Below are positions 1 to 33,995 of a stretch of 33,995 nt of DNA, one piece after another. This DNA is from a virus. The notes below the pieces were generated by a model. That model searched no databases and was not told the origin of the DNA. It worked only from the letters and a program-made list of their open reading frames with translations. Each line of letters opens with the position of its first letter. Within the stretch, counting starts at the first letter, position 1. Position numbers and translations under genes: made by a program. Where the stretch lies: positions 1 to 33,995 of the IMG/VR virus record IMGVR_UViG_3300044720_000012; one strand, written 5' to 3'.

Positions 1-157
1 GGTGCTTGTTCTCGACATCGGCAAGGACCAGCGCCCGGTCGGTCGCCTCCTTCTCGGTGAGCCGCAGCTTCTCCTGCCACTCCGCCCGCTCCTCATAACG
101 GTTGTGGCGCTCGTCCATGACGCGGCACAACAGCTGGCAGTCGGTCTCGGTGGTCAT
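1..157 (-). CDS. Hypothetical coiled-coil protein, 3' part beyond the left edge
   Basis: The frame opens at an ATG at 157 and stays open to the window edge, giving at least 52 residues. The visible part is charged and predicted helical (RYEERAEWQEKLRL and following), with no stop and no obvious membrane segment yet. It starts 11 bases after the stop of the upstream 39-residue gene and lacks a clear Shine-Dalgarno site, so it is probably translated by coupling. Actinophage genes of this type downstream of tail fibres sometimes continue into a C-terminal membrane segment, but that part is not in the window. Function is unknown. Confidence 0.6.
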   Translation of the reverse strand, partial: MTTETDCQLLCRVMDERHNRYEERAEWQEKLRLTEKEATDRALVLADVENKH

Positions 158-167
158 ACGAAATACG

Positions 168-287
168 TCAGGTCTCGTCGTCGCTCTCAGCTGCTCGGAG
201 CGTCTCGATCTCAGCTTGCAGGGCCAGGATCATCCGGTGCTGCATCCCGATCAGGTCAAGCAGGGCATAGAGGTTCTCGGGGGTCAC
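168..287 (-). CDS. Small helical protein, 39 aa
   Basis: A GTG start at 287 overlaps the TGA of the upstream 75-residue gene (GTGA overlap), which supports this start. The product is one amphipathic helix with Leu and Met spacing typical of a short coiled coil (LYALLDLIGMQHRM, then LQAEIETLRAAE) and an acidic end. It lies between tail-fibre-linked small genes. Function is unknown; it may be a short tail or assembly accessory protein. Confidence 0.55.
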   Translation of the reverse strand: MTPENLYALLDLIGMQHRMILALQAEIETLRAAESDDET

Positions 288-511
288 GTCACGACCGGGT
301 CCGCGGGAGTAGCTGCCTGTGACCGCTCGTAGGAGATAACCGTCTGGCGGAGGTAGTTCACCACCTGCTGCTTGGCGAACTGGGTCTGGGTCTGGGGGTT
401 GGGACTCCCATCGGGCAGAACAGTCTGGTAGCCGTTGACGGCGCACAGGGCCGTCACGATACGGGTGGCCGTGGCGGCGTCGGGAACGTTGAGACTGAGC
501 AGTGCGGGCAT
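284..511 (-). CDS. Small conserved-looking late protein, 75 aa
   Basis: An ATG at 511 is preceded by AAGGAG seven bases upstream, which decides against longer starts. The product begins MPALLSLNVPDAATATRI and contains a predicted helix (FAKQQVVNYLRQTVISYERS). It lies directly downstream of the tail-fibre-like gene with a 13-base gap and overlaps the next gene by four bases. I do not recognise the family. The position suggests a tail-fibre accessory or lysis-region gene. Confidence 0.65.
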   Translation of the reverse strand: MPALLSLNVPDAATATRIVTALCAVNGYQTVLPDGSPNPQTQTQFAKQQVVNYLRQTVISYERSQAATPADPVVT

Positions 512-524
512 CGTTCTCCTTATC

Positions 525-1292
525 TCACCAATACGCCGCTGCACCAATTGTCGCGTTGGTGGTGGTCAGCTTCACATACCACGCGGCGGGGACGTACAGG
601 TCGATGGTGTCCACGTCCCCGGCCACACCGGGACTCTTGGTCACGATGGTCGAGTAGGTCACGTTGTCGGGGGACAGTTCCACCTTGCAGGTCGAGGCCA
701 GCAGTGTGTAGGTGATGGGTACCGACACGAACCGGTCCGAGGTCGTGTCCACCTGGGCACCCGTGGTCGAGGTGAAGGTAACCGTGGGCAAGGCCCCCGA
801 GGCGATACCCCGTGACGTACTGAGCTTGCCGCCCGTTGCCCCCGTGCCGAGTTGGAAGGAACCATCCGTTTTCAGCGTTCCGCTGGAGACACGGTAGAGG
901 TTGCTCCCGGACTCGCCGCCCTGGAAGGCGACGCCCGATTGCCCGGCTGGCCCCTTCGACCCAACCGAAGCCGCTGTTGCTGCGCCCGAACGCGTCACGA
1001 GGTTGGCTGCCAGAATGCAAGAGTCGAGATTGCCATCAGCGCCCAGGATGACCAGCTTTTCGCCGCCGAGCGTCAATGCGCCGTCCGACTTCAACATATT
1101 CAGCGCAGAGCGATAGAAGTTCGTGTCGAGCGCGGCGTTGCCCGGTCCCCATTGCAGCTTGCCGCTCGCATCGCGGCTGAACCTTGGTGTGGTGTCACCT
1201 GCCACTTGGTCGGTTTCGACCACCGTGGTGCCGGTGGCGTAGGTGCCCCTCGTGGGCACGCCGGGCACACCACCGAAGGGAAGAAGGGGCAC
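525..1292 (-). CDS. Minor tail protein / tail fibre
   Basis: This 255-residue protein starts at GTG 1292, with GGAG seven bases upstream and the stop of the preceding gene only three bases before. Two copies of a motif occur: TNFYRSALNMLKSDGAL near residues 55-72 and SNLYRVSSGTLKTDGSF near 130-146. LYR-x5-LKTDG motifs of this form are familiar from minor tail proteins and fibres of actinobacteriophages. A short collagen-like stretch (GSKGPAGQSG) lies between them. The C-terminal 80 residues are Thr/Val-rich and look like a beta-sandwich, a fold used for receptor or glycan binding. It is the best candidate for the host-recognition protein. The assignment rests on motif and position. Confidence 0.7.
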   Translation of the reverse strand: MPLLPFGGVPGVPTRGTYATGTTVVETDQVAGDTTPRFSRDASGKLQWGPGNAALDTNFYRSALNMLKSDGALTLGGEKLVILGADGNLDSCILAANLVTRSGAATAASVGSKGPAGQSGVAFQGGESGSNLYRVSSGTLKTDGSFQLGTGATGGKLSTSRGIASGALPTVTFTSTTGAQVDTTSDRFVSVPITYTLLASTCKVELSPDNVTYSTIVTKSPGVAGDVDTIDLYVPAAWYVKLTTTNATIGAAAYW

Positions 1293-1294
1293 CG

Positions 1295-1723
1295 CTAGCT
1301 CCCTATCCAGCACACACCATTGGCCGAGGACCCGCTGAGGCCGATGTTGTTCAGGTTGGACGTGGCCACCGAGGTCGCCTGGCCCGCTTGGAGTTCGAAG
1401 CCGTTGGCCGCGTTGAACGTCGTCGTGGTGGTCCCGATCACCACGATGGCGGTGTTGGCGGCCAGGGCCTGCACGATGACCCCGACCGTGAGTGCTCCCG
1501 TCGACAGTACCGTGGTGACTGTCGACGAGGTTGCCAGTATCTGGTTGACCTGGATGACCGTGGTGAGCGCCACGGCACCACCACCGGACGTGACGCCGAC
1601 CGTGCCGGTGATCTCCAACCGCCCATCGGTGGTGACGACCACCGGCTGGATGACCGGGGTACCCGCGGTCGTCTGGGCCAACAGGCCGAAGATGCGGTTG
1701 GCGTCGTGGAGGGCGTCAACCAT
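1295..1723 (-). CDS. Beta-rich virion protein, 142 aa
   Basis: The ATG at 1723 overlaps the upstream TGA (TGATG). The sequence is rich in Thr, Val, Ala and Gly and low in charge. Its C-terminal half reads like a phage beta-sandwich module: QALAANTAIVVIG, then NGFELQAGQATSVAT, then NNIGLSG. Similar modules occur in head or tail decoration proteins of many phages (recalled pattern, not searched). The N-terminus (VDALHDANRIFGLLAQ) is helical. It precedes the tail fibre by two bases. A structural role is likely, exact role unknown. Confidence 0.65.
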   Translation of the reverse strand: MVDALHDANRIFGLLAQTTAGTPVIQPVVVTTDGRLEITGTVGVTSGGGAVALTTVIQVNQILATSSTVTTVLSTGALTVGVIVQALAANTAIVVIGTTTTTFNAANGFELQAGQATSVATSNLNNIGLSGSSANGVCWIGS

Positions 1724-1962
1724 CAGTCACCCGGCTTGTTGAACACGGCGACTTCCTCGGTCGCCCCGTTCGTAGAGCGGGTGCTCCTCATGGCCCGTGA
1801 CTGGCTGTTGATGGCCTTGGCGATCTTGTCCCCGGACTCCCGCACGGCATCGGCCAGGTCGAAGATGGCGTCGGCCAGGTTGCCGTCCTCGGGACTGACG
1901 AAAGCCTGGATGATGGCATGGGGGATGAAGTCGGCACCCATGCCCTTGCGTTCCTCGGCCAT
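1723..1962 (-). CDS. Small helical late protein with shared C-terminal tail
   Basis: The product is 79 residues and begins MAEERKGMGADFIPHAII. The ATG overlaps the upstream stop by TGATG. A central helical part (LADAIFDLADAVRESGDKIA) is followed by a tail ending GATEEVAVFNKPGD. The last 14 residues match the end of the upstream protein (GATEEVAVYNKVGD) at 12 positions, although the two proteins otherwise differ. Function is unknown; the shared tail suggests a common binding partner in the virion. Confidence 0.65.
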   Translation of the reverse strand: MAEERKGMGADFIPHAIIQAFVSPEDGNLADAIFDLADAVRESGDKIAKAINSQSRAMRSTRSTNGATEEVAVFNKPGD

Positions 1963-2288
1963 CAATCGCCCACCTTGTTGTAGACCGCCACTTCCTCTGT
2001 GGCCCCCGCCTCTTCCTCTTTGGGGTGGTGCCACCACTTGCAGGAACCCTTGGGGTCTATCCCACCATCGACGATCTCGCACTCCCCGTTGTCGTAGTGC
2101 TCGCAGTTGTCGCAGGTGAACGGCTTGGGGCCGGGCTCGATGTAGGAGGCCGAGTCCTTGGAGGCCTTCCGGGGATCGACGTGCTCAAGGGGCAGGTCGA
2201 GTTCCGCGAGGACTTCGGGCAGCCTGTCCTGCTGGGCCGCCGTCAGATTGAGCCGTTGGACTAACTGCTGCTCAAGACGCTCGGCCAC
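1962..2288 (-). CDS. Four-cysteine (HiPIP-like spacing) late protein
   Basis: I chose the GTG at 2288, giving 108 residues and a 17-base overlap with the upstream gene; the start is uncertain because no strong ribosome site is visible. A helical N-terminal half is followed by a compact motif, CDNCEHYDNGECEIVDGG then GSCKWW. The C-x2-C...C...C-x-W spacing resembles high-potential iron-sulfur-like or zinc-binding modules that I recall in phage structural proteins. The C-terminus ends GATEEVAVYNKVGD, shared with the next gene. The metal is not decidable from sequence. Confidence 0.6.
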   Translation of the reverse strand: MAERLEQQLVQRLNLTAAQQDRLPEVLAELDLPLEHVDPRKASKDSASYIEPGPKPFTCDNCEHYDNGECEIVDGGIDPKGSCKWWHHPKEEEAGATEEVAVYNKVGD

Positions 2289-2826
2289 GGCGACTCGCAG
2301 CCGGGGTGTCCTCGGGCACTTCCTCCACGCCCTCATCCCGTTGTGGTGTGTTGGCGTACCGCTCCTCCAACGCCGCGAGCTGGCGGCGCATGGCCTCCAT
2401 CTGCTCGTTCAGGATGCGGTTCTCCTCCACCGTCTGGTTGACGACGACGACGGAATCGCCGGCCGGGTCGTGGATCACCATCTTGATGTCCTCTCCCGCA
2501 TGGGTGGACACCCGGATCTTGGGCAGGTCGTCCCAGGTGGGCATGGTCCGCCCCGAGCCGGGATCGACTGGGAAGCCGGTGATGCCGTAGCGGAGCTTGA
2601 TGCGCTCCACCTCCTGACTCCGGGCCGGGATGAGCCGGCCGCCCCGCTCGTGGTCGATCAGGCGGGGATCACCGAACCACAGGATGGCCGCCTCCTGGCG
2701 GATCACGGTGGACATACTCGGGCCAAGCACCCATCGCTGGCCCCCGTAGGTGCCCTCGAAGTTCGATTCGCCCTCGTTGTGGATCTGGAGGGACTGATTT
2801 TCGAGGTCGTCGAGGTCGGTGGTCAC
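2272..2826 (-). CDS. Late protein with C-terminal coiled coil, 184 aa
   Basis: A GTG at 2826 overlaps the upstream TGA (GTGA). The first 120 residues are mixed alpha/beta, with FEGTYGGQRWVLGPSM near residues 23-38. Residues 125-160 form a predicted coiled coil (VEENRILNEQMEAMRRQL), and the tail is acidic and then basic (SRRGRAS). It lies between the decoration-like protein and the four-cysteine protein in the head operon. A head-completion or connector role is possible by position, but no family is recognised. Confidence 0.6.
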   Translation of the reverse strand: MTTDLDDLENQSLQIHNEGESNFEGTYGGQRWVLGPSMSTVIRQEAAILWFGDPRLIDHERGGRLIPARSQEVERIKLRYGITGFPVDPGSGRTMPTWDDLPKIRVSTHAGEDIKMVIHDPAGDSVVVVNQTVEENRILNEQMEAMRRQLAALEERYANTPQRDEGVEEVPEDTPAASRRGRAS

Positions 2827-3425
2827 ATCTTCGCCACGAAAATCGGGTACAGGTTCGTGGTCCCGCTCAGGGTGGACGAGGCCGAGACCGACGAGTTGGC
2901 GATGCCCACCAGGGCACCGATGATGGGCAGGGACGAGGTGGCGATCAGGCCGGCGGTGGTGGCGGTGGAGGTGGCCATGGCCACGCCGAAGTTGGCCGAC
3001 GATCCGATGCCGCCCGTGACCGAAGTGGTGCCGATCGACAGGTAGTTGGGCAGCGGGGTGCCCGTGCCCGGCGGGGAGATGATGTTGGCGTAGGCGAAGC
3101 CGTAGACCACGACCTCACCCGTGGCCTTGCGGGGGGCGACGTTGGTGACCGAGCCGGTGGTGGCGGTGGTGGGCTGCACCGACTGGATCAGCTCGGCCGC
3201 CACGCCGAACACGATGGGGCCGTCGATGGGTCCGGTGGTGGCGCTCACCGCGTAGGTGAGGGGGTAGAAGGACGACGACGCCATGCCGGTCCACTTCACG
3301 AACTCCCCCCGCTGGATGTCACGGGTGGAGTTGTTCTGGACCTCGACGGTCAGTGACCCGGCGGGAATGTCCGGGGGTGCGTAGCCGAAGGCACCGAGCG
3401 GGTTCGGGATCTGGGGGGCCGGCAT
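2823..3425 (-). CDS. Head decoration-like protein, 200 aa
   Basis: The ATG at 3425 shares its A with the upstream TAA stop and has AGGAG eight bases upstream. The sequence is low in charge and rich in Ala, Gly, Ser, Thr and Val, with VEVQNNSTRDIQRGEFVKW near residues 26-44 and a Ser/Thr/Ala-rich C-terminal half. This composition and the place two genes after the major capsid gene fit a capsid decoration or stabilising protein. Abundant Ser and Thr would also make it a possible O-glycosylation target, given the sugar genes in the window (inference only). Confidence 0.6.
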   Translation of the reverse strand: MPAPQIPNPLGAFGYAPPDIPAGSLTVEVQNNSTRDIQRGEFVKWTGMASSSFYPLTYAVSATTGPIDGPIVFGVAAELIQSVQPTTATTGSVTNVAPRKATGEVVVYGFAYANIISPPGTGTPLPNYLSIGTTSVTGGIGSSANFGVAMATSTATTAGLIATSSLPIIGALVGIANSSVSASSTLSGTTNLYPIFVAKM

Positions 3426-4306
3426 TACGCACTCTCCTGGAGTCGGGTCTGGGGCAGCGCCCAAGTGTTGATCATGTAGCGGACGATCTCCAGGCCACCC
3501 TGGAGGTTGGCGATGGCCATGGCGCAGTTGTTCTGTGTGGTCATGGCGGCTTGCAGGTCGGCGTTGAGTGCCGCCGCCCGGTCGGTCCTCTCCTGTTCGG
3601 TGGCCTCGGCCACCCGCCCCTGGAGCTGGGCGATGATCTGGACGTTCTGGTTCTGGGCCGCCACCGATTGGCCCAGCCGGTCGGTCATCTCGGCCTGGCG
3701 GGCGGTGAGCGAGGTGTACATCGGGGTGTCCTCGGTCAGCCCGTACTGGCCCGGCGTCTTGAGCAGGTCGGACTCGGGGGCGACGTGTACCTCGATCCCC
3801 CGTCCCATGGCGAGTCCCAGGTAGAACTCACACGACGGCCGCTGCTCCCCGTACTCGGAGATGGCGTGCGCCATGTCCACGCCCCACAGGCCGATCACGT
3901 CGGCCCCCTCGTGGATGGCCAGGGCGATCATCCAACTCACCGTGTTGGTGAAGTAGTTGGGGAACTTGTCCAACAGCGCACGGGTGGGGAAGGCCACCAC
4001 GTTGCCCATGCCGTCGCTGATCCACGACTCCGCGATGTGCTCGTGCATGTACACCGGAATGGTGGTGTTGGTGGTCAGAAACTTCCAGTGATCGGGCTCA
4101 TCGGTCTGGTCGCGGGCGATGTCGGACTTGGAGTGGAGCTGGAACACCCGCGAGCAGTTGGCGGCGTAGTTGTCCCGCTGGGCCATGGTGTTGAGGACCC
4201 ACTTCTCCCACGAGTCGTCGGTCCAGGGGGCGAGGTCGCGCGAGGTACCGGCCCATCCCACGATGGCGATCTTGCGCTTGGGGAACTCCTGGTGCTGCTG
4301 GTCCAT
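3425..4306 (-). CDS. DUF115/Maf-like morphogenesis protein with C-terminal coiled coil
   Basis: The product is 293 residues; the ATG overlaps the stop of the 30-residue basic gene (TGATG) with GGAGA just upstream. Residues 10-190 form an alpha/beta domain: KIAIVGWAGTSRDLAPW (11-27), then FTNTVSWMIALAIHEGADVI (about 127-146), GLWGVDMAH, and EFYLGLAMGRGIEVHV. This pattern is found in phage proteins annotated as morphogenetic and resembles the nucleotide-sugar-binding DUF115 domain of Maf-type nonulosonate transferases (recalled, not searched). Residues 215-265 are a Gln-rich coiled coil. The gene sits between capsid and decoration genes. It could be a virion glycosyltransferase, but the family also occurs in phages without sugar genes. 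Confidence 0.6.
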   Translation of the reverse strand: MDQQHQEFPKRKIAIVGWAGTSRDLAPWTDDSWEKWVLNTMAQRDNYAANCSRVFQLHSKSDIARDQTDEPDHWKFLTTNTTIPVYMHEHIAESWISDGMGNVVAFPTRALLDKFPNYFTNTVSWMIALAIHEGADVIGLWGVDMAHAISEYGEQRPSCEFYLGLAMGRGIEVHVAPESDLLKTPGQYGLTEDTPMYTSLTARQAEMTDRLGQSVAAQNQNVQIIAQLQGRVAEATEQERTDRAAALNADLQAAMTTQNNCAMAIANLQGGLEIVRYMINTWALPQTRLQESA

Positions 4307-4398
4307 CAGTCTCCGAACATCATCAGGCGACGGCCACTCATCCGGCCCTTGCCCCGCTTGCTCGACCTCTTGGCGCTGCGCTTGCTTCTGCGTGCCAT
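4306..4398 (-). CDS. Basic micro-peptide, 30 aa (12 Arg/Lys)
   Basis: The ORF reads MARRSKRSAKRSSKRGKGRM then SGRRLMMFGD. GGAGC lies six bases before the ATG, and the TGA overlaps the next gene's ATG. Twelve of 30 residues are Arg or Lys, with Ser spacing like a protamine. It lies 19 bases after the major capsid stop. The good ribosome site and exact coupling argue for real translation. A role in binding packaged DNA or the capsid interior is inference. Confidence 0.6.
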   Translation of the reverse strand: MARRSKRSAKRSSKRGKGRMSGRRLMMFGD

Positions 4399-4416
4399 TG
4401 TGCTTGCTCCAGTTGC

Positions 4417-5385
4417 TCAGGAGGCCAGGGCGGTGAACTTCCCTTGCCGTTGCGCATTCGTGAAAATCAACTGCCCGCCCCAGAGCAGGAGCGAGGTCAT
4501 GGCGTCCTGGTTGACCGGCTGCTGGAAGTCCTGGAGGTAGAAGTCGGCACGGGGGTGGACGCCGAGGAAGATGTAGTCCTCGTTCAGGAAGTAGACGTGA
4601 CTCGCCTGGCAGTGGGAGTCCACCAGCCAGGGGGTGCCGTTGAACAAGAGGTTGGAGAAGCCGGCCGACGCGAGCTGCACGTCCTGGCCGGCGGGCTCGG
4701 AGGGGAACCGCTGGAGGCTCGTCGAGCCGGCGTTGAGCGCCCAGTAGAAGTTGTAGTTGGCCTGCTGGGAGAAGATCGCCGTTGGGTTGCGGCCACCCTC
4801 GGAGCATTTGCCGAACAGGTTCTGGAGCGCCGCCATGGTCGTCGCGGTGGTGGCGGTGTCGATCTGGGAGGACCACCAGGTGTTGGCGGTACGGCTGATC
4901 CCGCCGTAGGTGCTACTGGCCCCCTCGGTGCCGTCGTCCACCGCCCACTGGATGCCGTCGATGGACTTGATGTTGGTGCCCGACGACCAGATGCCCTGGC
5001 CCAGCACCTCGGCCATCTGCATCTCGGCCTGGGCGAACAGCACCTTCACCACGTCGGCCACCGCTTCGGGGGTCTCGACCTTCATCAGGGTGAGGCCGTC
5101 GATAGTCACCGGCACGTCAGCCTGCCGCCAGTCCCAGGCACCGTTCTTCACGGTGTCATTCGGTGCCACGTCCAGCACGTCGAAGCCCGAGTAGAAGCCC
5201 CCGTTGGTGAACTGGGAGTACATCAGGGGGACCTCGAACTGGTAGCCGCCGCGGACGATCCGCTTGTTGGCCGCGTTGAGGCGGAACAGGAGGGTGTTCG
5301 ATCTGTACACGTTGTCCGTAACTTGCGGGAGTATCCACCTACGGGCGAGTGAGGTGACGATGCCGGTCCCGATGGCCGTTGCCAT
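4417..5385 (-). CDS. Major capsid protein
   Basis: This 322-residue protein follows the scaffold gene by 26 bases, with AAAGG nine bases before its ATG. It has the features of an HK97-fold-type capsid protein: an N-terminal helical arm (RRWILPQVTDNVYRSNTLLF), an aromatic-rich core (YQFEVPLMYSQFTNGGFYSG), a central DGIQWAVDDGT-x-YGGISRTANTWW segment, and a C-terminal beta-rich domain (DYIFLGVHPRADFYLQDF). The scaffold directly upstream and the decoration-type genes downstream fit. It would form the icosahedral shell. The name is well supported by context; the exact family was not searched. Confidence 0.85.
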   Translation of the reverse strand: MATAIGTGIVTSLARRWILPQVTDNVYRSNTLLFRLNAANKRIVRGGYQFEVPLMYSQFTNGGFYSGFDVLDVAPNDTVKNGAWDWRQADVPVTIDGLTLMKVETPEAVADVVKVLFAQAEMQMAEVLGQGIWSSGTNIKSIDGIQWAVDDGTEGASSTYGGISRTANTWWSSQIDTATTATTMAALQNLFGKCSEGGRNPTAIFSQQANYNFYWALNAGSTSLQRFPSEPAGQDVQLASAGFSNLLFNGTPWLVDSHCQASHVYFLNEDYIFLGVHPRADFYLQDFQQPVNQDAMTSLLLWGGQLIFTNAQRQGKFTALAS

Positions 5386-5411
5386 GAGCTACTACCTTTC
5401 GTTGCCGGCCA

Positions 5412-6338
5412 TCAGCCGGTCCTTGACGGGAAACCCATGTGCTCGGCCAGCTCGTCGGCCATGGCACGGGTGATGTCCTCTGCTTTGACGGACTTCGGCT
5501 TGGCTCGGGTCGAGCCGTTGGTGCCGCCCACCGCGGCGAGCTTGCGGTTCTTCTTGGCTTCCGCCTGCTTCTGGTCCTGCTGGCGTTGCAGTTCCTTCTC
5601 GCGGAAGTCGGGCATGGCCCAGTAGGCGGTCTCGAACGCTTCCATCAGGGCCGAGTGGGCATCGGTGCCCTGGATGCCGCCGACCAGGTTGCGGGCCTCG
5701 GTGAAGGTCTTGACCTTCTCCATCTCCTCGCCGGTCAGGCCATGGCGGCTCACGAAGTCGTTGGTGGCCTTGGCGATGATGGCGGACATGTTGCCGATGG
5801 CGTTCTGTTGGACCCGCTGCTGGAGCTGTTCAAGTTGCGTGTTCTGCGCGGTGATCTGCTCCCGCAGGGCAGCGATGTCGGGGTCGGTGTACTCGTCCTC
5901 GGGGGTCGGGGGAGCGGCGGTCCCCCCCTCCCCCTGAGGCTTGAGGAAGGCCGCGACCTGTTGCGGAGACAGGCCCGCTTCCGTCAGTGAGCCCAGGAAC
6001 TGGACCCACGCACTGCCCTCGTCAGTCTGCGCCCATGCGTAGAACTGGCCGAGGGCACCTGCCCGCTCGGCAGGGATCTCGATCTCGCCCAGGCGGATGG
6101 CCTCAGCGGGGGGAGGAGGTTGCTCCCCTTCCCCTGAGGCGGACGTGTCCTCCCCAGAAGGAGCTTCCTCCTCCTCGCCGCCTTCCTCCCCCTCGCCGTC
6201 CACATCTTCTTCGGGAGAAGGAGCTTCCTCACCGGGGTCCGGGGTGAAGGCCGCTTCGAGCTGGGCCGCGAACTCGTCCGGTTCTTGCACCATGTCCGGG
6301 TGCGGTTCGGATGCGAAGGCTGCCGGGTCGACTTCCAT
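5412..6338 (-). CDS. Capsid scaffolding protein
   Basis: The protein is 308 residues, with its ATG directly after the TAA of the previous gene. The architecture is typical of a scaffold: a very acidic, Glu/Pro-rich N-terminal third, then a predicted coiled coil (LREQITAQNTQLEQLQQRVQ near 160-180), and a Lys/Arg-rich C-terminal region (LQRQQDQKQAEAKKNRK near 250-266) that would contact the capsid protein. It lies directly upstream of the major capsid gene. Scaffolds direct shell assembly and are removed before DNA packaging; no protease gene was seen in the window. Confidence 0.8.
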   Translation of the reverse strand: MEVDPAAFASEPHPDMVQEPDEFAAQLEAAFTPDPGEEAPSPEEDVDGEGEEGGEEEEAPSGEDTSASGEGEQPPPPAEAIRLGEIEIPAERAGALGQFYAWAQTDEGSAWVQFLGSLTEAGLSPQQVAAFLKPQGEGGTAAPPTPEDEYTDPDIAALREQITAQNTQLEQLQQRVQQNAIGNMSAIIAKATNDFVSRHGLTGEEMEKVKTFTEARNLVGGIQGTDAHSALMEAFETAYWAMPDFREKELQRQQDQKQAEAKKNRKLAAVGGTNGSTRAKPKSVKAEDITRAMADELAEHMGFPSRTG

Positions 6339-6695
6339 TTAGCCTTCACCCTCAGCATCGACCGTCTGCACGATCACCTTCGTCACGATCTCGACGGCCA
6401 GGTCCCGCAAGGCGTCAGCGATCTGGGTGCGGGGCAGCATCTCAACCCCAGCGAGGGTGTGGATCATCTGCCCGTCGAGTTCGAGGCAAGGACGGATCTC
6501 CTCGCCCTCGCCGTAGACATGCCAGCGCCGGTCGTGCAGGTACTCCTGCCAGCGGCCGATGTAGTCGCCATCGGGGAGCTGCGACCGCTCGTGGTAGCGG
6601 ACGACGTAGACCTCGTACACGTCCCGATTGAAAGGAGCCTGCACCCACCAGTGCGACTGGACGCTGCCCTCAAGAACCTTCTCTGTCTGCTTCAT
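6339..6695 (-). CDS. Hypothetical head-operon protein, 118 aa
   Basis: The ATG at 6695 overlaps the upstream TGA (TGATG), and the TAA abuts the scaffold ATG. The product has an aromatic N-terminal half (SHWWVQAPFNRDVYEVYVV, then YIGRWQEYLHDRRWHVYG) and a helical C-terminal half (IADALRDLAVEIVTKVIVQT). It is a soluble protein with no motif that I recognise. By position it may take part in head assembly. Confidence 0.6.
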   Translation of the reverse strand: MKQTEKVLEGSVQSHWWVQAPFNRDVYEVYVVRYHERSQLPDGDYIGRWQEYLHDRRWHVYGEGEEIRPCLELDGQMIHTLAGVEMLPRTQIADALRDLAVEIVTKVIVQTVDAEGEG

Positions 6696-7024
6696 CAGGC
6701 CGCCTGTCCGTTCGCTCCGAGCATCCGGCGGAGTTCGTCGGGGTTGGGCATCTGTGCGCCCTGCTGTACCCCAGGCGTGCCCTGCTGGGTCATGTCCACC
6801 GAGGGCTGGCCGGGGCCGCCGGCTCCTGCCGCCTGGGGGCCGAGGGCCTTGCCGCCGACGTTGGGATGGTGCAGGTAGCCCTGGATGGCCTTGAGGATCT
6901 CGTTCACGAACGGGACATGCTGCTGCGCGTCAGGAAGAACCGATAGCTGCGCCAACTGACCGGCCACCTGGGCCAGTCCTTCGAGGAAGCCACCCTGGTT
7001 CTTCGGACTGACGGCCGACGCCAA
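6695..7024 (-). CDS. Hypothetical late protein, 109 aa, Gly/Pro/Gln-rich C-terminus
   Basis: I chose a TTG start at 7024, three bases after the previous stop, with AAGGGC upstream. The N-terminal half is a predicted amphipathic helix (FLEGLAQVAGQLAQLSVL). The C-terminal half is a flexible Gly/Pro/Gln linker ending in a short helix (NPDELRRMLGANGQAA). No family is recognised. The position between portal and scaffold suggests a head-associated role. Confidence 0.55.
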   Translation of the reverse strand: MASAVSPKNQGGFLEGLAQVAGQLAQLSVLPDAQQHVPFVNEILKAIQGYLHHPNVGGKALGPQAAGAGGPGQPSVDMTQQGTPGVQQGAQMPNPDELRRMLGANGQAA

Positions 7025-7027
7025 GGA

Positions 7028-7171
7028 TCAGCCCTTGCCAACATTCAGGTCGCGCGGCTTGTCCTGGCCGTAGGTGCCCTTGAAGTTCGGGTCGGAGCCG
7101 AACTCCTTGACGGCGGTGTGGCCCTGCTTGTCGATGTTCGCTGATCCGTTGCTGCTCGGAGGCTTGGCCAT
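7028..7171 (-). CDS. Small hydrophilic late protein, 47 aa
   Basis: The ATG at 7171 is preceded by AAGGA six bases upstream. The product is MAKPPSSNGSANIDKQGHTA then VKEFGSDPNFKGTYGQDKPR and DLNVGKG. It is disordered-looking, with a FKGTYGQ motif that resembles FEGTYGG in the 184-residue protein encoded at 2272-2826. The strong ribosome site supports translation. Function is unknown. Confidence 0.5.
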   Translation of the reverse strand: MAKPPSSNGSANIDKQGHTAVKEFGSDPNFKGTYGQDKPRDLNVGKG

Positions 7172-7204
7172 CCGTTGTCCTTCCGTTGTGGAGATGTTGT
7201 GGAA

Positions 7205-7247
7205 GCTCGGTGGGCGGGGGAAGGGAGCAACCCCCACCCCACCGAGC
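7205..7247 (-). repeat. Strong intergenic hairpin in the late operon
   Basis: Perfect 10-base inverted arms GCTCGGTGGG (7205-7214) and CCCACCGAGC (7238-7247) enclose a second stem, GGGGG (7216-7220) with CCCCC (7231-7235). No T-run follows on the minus strand, so it is not a standard Rho-independent terminator. It lies between the 13- and 47-residue genes and may be an mRNA processing or stability element. Confidence 0.55.
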
Positions 7248-7268
7248 GGGGACTTCACGCCACTTCAA

Positions 7269-7310
7269 TCAGTGGCGCCGGTGCTTGCGACCACCCTTGC
7301 GTCGTGCCAT
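7269..7310 (-). CDS. Basic micro-peptide, 13 aa
   Basis: The ORF reads MARRKGGRKHRRH. A purine-rich GAAGGAAGGGGG run precedes the ATG. Seven of 13 residues are Arg or Lys and two are His. It is short enough to be chance, but it lies downstream of another basic ORF ending GGRKGKRR, and its start MARRK resembles the MARRS of the basic gene next to the capsid gene. Real translation is plausible but unproven. Confidence 0.4.
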   Translation of the reverse strand: MARRKGGRKHRRH

Positions 7311-7325
7311 GTTCCCACCCCCTTC

Positions 7326-7348
7326 CTTCGGGAGGCGTCGGCCCGAAG
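7326..7348 (-). repeat. Short hairpin next to the 13-residue ORF
   Basis: The arms CTTCGGG (7326-7332) and CCCGAAG (7342-7348) are perfect 7-base complements with a 9-base loop. On the minus strand the hairpin immediately precedes, and its 3' arm partly forms, the purine-rich ribosome site of the 13-residue ORF. It could limit access to that site. No T-run follows. Confidence 0.4.
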
Positions 7349-7386
7349 TGGGCGTCGGCTCGGTGTCCTTCGGATGAGTCACGCCC

Positions 7387-7497
7387 TTAGCGCCGCTTGC
7401 CCTTGCGCCCGCCCATGACGTGGTGGCCGCCCATTGACTTGCGACCGGCGTGCATCGCCCGGACGTTGACCCTGCGGGGTCCGCGGTGCTTGGCCAA
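7387..7497 (-). CDS. Basic small protein, 36 aa
   Basis: A TTG start at 7497 has AGGAGG six bases upstream, inside the end of the preceding gene. The sequence begins MAKHRGPRRVNVRAMHAGRK and ends HHVMGGRKGKRR. Twelve Arg/Lys and four His in 36 residues make it strongly basic. It belongs with the 13- and 30-residue basic peptides of the same operon. A DNA-binding or capsid-lumen role is inferred from composition and position between portal and scaffold. Confidence 0.55.
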   Translation of the reverse strand: MAKHRGPRRVNVRAMHAGRKSMGGHHVMGGRKGKRR

Positions 7498-7498
7498 C

Positions 7499-7681
7499 TC
7501 AGTCCTCCTCGGTGGGGTCGCCGAAGGCAGGCGTGTGGGGGTTGGAAAGGTCGACCCCCTGGTCCTCGCTCGCCTTGCGGGTGATCTTGTACGGCTCGAT
7601 GTGACCGTCGAGCGTCCGCAGCATCACGGGATCGGAGCCGTACTCGTACTCACGGCCGGTGAATCGGGGGAGTCTGCCCAT
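7499..7681 (-). CDS. Small late protein, 60 aa
   Basis: The ATG at 7681 has GGGAG six bases upstream. The sequence begins MGRLPRFTGREYEYGSDPVM, followed by LRTLDGHIEPYKITRKASED and an acidic tail. It looks like a compact beta-rich domain with a disordered acidic end. It lies downstream of the portal and immediately upstream of the basic 36-residue protein. Function is unknown. Confidence 0.6.
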   Translation of the reverse strand: MGRLPRFTGREYEYGSDPVMLRTLDGHIEPYKITRKASEDQGVDLSNPHTPAFGDPTEED

Positions 7682-7727
7682 GTGTGTCTCCCATCATGTA
7701 GAGAAATATCTTGCGAAAACAACGACC

Positions 7728-7928
7728 TCAGGCGATTTCTTGGTCCGCCACCACGTAGAGCCACACGTCGGGCGGGAACACCCCCACCGTGTGGGCCTTC
7801 GGGATGGCGGTGGAGGCATCGACCACGCTCAGACAGCCGTGGCGGTCGATCTCCCATCGGGTGGCTTCGGGGAACGTGATGTGGGCGGCGGTGTTGTCGG
7901 GGTGGGTTGCGGTGACTCGGATGCTCAT
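7728..7928 (-). CDS. Small beta-rich late protein, 66 aa
   Basis: The ATG at 7928 overlaps the portal TGA (ATGA overlap). The sequence alternates hydrophobic and polar residues (MSIRVTATHPDNTAAHITFP, then VWLYVVADQEIA at the end), as in a small beta-sandwich. It is coupled to portal translation, so it may act with the portal or in head completion. No family is recognised. Confidence 0.6.
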   Translation of the reverse strand: MSIRVTATHPDNTAAHITFPEATRWEIDRHGCLSVVDASTAIPKAHTVGVFPPDVWLYVVADQEIA

Positions 7929-9658
7929 TTACGCCTCGCTCTCTGCCTCGCTCCTGGGGGGCCGGCCATCAGGCCTAATTGCTCCCGCTGGGTCATTCTG
8001 GCTTCGACCTCCTGCCAGTTGGGCCAGTTGTGGGCCTCAAGCCACGCCTTGCGGTCGATGGCTCCGAGTGCCATGGCGGTGTCGGCCTCGGCCGCTCTCG
8101 CCATCCGGGACGTGGGCTGCTTGCCACCGACCTCCACCCACAGCTCGTACTTGAGCGGGGTCTCGCCCTCGGGTCCAGGCATGTAGAAGTGCTTGCCTCG
8201 CAGCGCCAGTGAGGTCTGCTCGCCGCTCGGGCCGTTCACGGCGACGATGCGGGGGGCGGTGTAGTTCTCTACAACCAGCGCGGCGAGCAGTTGACCGACT
8301 CCACGCAGCGCCCGTTCCAGGTTTCGAAGGGCAGCTCGCACCCGGACGAACGCGGCCTCCTGAACCTGGTCGAGCACTCCCTGAGCAGCTCGGTGAGTTG
8401 GCGTAGCTCCTCTGGTGACGGCCGAGAGTCCACTGATCCGCTCCATCTCCTTGATCCAGAACTCCACCATCTGGAACACCATGTCGGGCATCTTGGGCGG
8501 GTCGATCCAGCCCACCTCCGAACCGGCGTTCTTGGTCAGGCGCTGTCCCGGACGGTTCACGATCTTGGTGCGGCCGATGTTGGCCCGTGAGTCCTCCACC
8601 CAGTTGGGGTTGCCGATCAGCTCGGCGTTGGCCTGGAGGCTCGTGAGGAGGCGGTTCACGCTGTCCTGGGGCTGGGCCAGGTGCTCGACCAGGCTCATCC
8701 CCCAGAACTCCCCCAGCTCCTGGAGGACGTAGCGGGTGTAGGGGGGCTGGCCGTGGTCCCACAGGTCGGTGACCGGCACGTCGATGAGCACGGTCTCCCC
8801 GGTGAACACCACCAGACGCCACACCGCCTGGGTGTAGGTCTCGCCCTCCTGGTCCTCCTCGGTCTCGTTCTCCTTGATCCAGCACTCGAACAGGGTCACC
8901 CCGCCCTCGTGGCTGGCGTGCTCCCGTGCCTGGCCGGGCCTGCCGTAGCTCGGATTGGACCCACCGCTCACCATGGAGCCGGGGTTGGCCATCGGCTCGC
9001 GGGTGTTGCCGTACAGCTCCTCACGGGTGTCGAGCCGCTCGTCGTTGCCGTCCACGTCCCAGGTGCCGGGGAAGCGCCGCTCCAGCTCGTCGCGGCTCAC
9101 CCGGCGGGCCTCGATGATGAACTCGGCGTCGTCGAAGTCGGTGGCGTTGGGGTCGATGTACATGGCCCAGGGGTCGACCCGGCACATCACGGCGTTGCCC
9201 ATCCCGTCGTCCTCGGCCGGGTCCCAGACGCTCTTGAAGAACCCGGTGCCGAACACCATGGCGTCCCACAGCACCTGCTCCAGGGGCTTGTCGAAGTCCT
9301 TGGCCATCCACAGGCTCTGGAGAACGGTTTTCAGGTCATTGCATATCTTCTGGAGAAGCTGTGCATAAGGCGAGCCGGGGTCGGCCGAGGGGTTCAGGTC
9401 GAGTATCTGGCGCTGGTCGGTCATCCAGCCCACCAGGGCGTGGATGATCGGGTAGACCTCCGATGCCTGGGGAGAGGGCAGCCACGACTGGCGCAGGTCG
9501 CCGTAGTAGCGGTTGTGGAGCAGGCGGTAGTTGCGGTTCCAGCCGGCCAGGCGGTGACGCTTGACCTGCCTCGCTCTGCCGAACAAGGCCCGCATCTTCT
9601 GGGTGAGGTCGTAGTCCTCGGTGATCTGGACGATGTCGGTGGTCGCGATGAGCGTCAC
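7925..9658 (-). CDS. Portal protein
   Basis: The product is 577 residues, starting at a GTG right after the previous TAA with GGAAGG eight bases upstream. Size, position after the large terminase, and sequence features fit a portal protein: VLWDAMVFGTGFFKSVWDPA near 128-147, a DPWAMYIDPNATDFDDAEFI segment with acidic turns, a long helical part around QPQDSVNRLLTSLQANAELI, and an RAAQGVLDQVQEAAFVRVRA helix region near 430-450. Portals form the dodecameric ring at one capsid vertex through which terminase drives DNA. The C-terminus is basic (GARQRARRK). Confidence 0.8.
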   Translation of the reverse strand: MTLIATTDIVQITEDYDLTQKMRALFGRARQVKRHRLAGWNRNYRLLHNRYYGDLRQSWLPSPQASEVYPIIHALVGWMTDQRQILDLNPSADPGSPYAQLLQKICNDLKTVLQSLWMAKDFDKPLEQVLWDAMVFGTGFFKSVWDPAEDDGMGNAVMCRVDPWAMYIDPNATDFDDAEFIIEARRVSRDELERRFPGTWDVDGNDERLDTREELYGNTREPMANPGSMVSGGSNPSYGRPGQAREHASHEGGVTLFECWIKENETEEDQEGETYTQAVWRLVVFTGETVLIDVPVTDLWDHGQPPYTRYVLQELGEFWGMSLVEHLAQPQDSVNRLLTSLQANAELIGNPNWVEDSRANIGRTKIVNRPGQRLTKNAGSEVGWIDPPKMPDMVFQMVEFWIKEMERISGLSAVTRGATPTHRAAQGVLDQVQEAAFVRVRAALRNLERALRGVGQLLAALVVENYTAPRIVAVNGPSGEQTSLALRGKHFYMPGPEGETPLKYELWVEVGGKQPTSRMARAAEADTAMALGAIDRKAWLEAHNWPNWQEVEARMTQREQLGLMAGPPGARQRARRK

Positions 9659-10000
9659 TTACAGCGCCTTCCCGTACCGCTTGGCGATCTGCTCGGCCCC
9701 GTCGTCGGTCACGCCGCACGCTTCCTTGTCCTGGATGTCCACCGGTTCGTAGTGGTGGGCGAAGCCCATGCGCTCGCTCATTTGGTCGCCCTTGCGGTGG
9801 AGTTCGGAGCGGAACTGGGCCGAGTTGTGGATCACCGTCCCGACCGAGTTGTTGAAATGCGGCTCGAAGCCACGGCGGTGGACCCCGGCGAAGTCCCACA
9901 CCCGCGACATCATGAGGCCATCTGCGGGGCATCTGGGGGGCTCTCGGGTCGTCGTGGTGAGTCGAGCGCCGCACACGCACTTCCATTCGAGCCGGATCAC
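9659..10000 (-). CDS. Zinc-finger-like late protein, 113 aa
   Basis: I chose the GTG at 10000 because it overlaps the TGA of the upstream gene (GTGA) and gives a protein starting VIRLEWKCVCGARLTTTT. Two Cys pairs (KCVCG and a later RCPADG) suggest a small zinc ribbon at residues 7-25. The rest is helical, with FNNSVGTVIHNSAQFRSELH and MSERMGFAHHYEPVDIQDKE. Small proteins with this plan occur next to terminase or portal genes in phages. Function is unknown. Confidence 0.6.
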   Translation of the reverse strand: MIRLEWKCVCGARLTTTTREPPRCPADGLMMSRVWDFAGVHRRGFEPHFNNSVGTVIHNSAQFRSELHRKGDQMSERMGFAHHYEPVDIQDKEACGVTDDGAEQIAKRYGKAL

Positions 10001-10164
10001 TCGTCCCACCCCGGCACGGGCTCCAACTCGGGTTCGGGTTCGATCATCGGAGTAGGGGACTGGGCCATCTCGATCTGGGTGAACCACGTCTTGACGATCC
10101 GCATCCCGTGGCTCCTCACAATCTCGTCCAGGGCGTCGTAGGGGTCATCCGGCCATGTCGGCAT
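9997..10164 (-). CDS. Small protein overlapping the terminase end, 55 aa
   Basis: An ATG at 10164 lies inside the last codons of the terminase gene with a GGAGGA five bases upstream, a strong ribosome site. The product begins MPTWPDDPYDALDEIVRSHG and ends EPEPELEPVPGWDE. It is acidic, with a Pro/Glu-rich C-terminus. The stop overlaps the next gene's GTG. The gene overlaps TerL by 20 bases. Function is unknown. Confidence 0.6.
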   Translation of the reverse strand: MPTWPDDPYDALDEIVRSHGMRIVKTWFTQIEMAQSPTPMIEPEPELEPVPGWDE

Positions 10165-11836
10165 AGGGGTCCTCCCACTCGCTAGACATGATGGGGGCGG
10201 TGAGCTTGGGGTTCTTGGCCGGGCCGGTCTCGGCCTGGCCGGGCACGAAGGGCAGGGGACCCTCGTAGTTGGAGCAGATGTAGGCCTGGCTCAGGGCGCT
10301 CACGGCGTCGTCGTAGCCCGCCGGGTCGGCGTTGGTGAAGCCGATCCCCGAGTTCTTGGCCACGTAGTCCCGCATCTGCTCGAAGGTCACCTCGTCGTGG
10401 ATCCCCGCCCCCAGGGGACCATTGCCACCCGCGAGGACGAGGTGCTTGAGGTAGCCGACCTGTTGCTCCTTGCGGTTCCAGTTGGAGAACCACCCGTGCG
10501 CCGGGCTGAGCGCACCGGGCACCCGGTCGGCCTGGCGGTGCCGCCAGACGTTGGGGTAGCCCGACGCGATGACGGTGGCGATGGTGCCGTAGCCGGGACC
10601 GTTGACCTCCGTGGAGACCATGGCGTTGCCGAAATACTTGCCGACCTTGACCAGCTCGTAGCCGAACTGGATGGGGTCCACGTAGCCGTGCCACACCGCG
10701 ACCTGCTCGTAGGTGCGGCGGTTGATGACCTGGATGCAGGCCCGGTCGTTCTGGGTTGAGTAGGTGGGGTCGCCGGCCACGAAGTAGTCGTTGTCGGGGT
10801 GGGGCTTGCGGTAGACCGTCAGCATCCCCTTGCCGTCGCCGTGGCTGTTGGCGAAGAACTCCCCGGTCTCGGCCACGATGAACCCGACCATGCCCCGCTC
10901 GGGCTTGTAGCACTCCTTGAGCTTGGGCAGGGGGAACACGTTGGTTCCCGTGGCCAGGAAGGCGTCACCGGGGGTGGACGGGTACTCCTGGTTGAACTTG
11001 TCGACATCACCGTTCTTCTGCTCGATCTTCCACCGACGCCAGGCCAGGCGGTTCTCATCGAGCCCCAGGTTGTCCCGTAGCCACCGCTCGTCGGTGTCGG
11101 GGTAGTCGCAGGTGGGGTCGAGCATGGCGTGCTGCGCGGTGTACTCGTAGTGCTTCCACCAGGGGAAGAACAACGGTGCGTAGTCGTTGCCGCCCACCTC
11201 GGCCCGCTTCCAGGTCGAGTGGAAGTAGTCCCCCATGCCGTTCGCGGTGGACTCGATCACCACCAGGGTCCGGGGCCGGTTGGGGATGGCCTCGCCTAGG
11301 CCGTTCCACAGTTCCTCGGGCTCGTCCCAGAACGCCACCTCGGATGCATGGACCCCGGTGAGGGTCATGCCGCGGGCACTGGCCACGTTCCTCGCGGTCG
11401 CCACCTCCATGGAGGACAGGTGGTCCCAGAGGAACCGGCGCTGGGTGTCGCTCTGGAGCTTGTAGGCCCGCCGGCCGGGCCAGGTGCGCCAGTAGAGGCG
11501 GGTCTTTTCGAACAGCGCACGGGTGGAATCGGTGTTGTGGGCGATCACCAGCTGGGCCGAGCCGGGGTGGAAGAAGTTCCAGAGGAACAACAGGCCCTCG
11601 GTCAGCGTCGAGATGCCGAGCTGGCGACCCTTCAAGACGATGATCCGCACCGGCTGGTTGGCGTTGTACTGCCGCTCGATCTCGGCCACCATCTCCCGCT
11701 GCGCCCAGCCGAAGTCCACCAGGCACCCGTGCTCGTCGATGTGGGTGGCGTGGATGTCGAAGGGCGAGAGGCGGTTGTCCTTGTCCTTGATGGTGAGGGT
11801 GTTCAGCCACTTGTCGAGCTTGAGGGGCTTCACCAT
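10145..11836 (-). CDS. Terminase large subunit
   Basis: The product is 563 residues and starts at the ATG overlapping the previous TGA. The ATPase motifs are visible: a Walker A-type LKGRQLGISTLT at about 69-79, a Walker B-type SEVAFWDE at about 165-172, and the coupling motif VVIESTANG near 192-200. The nuclease domain has the expected acidic positions: AGDPTYS (Asp356), STEVNGPG (Glu410) and AGYDDAVSA (Asp509/510). The enzyme packages DNA through the portal and cuts the concatemer. The portal follows two small genes later. This is the most secure call in the window. Confidence 0.93.
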   Translation of the reverse strand: MVKPLKLDKWLNTLTIKDKDNRLSPFDIHATHIDEHGCLVDFGWAQREMVAEIERQYNANQPVRIIVLKGRQLGISTLTEGLLFLWNFFHPGSAQLVIAHNTDSTRALFEKTRLYWRTWPGRRAYKLQSDTQRRFLWDHLSSMEVATARNVASARGMTLTGVHASEVAFWDEPEELWNGLGEAIPNRPRTLVVIESTANGMGDYFHSTWKRAEVGGNDYAPLFFPWWKHYEYTAQHAMLDPTCDYPDTDERWLRDNLGLDENRLAWRRWKIEQKNGDVDKFNQEYPSTPGDAFLATGTNVFPLPKLKECYKPERGMVGFIVAETGEFFANSHGDGKGMLTVYRKPHPDNDYFVAGDPTYSTQNDRACIQVINRRTYEQVAVWHGYVDPIQFGYELVKVGKYFGNAMVSTEVNGPGYGTIATVIASGYPNVWRHRQADRVPGALSPAHGWFSNWNRKEQQVGYLKHLVLAGGNGPLGAGIHDEVTFEQMRDYVAKNSGIGFTNADPAGYDDAVSALSQAYICSNYEGPLPFVPGQAETGPAKNPKLTAPIMSSEWEDPYADMAG

Positions 11837-12075
11837 CAGGCTTCCCACAGATCGACGAGGTGCTTCTGGTAGCGGTGGAGCCACCCGACTAAGGACCAGC
11901 GCAGCCACGTCATGTGCCACCAGTAGCGGCGGTACACCGGACCCCAGGCACCAGCGGCGGTGTTCACCCGGACCCCTCGGAGCCAGTTCTTCCAGCAGTT
12001 GGGGCACAGGAAGAACCAGCCGTAGTTCTTCGCCCGTGGGTCCTTGGACCAGGAGTCGTAGAGGCCCCTATTCAC
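11836..12075 (-). CDS. Trp-rich small protein, 79 aa
   Basis: The GTG at 12075 overlaps the upstream TGA, and the TGA overlaps the terminase ATG, so it is translationally coupled on both sides. It has 11 Trp in 79 residues and one CPNCW pair, with a basic-aromatic middle (GPVYRRYWWHMTWLRW). There is no clear membrane segment. It could be a membrane-surface or nucleic-acid-binding accessory of packaging, but I do not recognise the family. Confidence 0.6.
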   Translation of the reverse strand: MNRGLYDSWSKDPRAKNYGWFFLCPNCWKNWLRGVRVNTAAGAWGPVYRRYWWHMTWLRWSLVGWLHRYQKHLVDLWEA

Positions 12076-12359
12076 CAGGTGGTCCCCTTAAAGGCGGGAT
12101 CGTCGGTCTGCGGCTCAAGCTCTTGCTCCCATGGAGGCAGCCAGTCAGGAGCGCCTTTGCCCTCACCCAACAGGTCCACCTGGATGGCGGTCTCCTGCTG
12201 GTCCTGATCCTCGGGGGGTTGCGGATTGATCACCGAGTTCACCGCCGAAGCGATGGCCGTGGCCGAATCGCTCACGGTCTTGGTGATCAACCGGGCCAGC
12301 ACGTAGAGCGAGGCGAGGAGCACCACGGCCGTCAGCGCCACCGCACCGAGGACGATCAC
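12072..12359 (-). CDS. Single-pass membrane protein, 95 aa
   Basis: The GTG at 12359 overlaps the upstream TGA. An N-terminal transmembrane segment covers about residues 2-25 (GAVALTAVVLLASLYVLARL). The remaining 70 residues are hydrophilic, Gln/Glu/Pro-rich and probably cytoplasmic. Its place just before the terminase is unusual for a holin, and no family is recognised. A lysis or membrane-anchoring role is possible. Confidence 0.6.
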   Translation of the reverse strand: MIVLGAVALTAVVLLASLYVLARLITKTVSDSATAIASAVNSVINPQPPEDQDQQETAIQVDLLGEGKGAPDWLPPWEQELEPQTDDPAFKGTTW

Positions 12360-12724
12360 TCGACCCCGAGCTGGGTCACGATCTTGCGGAACTCGGCCTC
12401 GGCCTTGTCCTCGGTCGGTTCCTTCTTCTCAAGCTCCAGAGCGATCTTGGCTGCCTGCAACCGGATGTAAGGCGGGGCCGTGGGACGGACACAGGCGTGG
12501 ATGGCGGCGATGGCCTTCTCCTTGAGGGTTAGTGCCTCAAAGGCGGCGTCAAGAGCGTCAGCCTCGTCCTCCGGGCTTGGGCCGTGGCACCACCTCTCGT
12601 AGTCCAGCCGGGCGTTCCCGGTTGACCACTTCTGGTATAGCCACGGGTACCTGTCGTCGTCCAACTCGACCGGGTCCTCCGGACTCGACCCGATCGGCGT
12701 CCCGTCCTCGTGGTAGATCGGCAT
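12356..12724 (-). CDS. Acidic helical protein, possible small terminase subunit
   Basis: The ATG at 12724 gives 122 residues, MPIYHEDGTPIGSSPEDPVE and onward. Third positions are GC-rich throughout, unlike the overlapping frame of the upstream gene. The C-terminal half is helical (TLKEKAIAAIHACVRPTAPP, then RLQAAKIALELEKKEPTEDK) and resembles the helical repeats of some small terminases. Position three genes before TerL fits, but no helix-turn-helix is obvious in the N-terminus. I rate the terminase reading as a guess. Confidence 0.6.
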   Translation of the reverse strand: MPIYHEDGTPIGSSPEDPVELDDDRYPWLYQKWSTGNARLDYERWCHGPSPEDEADALDAAFEALTLKEKAIAAIHACVRPTAPPYIRLQAAKIALELEKKEPTEDKAEAEFRKIVTQLGVE

Positions 12725-12905
12725 CAGCCTCAACCGTAGACCCCAACTTCGCTGGTGTGAAGCGGTCCTCCACCAGAGAGCGCACGAACAGAGCCGGCGA
12801 GCGGAACCCCTCCTTCGTCGCACGGGCAGCCACCCGCTCATAGGCCGACTCGTTGACCCAGAAGGTCAGGGATCTCTGGGGCTCCCCCGTTCTCTTGGGC
12901 TTCAT
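12558..12905 (-). CDS. Ribbon-helix-helix (Arc/CopG-type) protein
   Basis: The ATG at 12905 begins MKPKRTGEPQRSLTFWVNES. Residues 10-50 match the ribbon-helix-helix plan: a beta strand (RSLTFWV) then two helices (ESAYERVAARATKEG and SPALFVRSLVEDRF). Such proteins bind DNA as dimers, often at direct repeats. A pair of TCCTACARATT repeats lies just upstream at 12906-12936, so autoregulation of the late operon is likely. After residue 60 the frame overlaps the next gene by 167 bases and loses coding bias, so the real tail may be shorter, shifted or disordered. No ribosome site; a leaderless mRNA is predicted. Confidence 0.65.
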   Translation of the reverse strand: MKPKRTGEPQRSLTFWVNESAYERVAARATKEGFRSPALFVRSLVEDRFTPAKLGSTVEADADLPRGRDADRVESGGPGRVGRRQVPVAIPEVVNRERPAGLREVVPRPKPGGRG

Positions 12906-12941
12906 TCCTACAGATTACCCTCAGGTCCTACAAATTGTCAG
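12906..12941 (-). promoter_or_regulatory. Late-operon promoter with direct-repeat operators
   Basis: On the minus strand a -35-like CTGACA (12936-12941) and a -10-like TAATCT (12912-12917) are separated by 18 bases. The -10 ends six bases before the ATG, which predicts a leaderless mRNA. Two direct repeats, read on the plus strand as TCCTACAGATT (12906-12916) and TCCTACAAATT (12926-12936), have a 20-bp period (two helical turns), one overlapping the -10 and one next to the -35. This is the layout expected for an RHH repressor operator. Confidence 0.5.
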
Positions 12942-13124
12942 TCACTTGCCCGGATTTCTCGCTATCGGGGCTTGTCCAATCTGTGCGGTGGGCTGGCGAC
13001 GGCGTGGCCCAGTCGGGATAGGGGCCGGGGTGGGGAGGGGAGGGGTACACACCCTGTCACCCCCTTCGATCAGTCTGTAGACGTCGTCGGTCGTGCGGTG
13101 GCTGTGTGCTCCCGCCGCTTGCAT
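12942..13124 (-). CDS. Doubtful small ORF, 60 aa
   Basis: The frame begins MQAAGAHSHRTTDDVYRLIE and continues with a Pro/Arg-rich tail. It ends exactly at the -35 region of the late promoter. GC at third positions is only moderate and no strong ribosome site is present. The stretch also holds the run of G tracts described at 13021-13045 on the opposite strand. It may be non-coding regulatory DNA. Confidence 0.25.
   Translation of the reverse strand: MQAAGAHSHRTTDDVYRLIEGGDRVCTPPLPTPAPIPTGPRRRQPTAQIGQAPIARNPGK
13021..13045 (+). other. G-quadruplex-type motif
   Basis: Five consecutive runs of exactly four G are separated by loops of CC, T, A and A. Short loops of one or two bases are those expected for a very stable parallel quadruplex. 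It lies on the plus strand, that is the template strand for the leftward genes here, about 80-105 bases upstream of the late promoter. Confidence 0.6.
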
Positions 13125-13142
13125 CAGTCGGATGCTGAGTCG

Positions 13143-13214
13143 TCAGCGCACGGTGGTGTAGCCCAGCAGGATCAGCACCACGAGCACGATGAGCACCACG
13201 ACCAGCGGACTCAT
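13143..13214 (-). CDS. Tiny single-membrane-segment peptide, 23 aa
   Basis: The ORF reads MSPLVVVLIVLVVLILLGYT then TVR. Its ATG overlaps the TGA of the upstream two-span membrane protein (ATGA). Nearly the whole chain is one hydrophobic helix. The exact coupling to another membrane gene makes it a credible holin- or antiholin-like partner, although the length is minimal. Confidence 0.5.
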   Translation of the reverse strand: MSPLVVVLIVLVVLILLGYTTVR

Positions 13215-13372
13215 GCGAAGAACAGCAGGCCGAGAGCCGTGAAGAACAGGCCGACGCACACGATGCGCCACCACTGGGGCTCGAACACGGCCGCGATGGC
13301 GAAGAAGATGGCCGAGACGAGGAACAGGGCCTGGGCGGTGTCTGCGTTCTGCTTGACGATGGAAGCGAGCAT
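13211..13372 (-). CDS. Two-span membrane protein, 53 aa (holin-like)
   Basis: The product begins MLASIVKQNADTAQALFLVS. Two hydrophobic segments are seen at about residues 15-30 and 35-53, joined by a short EPQWWR loop. This size and topology fit a small holin, and a 23-residue membrane peptide is coupled downstream. The lysin-like gene is far away at 26548-27114, so a lysis role is only a suggestion. Confidence 0.5.
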   Translation of the reverse strand: MLASIVKQNADTAQALFLVSAIFFAIAAVFEPQWWRIVCVGLFFTALGLLFFA

Positions 13373-13454
13373 GGGTGACAGGCTACCCAGTGGGGGCAGG
13401 GTTACCCCATTGCGGTTGTGGACAATGGCTTAGAACGAAGCTGGGGACGCGAAG

Positions 13455-13484
13455 AAACCCCGGCCCGTACCGGCACCGGGGTTT
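13455..13484. terminator. Bidirectional hairpin terminator
   Basis: Nine-base arms AAACCCCGG (13455-13463) and CCGGGGTTT (13476-13484) enclose a 12-base loop. On the plus strand TTTT runs into TC; on the minus strand the stem is followed by TTTCTT. It lies about 30 bases past the last gene (ending 13514) of the small-gene cassette, so it probably ends that leftward transcript. Confidence 0.65.
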
Positions 13485-13513
13485 TCTCGCTGAGTCTCTA
13501 GGGTCGAGACCAG

Positions 13514-13654
13514 TCATCCATAACGACACCTTCCGCACTCATTGACTGGGCCGCCATGGAAACTGAGGCCCTTGACTGGCCACGCACCTAATCCGCCGCA
13601 CTTGTCACAAGTAGTGTTCGCTGCTTGGATGGCGTGTTCCGTGGGGACGATCAT
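13514..13654 (-). CDS. Zinc-knuckle small protein, 46 aa
   Basis: The ATG overlaps the upstream TGA (ATGA). The sequence has two Cys pairs, CDKCGG near residue 16 and ECGRCRYG at the C-terminus, consistent with a single zinc ribbon of the DnaJ-like CxxCxG type. It is the last gene before the terminator at 13455-13484. Function is unknown; such mini-proteins often modulate host nucleic-acid enzymes. Confidence 0.6.
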   Translation of the reverse strand: MIVPTEHAIQAANTTCDKCGGLGAWPVKGLSFHGGPVNECGRCRYG

Positions 13655-13863
13655 GATGCACGCTCAAGGCCGGGCCGTTCGACTTCTAGGCTCGTGTAAC
13701 GGACCCACGAGCCGCCCCGGCCGTTGACCGGTTCGACGTAGCAGTCCTCTCGCCCGTAAGCCTGCTTTACGTTCTTGATCTTGACCGGTACGAAAGCCTG
13801 CGTTCCGCCGACCTTCCACAAGGCGTGCTGGTTCATGAGTGCCTGCATTTCGGCGTAGGTCAT
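13651..13863 (-). CDS. Hypothetical small protein, 70 aa
   Basis: The start ATG at 13863 overlaps the stop of the upstream zinc protein (ATGA) with GGGAAG upstream. The sequence (MTYAEMQALMNQHALWKVGG, then QAFVPVKIKNVKQAYGREDC and GSWVRYTSLEVERP) suggests a short helix followed by a small beta domain, as in SH3-like folds. No family is recognised. Confidence 0.6.
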   Translation of the reverse strand: MTYAEMQALMNQHALWKVGGTQAFVPVKIKNVKQAYGREDCYVEPVNGRGGSWVRYTSLEVERPGLERAS

Positions 13864-14036
13864 GACTTCCCGCCCCAAAGCCGCACGACCTCATCGGCCG
13901 TAGGCATGCGTCGGCCAGCAGGAGACTGCTCATAGCAGGAGAGGCAGAGAATCCCTTTCACCCGTCCGGCGTAGTTGTTATCCGGAAACACTTCCAGCGG
14001 GTCGACTTCCCGCCCGCATGCGTTGCAGGCGCTCAT
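13860..14036 (-). CDS. Zinc-ribbon small protein, 58 aa
   Basis: The product starts MSACNACGREVDPLEVFPDN. The Cys pairs CNACG and CLSCY are 27 residues apart, a zinc-ribbon layout. The ATG overlaps the upstream TGA, and its own TGA overlaps the next ATG. It belongs to a chain of five tiny overlapping genes. Function is unknown. Confidence 0.6.
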   Translation of the reverse strand: MSACNACGREVDPLEVFPDNNYAGRVKGILCLSCYEQSPAGRRMPTADEVVRLWGGKS

Positions 14037-14233
14037 GACTTCCTCACCTTCGCTAGCAGGAAGTCGGATTCGTTGAGCGCCTTTACGAGGGCCACGGCCT
14101 GCGTCATGGTTAGTCCTCGCGTGTAGTACCTCACTCGCTCATCCAGTTCCGCCATGCGGCGGTCATAGTCCGCTCGTTCCTGCGCCGTCATGTTGGCCAC
14201 GTCGTGGGCGTGTTGGTCCGCGTACTCAGTCAT
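14033..14233 (-). CDS. Small helical protein, 66 aa
   Basis: The protein is almost all helix: MTEYADQHAHDVANMTAQER, DYDRRMAELDERVRYYTRGL and TQAVALVKALNESDFLLAKV. It is flanked by ATGA overlaps on both sides. No motif is recognised. It may be a small adaptor. Confidence 0.6.
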   Translation of the reverse strand: MTEYADQHAHDVANMTAQERADYDRRMAELDERVRYYTRGLTMTQAVALVKALNESDFLLAKVRKS

Positions 14234-14571
14234 GACAGGCCCAGTTCCCGCTCAAGCTCAGCAAAGGAATGCACCACGGTTCCGGCACTGTCGACCCCGA
14301 CCCCGTAGGTAATCCCGATAGCCCTAACGTCATGGATCTTGAGCCGTCCGCGTTCGTCCCGCTCCGTAAGATTCGGGAAGGTGACTTCGCTCAGCTCAAC
14401 GACTCGGCCCTTGATCTTCCAGGTCCCTAGCTTCTCGTTCGCTAGGAAGTTCTTTCCCGGAAAGTGTCGGTCGGTGGATCGCAGGTCGGTGGCGTGGGCC
14501 AGACGCCACTGCTGCCACTGACCCCGCCATTCGTCCCAGTCCAGCGGTAGCTGCTCGGTAACTTCACTCAT
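14230..14571 (-). CDS. Hypothetical protein, 113 aa
   Basis: The ATG at 14571 has GGAG five bases upstream and follows a good promoter at 14603-14631. The product begins MSEVTEQLPLDWDEWRGQWQ and ends VHSFAELERELGLS. The middle looks like a small alpha/beta domain (WKIKGRVVELSEVTFPNLTE, RGRLKIHDVRAIGITYGVGV). It is the first gene of the five-gene zinc/helix chain. No family is recognised. Confidence 0.65.
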   Translation of the reverse strand: MSEVTEQLPLDWDEWRGQWQQWRLAHATDLRSTDRHFPGKNFLANEKLGTWKIKGRVVELSEVTFPNLTERDERGRLKIHDVRAIGITYGVGVDSAGTVVHSFAELERELGLS

Positions 14572-14602
14572 CGGTTCTCCAATCGGTTGAGGTTGCACCG
14601 TC

Positions 14603-14631
14603 AGAGTACGTTCCTAGGGGCCTAGTGTCAA
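14603..14631 (-). promoter_or_regulatory. Sigma70-type promoter with CTAGG palindrome
   Basis: The minus strand has a consensus -35 TTGACA (14626-14631), a 17-base spacer and a -10-like TACTCT (14603-14608). The spacer contains an inverted repeat, CTAGG-GG-CCTAG (14614-14625, plus strand), placed where a repressor could block polymerase. The start of the 113-residue gene lies 31 bases downstream with a good ribosome site. Confidence 0.55.
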
Positions 14632-14634
14632 GCC

Positions 14635-14808
14635 CTAGCGCCGGCCGTACACAAAGGGACCCCAAAGCAGGGAGCCGGGGTTCTCAGGCCCTATGGATTC
14701 ATACCAACGGCACCAGCGGCCTTTGAGGGCCACCCCGCCCACGTCAAAACTCCGATCAAGCTCCCACGGCCCCGACCACCGAAGAAAGCCGGGCGGCTTA
14801 GTCGTCAT
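14635..14808 (-). CDS. Trp-rich small protein, 57 aa
   Basis: The ATG lies inside the last codons of the upstream gene, with GGAG ten bases upstream. The sequence begins MTTKPPGFLRWSGPWELDRS and contains GRWCRWYESIG. GC at third positions and the overlapping start support coding, and the stop falls just before the -35 box of the next promoter. Function is unknown. Confidence 0.5.
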   Translation of the reverse strand: MTTKPPGFLRWSGPWELDRSFDVGGVALKGRWCRWYESIGPENPGSLLWGPFVYGRR

Positions 14809-15058
14809 ATGTCCATGACTCCGAGCTAGGTATAGGGTTTATATGAGGTCCCGCGTGTCCTTCCTCAAGAAAACAGATTTTCGCCCCGAGCCCCGACCCG
14901 CAACGTTGAAAAGTGGTTCGAACGGCTTTGTTCGGGTCATGGGGCGTCCTTTTGACCAGCTCGTACCCGGCCTCACGTAGCTCCCTCAGCACTCGCTCGT
15001 GTTCTTCGATGCGCGAGCGTGCCGGTTGCCAGGTGTCCATGGATTCAGGGAGCACCAT
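14798..15058 (-). CDS. Small Cys/His-motif protein, 86 aa
   Basis: The ATG at 15058 follows GAAGGTGGG and overlaps the upstream gene by 14 bases. A helical half (RSRIEEHERVLRELREAGYE) is followed by CGSGLGAKICFLEEGHAGPH. The C-x5-GH-x2-PH pattern is recalled from many actinobacterial and actinophage mini-proteins and probably binds zinc. The upstream gene carries a related motif (KCELEPGHKFQH). Function is unknown. Confidence 0.55.
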   Translation of the reverse strand: MVLPESMDTWQPARSRIEEHERVLRELREAGYELVKRTPHDPNKAVRTTFQRCGSGLGAKICFLEEGHAGPHINPIPSSESWTYDD

Positions 15059-15272
15059 GACCCACCTTCGGCCCTTCTACCGGCCACAACATGACCAGCC
15101 CTCCGTAACTCCAGCGGTGCTGGAACTTGTGACCCGGTTCGAGTTCGCACTTCCTTTGACGTGGCATTGAGGCACTCGGCCCTGCGTAGAACGGTGCCGA
15201 ATCTCCGCAGACTGGAACATCAGACATCATGAACCGCGTCTCGCCGTCCCAATAATCGGCCCATTCACCCAT
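15045..15272 (-). CDS. Small Cys/His-motif protein, 75 aa
   Basis: The ATG at 15272 has GAGG seven bases upstream. The product begins MGEWADYWDGETRFMMSDVP, then VCGDSAPFYAG and RKCELEPGHKFQHRWSYGG. The CG...C-x5-GH-x3-H layout matches the next gene's motif, so the two are probably members of one mini-protein family that diverged after tandem duplication. Function is unknown. Confidence 0.55.
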   Translation of the reverse strand: MGEWADYWDGETRFMMSDVPVCGDSAPFYAGPSASMPRQRKCELEPGHKFQHRWSYGGLVMLWPVEGPKVGHGAP

Positions 15273-15438
15273 CAGAACGCCTCAGCCATCCATCCTCGTC
15301 CAGGTGCCAGGTTCCTAGCTCGTCAATGAGAACGTAGGAGGCACGATCGACCCAGTAGGCGGATTCTGGTGGGCTGATCGGAATACGGGTTCCCTTTGCG
15401 GTGACAAAGCCCCGGATTTGCATCTTCCCCTCATGCAT
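15265..15438 (-). CDS. Small hypothetical protein, 57 aa
   Basis: The ATG at 15438 has AGGGGG four bases upstream; a second ATG five codons later also has a ribosome site (GAGGGGA). The sequence MHEGKMQIRGFVTAKGTRIP and onward is a compact beta domain ending LDEDGWLRRSDG. It heads the small-gene cassette and overlaps the next gene by eight bases. An ACACTAGGG element lies just upstream, like the one in the promoter at 14603-14631. Confidence 0.55.
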   Translation of the reverse strand: MHEGKMQIRGFVTAKGTRIPISPPESAYWVDRASYVLIDELGTWHLDEDGWLRRSDG

Positions 15439-15520
15439 CTAACCCCCTAGTGTAGACCGCTAATCCTGACCACCGACCCGTTCCACCTCACTGAAACGAT
15501 GGGCTGCGCTGAAATGAAAC

Positions 15521-16231
15521 TCACCAGTTCAGTTGGCCCTGGGGGATCGACGGCGACCCATGGCCTTCGCTCACAATCTCAACGAATGGCCACTGACAGG
15601 CTCTCTCGGTCGCTTCCTCGGGTGAGTCCGAGATACAAGCGCCGGCCCGTACTCGCTCCAAGTCCTTTGGCGTGTCCACTGTCAGCCGTTGGCTGATGTT
15701 GACAATCCGCCATGATGAGGTTTCACGCGGTCGGTGGATGTCGAGCCAGCTCGTGACGTGCTCGCGGTCGGGATGCTTCCTGCTCAGTGCCTCGTGGCCC
15801 CATTGCAACACGTCCGAGCGCACCACTTCGACATCGAGTCCGTTCGGGTATGAGCGGATCAGGGTGTTCGTGGTGTAGTCCGCGTTCTCGCGTAGGTGTA
15901 CCTCCACGAACTGCCTGACCATCTCGGGTTGGGTCAGTGGGCAGTCCGCGGTGATCCTGACTACGTGATCGGCTTTCACCGCGTCGATGGCCTTCACGTA
16001 GCGGGCGAGCACGTCGTCCTCTGGCCCCTTGACCACATAGGCTCCGCAGTCCCAGTCCACGACTGCTTGAGCGATCTCCTCGTCGGGTGTCGCTACGCAG
16101 ATGGGCAGGTCAGCCGCTTGGAGGTTGTCGATCAGGTACTTGAGCATCGGCATGCCGTTGAGGTCCGCTAGCACCTTTCGCGGGAACCGCTCGGAGTTCA
16201 GCCTCGCCTGGACGATGACCCAGACGCTCAC
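15521..16231 (-). CDS. SpsF/NeuA-type sugar cytidylyltransferase
   Basis: The product is 236 residues; the GTG overlaps the NeuB-like TGA. The family signature is clear: VQARLNSERFPRKVL at residues 7-21 (nucleotide-binding loop), ITADCPLT at 93-100, YPNGLDVEV at 128-136 and DREHVTSW at 155-162. Enzymes of this family activate nonulosonic or related acids with CTP to CMP-sugars in the cytoplasm. Translation is coupled to the NeuB-like gene, so the two steps (condensation then CMP activation) are probably made together. The exact sugar cannot be read from sequence. Confidence 0.85.
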   Translation of the reverse strand: MSVWVIVQARLNSERFPRKVLADLNGMPMLKYLIDNLQAADLPICVATPDEEIAQAVVDWDCGAYVVKGPEDDVLARYVKAIDAVKADHVVRITADCPLTQPEMVRQFVEVHLRENADYTTNTLIRSYPNGLDVEVVRSDVLQWGHEALSRKHPDREHVTSWLDIHRPRETSSWRIVNISQRLTVDTPKDLERVRAGACISDSPEEATERACQWPFVEIVSEGHGSPSIPQGQLNW

Positions 16232-17007
16232 TTGATTGTCCGTCCACGCGCCGCCCAACACTCATCGTTGGCCGGCGTCTTTCGGCCTGAGCCCAGTGCC
16301 GCTTTGGCGTCACGGATGCCTCTGACCATCTCGTACAGCTCGTCGGGCTCCAGTGCGTAGGAGTGATCTGGTCCTGTTTGTGATCTGTCCAGCGTGAAGT
16401 GCTTCTCGATGACCGAAGCTCCGATGGTGGCCGCTGCGATAGGCACCGCGATGCCCTCTGTGTGGTCGCTGAGGCCAACGTGGTAGCCGAATGCCTGTCG
16501 CATGGTGCTCATCGCTCTCAGGTTCATCTGGGCCGGTTTGGCGGGATAGGTGCTCACGCAGTGCAGCAGGACTATCTCGATGCCTCGGTCGGTCTCGTCC
16601 AGTACCCGTATGGCGTGGTCCACGTCGGCCAGGGTGGACATTCCGGTCGAGAGGTAGATCTTCTTTCTCTTCTTGGCGACGTGTCTCAGCAGTTCGTCGT
16701 CCACCAACTCCGGGGAGGCGATCTTGAAGGCGTCCACGCCGCATTTGTCCAAGTAGTCCACCGCCTCTGTGGAGAACGGCGTGCAGAGGAAGTCGATGCC
16801 CAGTTCCCAGGAGTTCTCGATCAACGCCGGCACCCATTCGGTGGGCAGCGCGTGGTCCCCGGCTCCGTCGTAGAAATCCGGCGCGAACAGTTGGAACTTC
16901 ACGCAATCGGTCCCGGCCTCCTTCGCCACCCGTTGCATCTCCTTGGCCGTGTCCAGGTCTCTCTGGAAGTTCGACCCGGCTTCTGCGATGAGATAGGGCT
17001 GGGGCAC
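16228..17007 (-). CDS. NeuB/PseI-family nonulosonate synthase, lacking SAF domain
   Basis: The 259-residue product has the NeuB TIM-barrel motifs: IAEAGSN (7-13), CVKFQLF (35-41), CTPFSTEAVDYL (75-86), FKIASPE (94-100), LSTGMST (119-125), LLHCVSTYPA (147-156), GLSDHTEG (178-185) and EKHFTLDR (201-208). The family condenses phosphoenolpyruvate with a six-carbon amino sugar to give a nine-carbon acid such as sialic, legionaminic or pseudaminic acid. Usual length is about 330-350 because of a C-terminal antifreeze-like (SAF) domain; here the chain ends just where SAF would start. The GTG start overlaps the previous TAG. Confidence 0.88.
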   Translation of the reverse strand: MPQPYLIAEAGSNFQRDLDTAKEMQRVAKEAGTDCVKFQLFAPDFYDGAGDHALPTEWVPALIENSWELGIDFLCTPFSTEAVDYLDKCGVDAFKIASPELVDDELLRHVAKKRKKIYLSTGMSTLADVDHAIRVLDETDRGIEIVLLHCVSTYPAKPAQMNLRAMSTMRQAFGYHVGLSDHTEGIAVPIAAATIGASVIEKHFTLDRSQTGPDHSYALEPDELYEMVRGIRDAKAALGSGRKTPANDECWAARGRTIK

Positions 17008-17204
17008 TAATCTGGCCCGAGGGTTGGGTTCGGCGGGGCGTCGGGGTCGCGGGATACGTCGGCGCGAGATTGTGCGGTGCTACATGGACACGCGCAGGTC
17101 CACCCACCGAGCAGGCCAAGGGTCGTCTGGCCGCGCGTCTGGCCGGGATGGTGCATCGGCTCGCCACCGATGAACGGGTCCGGCTGACACGATGAGCAGA
17201 TCAC
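17007..17204 (-). CDS. Small Cys-rich protein, 65 aa
   Basis: The GTG at 17204 overlaps the TGA of the HNH stub, and the TAG overlaps the NeuB GTG, which supports this frame over two competing ones. Cys are placed as CSSC near the N-terminus and CACPC at 37-41. The last 20 residues (SRADVSRDPDAPPNPTLGPD) resemble the 25-residue plus-strand ORF at 26474-26551 (SRPDASRDPDAPTNPSVGAD). Function is unknown. Confidence 0.5.
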   Translation of the reverse strand: MICSSCQPDPFIGGEPMHHPGQTRGQTTLGLLGGWTCACPCSTAQSRADVSRDPDAPPNPTLGPD

Positions 17205-17332
17205 CGACGGTGAACTGTGCGAGCTTTGCCTGCGATCTTGATATTTCCGTAGCCACCTGTCCGCTTGGACCCCATCCATAGCCAGCAGCCCGTAGCCTCG
17301 TCCCGGACAACCTTGTTCCACAGTCGGATCAT
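17201..17332 (-). pseudogene. Truncated HNH-endonuclease N-terminus, 43 aa
   Basis: The ATG overlaps the methyltransferase TGA. The product begins MIRLWNKVVRDEATGCWLWM and continues GSKRTGGYGNIKIAGKARTV. It aligns with the N-terminal part of the HNH protein at 21662-22165 (FFAKV...GCWEW...GYGRFKWQG...AHR) but stops after VHRR, before the catalytic HNH region. No continuation is found in the other frames. It is read as a decayed remnant of an HNH gene that once lay in the sugar operon; it may still be translated. Confidence 0.55.
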
Positions 17333-17815
17333 CGCTTCTCCGCCTCGCAAATAAGCCATCCGACCTCCACCGAGCGGTTGCGGTAGGTCTTGGACACTTC
17401 CTCAACACTGACGTTGCAGAACCCCATCAGAACCAGTGCCGATTCCAACTCATCAGCCTCCGCTTGGACGTAGGTGCCGAGGCCGGGGAAGATGGCTTGA
17501 AGGTCAGCAGTGGAATCCGACGAGAAATGCTGGCTGAAAAAGTGCCCTCCGGGCTGGAGAACTCGTAGGCATTCCTCCAGTCCTCGGTGATGGTCCACCC
17601 ATGAGGTGTGCTGGAGACACTGGACATCTGCGACGGCTCTGACTCCACCCGCTCGTAGAGGGAGTCGGCGGCAGTCTCCGACAAACGTGACAGCCTGTGG
17701 AGCGACCAAATTGTCCAATGCGCTAGGCGATAGGTCGCATCCGAGAGCAAGTCGCGACGGGGGAACAGCTCGGAGGTTCGCCCCTGATCCGCAGCCGATC
17801 TCAAGAAGGGGGCCG

Positions 17816-19323
<1,508 letters not shown>

Positions 19324-19327
<4 letters not shown>

Positions 19328-19554
19328 TTGGTCCTTTCCTGCTTCATCGGGATTCGCCGTACATGGCTCGGAGGGGCGAAGAACGTCCGTGTCCCCCGCT
19401 CCCGCAGGTCGATGGTCTGTTCCTCGTCCCAGAGACCTCTCATGATCCATCCGGCCACCAGTCCGATGCCCAGGGTGATGGTGGCGGGCAGGAGCACGAG
19501 GATGAGCATGTGGTGATTGAACCACAGAGGAAATCCTGTTACAACTGCTTCCAT
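19324..19554 (-). CDS. Small membrane protein, 76 aa
   Basis: With the ATG at 19554 the product has one hydrophobic segment at residues 16-38 (MLILVLLPATITLGIGLVAG) and a basic cytoplasmic tail ending MKQERTK. An ATG at residue 16 is an alternative start; neither has a clear ribosome site. The 19554 start overlaps the start codon of the divergent RHH gene through the shared palindrome CCATGG. It heads the leftward sugar operon. Function is unknown. Confidence 0.5.
19517..19545 (+). promoter_or_regulatory. Rightward promoter of the early operon (leaderless)
   Basis: TTGAAC (19517-19522) and TACAAC (19540-19545) are separated by 17 bases, a good sigma70-type spacing. The -10 ends seven bases before the ATG at 19553, and no ribosome site precedes that ATG at the usual distance, so transcription probably starts at or next to the start codon and gives a leaderless mRNA, as is common in Actinobacteria. 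Confidence 0.55.
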
Positions 19555-19690
19555 GGAAACACGGGCGATGACCTTCCGGGTTCCCCTGGACCTCTACGAG
19601 CAGGCCAAGCAGCTCTCCGAGGAAGCCGACCGCTCGATGGGGGCCACGCTCAGGCTCGCCCTTCGCAAGTACCTGGAGAACGGCAAGTGA
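19553..19690 (+). CDS. Ribbon-helix-helix regulator, 45 aa
   Basis: The product begins METRAMTFRVPLDLYEQAKQ, then LSEEADRSMGATLRLALRKY. The RHH plan is clear: a strand (MTFRVP), helix one (DLYEQAKQLSEEAD) and helix two (SMGATLRLALRKYLEN). It lies first in the rightward operon, right at the divergent junction with the sugar operon, and is a good candidate for the switch between the two. A second ATG at residue 6 is possible. Confidence 0.7.
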   Translation: METRAMTFRVPLDLYEQAKQLSEEADRSMGATLRLALRKYLENGK

Positions 19691-19863
19691 ACGGCCCCTC
19701 CAAGTCCAACGATCCCGACCTGTGGAACGGGGAGAAGGCCGCGCCGACGTCCCAGCGAGTTCGGAATCTGGAGCACGTCAAGAACCTCCGAGAAGTGCTA
19801 CGCGGACAACGGCAGTCCAATCCGACAGACCCCTGGGCCGGGTGGGAACCCGGACAGGCTTGA
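19687..19863 (+). CDS. Small hydrophilic protein, 58 aa
   Basis: The GTG at 19687 overlaps the TGA of the RHH gene. The sequence is disordered at both ends (MNGPSKSNDPDLWNGEKAAP; NPTDPWAGWEPGQA), with one basic helix between (RVRNLEHVKNLREVLRGQRQ). It lies between the regulator and the replication-type protein and may be an adaptor to one of them. No family is recognised. Confidence 0.6.
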   Translation: MNGPSKSNDPDLWNGEKAAPTSQRVRNLEHVKNLREVLRGQRQSNPTDPWAGWEPGQA

Positions 19864-19872
19864 GAGCGGCTG

Positions 19873-20364
19873 GTGAGCGTGCACGTCCTGTCATGGGTGT
19901 TCCAACACTCCGAGGCCGAGGCGAGCGAGAGGCTGGTGCTTCTCGTGCTGGCAAATTTTGCCGACGACAAGGGCCTGTCGTGGCCGGGCATCCCTCGCAT
20001 CGCTCGTGAGGCTCGACTATCCGAGCGCCAAGTCCAACGGTGCCTCAGAAATCTTGAGAAGGCCGGATCCATCGTGACCCACGTCAACGGGGCACCGGAC
20101 AACCGTCAACCAGACAACCGCAGGACCAATGCCTACCGCATTGTCCACAGGGGTGACACTAGCGACACCTCAGAGCCTTTAGGGGTGACACCCACGACGT
20201 TTAGGGGTGACATGCGAGGGGGGTCAGGGGTGACACCCACGTCACCCAAACCGTCATTGAACCGTCATGAACCGCGCCGACTCCACCCGGATGCTCAGTC
20301 CGCCCTGGATGCAGACCTAGCTTTTTTGGATTCTCAACTACAGAAAGAGGCGGGTTGGGAGTGA
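19873..20364 (+). CDS. Helix-turn-helix replication-initiator-type protein
   Basis: From the GTG at 19873 the product is 163 residues. Residues 1-70 form a winged-helix domain of the type used by phage replication proteins (HTH_36-like): ASERLVLLVLANFADDKGLS, WPGIPRIAREARLSERQVQR, CLRNLEKAGSI. The middle is a linker encoded by four iteron-like repeats at 20150-20235, and the end is a helix (SALDADLAFLDSQLQKEAGW). Lambda O and similar initiators bind iterons within their own genes; this gene has the same plan. The stop overlaps the PseB-like GTG. Confidence 0.7.
   Translation: MSVHVLSWVFQHSEAEASERLVLLVLANFADDKGLSWPGIPRIAREARLSERQVQRCLRNLEKAGSIVTHVNGAPDNRQPDNRRTNAYRIVHRGDTSDTSEPLGVTPTTFRGDMRGGSGVTPTSPKPSLNRHEPRRLHPDAQSALDADLAFLDSQLQKEAGWE
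20150..20235 (+). repeat. Iteron array, candidate replication origin
   Basis: Four direct copies of AGGGGTGACA occur, the 9-base core starting at 20150, 20182, 20204 and 20227 (spacings 32, 22 and 23 bases). Two copies extend to AGGGGTGACACCCACG. A pair of CCGTCAT repeats follows at 20251 and 20262, and then a short AT-rich run with six consecutive T near 20321-20340 in otherwise GC-rich DNA. The array lies within the helix-turn-helix gene. Confidence 0.6.
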
Positions 20365-21209
20365 AGATTCTTCTCACCGGAGGAACCGGATCATTCGGCA
20401 AGGCACTCATCCGAGCGGTGGGTCAACAGCACACAATCCGCGTGTACTCGCGCGGTGAACTACTCCAAGCGGACGCCTCCGAAGAATTCACCGACGAGGC
20501 GGGCTACGACTGCCACTTCATGATCGGTGATGTGCGGGACCGGGACCGACTGATCAGAGCGGCTCGCGGAGTTGACGTGATCATCCACGCCGCGGCCATG
20601 AAGCGCATCGAAAAGTGCGAGTACGACCCCTGGGAAGCGGTCCAGACCAACGTGGGGGGAGCCCAGAACGTCATCGACGCCGCCTACGCCTGGGACGTGC
20701 CCCGAGTGGTGGCACTCAGTACCGACAAGGCGGTCCACCCCGTGAACCTCTATGGGGCCACCAAGCTGTGCGCTGAGAAGATCATCCGCAACGCCGGCCA
20801 CACCGTGGTCCGTTACGGCAACGTCATGGGCAGCCGGGGCTCGGTGGTCCATGCGTTCAGGAGCCAGGCACCGCACGGCTTCCTCAAGATCACCGACCCC
20901 CGCATGACCCGCTTCTGCATGACGATGGACGAGGCTGTCCAAGCCGTGTGGCACACCGTGACCTCAGGAGGCACCTACGAGGGCACCACCGCCCCTGGGC
21001 TCGTCGTCCCCCGGCTTCCCTCCATGCGGGTCGCAGAACTCACCACAGCCATGTATCCGGGCCTTCCTGTGAAGGTCACCGGCATCCGCCAGGGCGAGAA
21101 GCTCCACGAGATGTTGCTGACGCCCGAGGAGGGCGGTCCCTACACCTCCGACAACAACGACCGCTGGTACACCGTGGACGAACTGCGGGAGCTGGTGGCC
21201 AATGTCTGA
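20361..21209 (+). CDS. PseB-like UDP-GlcNAc 4,6-dehydratase
   Basis: The GTG at 20361 overlaps the previous TGA, with GAGG upstream, giving 282 residues. It is an extended SDR enzyme: LLTGGTGSFGKAL (4-16) binds NADP, DVRDRDRL at 57-64, HAAAMKRIEKCEYDPWEA at 76-93, LSTDKAVHPVNLYGATKL at 119-136 with the Asp122-Lys123 and Tyr131-x3-Lys135 catalytic groups, RYGNVMGSRGSVV at 151-163, and PRMTRF. These are the marks of the inverting dehydratases (PseB/FlaA1) that make a 4-keto-6-deoxy sugar, the first step to pseudaminic acid. It is shorter than usual (about 330). It sits within the replication operon, apart from the other sugar genes. Confidence 0.85.
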   Translation: MKILLTGGTGSFGKALIRAVGQQHTIRVYSRGELLQADASEEFTDEAGYDCHFMIGDVRDRDRLIRAARGVDVIIHAAAMKRIEKCEYDPWEAVQTNVGGAQNVIDAAYAWDVPRVVALSTDKAVHPVNLYGATKLCAEKIIRNAGHTVVRYGNVMGSRGSVVHAFRSQAPHGFLKITDPRMTRFCMTMDEAVQAVWHTVTSGGTYEGTTAPGLVVPRLPSMRVAELTTAMYPGLPVKVTGIRQGEKLHEMLLTPEEGGPYTSDNNDRWYTVDELRELVANV

Positions 21210-21546
21210 CGAACCCCTCAACCCTCACCAGATCGAGACACAGATCAGGAGAATCCTCAACGCCTTGGAAGCCGACATCGACCAACTCCGGTTCCTGGGC
21301 AAGGAGTCGGCCGAGGCCGAGGCGGCCTACAAGTACCGCCGCGCGGTGGAACGAACCAAGTCCCGCCACGCCGGGGCCAACGTGGGCGACGCCGATGACG
21401 CCGCCGACCTGGCGGCGAACGAGGAGTTCCGTCTTTTCAAGATGGCGGCGGCATCCCACCTGGCCCAGCGTGAGGCGGTAGGGGCACACCAGTCCCAGCT
21501 CGTCGCCCTGCAATCGCTTTACAAGCAGCTTCGGAGCGTGGTGTGA
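21202..21546 (+). CDS. Helical early protein, 114 aa
   Basis: The ATG at 21202 lies within the end of the PseB-like gene. The product is nearly all helix: IETQIRRILNALEADIDQLR, SAEAEAAYKYRRAVERTKSR and LAQREAVGAHQSQLVALQSL. Proteins of this length and plan are frequent in actinophage replication modules near annealing proteins (recalled pattern). It probably acts with the recombination genes downstream, but its function is unknown. Confidence 0.65.
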   Translation: MSDEPLNPHQIETQIRRILNALEADIDQLRFLGKESAEAEAAYKYRRAVERTKSRHAGANVGDADDAADLAANEEFRLFKMAAASHLAQREAVGAHQSQLVALQSLYKQLRSVV

Positions 21547-21577
21547 TCGTGTCTGCCTGGTACTCCAATCCTGGGCA

Positions 21578-21617
21578 CGACAGGCCCCCTGTTTCATCGG
21601 GACGGGGGGTCTTGTCG
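21578..21617 (+). repeat. Intergenic hairpin before the HNH gene
   Basis: Arms CGACAGGCCCCC (21578-21589) and GGGGTCTTGTCG (21606-21617) pair over 12 positions with one mismatch and one G-T pair. No T-run follows, so it is not a standard terminator; it could attenuate transcription or protect the mRNA end. It lies in the longest gap of the rightward operon. Confidence 0.5.
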
Positions 21618-21640
21618 TTGTCACACCGTGGCTGTACGTT
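21612..21640 (+). promoter_or_regulatory. Weak promoter candidate for the HNH gene
   Basis: TTGTCG (21612-21617) and TACGTT (21635-21640) are 17 bases apart. The -35 overlaps the 3' arm of the hairpin. The HNH gene follows with a strong GGAGG site. The boxes match the consensus only partly. Confidence 0.35.
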
Positions 21641-21661
21641 CAGTTCAGATTGGAGGCGGCG

Positions 21662-22165
21662 ATGACCGAGGAAGTCTCACTCGCTGAGAAGTTGGCTTGG
21701 GAGTACGACCCTGCTCGGTTGAGTGACGCTGACCTCGACCGCTTCTTCGCCAAGGTCCAGATCAAACCCGGATGCTGGGAGTGGTTGGCGTATCGTGCTG
21801 ACGGCTACGGCCGATTCAAGTGGCAGGGCTGGCAACGGCAGGCCCACCGCATCTCCTACATGTTTTACAAGGGTGCGATCCCGCCGAACGTGGAGATGGA
21901 TCATCTCTGCCGGAACCGCGGGTGCGTCAACCCTAACCATCTGGAGGTTGTGACCCAGGCCGAGAACTGGCGACGGGGCCAGACCCCATCCCGGCTGAAC
22001 CAACTCAAGACCCATTGCCCGCAGGGCCACCCCTACGACGAGGCCAATACCTACTACCCGCCTATCCGACCGAACAGACCGAAGCCGTGCCGGATGTGCA
22101 AGTTCTGTATGCGGGCCAGATTCCGTGCCTACTACGACGCCAATCTCAGGCGGCCTCGCCAATGA
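21662..22165 (+). CDS. HNH endonuclease
   Basis: The ATG at 21662 has GGAGG five bases upstream. The 167-residue product has the HNH core AHRISYMFYKGAIPPNVEMD, HLCRNRGCVNPNHLEVVTQA, with the catalytic Asp-His pair (MDHLC) and Asn-Pro-Asn-His (NPNHLE). A second half has extra Cys pairs (HCPQGHPYD and CRMCKFC) that probably bind zinc. Free-standing HNH genes of this kind in phages usually act as homing endonucleases. Its first residues (EEVSLAEKLAWEY) resemble those of the next gene (DYTLAEKLEWPF). The stop overlaps that gene's ATG. Confidence 0.85.
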   Translation: MTEEVSLAEKLAWEYDPARLSDADLDRFFAKVQIKPGCWEWLAYRADGYGRFKWQGWQRQAHRISYMFYKGAIPPNVEMDHLCRNRGCVNPNHLEVVTQAENWRRGQTPSRLNQLKTHCPQGHPYDEANTYYPPIRPNRPKPCRMCKFCMRARFRAYYDANLRRPRQ

Positions 22166-22599
22166 GCGAAAAGGACTACACGCTTGCCGAGAAATTGGAA
22201 TGGCCGTTCCCGCCCGAGATGGTGGAACTGGTCGACAAGGGCTACGGCAAGTTCTCCTACGTGCCGGTCTCCGAAGTGATCGTGAGACTGAACAAGGTCC
22301 TCGGAGTGGGGAACTGGGGCATGACGGTGGACTCCCTGGAACCCCTCGACGGGTGGCTCATCTGCCGTGTGACGCTTCGCGTGTTCTTCAAGGGTGAATG
22401 GGTGCTCTACGGGGCCGCTGGCGGCCACAAGATCGAGAAGGACACGGGTGACACCGCCAAGTCCGCGGTGAGCGACGCCTTCAAGAAGGCGGCCAGCCTC
22501 CTCGGGATCGGGCTTTACTTGAGTCGCACCCCCGAAGCCCTGGCCTACGAGCGGGAACGCAAGCAACGATTGGAGAGCCATGACAACGAATCCGAGTGA
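22162..22599 (+). CDS. Rad52-like single-strand annealing protein
   Basis: The 145-residue product has the Rad52/Rad22 core: YVPVSEVIVRLNKVLGVGNW near 33-52 and DTGDTAKSAVSDAFKKAASL then LGIGLYLS near 95-122. These proteins form rings on single-stranded DNA and anneal complementary strands during phage recombination and replication. The ATG overlaps the HNH stop (ATGA). It is on the short side and consists of the annealing domain only. A resolvase-like gene lies in the opposite operon at 27105-27539. Confidence 0.8.
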   Translation: MSEKDYTLAEKLEWPFPPEMVELVDKGYGKFSYVPVSEVIVRLNKVLGVGNWGMTVDSLEPLDGWLICRVTLRVFFKGEWVLYGAAGGHKIEKDTGDTAKSAVSDAFKKAASLLGIGLYLSRTPEALAYERERKQRLESHDNESE

Positions 22600-22774
22600 C
22601 ACCGCGAGAGCAACGGTCATCACCGTCGATCTTCCAGATGGAGGCCAGTGCAACATCTGGGTCTGGACCGATGACCCCGCGGCGCACATCGTGGAAGCGT
22701 CCTACCGCCCGGACAGGGATGGGGGCACCCCTTGGGGTCCACCCCTCAACGTCCTGGTGGAGCACCAGGGGTGA
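22580..22774 (+). CDS. Small early protein, 64 aa
   Basis: The ATG at 22580 has GGAGAG just upstream and overlaps the annealing gene by 20 bases. The sequence (MTTNPSDTARATVITVDLPD, then GGQCNIWVWTDDPAAHIVEA) suggests a small beta domain. The stop overlaps the next GTG. No family is recognised. Confidence 0.65.
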   Translation: MTTNPSDTARATVITVDLPDGGQCNIWVWTDDPAAHIVEASYRPDRDGGTPWGPPLNVLVEHQG

Positions 22775-22920
22775 GTAAGCCGGCGACAAGTTTCCTCGTG
22801 GTGTGGGTCACGCTCTGTCTCATTGGGGTGGGGCTGGCCTGGACGTTGCAGACTCAACACAAGCTCGACCATGTGGACCACCGGCTCAAGGGCCAGAACT
22901 GCATCGTGGTGGGCCAGTGA
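22771..22920 (+). CDS. Small single-pass membrane protein, 49 aa
   Basis: The GTG at 22771 overlaps the upstream TGA. A hydrophobic segment covers residues 7-25 (SFLVVWVTLCLIGVGLAWTL), followed by a short polar tail with HKLDHVDHRLKGQN. It is a typical small phage membrane protein. Function is unknown. Confidence 0.6.
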   Translation: MSKPATSFLVVWVTLCLIGVGLAWTLQTQHKLDHVDHRLKGQNCIVVGQ

Positions 22921-23159
22921 ACGTGGAGAGCCTCGAACAGCGACACCACGGAGGAGCGCAGGTCTCTACCCTCTACCTCCCCAACGGATCGAAGGCGGTG
23001 ACGGCCAGTTGGCGACTGACAGGATCAATGGCCCGTGAGGTGTACGCGCTGTGGACGGCTGATCTTCCGGTGCATGGACTGGGACGGGACCACGATCACC
23101 CTGACCACCCAGCAGGTCACCTGCGACGACCTGGGCAACCATGTGACGGTGGCGAGTGA
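22917..23159 (+). CDS. Small protein with uncertain C-terminus
   Basis: The GTG at 22917 overlaps the upstream TGA. The start (MNVESLEQRHHGGAQVSTLY, then LPNGSKAVTASWRLTGSMAR) has good coding bias. From about 23035 the bias moves to another frame, which encodes a cysteine protein, while this frame becomes His/Arg/Pro-rich. The stop at 23159 still overlaps the next GTG. Either two genes overlap by 125 bases or a frameshift joins the two parts. Confidence 0.4.
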   Translation: MNVESLEQRHHGGAQVSTLYLPNGSKAVTASWRLTGSMAREVYALWTADLPVHGLGRDHDHPDHPAGHLRRPGQPCDGGE

Positions 23160-23187
23160 GCCACCTGATCTGGCACTTCATCCCTGA
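23035..23187 (+). CDS. Zinc-ribbon-like small protein, 50 aa
   Basis: The frame starting at GTG 23035 reads MRCTRCGRLIFRCMDWDGTT, then ITLTTQQVTCDDLGNHVTVA. Four Cys (CTRC, then C13 and C29) fit a small zinc ribbon, and third positions are strongly GC-rich, more so than in the overlapping frame. It overlaps both the preceding and the following small gene. It could be the true C-terminal part of the preceding gene if a frameshift exists. Confidence 0.5.
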   Translation: MRCTRCGRLIFRCMDWDGTTITLTTQQVTCDDLGNHVTVASEPPDLALHP

Positions 23188-23257
23188 GCGCACCACCAAG
23201 GTCACCTGGGTGTTCACCGACTGCGACGAGGTATTGGCCATTCTGAGGGGCACATGA
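23156..23257 (+). CDS. Small protein, 33 aa
   Basis: The GTG at 23156 overlaps the TGA at 23159, and its own TGA overlaps the aminotransferase ATG. The sequence begins MSHLIWHFIPERTTKVTWVF and ends LAILRGT. Exact coupling on both sides supports translation. Function is unknown; it may chiefly couple translation to the aminotransferase. Confidence 0.5.
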   Translation: MSHLIWHFIPERTTKVTWVFTDCDEVLAILRGT

Positions 23258-24414
23258 GGTCCAATCAGTTCGACCTCAGGCAACGGGCCGAGAAGGTGAT
23301 CCCCCTCGGCTGCAACACCCTGTCCAAGAGCCCGAACCAGTGGGCCTACAACGCCCCGACCTATCTGGTGGCCGGCTACGGCCCCAAGGTCCAAGACGCT
23401 GACGGCAAGTGGTGGCTGGACGCCACGATGGGCCTGGGGGCGGTGATCCTGGGCCACGGTGAGTTGATCATCGGACGGGCGATGGCGTTCCCGCTCTCCA
23501 CCGTCGGTTCACCCTTGGAGGTCGACGTGGCCGAGCTGCTCTGCGAGATGGGGGGCCACGACAAGGTCCGACTCGGCAAGACGGGATCCGACGCGGTGGC
23601 GGCTGCGGTCCGCTGTGCCCGTATCGCCACCGGCAAGAACTCGGCGCTGGTCGACGACGGCTACCACGGCTGGCACGACTGGTTCGCAGCCACCACCGAG
23701 CGCAACAGAGGGATTGGGCCACAGGCCACGGTGAAGTTCGGTGAGAACCGCCAAGGCTTGGACGAATCTGGCTGGCTCAAGCCCGAAAAGTGGGGCCATC
23801 TGGCGGCGGTCGTGGTTGAGCCTGATCGTCACTCCGAACAGGACTTGAAGGTCATGCGGGGCCTGTGCGACTACTCCGACATCTACCTGATCTTCGACGA
23901 GGTGATCACCGGATTCCGCTATCCCCACCCCTGGCCGGTCAAGCCCGACCTCACCTGCTACGGAAAGACACTGGCCAACGGCATGGCCGTGTCCGCGGTA
24001 TGCGGCTCAGATGAGGCCATGCGGCCCTTCGAGCACGGATTCTGGTCCACCACCCACGCCAACGAGAATGTCAGCCTGGCAGCCGCACAGGCCACTCTCA
24101 GGCGATTGCAGGACGGCACCCTGTCCAAGGAGATCAACGCCAAGGGCGAGCACCTGATGGAGTGCTTGGCGGACCTGGGATACAACCATCACGGCTACGG
24201 AGCACGCATCGTCGTCGACTTCGACTCCACCGAGCACAAGACCGCAACCCTCGAATGCCTCGCGGACCGAGGAATCCTGTGCAACGGGAACATCTTCCTC
24301 TCCGCGGCTCATTCAGACGTCGACGTAGCGGAGATCGCGGCGGCATTCAGTCATGCAACGGCATGGGGACCGCCACGGGGCCGGCTCGTCCAAGCCGTGT
24401 ACCGGTCCGCATGA
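23254..24414 (+). CDS. Class III (GSA-aminomutase-like) aminotransferase
   Basis: The 386-residue PLP enzyme resembles HemL-type glutamate-1-semialdehyde aminomutases: IPLGCNTLSK near 16-25, LDATMGLGAVILGHG at 55-69, GYHGWHDWF at 136-144, IFDEVITGFR at 213-222 with PLP-contacting Asp215, and CYGKTLANG at 235-243 with the likely Schiff-base Lys238. HemL-like enzymes of this branch also occur in bacterial surface-sugar clusters with NeuB and SpsF-type genes (recalled). It probably aminates the keto sugar made by the PseB-like enzyme instead of a DegT-type PseC. Tetrapyrrole synthesis is less likely given the context. It uses an ATG overlapping the previous stop. Confidence 0.8.
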   Translation: MRSNQFDLRQRAEKVIPLGCNTLSKSPNQWAYNAPTYLVAGYGPKVQDADGKWWLDATMGLGAVILGHGELIIGRAMAFPLSTVGSPLEVDVAELLCEMGGHDKVRLGKTGSDAVAAAVRCARIATGKNSALVDDGYHGWHDWFAATTERNRGIGPQATVKFGENRQGLDESGWLKPEKWGHLAAVVVEPDRHSEQDLKVMRGLCDYSDIYLIFDEVITGFRYPHPWPVKPDLTCYGKTLANGMAVSAVCGSDEAMRPFEHGFWSTTHANENVSLAAAQATLRRLQDGTLSKEINAKGEHLMECLADLGYNHHGYGARIVVDFDSTEHKTATLECLADRGILCNGNIFLSAAHSDVDVAEIAAAFSHATAWGPPRGRLVQAVYRSA

Positions 24415-24461
24415 ATCGGGCGGGAAGCGATGACACCTGATTCCGACGAAAGGGACGCGTG

Positions 24462-24770
24462 ATGCTCACAGAACTGGTTGCCATTCGGCGGGCGCTGGCC
24501 GATATCGACGCCTCCGACAAGGAGGAGGTCGGCTCGGTGCTCGACCGGGTCACATGCGATCTCGATGACCTGATCGCCGCGGAGGAAGCGGCCGAGGCGG
24601 AGCCGGTCACGCAGTTGGTCGACCCCGACAACTCGCTCGACTTCACCTCCATCCGCTGGCTCATCGAGCACAAGGCGTGTACGGGCTTCCAGCAGTGTTG
24701 GGAGGCGTGTCTGCCCGGCATCCGTGACCACATCATCGCCACCTGGGGGAGCGATCCGTGGCCCCGATGA
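24462..24770 (+). CDS. Hypothetical early protein, 102 aa
   Basis: The ATG at 24462 has AAAGGGA six bases upstream and follows a 47-base gap after the aminotransferase. The N-terminal half is helical and acidic (LVAIRRALADIDASDKEEVG; LDDLIAAEEAAEAEPVTQLV). The C-terminal half has SIRWLIEHKACTGFQQCWEA. No family is recognised. It heads a run of small genes to 26551. Confidence 0.6.
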   Translation: MLTELVAIRRALADIDASDKEEVGSVLDRVTCDLDDLIAAEEAAEAEPVTQLVDPDNSLDFTSIRWLIEHKACTGFQQCWEACLPGIRDHIIATWGSDPWPR

Positions 24771-24949
24771 AGCTCTGCGACTACTGCCACAACGGCGCAC
24801 CGGCCACCCACCGGGTCCGCTGGACTCGGTTCGGCGGGGTGCTGGTGACCAAGCACGTCTGCGACTACCACGCCTCGACGGTTGGCGGTCAGCGAGGCGT
24901 CGAACTGTCGCCGGTAGTGGTCGGCCGGGCGGGAGGTAGCGGGTCGTGA
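24758..24949 (+). CDS. Zinc-ribbon small protein, 63 aa
   Basis: I chose GTG 24758 because GGGGAGC lies five bases upstream; an ATG at 24767 overlapping the TGA is the alternative. The Cys/His pairs CDYCHNG and VCDYHAS around a beta hairpin (HRVRWTRFGGVLVTKH) form a typical treble-clef or zinc-ribbon finger. The C-terminus is flexible. Function is unknown. Confidence 0.6.
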   Translation: MAPMKLCDYCHNGAPATHRVRWTRFGGVLVTKHVCDYHASTVGGQRGVELSPVVVGRAGGSGS

Positions 24950-25158
24950 CTGCTGCTGAGCGGGCTCAGGTTCTACGTGACGTTGCGGATGAGCTTGATC
25001 GTCACCACGCCGATTTCTCCGCCATCGTCGGCGACTTGGACGACTACGACGACGGGCGGCGTTCGGCCGAGGAAACGCTTGCCGCCATCCGAATCATCGT
25101 CGGCGTGTCGTGGTGGGACCGTTCCCGTCACTGCCCAACGGCGGGCGGGAGAGGTTGA
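24946..25158 (+). CDS. Small helical protein, 70 aa
   Basis: The GTG at 24946 overlaps the upstream TGA. Helices include AERAQVLRDVADELDRHHAD and SAEETLAAIRIIVGVSWW, with an acidic DLDDYDDG loop between. It ends with a short basic tail. No family is recognised. Confidence 0.6.
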   Translation: MTAAERAQVLRDVADELDRHHADFSAIVGDLDDYDDGRRSAEETLAAIRIIVGVSWWDRSRHCPTAGGRG

Positions 25159-25246
25159 CTCTTGCGACGGCACCTATCTCGCGTTCGGCCCGGACACGAA
25201 CCTGCCCAAACTCCTCGGCTGGACGAACACGCTGTGGGCGTCGTGA
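25154..25246 (+). other. Orphan coding-like segment
   Basis: The frame VDSCDGTYLAFGPDTNLPKL then LGWTNTLWAS has strong GC at third positions, but no usable start codon is found near its beginning. It follows the 70-residue gene in another frame. It may be the rest of a gene separated by a frameshift, or a gene with an unusual start. Confidence 0.3.
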
Positions 25247-25259
25247 GGGCGGAGGTGTC

Positions 25260-25541
25260 GTGACGATGCAACCCGAAGCGACCCCTGATAGCGACGTTCG
25301 GTCCTTCACAGAGTTGGCCGAAGCCGTCGAGCGCACGCCCGATGGGTTCCGCCTCCATCTGTCCCCGATGGAATACCTGCACGTCATCCAGCAGGTGCAG
25401 AGCGTCAACGTCCACGGCGACGTGTGGAGCTTCGACATGCGAAATGCCTTAGCCGGGCGATTCGATGAGTTCTCGTGGCACGCCACAAAGACACCGGCCG
25501 TCGAGGTCGTCGTTGATTTCAAGCCACGGGCGGAGGACTGA
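25260..25541 (+). CDS. Hypothetical early protein, 93 aa
   Basis: The GTG at 25260 has GGAGG four bases upstream; an ATG two codons later is possible. The sequence has FTELAEAVERTPDGFRLHLS and EYLHVIQQVQSVNVHGDVWS, ending EVVVDFKPRAED. It looks like a compact alpha/beta domain. The stop overlaps the next ATG. No family is recognised. Confidence 0.6.
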   Translation: MTMQPEATPDSDVRSFTELAEAVERTPDGFRLHLSPMEYLHVIQQVQSVNVHGDVWSFDMRNALAGRFDEFSWHATKTPAVEVVVDFKPRAED

Positions 25542-25759
25542 TGGCTGCGACCAGCGCGGAGATCGTGGTCAAGGCAACCGAGGTGCCAGAGATGCGGGCG
25601 CTGTTCCGTGCCGCGCATGTCCTGCTGGTCCGTCGCCTCAAGGGCGAGTTGGACACCAAGGAAGGGCTGATCGCGTGGAACGAACTCATCACCGCTCACG
25701 ATGCGATCGCCGAGGGGCGGGATCAGTCGGTGACCAAGACGAGGAGAAGTGATGCCTGA
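25541..25759 (+). CDS. Small helical protein, 72 aa
   Basis: The ATG overlaps the upstream TGA (TGATG) with GGAGG before it. The product is helical (EVPEMRALFRAAHVLLVRRL, then EGLIAWNELITAHDAIAEGR) with a basic tail. No motif is recognised. Confidence 0.65.
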   Translation: MAATSAEIVVKATEVPEMRALFRAAHVLLVRRLKGELDTKEGLIAWNELITAHDAIAEGRDQSVTKTRRSDA

Positions 25760-25958
25760 AACCACACAACCGGTGATCCCACTGCGGTCCTTCGGCGGCC
25801 CGTGGTCGGGGTCGAACAACGACAACGACAAGGACGAGGTTCACGTCATGCGCGACCACATCTGGATCGGCACGCGCCGCGGGGGCATGTCGATCCACGG
25901 GCGCAAGACGATGCGGGCGCTCGCCGACGCCATCTACGAGGTGCTGGGCGACGGATGA
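25752..25958 (+). CDS. Small early protein, 68 aa
   Basis: The ATG at 25752 has GGAG five bases upstream and overlaps the previous gene's end. The sequence MPETTQPVIPLRSFGGPWSG is followed by an Asn/Asp-rich turn and VMRDHIWIGTRRGGMSIHGR, then a helix (TMRALADAIYEVLGD). It looks like a small beta-alpha domain. No family is recognised. Confidence 0.65.
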   Translation: MPETTQPVIPLRSFGGPWSGSNNDNDKDEVHVMRDHIWIGTRRGGMSIHGRKTMRALADAIYEVLGDG

Positions 25959-26299
25959 CCAAGCAAGCGGTTCTGTCAGCGGCTGAGATCGAGCGCCTCG
26001 GCCCCGATCGGCTCTGCGAGAAATGCAAGGTGCGCGAGCACCACTGGTTCACCGATGAGGGCTACCTATGCAACCCATGCACCGAGGAGTTCCGAAAGCA
26101 GCGGCGCGGGGATGAGCTGGCCGACCGGATCGAGGTCTACCGCAAGGCGCTGATGGTGAGCCACGCCGACCGCTGGTCGATGGACGACATCGCCGAGGCG
26201 GCCCACATCTGCGCTCGGGCCTGGCCGGCGCGGGGCGGCAGGCGATTGACGAGGTCGAAGCCGCGAGGGGCGGCACACATGACGGACGGAGGTAGCTAG
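25955..26299 (+). CDS. Zinc-finger early protein, 114 aa
   Basis: The ATG overlaps the upstream TGA. A Cys4 ribbon (CEKCKVREHHWFTDEGYLCN, then PC) lies near residues 21-42, followed by helices (ADRIEVYRKALMVSHADRWS, MDDIAEAAHICARAW). The C-terminal 25 residues are basic and disordered. It may bind DNA or RNA. No family is recognised. Confidence 0.65.
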   Translation: MTKQAVLSAAEIERLGPDRLCEKCKVREHHWFTDEGYLCNPCTEEFRKQRRGDELADRIEVYRKALMVSHADRWSMDDIAEAAHICARAWPARGGRRLTRSKPRGAAHMTDGGS

Positions 26300-26350
26300 A
26301 TGGGGGAGCCGATGGATCGGGGTCCGGCCTCGGAGTACGAGGTCATCTGA
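26300..26350 (+). CDS. Very short ORF with strong ribosome site, 16 aa
   Basis: The ATG at 26300 shares its A with the previous TAG and has GGAGG seven bases upstream. The product is MGEPMDRGPASEYEVI. A 16-residue product may be a leader that couples translation to the next gene, which starts five bases after its stop. Confidence 0.35.
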   Translation: MGEPMDRGPASEYEVI

Positions 26351-26354
26351 CGTG

Positions 26355-26477
26355 ATGAAGGACGAGGGCGTCGACCTCGGCGCACTCGGGCTGACCGGCT
26401 TTCAGTGGGGTTGGGCCGTCAACGCCGCTCGCTACGCCCTGAGTGAACTCCCCGTGGCGAATCCAGCGATCCTGTGA
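26355..26477 (+). CDS. Small conserved-type phage protein, 40 aa
   Basis: The sequence begins MKDEGVDLGALGLTGFQWGW and ends AVNAARYALSELPVANPAIL. The LTGFQWGWAVNAAR...LPPV-NPAIL pattern is one I recall from small actinophage early proteins. Third positions are GC-rich. The stop overlaps the next GTG. Function is unknown. Confidence 0.55.
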   Translation: MKDEGVDLGALGLTGFQWGWAVNAARYALSELPVANPAIL

Positions 26478-26551
26478 CCGCACCATCCCGTCCCGACGCA
26501 TCCCGCGATCCCGACGCCCCCACGAACCCCAGCGTCGGGGCCGATTCTTAG
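26474..26551 (+). CDS. Short Pro/Asp-rich protein, 25 aa
   Basis: The GTG overlaps the upstream TGA, and the TAG overlaps the TAA of the convergent lysin gene. The product contains SRPDASRDPDAPTNPSVGAD, closely related to the C-terminus of the Cys-rich protein at 17007-17204. It is probably disordered. It ends the rightward operon. Confidence 0.5.
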   Translation: MTAPSRPDASRDPDAPTNPSVGADS

Positions 26552-27114
26552 GTGGACGTCCCGCACACCTTGTTGATGTGGGCCTTGAGCCTCGCTTCCA
26601 TCTCGGTCATGGCCTGCTTGAGGAATCCCTGGTCCTCGTAGGCCCACTTGCCATTGTTCTGGTCAACGAACGTCTGAGCCTCTGGGGTGAGCATGGCGAG
26701 GTCATCTCCTTCCGCCCACGCCGGGGCGGCCTTGAGGTGGTCGTGCATGGACTGGCCGTTGCCGGTGGGTCCGTTGGCCCACCAGCCGATTTCCAGCCAG
26801 CCGGGCAATCCTGATGCGTTGCCACCGGGCGTCTGGAGTGCGTGAGCGATCACCTGGCCCTGGGTGACGCGAGTGCCGCTCGGAAGGTCCGACGTGTTGT
26901 GGCCGTAGTAGACGGCCGGGTTGCCGTCGATGGCCGGTTCCAGGGCCAGGATCGGGTAGTGCTTGCCGAACCCGTTGGGGTCGTTGGCATAGGTGATCGT
27001 CCCGTTGGCCACCGCGAGGATGGGAGTCCCCACCGGCACCTGGAGATCCTGGCCGGCATCCACTCGCCGCCACTGGCCGTCGTTGCGGAAGGGGTAGGGC
27101 CAGATCAGTCCCAC
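26548..27114 (-). CDS. M23-like peptidase (endolysin candidate)
   Basis: The GTG at 27114 gives 188 residues and overlaps the upstream gene by 10 bases. Residues 1-115 follow the lysostaphin/M23 fold: DAGQDLQVPVGTPILAVANG, TITYANDPNGFGKHYPILAL, VYYGHNTSDLPSGTRVTQGQ, VIAHALQTPGG, then LEIGWW. The usual zinc ligands are altered (H-x3-D and H-x-H are not obvious; DAGQD and YYGHN remain), so it may be a degenerate, binding-only domain. The C-terminal 60 residues are helical. It could cut or bind host peptidoglycan at exit, or act as a tail-associated lysin. Confidence 0.65.
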   Translation of the reverse strand: MGLIWPYPFRNDGQWRRVDAGQDLQVPVGTPILAVANGTITYANDPNGFGKHYPILALEPAIDGNPAVYYGHNTSDLPSGTRVTQGQVIAHALQTPGGNASGLPGWLEIGWWANGPTGNGQSMHDHLKAAPAWAEGDDLAMLTPEAQTFVDQNNGKWAYEDQGFLKQAMTEMEARLKAHINKVCGTST

Positions 27115-27539
27115 TGCTCGAACACCTCGTTCAGGTCGCCTACCACCCGCGCGATGTCGGAGAGTCGGAAGCTCACGATCCCCTCTGAGCCAAAGCCGGG
27201 AGGCATGGCGATGTGGACGAAGGGCCGGGTGTCCCCGATGGCACGAGAAGCCTCCGATTGGCGCTCTGCCGCGAGGAACCGGGTGGCGATGGGGTTCGTG
27301 TCGTTCGCCCCGCTCTTGACCTCACAGCGCACGGCACCCTGCCATGCCTCCTCGTTCGAGTTCTGGGAGGAGAAGCGGGGGTTCGGGACCTTCATCAGCT
27401 TGCGGGCGGTCCTTTGCTTCTTCATCCCACGAGCCCTGCTTCTGCGGCCGACACAGGGCTTGCAGTCACAGCCTCTCAGGTGCTTGTCCCTCCGGGTGTC
27501 CGCCAGTTGATCGTCCTTGGTGAGCGGGGTGACCTCCAT
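27105..27539 (-). CDS. Resolvase/PDDEXK-like nuclease
   Basis: The ATG at 27539 overlaps the upstream stop with GGAGG four bases before it. Product 144 residues: a basic Cys-containing N-terminus (LRGCDCKPCVGRRSRARGMK, KQRTARKLMK) and a core with EEAWQGAVRCEVKSGANDTN, PIATRFLAAERQSEASRAIG and DTRPFVHIAMPPG. The Glu-Val-Lys-Ser-Gly motif is the E-x-K part of a PDDEXK-type active site, as in phage Holliday-junction resolvases (family recalled, not searched). It may process branched DNA before packaging. Confidence 0.6.
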   Translation of the reverse strand: MEVTPLTKDDQLADTRRDKHLRGCDCKPCVGRRSRARGMKKQRTARKLMKVPNPRFSSQNSNEEAWQGAVRCEVKSGANDTNPIATRFLAAERQSEASRAIGDTRPFVHIAMPPGFGSEGIVSFRLSDIARVVGDLNEVFEQWD

Positions 27540-27760
27540 CACGCCTCCAGCAGTTCGCTCAGGTCACACCAGCCCTGCAAGGCCGGTGGGTCGCACTTGA
27601 GATAGCTCGCCAGTGCCGACAGGTCACTCCCGACCAGTTCGAGATGGCCCTTCATGTACTTGGCCAGTTTGGTGGGGTGGACCCCCGCCTGGTTGGCCAC
27701 CACGTAGGCCGGGAGGTCGGTGTTCATCACCCGGAGCCTGAGTCTGGTCACTGCCGCCAT
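27539..27760 (-). CDS. Cro/C1-type helix-turn-helix protein, 73 aa
   Basis: The ATG at 27760 has GGGAG three bases upstream. Residues 8-60 fit an HTH: LRVMNTDLPAYVVANQAGVH, PTKLAKYMKGHLELVGSDLS, ALASYLKCDPPALQGW. The order of helices (PAYVVANQAGV then PTKLAKYMKG) is that of lambda-repressor-like domains. It overlaps the upstream zinc gene and lies inside the late operon rather than at a switch, so it may act late in infection. Its target is unknown. Confidence 0.65.
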   Translation of the reverse strand: MAAVTRLRLRVMNTDLPAYVVANQAGVHPTKLAKYMKGHLELVGSDLSALASYLKCDPPALQGWCDLSELLEA

Positions 27761-27885
27761 ACGCTCCCGTCCTCGTTGATCCGGGTCGAGCCCTGTTCGC
27801 CAGCCCGCCACCGCCTGCCACAAGCCTTGCAGTCCCACTTGTCGTCCAGATGCAGGTCCCGCGGCTCACGGCAGTTGTGGTTCAT
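27748..27885 (-). CDS. Zinc-finger small protein, 45 aa
   Basis: The ATG overlaps the TGA of the 1144-residue gene. The sequence MNHNCREPRDLHLDDKWDCK then ACGRRWRAGEQGS has HNC...H...CKACG ligands, a likely zinc ribbon of the type seen in small phage proteins. It ends EDGSVWRQ. Function is unknown. Confidence 0.6.
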   Translation of the reverse strand: MNHNCREPRDLHLDDKWDCKACGRRWRAGEQGSTRINEDGSVWRQ

Positions 27886-30800
27886 CGTAGGACCACGTTG
27901 GCCGGGAAGTTGGGTTGCACCTTGCGGGCCATCTTGTAGATGGCCTCCAATGTTGCCGGGGGGATCATCTTGCCCTGGAAGGGGACCACGTTGAAGCCCT
28001 TCACCTTGGAGAAGTCCCCGGACTTCATGGCCTTGGAGACCTCCTGCTGGGAGATCCGCAGCTCGTTGATCTGCCCCTTGGTCCGAAGCTCGGGGACCGA
28101 CACGTCCTTGGGCAGCCAGGGGAAGTGGAGGTAGCGAGCGAGCGTGGAGGCATAGGCCTTGGGGTCCTGCGCCTTGAGCCGGCGCATGGAGTCGCTCCAG
28201 CCCAGCAGTGCTTCCACCCCCTGGGTCTGGGGGATGACCGCCTCGCCCAGGGCCTGGAAGAAGTTGGACCCCTTGGTGATCACCTTGCCGGTGTTGGGGT
28301 CGATGGTGAGTTCGGGGTACAGCTCGGCCGAGTCGGTGATGGGGTTGTAGCCCTTGGACTGGAACACCGCCTGGGCCGCCGGGTTGAGCCCCGAGATGAG
28401 CCCGGCCAGTGACAGGTTGCGGCCCAGGTCCCGGAACGGGTTGAACGAGCGGATGTCGAACGCCTGCTTCCCCGAGAAGAACAACTGGCTGAGGTCGCGG
28501 GGCAGGCCCGACTTCTCGTCTTGGAACTCGGCCTGGGAGAGGTTGGCGAACACCGCGGCCCGGAGTGGATGGTCGGCCGGGAACTTGAAGGCGTAGCGAA
28601 TCAGATGCTGGGTCCATGACCCGAACGGCACGTAGGACTTGAAGATGGCCCGCTCGATGGGGGAGCGGCCGGCGTGGTCCGCGAAGTGCTTGGAGACCTC
28701 GTACAGCGCCCGCTCGGGATCCAGGCCCCGCTTGGTCTGGGACACGTAGTCGAGCGTCTTGTACCACTGGGTAACGTGCTCGTCGAAGTGCTGGACCGCC
28801 TCGTTGAGCCGCTGGAGGGGGTGGAGGGCCTTGCTCACCGACTCGGAGTAGAGCCGGGCGGCGGTGCGGTTGGCGGTCCCGAAGGTCAGCGCCTCCTCCT
28901 GGGGCAGCATGGAGGCTTCCTGGGTGAAGCGAGTGGGGACCTTCCCCTCCTTGATCATCTTGCGGGCGTCCCCGATGGAGGAGAGCACCGCCGGCAGATC
29001 GGTCATCGCCATGCCGAACATCACCCCGCCCGAGGCGATGATGTGGACGGTGTGCTGGGGACTGAGGCCGGTCACCGCGAAGCGGAAGCCCCTGGTGGCC
29101 TTGTCGAACCCCGCCTTGATATTGGTGGCCGGCTCCAGCGACGGGGCCAGCTTGTCGATGTTGGTGGCCAGGGAGCGGGGGATCAGCACGTTGTCCTTGG
29201 CGAACACGTTCCGCACCGAGGTGGGCGAGTAGCGGGACGGGGACTCCCACTCCTGGCGCACCTGGGCCAAGATGTCGGCCACCGGGCGCTCGGGGTCCCG
29301 CTTGCGGAGGTCGTCCACCAACTGGCTCTGGGTCTTGCCGAAGTTCTCCAGGATGCCCGGCTGGTGGCCGTCCGGGGCGTCCCACCCGTGCCAGGCGTCG
29401 TGCCACTGCTGGTTGACGAACACCTCGGCCTGCTGGTGGGTCAGGCTCAGGGCGACGTTGGACACCTCCTCGGAGTTCGCCAGGTGCTTTTCCTTGAACG
29501 AGGAGATGGCGGGCTCGGCCCGCTTGCCGATCTGGGGGTAGCGGAGCTGGCGCACCTGGGACTCGGTGACGGTGTGAACGTAGGAGGGGTTCCACCCCTG
29601 CGCCTTCCACTTCTCGATCTGGGCCACGGCGTCACGCTCGACCCGCCGCAGTTCCTTGGTCGGGAAGATGGGGGCACCGTCCTCGAAGGCCCCGCCGTAG
29701 TAGCGGTTGGTGATCTCCCCCACCGCGCCAGCGAGGCGCTTGGGGTCGTTCGAGTAGTAGTCCTGCGCCCACTTCTCGGCCAGGTTGTGGAACTCGTCGG
29801 TGACGTTGGGGTGCCAGCGGGCAGGAGGCACCTGCTCCATGAACTTCTGGAACTGGCGCTCCTTGCGTGAGGTTCGCTTGGCCAACTGGTCCTGGGTGAC
29901 CTTGGCCTTGTTGAATCGTTCCTCGGCGTCGTTGAGCGACTGGCGGGCCTTCACGTACTCGGCCATCTGGGGTCTGACCGCCGACATCTCCTCGGCCAGG
30001 TCGAAGCGTCCCGCCCTGCGGAACAGCGAGCCCGCCCGGCGGTAGTCCTCGTTGCGGATGGCGTCGGCGGCCCCGGCGAGGCGGGACTTGAACCCGACAC
30101 TCGCCATCTCGGCCTCCGCCTCGGGCTTGATCTCCTCGGTGATCTTCGCCAGGTCGGGGACCTTGATCTCGTCCAGCCTCGCCCGAGCGTCGGCCAGGTT
30201 CCTGGCTCTGGTGGCCAGGGTCTCGGTGTTGACCGCCAGCTTGTCCTTGGCCGCTCCCACCGCGGCGTAGGCACGGGCCGGGAGGGAGCGCACCGGGTAC
30301 ACCTCGGTCACCCCTCCCGCGGTCGGGAGATGCACGAAGTGCTCCGGGTCCTTCGACAGGGACTCCTCCAGGGCGTCGTAGCGGGTCTTGGCCTCTGCGA
30401 AGCCGGGGACTTTGGCCTCCATGCGCTTGAGGACGTTGGGGTCACCCGACTTCATCGCCCTGGTCACCTCGGCCATGAGCTTGGGGTCCTCGATCTTGCC
30501 GAACAGCTCGTTCGAGGACTGCCACAGCTCGGATACCTTGTTGTGGGCCAGCTTGCGGGCATCGGAGAACTTCCGCCACTGCTCCCGGTAGGCCGGGCTG
30601 ATGCCCAACTGGTCCATGACCTTGCCCGCCGACTGGGCCACCGCGGTCTCCTTGAGCGCCGCCTTGGCCGCCTCGGTCAGGCCCGCCTCCCCCGCTGCGG
30701 GCAGCAGGTTGACCAGGGCGATGCCGGGGTGCTGGCTGATCTGCTTGCGTCCCTCGGGCGTGAGCGCCTGACCCGCCACCCCACCGGCAAGGACACCAGC

Positions 30801-31316
30801 CCCGGCCTTCATCACCGCTCCCCTGAGACCGGCCGTGACCGCCTCGCCGCCGGGGATCAGGAAGCTCCCGGCGATCAGTGCCTCCTGCAACCCCGGAGCG
30901 GTGGCGATTTCCTGTAATCCCTCACCGATGTGGCCGTGTCCTATGTCGGAGGCACCCTTGGCGATCTGACCGGGCATCTCACCGATGTGGGCCACGTCAT
31001 GCGCCACGGTCTTGGGCAGGGTGATGATGCCCTTGCCGATCTCGCCCACGTCCTTCACCGCGCGACCGATCAGGCCCATGGGGTTCCAGTTGGGCTTGGT
31101 GCTCACCGGGTGCAGGGCCGGCTGCTGGGTGAAGTTGGACAGTGCCCCCAGGGCGAACTCCTGGTCCGTCAGGCCTTGGCCGCCGCCCTGGAGGCTCTTG
31201 ATGTCCTGCTGGAACAGCGGAGCCAGCGTCTGGACCGGGATGCCCGCCGACTGCGCCTGCTGGACCCGGCTGTTCCACTTGTTGACGAAGCTCGGACCCA
31301 GTGGGTTGACCGGCAC
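27882..31316 (-). CDS. Large internal virion / ejection-type protein, 1144 aa
   Basis: It is the largest gene of the window. The GTG at 31316 directly follows the previous TAG. The N-terminal part holds amphipathic Gly/Ala-rich helices (LIGRAVKDVGEIGKGIITLP; AGVLAGGVAGQALTPEGRKQ) that could insert into membranes. The middle 300-560 is long and helical (YDALEESLSKDPEHF; LARARNL-like Glu/Arg coiled coils), and the C-terminal part is aromatic-rich (FKSYVPFGSWTQHLIRYAFK; RYLHFPWLPKDVSVPEL). No transglycosylase motif was seen. Size, helical content and place after two Gln/Gly-rich proteins suggest a podovirus-like internal core protein ejected with DNA; a tape measure is the alternative. Confidence 0.65.
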   Translation of the reverse strand: MPVNPLGPSFVNKWNSRVQQAQSAGIPVQTLAPLFQQDIKSLQGGGQGLTDQEFALGALSNFTQQPALHPVSTKPNWNPMGLIGRAVKDVGEIGKGIITLPKTVAHDVAHIGEMPGQIAKGASDIGHGHIGEGLQEIATAPGLQEALIAGSFLIPGGEAVTAGLRGAVMKAGAGVLAGGVAGQALTPEGRKQISQHPGIALVNLLPAAGEAGLTEAAKAALKETAVAQSAGKVMDQLGISPAYREQWRKFSDARKLAHNKVSELWQSSNELFGKIEDPKLMAEVTRAMKSGDPNVLKRMEAKVPGFAEAKTRYDALEESLSKDPEHFVHLPTAGGVTEVYPVRSLPARAYAAVGAAKDKLAVNTETLATRARNLADARARLDEIKVPDLAKITEEIKPEAEAEMASVGFKSRLAGAADAIRNEDYRRAGSLFRRAGRFDLAEEMSAVRPQMAEYVKARQSLNDAEERFNKAKVTQDQLAKRTSRKERQFQKFMEQVPPARWHPNVTDEFHNLAEKWAQDYYSNDPKRLAGAVGEITNRYYGGAFEDGAPIFPTKELRRVERDAVAQIEKWKAQGWNPSYVHTVTESQVRQLRYPQIGKRAEPAISSFKEKHLANSEEVSNVALSLTHQQAEVFVNQQWHDAWHGWDAPDGHQPGILENFGKTQSQLVDDLRKRDPERPVADILAQVRQEWESPSRYSPTSVRNVFAKDNVLIPRSLATNIDKLAPSLEPATNIKAGFDKATRGFRFAVTGLSPQHTVHIIASGGVMFGMAMTDLPAVLSSIGDARKMIKEGKVPTRFTQEASMLPQEEALTFGTANRTAARLYSESVSKALHPLQRLNEAVQHFDEHVTQWYKTLDYVSQTKRGLDPERALYEVSKHFADHAGRSPIERAIFKSYVPFGSWTQHLIRYAFKFPADHPLRAAVFANLSQAEFQDEKSGLPRDLSQLFFSGKQAFDIRSFNPFRDLGRNLSLAGLISGLNPAAQAVFQSKGYNPITDSAELYPELTIDPNTGKVITKGSNFFQALGEAVIPQTQGVEALLGWSDSMRRLKAQDPKAYASTLARYLHFPWLPKDVSVPELRTKGQINELRISQQEVSKAMKSGDFSKVKGFNVVPFQGKMIPPATLEAIYKMARKVQPNFPANVVLR

Positions 31317-32069
31317 CTACTTCACCGGGGTGGTCGGTGCGACCCCGGCCGCCGCCATGAGGCCCGCCAGTCCCGAAGTGGGAGCGGCGCTGGTGGTCGT
31401 GCCTCCCCCGCCCCCGAGCATCCCGAGGATGGCCGCCGGGTTCTCGGCCGGGATCACGTTCTGCAACGTCTTGGCCTGGTTCTGGTAGGCGCTCGTGAGG
31501 TCCCCGTATGCGGCCCTGGATTGCGGTGAGAGGTACTTGGCGAAGTCGTGCGTCATCCCCGCCCCCAGGTTGGCGGTGGCCCCCATGGCGTCCAGGTAGG
31601 GCTTCTGGTAGCCGGTGATCGTCTGGAGCAGTTGCTGCATCTGCTGGGAGTTGATCTGGGAGGGGTGGGCCATCTTGTAGGCGACGTTGGACTGGAGACC
31701 CATCGGCTGGAGGGCCGCCATGATGTCGGCCGCCTTGAGGCCCTTCTTGTTGAGGTCGAAGCCCTCGGCTCCCAGTTGGCCCTTGATGTCTTGGAGGTTG
31801 ACCCCGCTGGAGCCGAGCTGGTCGGAGTAGTTGGTCAGGAGTTGGGTCAACAGCTCCTCGCCCGACTGGGACGTGGCCGGGTCGACGGCCGCTCCCGAGG
31901 CGTCCTTGCCCCTCCCCAGGCCGAAGGCCGGGGCAAACGGGTCCCCGAAGGGGTTGGCGGGGAGCAGACGCTTGCCGAACCCTGCGATGTCCTCGCCGGT
32001 CTGGGACAGCCCAGACTTGGTGAAGTAGGGGTCCACGATCTGGTGGAAAAGGTTCTTCTTCTTGGCCAT
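31317..32069 (-). CDS. Internal virion-type protein, 250 aa
   Basis: The ATG overlaps the upstream TGA (TGATG). The sequence begins MAKKKNLFHQIVDPYFTKSG, with a helical middle (SGEELLTQLLTNYSDQLGSS; NSQQMQQLLQTITGYQKPYL) and a Gly/Ala/Thr-rich end. It lies between a Gln-rich protein and the 1144-residue protein, in the way three internal core proteins are encoded together in podoviruses. No family is recognised. Confidence 0.6.
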   Translation of the reverse strand: MAKKKNLFHQIVDPYFTKSGLSQTGEDIAGFGKRLLPANPFGDPFAPAFGLGRGKDASGAAVDPATSQSGEELLTQLLTNYSDQLGSSGVNLQDIKGQLGAEGFDLNKKGLKAADIMAALQPMGLQSNVAYKMAHPSQINSQQMQQLLQTITGYQKPYLDAMGATANLGAGMTHDFAKYLSPQSRAAYGDLTSAYQNQAKTLQNVIPAENPAAILGMLGGGGGTTTSAAPTSGLAGLMAAAGVAPTTPVK

Positions 32070-32902
32070 CAGTATCCGGGTCCTCCCCCGCGTTGGTCGG
32101 CCGGGGTCAGGACCGAGCCGGTGTTGGTTCCCGCTCCCTGGGTCGAGAGCAGTTGCTGGAGAAGCTGGGGGTTCTGGAGGATCGGGCCGAGGGAGTTCAA
32201 CTGGTCCTGGCTCAGGGTCTGTCCGGTGGAGATGGCGTTGGCCACCTGCTGCATGATCGACTCGTCCACCCCGGTGGCGATGTTCTGCTGGGTGGCTTGC
32301 AGGCCGGTGGCGATCTGCTGACCCTGCACCCCGAGGCCCGCGAGCTGGGCGGCGAGGGAGTTGGCCTGCTGCTGGTGGCCCAACCCGGTCTGTTGCGCCC
32401 CGATCTTCATCTCCTCGCCCTGCACGCCGTACTGGGCCAGTTGGTTGGCCAACTGCTGGCCGATGTCGGTGAGCTGCTGGCCGTAACCCGAGGTGTTGAC
32501 TGCCCCCCGCGCGGTGGCCGAGGAGGCCGCCCCCCGACGTTGCTGGGCCGCCGCCGCCTTGGATTGGTCCTCGCTCAGGCCGAGCCCCTTCAACTGCTGC
32601 TCCAGCAACTGCTTGTCCAGTCCTTGCTGCTGGCCGAGGATGCCCTGATCCTGGCCCAGGAGCCCCCTGTCGATCCCCAGTTGCTGCTGCTGGAGGCCCG
32701 CCGCGGTCTGGGCCTGGGTGATCTGGTCCTGGCCCCCCGCCGAGATGGTGCCGAGCAGGGCCTGGAGGATGCCCCCCTGGGCGGTGGCGTTGGCCCCCGC
32801 CAGCCCCGCACCGGGAGCGGCAATGCCCGCAGGCTGGTTGGCCGGAACCGGGGTGGCGGGCTTGGTGATCGTCGCGGTACCGGGTGAGTTGTCGATGGCC
32901 AC
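32069..32902 (-). CDS. Gln/Gly-rich internal virion-type protein, 277 aa
   Basis: The GTG at 32902 overlaps the upstream TAG (TAGTG). Residues 60-230 are a continuous Gln/Leu/Gly-rich helix region (AAGLQQQQLGIDRGLLGQDQ; TDIGQQLANQLAQYGVQGEE) with heptad-like spacing. A Gln-rich long coiled coil after the connector gene suggests an internal core or ejection protein. Low complexity prevents a family call. Confidence 0.6.
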   Translation of the reverse strand: MAIDNSPGTATITKPATPVPANQPAGIAAPGAGLAGANATAQGGILQALLGTISAGGQDQITQAQTAAGLQQQQLGIDRGLLGQDQGILGQQQGLDKQLLEQQLKGLGLSEDQSKAAAAQQRRGAASSATARGAVNTSGYGQQLTDIGQQLANQLAQYGVQGEEMKIGAQQTGLGHQQQANSLAAQLAGLGVQGQQIATGLQATQQNIATGVDESIMQQVANAISTGQTLSQDQLNSLGPILQNPQLLQQLLSTQGAGTNTGSVLTPADQRGGGPGY

Positions 32903-33995
32903 TAGTCCCAGCCACCTCCTCCAGCCCCCACAAGCCACTGCGGGAGGATGTTCGTGCCGTAGCTAAACCAGCCCACGCCGTCGTGGAAGCGCCGGGTGCC
33001 GTCGATCATGGCCCCCAGGGTCTCCTCGTAAATCTGCTTCGCCTCCTGCCAGCGGGGGTCGGCGTCCTTGCGGAGCGCCATGTACTCGGCATAGTCCTCG
33101 ATCAACGGCTCGTAGCCCTGAACCACCTCCACCACGGTGGCGTCGGCGCTGGTGCCCGTGATCGGTGCCGGTAGCCGGTAGTAGTAGATGTTCAGGATCC
33201 CGCTCGCGGAGGGGACCGGGTAGAGCTGCATGGTGAGGTTGGGGGGGAACCCCCAGGGGACGAAGAAGTTGGGGTAGGCGTAGCTGGTCGCTTGACGGCT
33301 GTTGCCGGTCACGTAGACCGAACCCCGGCGACGGGCAAAGAAGGACCCGTTGGTCGTGGTAGGGCACCAGACCGTTCCGGTGTACCTCTGCTCGGTCCGC
33401 TTCGGCAGCTTTCCGAGATGGGAGCGGGCCAACACCGACAATCTCTTGGTCCCGTCCTTCTGGTTGATCATGTTGATCGGCTCGCCAGCAAGTACGCAGG
33501 CAACCGACATCCGTTCCAGAGCCTCTTTGTGCGTCTGTATCGCGATGCTCCACGTCCCGTCCCGACTGTGGAGAGATCCGTCCCCCAGCATCGACACCTC
33601 GATGAACAACCGAAGCTGGGCAAGGGTCAGTGACCGAATGAAGTCCATGGTCGGGATCTTGCCTGGGGCAACCTCTAGGACTGGCGCTAGGTCGCGACGC
33701 TTGATCCAGAACTGGATACCACCGAAGGATTGGGGTGGATTGTTCTCCCGCCATTTGATGCCCATAGCCGTGAGGGCCGCACGAATCCGGTCGCAGTTTT
33801 CGGGGTGGACACTAGGAGATTGACTGATGTAGCCCCGAGGGGTCGGGGAGTCGATAGATCCCTCGGTCCAGAACCAGGCCACGATTTCCACAAGGGCATC
33901 TGAATACTTCGGGACCGTGGGTAGTTCAATGCACGGAGCCGCTCTAGGCACGTACTCTTCGGGCCGCAACTGCTCAGAAATACGCCACTCCCAAC
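32902..33995 (-). CDS. Connector/tail protein interrupted by an intein, N-terminal part beyond right edge
   Basis: The open frame runs off the right edge. From 33995 to 33301 it encodes the C-terminal part of an intein; the last 132 residues (from 33300) are the C-extein. The extein begins SRQATSYAYPNFFVPWGFPP and has YMALRKDADPRWQEAKQIYE and TLGAMIDGTRRFHDGVGW, a pattern of phage head-tail connector or tubular tail proteins (recalled). The mature protein is formed only after splicing. Downstream genes encode internal-virion-like proteins, which fits a tail or neck position. Confidence 0.7.
   Translation of the reverse strand, partial: WEWRISEQLRPEEYVPRAAPCIELPTVPKYSDALVEIVAWFWTEGSIDSPTPRGYISQSPSVHPENCDRIRAALTAMGIKWRENNPPQSFGGIQFWIKRRDLAPVLEVAPGKIPTMDFIRSLTLAQLRLFIEVSMLGDGSLHSRDGTWSIAIQTHKEALERMSVACVLAGEPINMINQKDGTKRLSVLARSHLGKLPKRTEQRYTGTVWCPTTTNGSFFARRRGSVYVTGNSRQATSYAYPNFFVPWGFPPNLTMQLYPVPSASGILNIYYYRLPAPITGTSADATVVEVVQGYEPLIEDYAEYMALRKDADPRWQEAKQIYEETLGAMIDGTRRFHDGVGWFSYGTNILPQWLVGAGGGGWD
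33301..33995 (-). mobile_element. Intein with LAGLIDADG-type homing endonuclease (partial)
   Basis: The C-terminal splice block reads GTVWCPTTTNGSFFARRRGS then VYVTGN, followed by Ser of the extein; the junction Asn codon is 33301-33303 and the Ser codon 33298-33300. The usual penultimate His is replaced by Gly. Two endonuclease motifs are visible: IVAWFWTEGSI and FIEVSMLGDGSL, each retaining its acidic residue (Glu and Asp), so the nuclease could be active. The N-terminal splice block lies beyond the window. Confidence 0.8.

Follow-up and report, generated by a model that had tools for sequence, protein, structure and literature searches.

A candidate replication origin embedded in an HTH_36-type phage initiator gene and flanked by a recurrent GAACCRTC tandem element

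Does a phage gene that carries four short repeats in its middle hold the origin at which its own product would initiate replication, and if so, where would that origin open? How initiators open origins is still called an open question (PMC5043065). We analyzed a stretch of 33,995 bases, hereafter the window, from the IMG/VR virus record IMGVR_UViG_3300044720_000012. It is without end repeats and encodes a tailed phage, with a P22-like portal, a large terminase, and a major head protein, all of them minus-strand genes. The phage collection contained zero close DNA relatives of the window, and a direct search of viral contigs with the whole initiator protein as the query gave zero matches. Our literature search, whose scope left most subscription journals outside, found no paper on the origins of this initiator family, and the exact iteron strings and GAACCGTC matched unrelated text only, among the matches listed.

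Iterons in the linker of a winged-helix protein

The original prediction placed a four-copy repeat cluster in the linker of a helix-turn-helix protein, and its exact copies, positions, and spacing were all confirmed. The repeat, AGGGGTGACA, occurs at intervals of 32, 22, and 23 bp (Table 1) with no further exact copy in the window, where ~0.13 copies are expected by chance on both strands. All four copies fall in linker codons of the initiator open reading frame (ORF), in two different codon frames. When this ORF was recoded synonymously with the codon usage of the window, none of the 20,000 trials contained any 10-mer four times. Each of iterons 1 and 4 is the left half of a dyad with imperfect symmetry, GGGGTGACA-N4-TGTCACCCC, whereas the middle two iterons show only 2/9 right-half matches each (by eye), so that two of the four look dyadic. 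Some relatives have an evident full dyad, for example Bifidobacterium phage PMBT6 and the loci L126 and L090. A minus-strand copy of GGGGTGACA at 13055-13063, also pointed out in the original prediction, is present and has a C-rich stretch of that strand beside it, but it is at chance level; because 0.75 copies of this 9-mer are expected by chance, it carries no weight, and a second origin site at 13055 was rejected.

Table 1. Coordinates of the initiator gene and of the putative origin elements within it (right-half matches of the iterons scored by eye)
Feature	Position	Strand	Remarks
Initiator gene	19873..20364	+	163 aa from a GTG start; a winged helix at the N terminus is joined by a disordered linker to a C-terminal helix
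Predicted recognition helix codons	20023..20064	+	Residues 51-64, including Arg52 and Arg56; AlphaFold2 model
Iteron 1	20149..20171	+	AGGGGTGACA plus degenerate right half (dyad, 6/9)
Iteron 2	20181..20203	+	AGGGGTGACA, half-site
Iteron 3	20203..20225	+	AGGGGTGACA, half-site
Iteron 4	20226..20248	+	AGGGGTGACA-CCCA-CGTCACCCA (dyad, right half 7/9)
Tandem element	20248..20276	+	AAACCGTCATT-GAACCGTCAT-GAACCGCG; directly after iteron 4; putative site of strand opening or loading
AT-rich segment with T-tract	20310..20349	+	Contains codons of the C-terminal helix; may unwind instead of, or in addition to, the tandem element

The protein matches HTH_36 (PF13730; E 1.9e-10), the sole Pfam profile passing its cut-off, and its best PHROG match is PHROG 1032, replication initiation protein (E 2.7e-20, residues 1-102). 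PHROG 8540 and 391 ("replication initiation O-like") also match; these profiles cover the N-terminal part and describe the protein only, not the DNA elements embedded in its gene. An AlphaFold2 model (pLDDT 83.8) gave a confident winged helix at residues 1-90, a low-confidence linker at about residues 91-138, and a C-terminal helix at residues 139-159, and the predicted disordered linker coincides exactly with the stretch that encodes the iterons. In Foldseek comparisons with the PDB, the fold resembled winged helices in general, including those of plasmid RepA (4pql, 4pt7, and 5kbj), and among viral models it resembled phage HTH proteins and one replication protein O. The best sequence-profile match among solved structures was the DnaD-type initiation protein 2vn2. 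The C-terminal part is short, and no recognizable DnaG-binding C-terminal domain was found in it.

To gauge the breadth of the layout, viral contigs were searched for GGGGTGACA occurring three times at gaps of 8-35 bp. At least 120 contigs carried the triple repeat, compared with 4 for a reversed control word. With a family HMM trained on the window protein together with six annotated homologs from phages, we found the triple repeat inside an HMM-matching gene in 105 of the 120 contigs listed and in 0 of the 4 control contigs, typically at codon 90-110. The embedded-iteron layout recurs, then, in at least 105 viral contigs. A scan of genome contigs with the triple word returned mostly unrelated chromosomal tandem repeats and was excluded from this estimate. 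A repeat-blind search, conducted with the DNA-binding domain alone and the linker omitted, yielded 80 close and 80 diverse loci; its seeds were closer subsets of the repeat-selected set, the full alignment being too diverse as a query. Two or more copies of GGGGTGACA followed the domain in 79 of the 80 close loci and in 11 of the 80 diverse ones, and most of the other diverse loci had a different array at that position, for example CCCCGAAC, CCCCGCAG...CTGC, CGGACACCCATGTCCG, or GGCGAC. The array is therefore a fixture of the gene, with a changeable sequence. For the counts below, the relatives were grouped at 60% identity into 76 families, which are not independent and in which those with GGTGACA iterons are over-represented, as the first scan selected for them. 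Arrays of GGGGTGACA were also seen in initiator-like genes of a Desulfobacteraceae contig (L206) and a Shewanella contig (L192) whose proteins are apparently nearer to the lambda-O type, and the same iteron core may thus be used beyond this initiator family.

A GAACCRTC tandem element beside the iterons

The paired CCGTCAT repeats of the original prediction are real, but they turned out to belong to a GAACCRTC tandem with an 11-12-bp period that directly follows iteron 4. Its units in the window are AAACCGTC (20248-20255), GAACCGTC (20259-20266), and a degraded GAACCGCG (20269-20276). Of the 76 families, 34 have [AG]AACC[AG]TC no more than 400 nt from the domain, and 17 have two or more copies there, whereas codon shuffles gave 2.5 families with the element and 0.04 with two or more copies, and the complementary strand gave 0. 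The element is read in all three codon frames (35, 14, and 9 times), 23 of the 29 distances between neighboring copies are 11 or 12 bp, and the copies usually begin exactly where the last iteron dyad ends. Its frequency is independent of the iteron type (19 of 44 GGTGACA families versus 15 of 32 others). A strict copy is missing from about half of the families, and the looser variants that we noticed by eye do not enter these counts. The element occurs in named phages and in plasmids from both Actinomycetota and Pseudomonadota, among them Gordonia phage DatBoi, Bordetella phage PHB09, and a Thermobispora plasmid.

The element may be a strand-opening or helicase-loading site. Averaged over the 34 families that have it, the AT content rises from ~0.40 to 0.55 exactly at the element and is 0.50-0.56 from +0 to +44, with no second peak beyond the element. 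We tentatively propose that origins with HTH_36 initiators form a large class built of two parts: fast-switching iterons that would track the recognition helix, and a constant, strand-specific tandem of GAACCRTC 11-12-mers that would act as a sequence-specific opening or helicase-loading element, recognized by something common to these phages. Such a two-part class is a possibility that we put well short of even odds.

A rival account has a serious claim, if still somewhat under an even chance: the element would be a second initiator site, a host-factor site, or an RNA-level signal, and opening would occur at the T-tract. The AT-rich T-tract segment of the original prediction is indeed the most AT-rich part of the region in the window, with 30-base windows at 60-63% AT versus ~33-47% nearby. 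It lies 34-73 bp past the element (the T-tract itself 45 bp further on), and the element is only mildly AT-rich here (47%), besides missing as a strict copy from the families noted above. On the other hand, the conserved neighbor of the iterons is the GAACCRTC element rather than this segment, and it is on the element that the family-averaged AT peak falls, with none following. The second-site version is further weakened by the constancy of the element while the iterons change, which is ill-suited to recognition by the same helix.

Origin reading and DNA-level constraint

We consider it probable, at about 0.85, that the 163-aa protein is the replication initiator of this phage, that its own gene holds the origin, and that opening or loading takes place at the adjacent element. 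The lambda-O type layout anticipated by the original prediction, in which the initiator gene carries its own origin, is supported by the fixed repeat codons described below and by the at least 105 viral contigs that share it; binding to the repeats and use of the origin are inferred. An embedded origin is the simplest reading, and there are precedents: in lambda O, an origin within the initiator gene has been measured (PMC7466680), and in pSK41 RepA, the binding boxes lie centrally within rep, the linker being encoded by the origin (PMC5703833). The cumulative GC skew does reach its minimum at ~21-22 kb, but we do not count this as evidence because gene direction also changes near 19.5 kb.

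The iterons could instead be operators at which the HTH protein represses or otherwise controls its own gene or a promoter downstream, with replication starting elsewhere. Winged-helix repressors are the commonest Foldseek matches of the protein in the PDB, and autoregulation through sites within a gene is possible. We nevertheless regard this as improbable: a crude test found no promoter-like site in 19400-20500, the profile matches are to replication initiation and not to repressors, and multiple phased in-gene iterons with a conserved tandem neighbor suit an origin better, with lambda O and pSK41 RepA as measured precedents (PMC7466680, PMC5703833).

Comparison of relatives shows that the constraint on the iterons acts at the DNA level. 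Among 67 distinct close relatives, codon identity at same-amino-acid pairs was 0.48 in the HTH part versus ~0.92-1.0 in the iteron codons for G-V-T and R-G-D; that is, synonymous change has reached saturation in the HTH part while the repeat codons are near-fixed. Across the 76 families, GGGGTGACA was placed in codon frame 0 63 times, in frame 1 69 times, and never in frame 2, where it would give an in-frame TGA, and both frames were used in 30 of the 37 families with several copies. The original prediction had named unconserved repeats beside a conserved linker as the outcome speaking against it; the relatives present the opposite, with fixed repeat codons that switch frames. That the repeats are a by-product of protein-level selection on a repetitive linker, in which G-V-T and G-D-T/M motifs (GVTP/GDT) do recur, was rejected as extremely unlikely, since the two frames encode different peptides, iteron codons are near-fixed where the rest is saturated, synonymous recoding never reproduced the array, and the linker is predicted to be disordered. 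About 25 codons ahead of the iterons, at Q-Y-K codons, CAA-TAC is near-invariant in close relatives (loci L249-L328; 0.94-0.97) while neighboring synonymous sites vary, and CAATAC may represent a small second DNA-level constraint in the gene.

Under the origin reading, winged-helix dimers would bind the linker-encoded iterons through the recognition helix (Arg52/Arg56). They would sit on one face of the DNA, given that the iterons are mostly spaced by about 21-23 or 32-35 bp (21, 22, and 23 bp being the commonest in the 76 families and 32-35 bp forming a second group). Once assembled, the complex would open the strands at the neighboring GAACCRTC tandem, where a helicase would be loaded. The helicase is probably that of the host, because we found no gene of the DnaB or DnaC type in the window: the DnaB_C and IstB profiles gave zero matches in this possibly incomplete record, and the gene after the initiator encodes a nucleotide-sugar epimerase, not a helicase or loader. 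In some named relatives, DatBoi and Gingerbug, a helicase or helicase-loader gene does adjoin the initiator.

Iteron type, known systems, and neighboring genes

All 44 families with GGTGACA iterons have both Arg52 and Arg56, compared with 22 and 17, respectively, of the 32 other families. Of all columns of the domain, that of residue 56 covaries best with the iteron type (p 2e-7, shared descent uncorrected), and at least 15 changes of iteron type fall on the protein tree. A tree-aware pair test for R56 had five supported contrasts only, of which 3.9 agreed and 0 opposed, a number so small that 0.05 is unreachable. The pattern is suggestive of residue 56 tracking the iteron type across independent contrasts.

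As proposed for the window gene, lambda O has an in-gene origin, together with an N-terminal DNA-binding part; its four dyad iterons lie mid-gene ~20-24 bp apart, with AT-rich DNA on the right (NC_001416; PMC7466680, PMC5043065). It differs in belonging to a separate sequence family (no significant score with the family HMM), in its iterons, in being without the GAACCRTC element, and in being followed by P rather than by a sugar epimerase. The RepA_N plasmid initiators of pSK41 and pTZ2162 likewise have a winged-helix N-terminal domain and boxes central in rep (PMC5703833), whereas RepA_N (PF06970) is absent from the Pfam matches of the window protein, and the likeness in fold is that of winged helices generally. 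In phages P22 and L, gene 18 is reported to have its own distinct repeats in each, taken as the origin, and it has already been reported that the repeats differ between lambda, P22, and L (PMC8022706). Those repeats are other than the ones here and were inferred from three phages, in contrast to the many families compared here, across which the iterons differ while a neighboring element stays.

If the element is an opening or loading site, these genes would provide hundreds of natural origins with interchangeable iterons, in which opening could be tested apart from initiator binding. Each gene would also pair a DNA-binding domain with its own target, giving a data set for the DNA-recognition code of winged helices, and the layout could serve as a simple origin marker for many metagenomic phages.

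Several neighboring genes look like part of a phage-borne nonulosonic (sialic-acid-like) sugar pathway: a NeuB-family synthase (16228-17007, -), a methyltransferase (17329-17922, -), the polysaccharide-type epimerase/dehydratase (20355-21209, +), and a class-III aminotransferase (23254-24414, +). A GTACCC hexanucleotide array of ~38 copies (90% matches) at 18789-19015 (-) lies inside a minus-strand ORF (18471-19202) and would encode a Gly-Tyr-rich repeat. Also near the initiator gene, an HNH endonuclease-like ORF (21650-22165, +) overlaps an ORF for a Rad52/22-family annealing protein (22015-22599, +).
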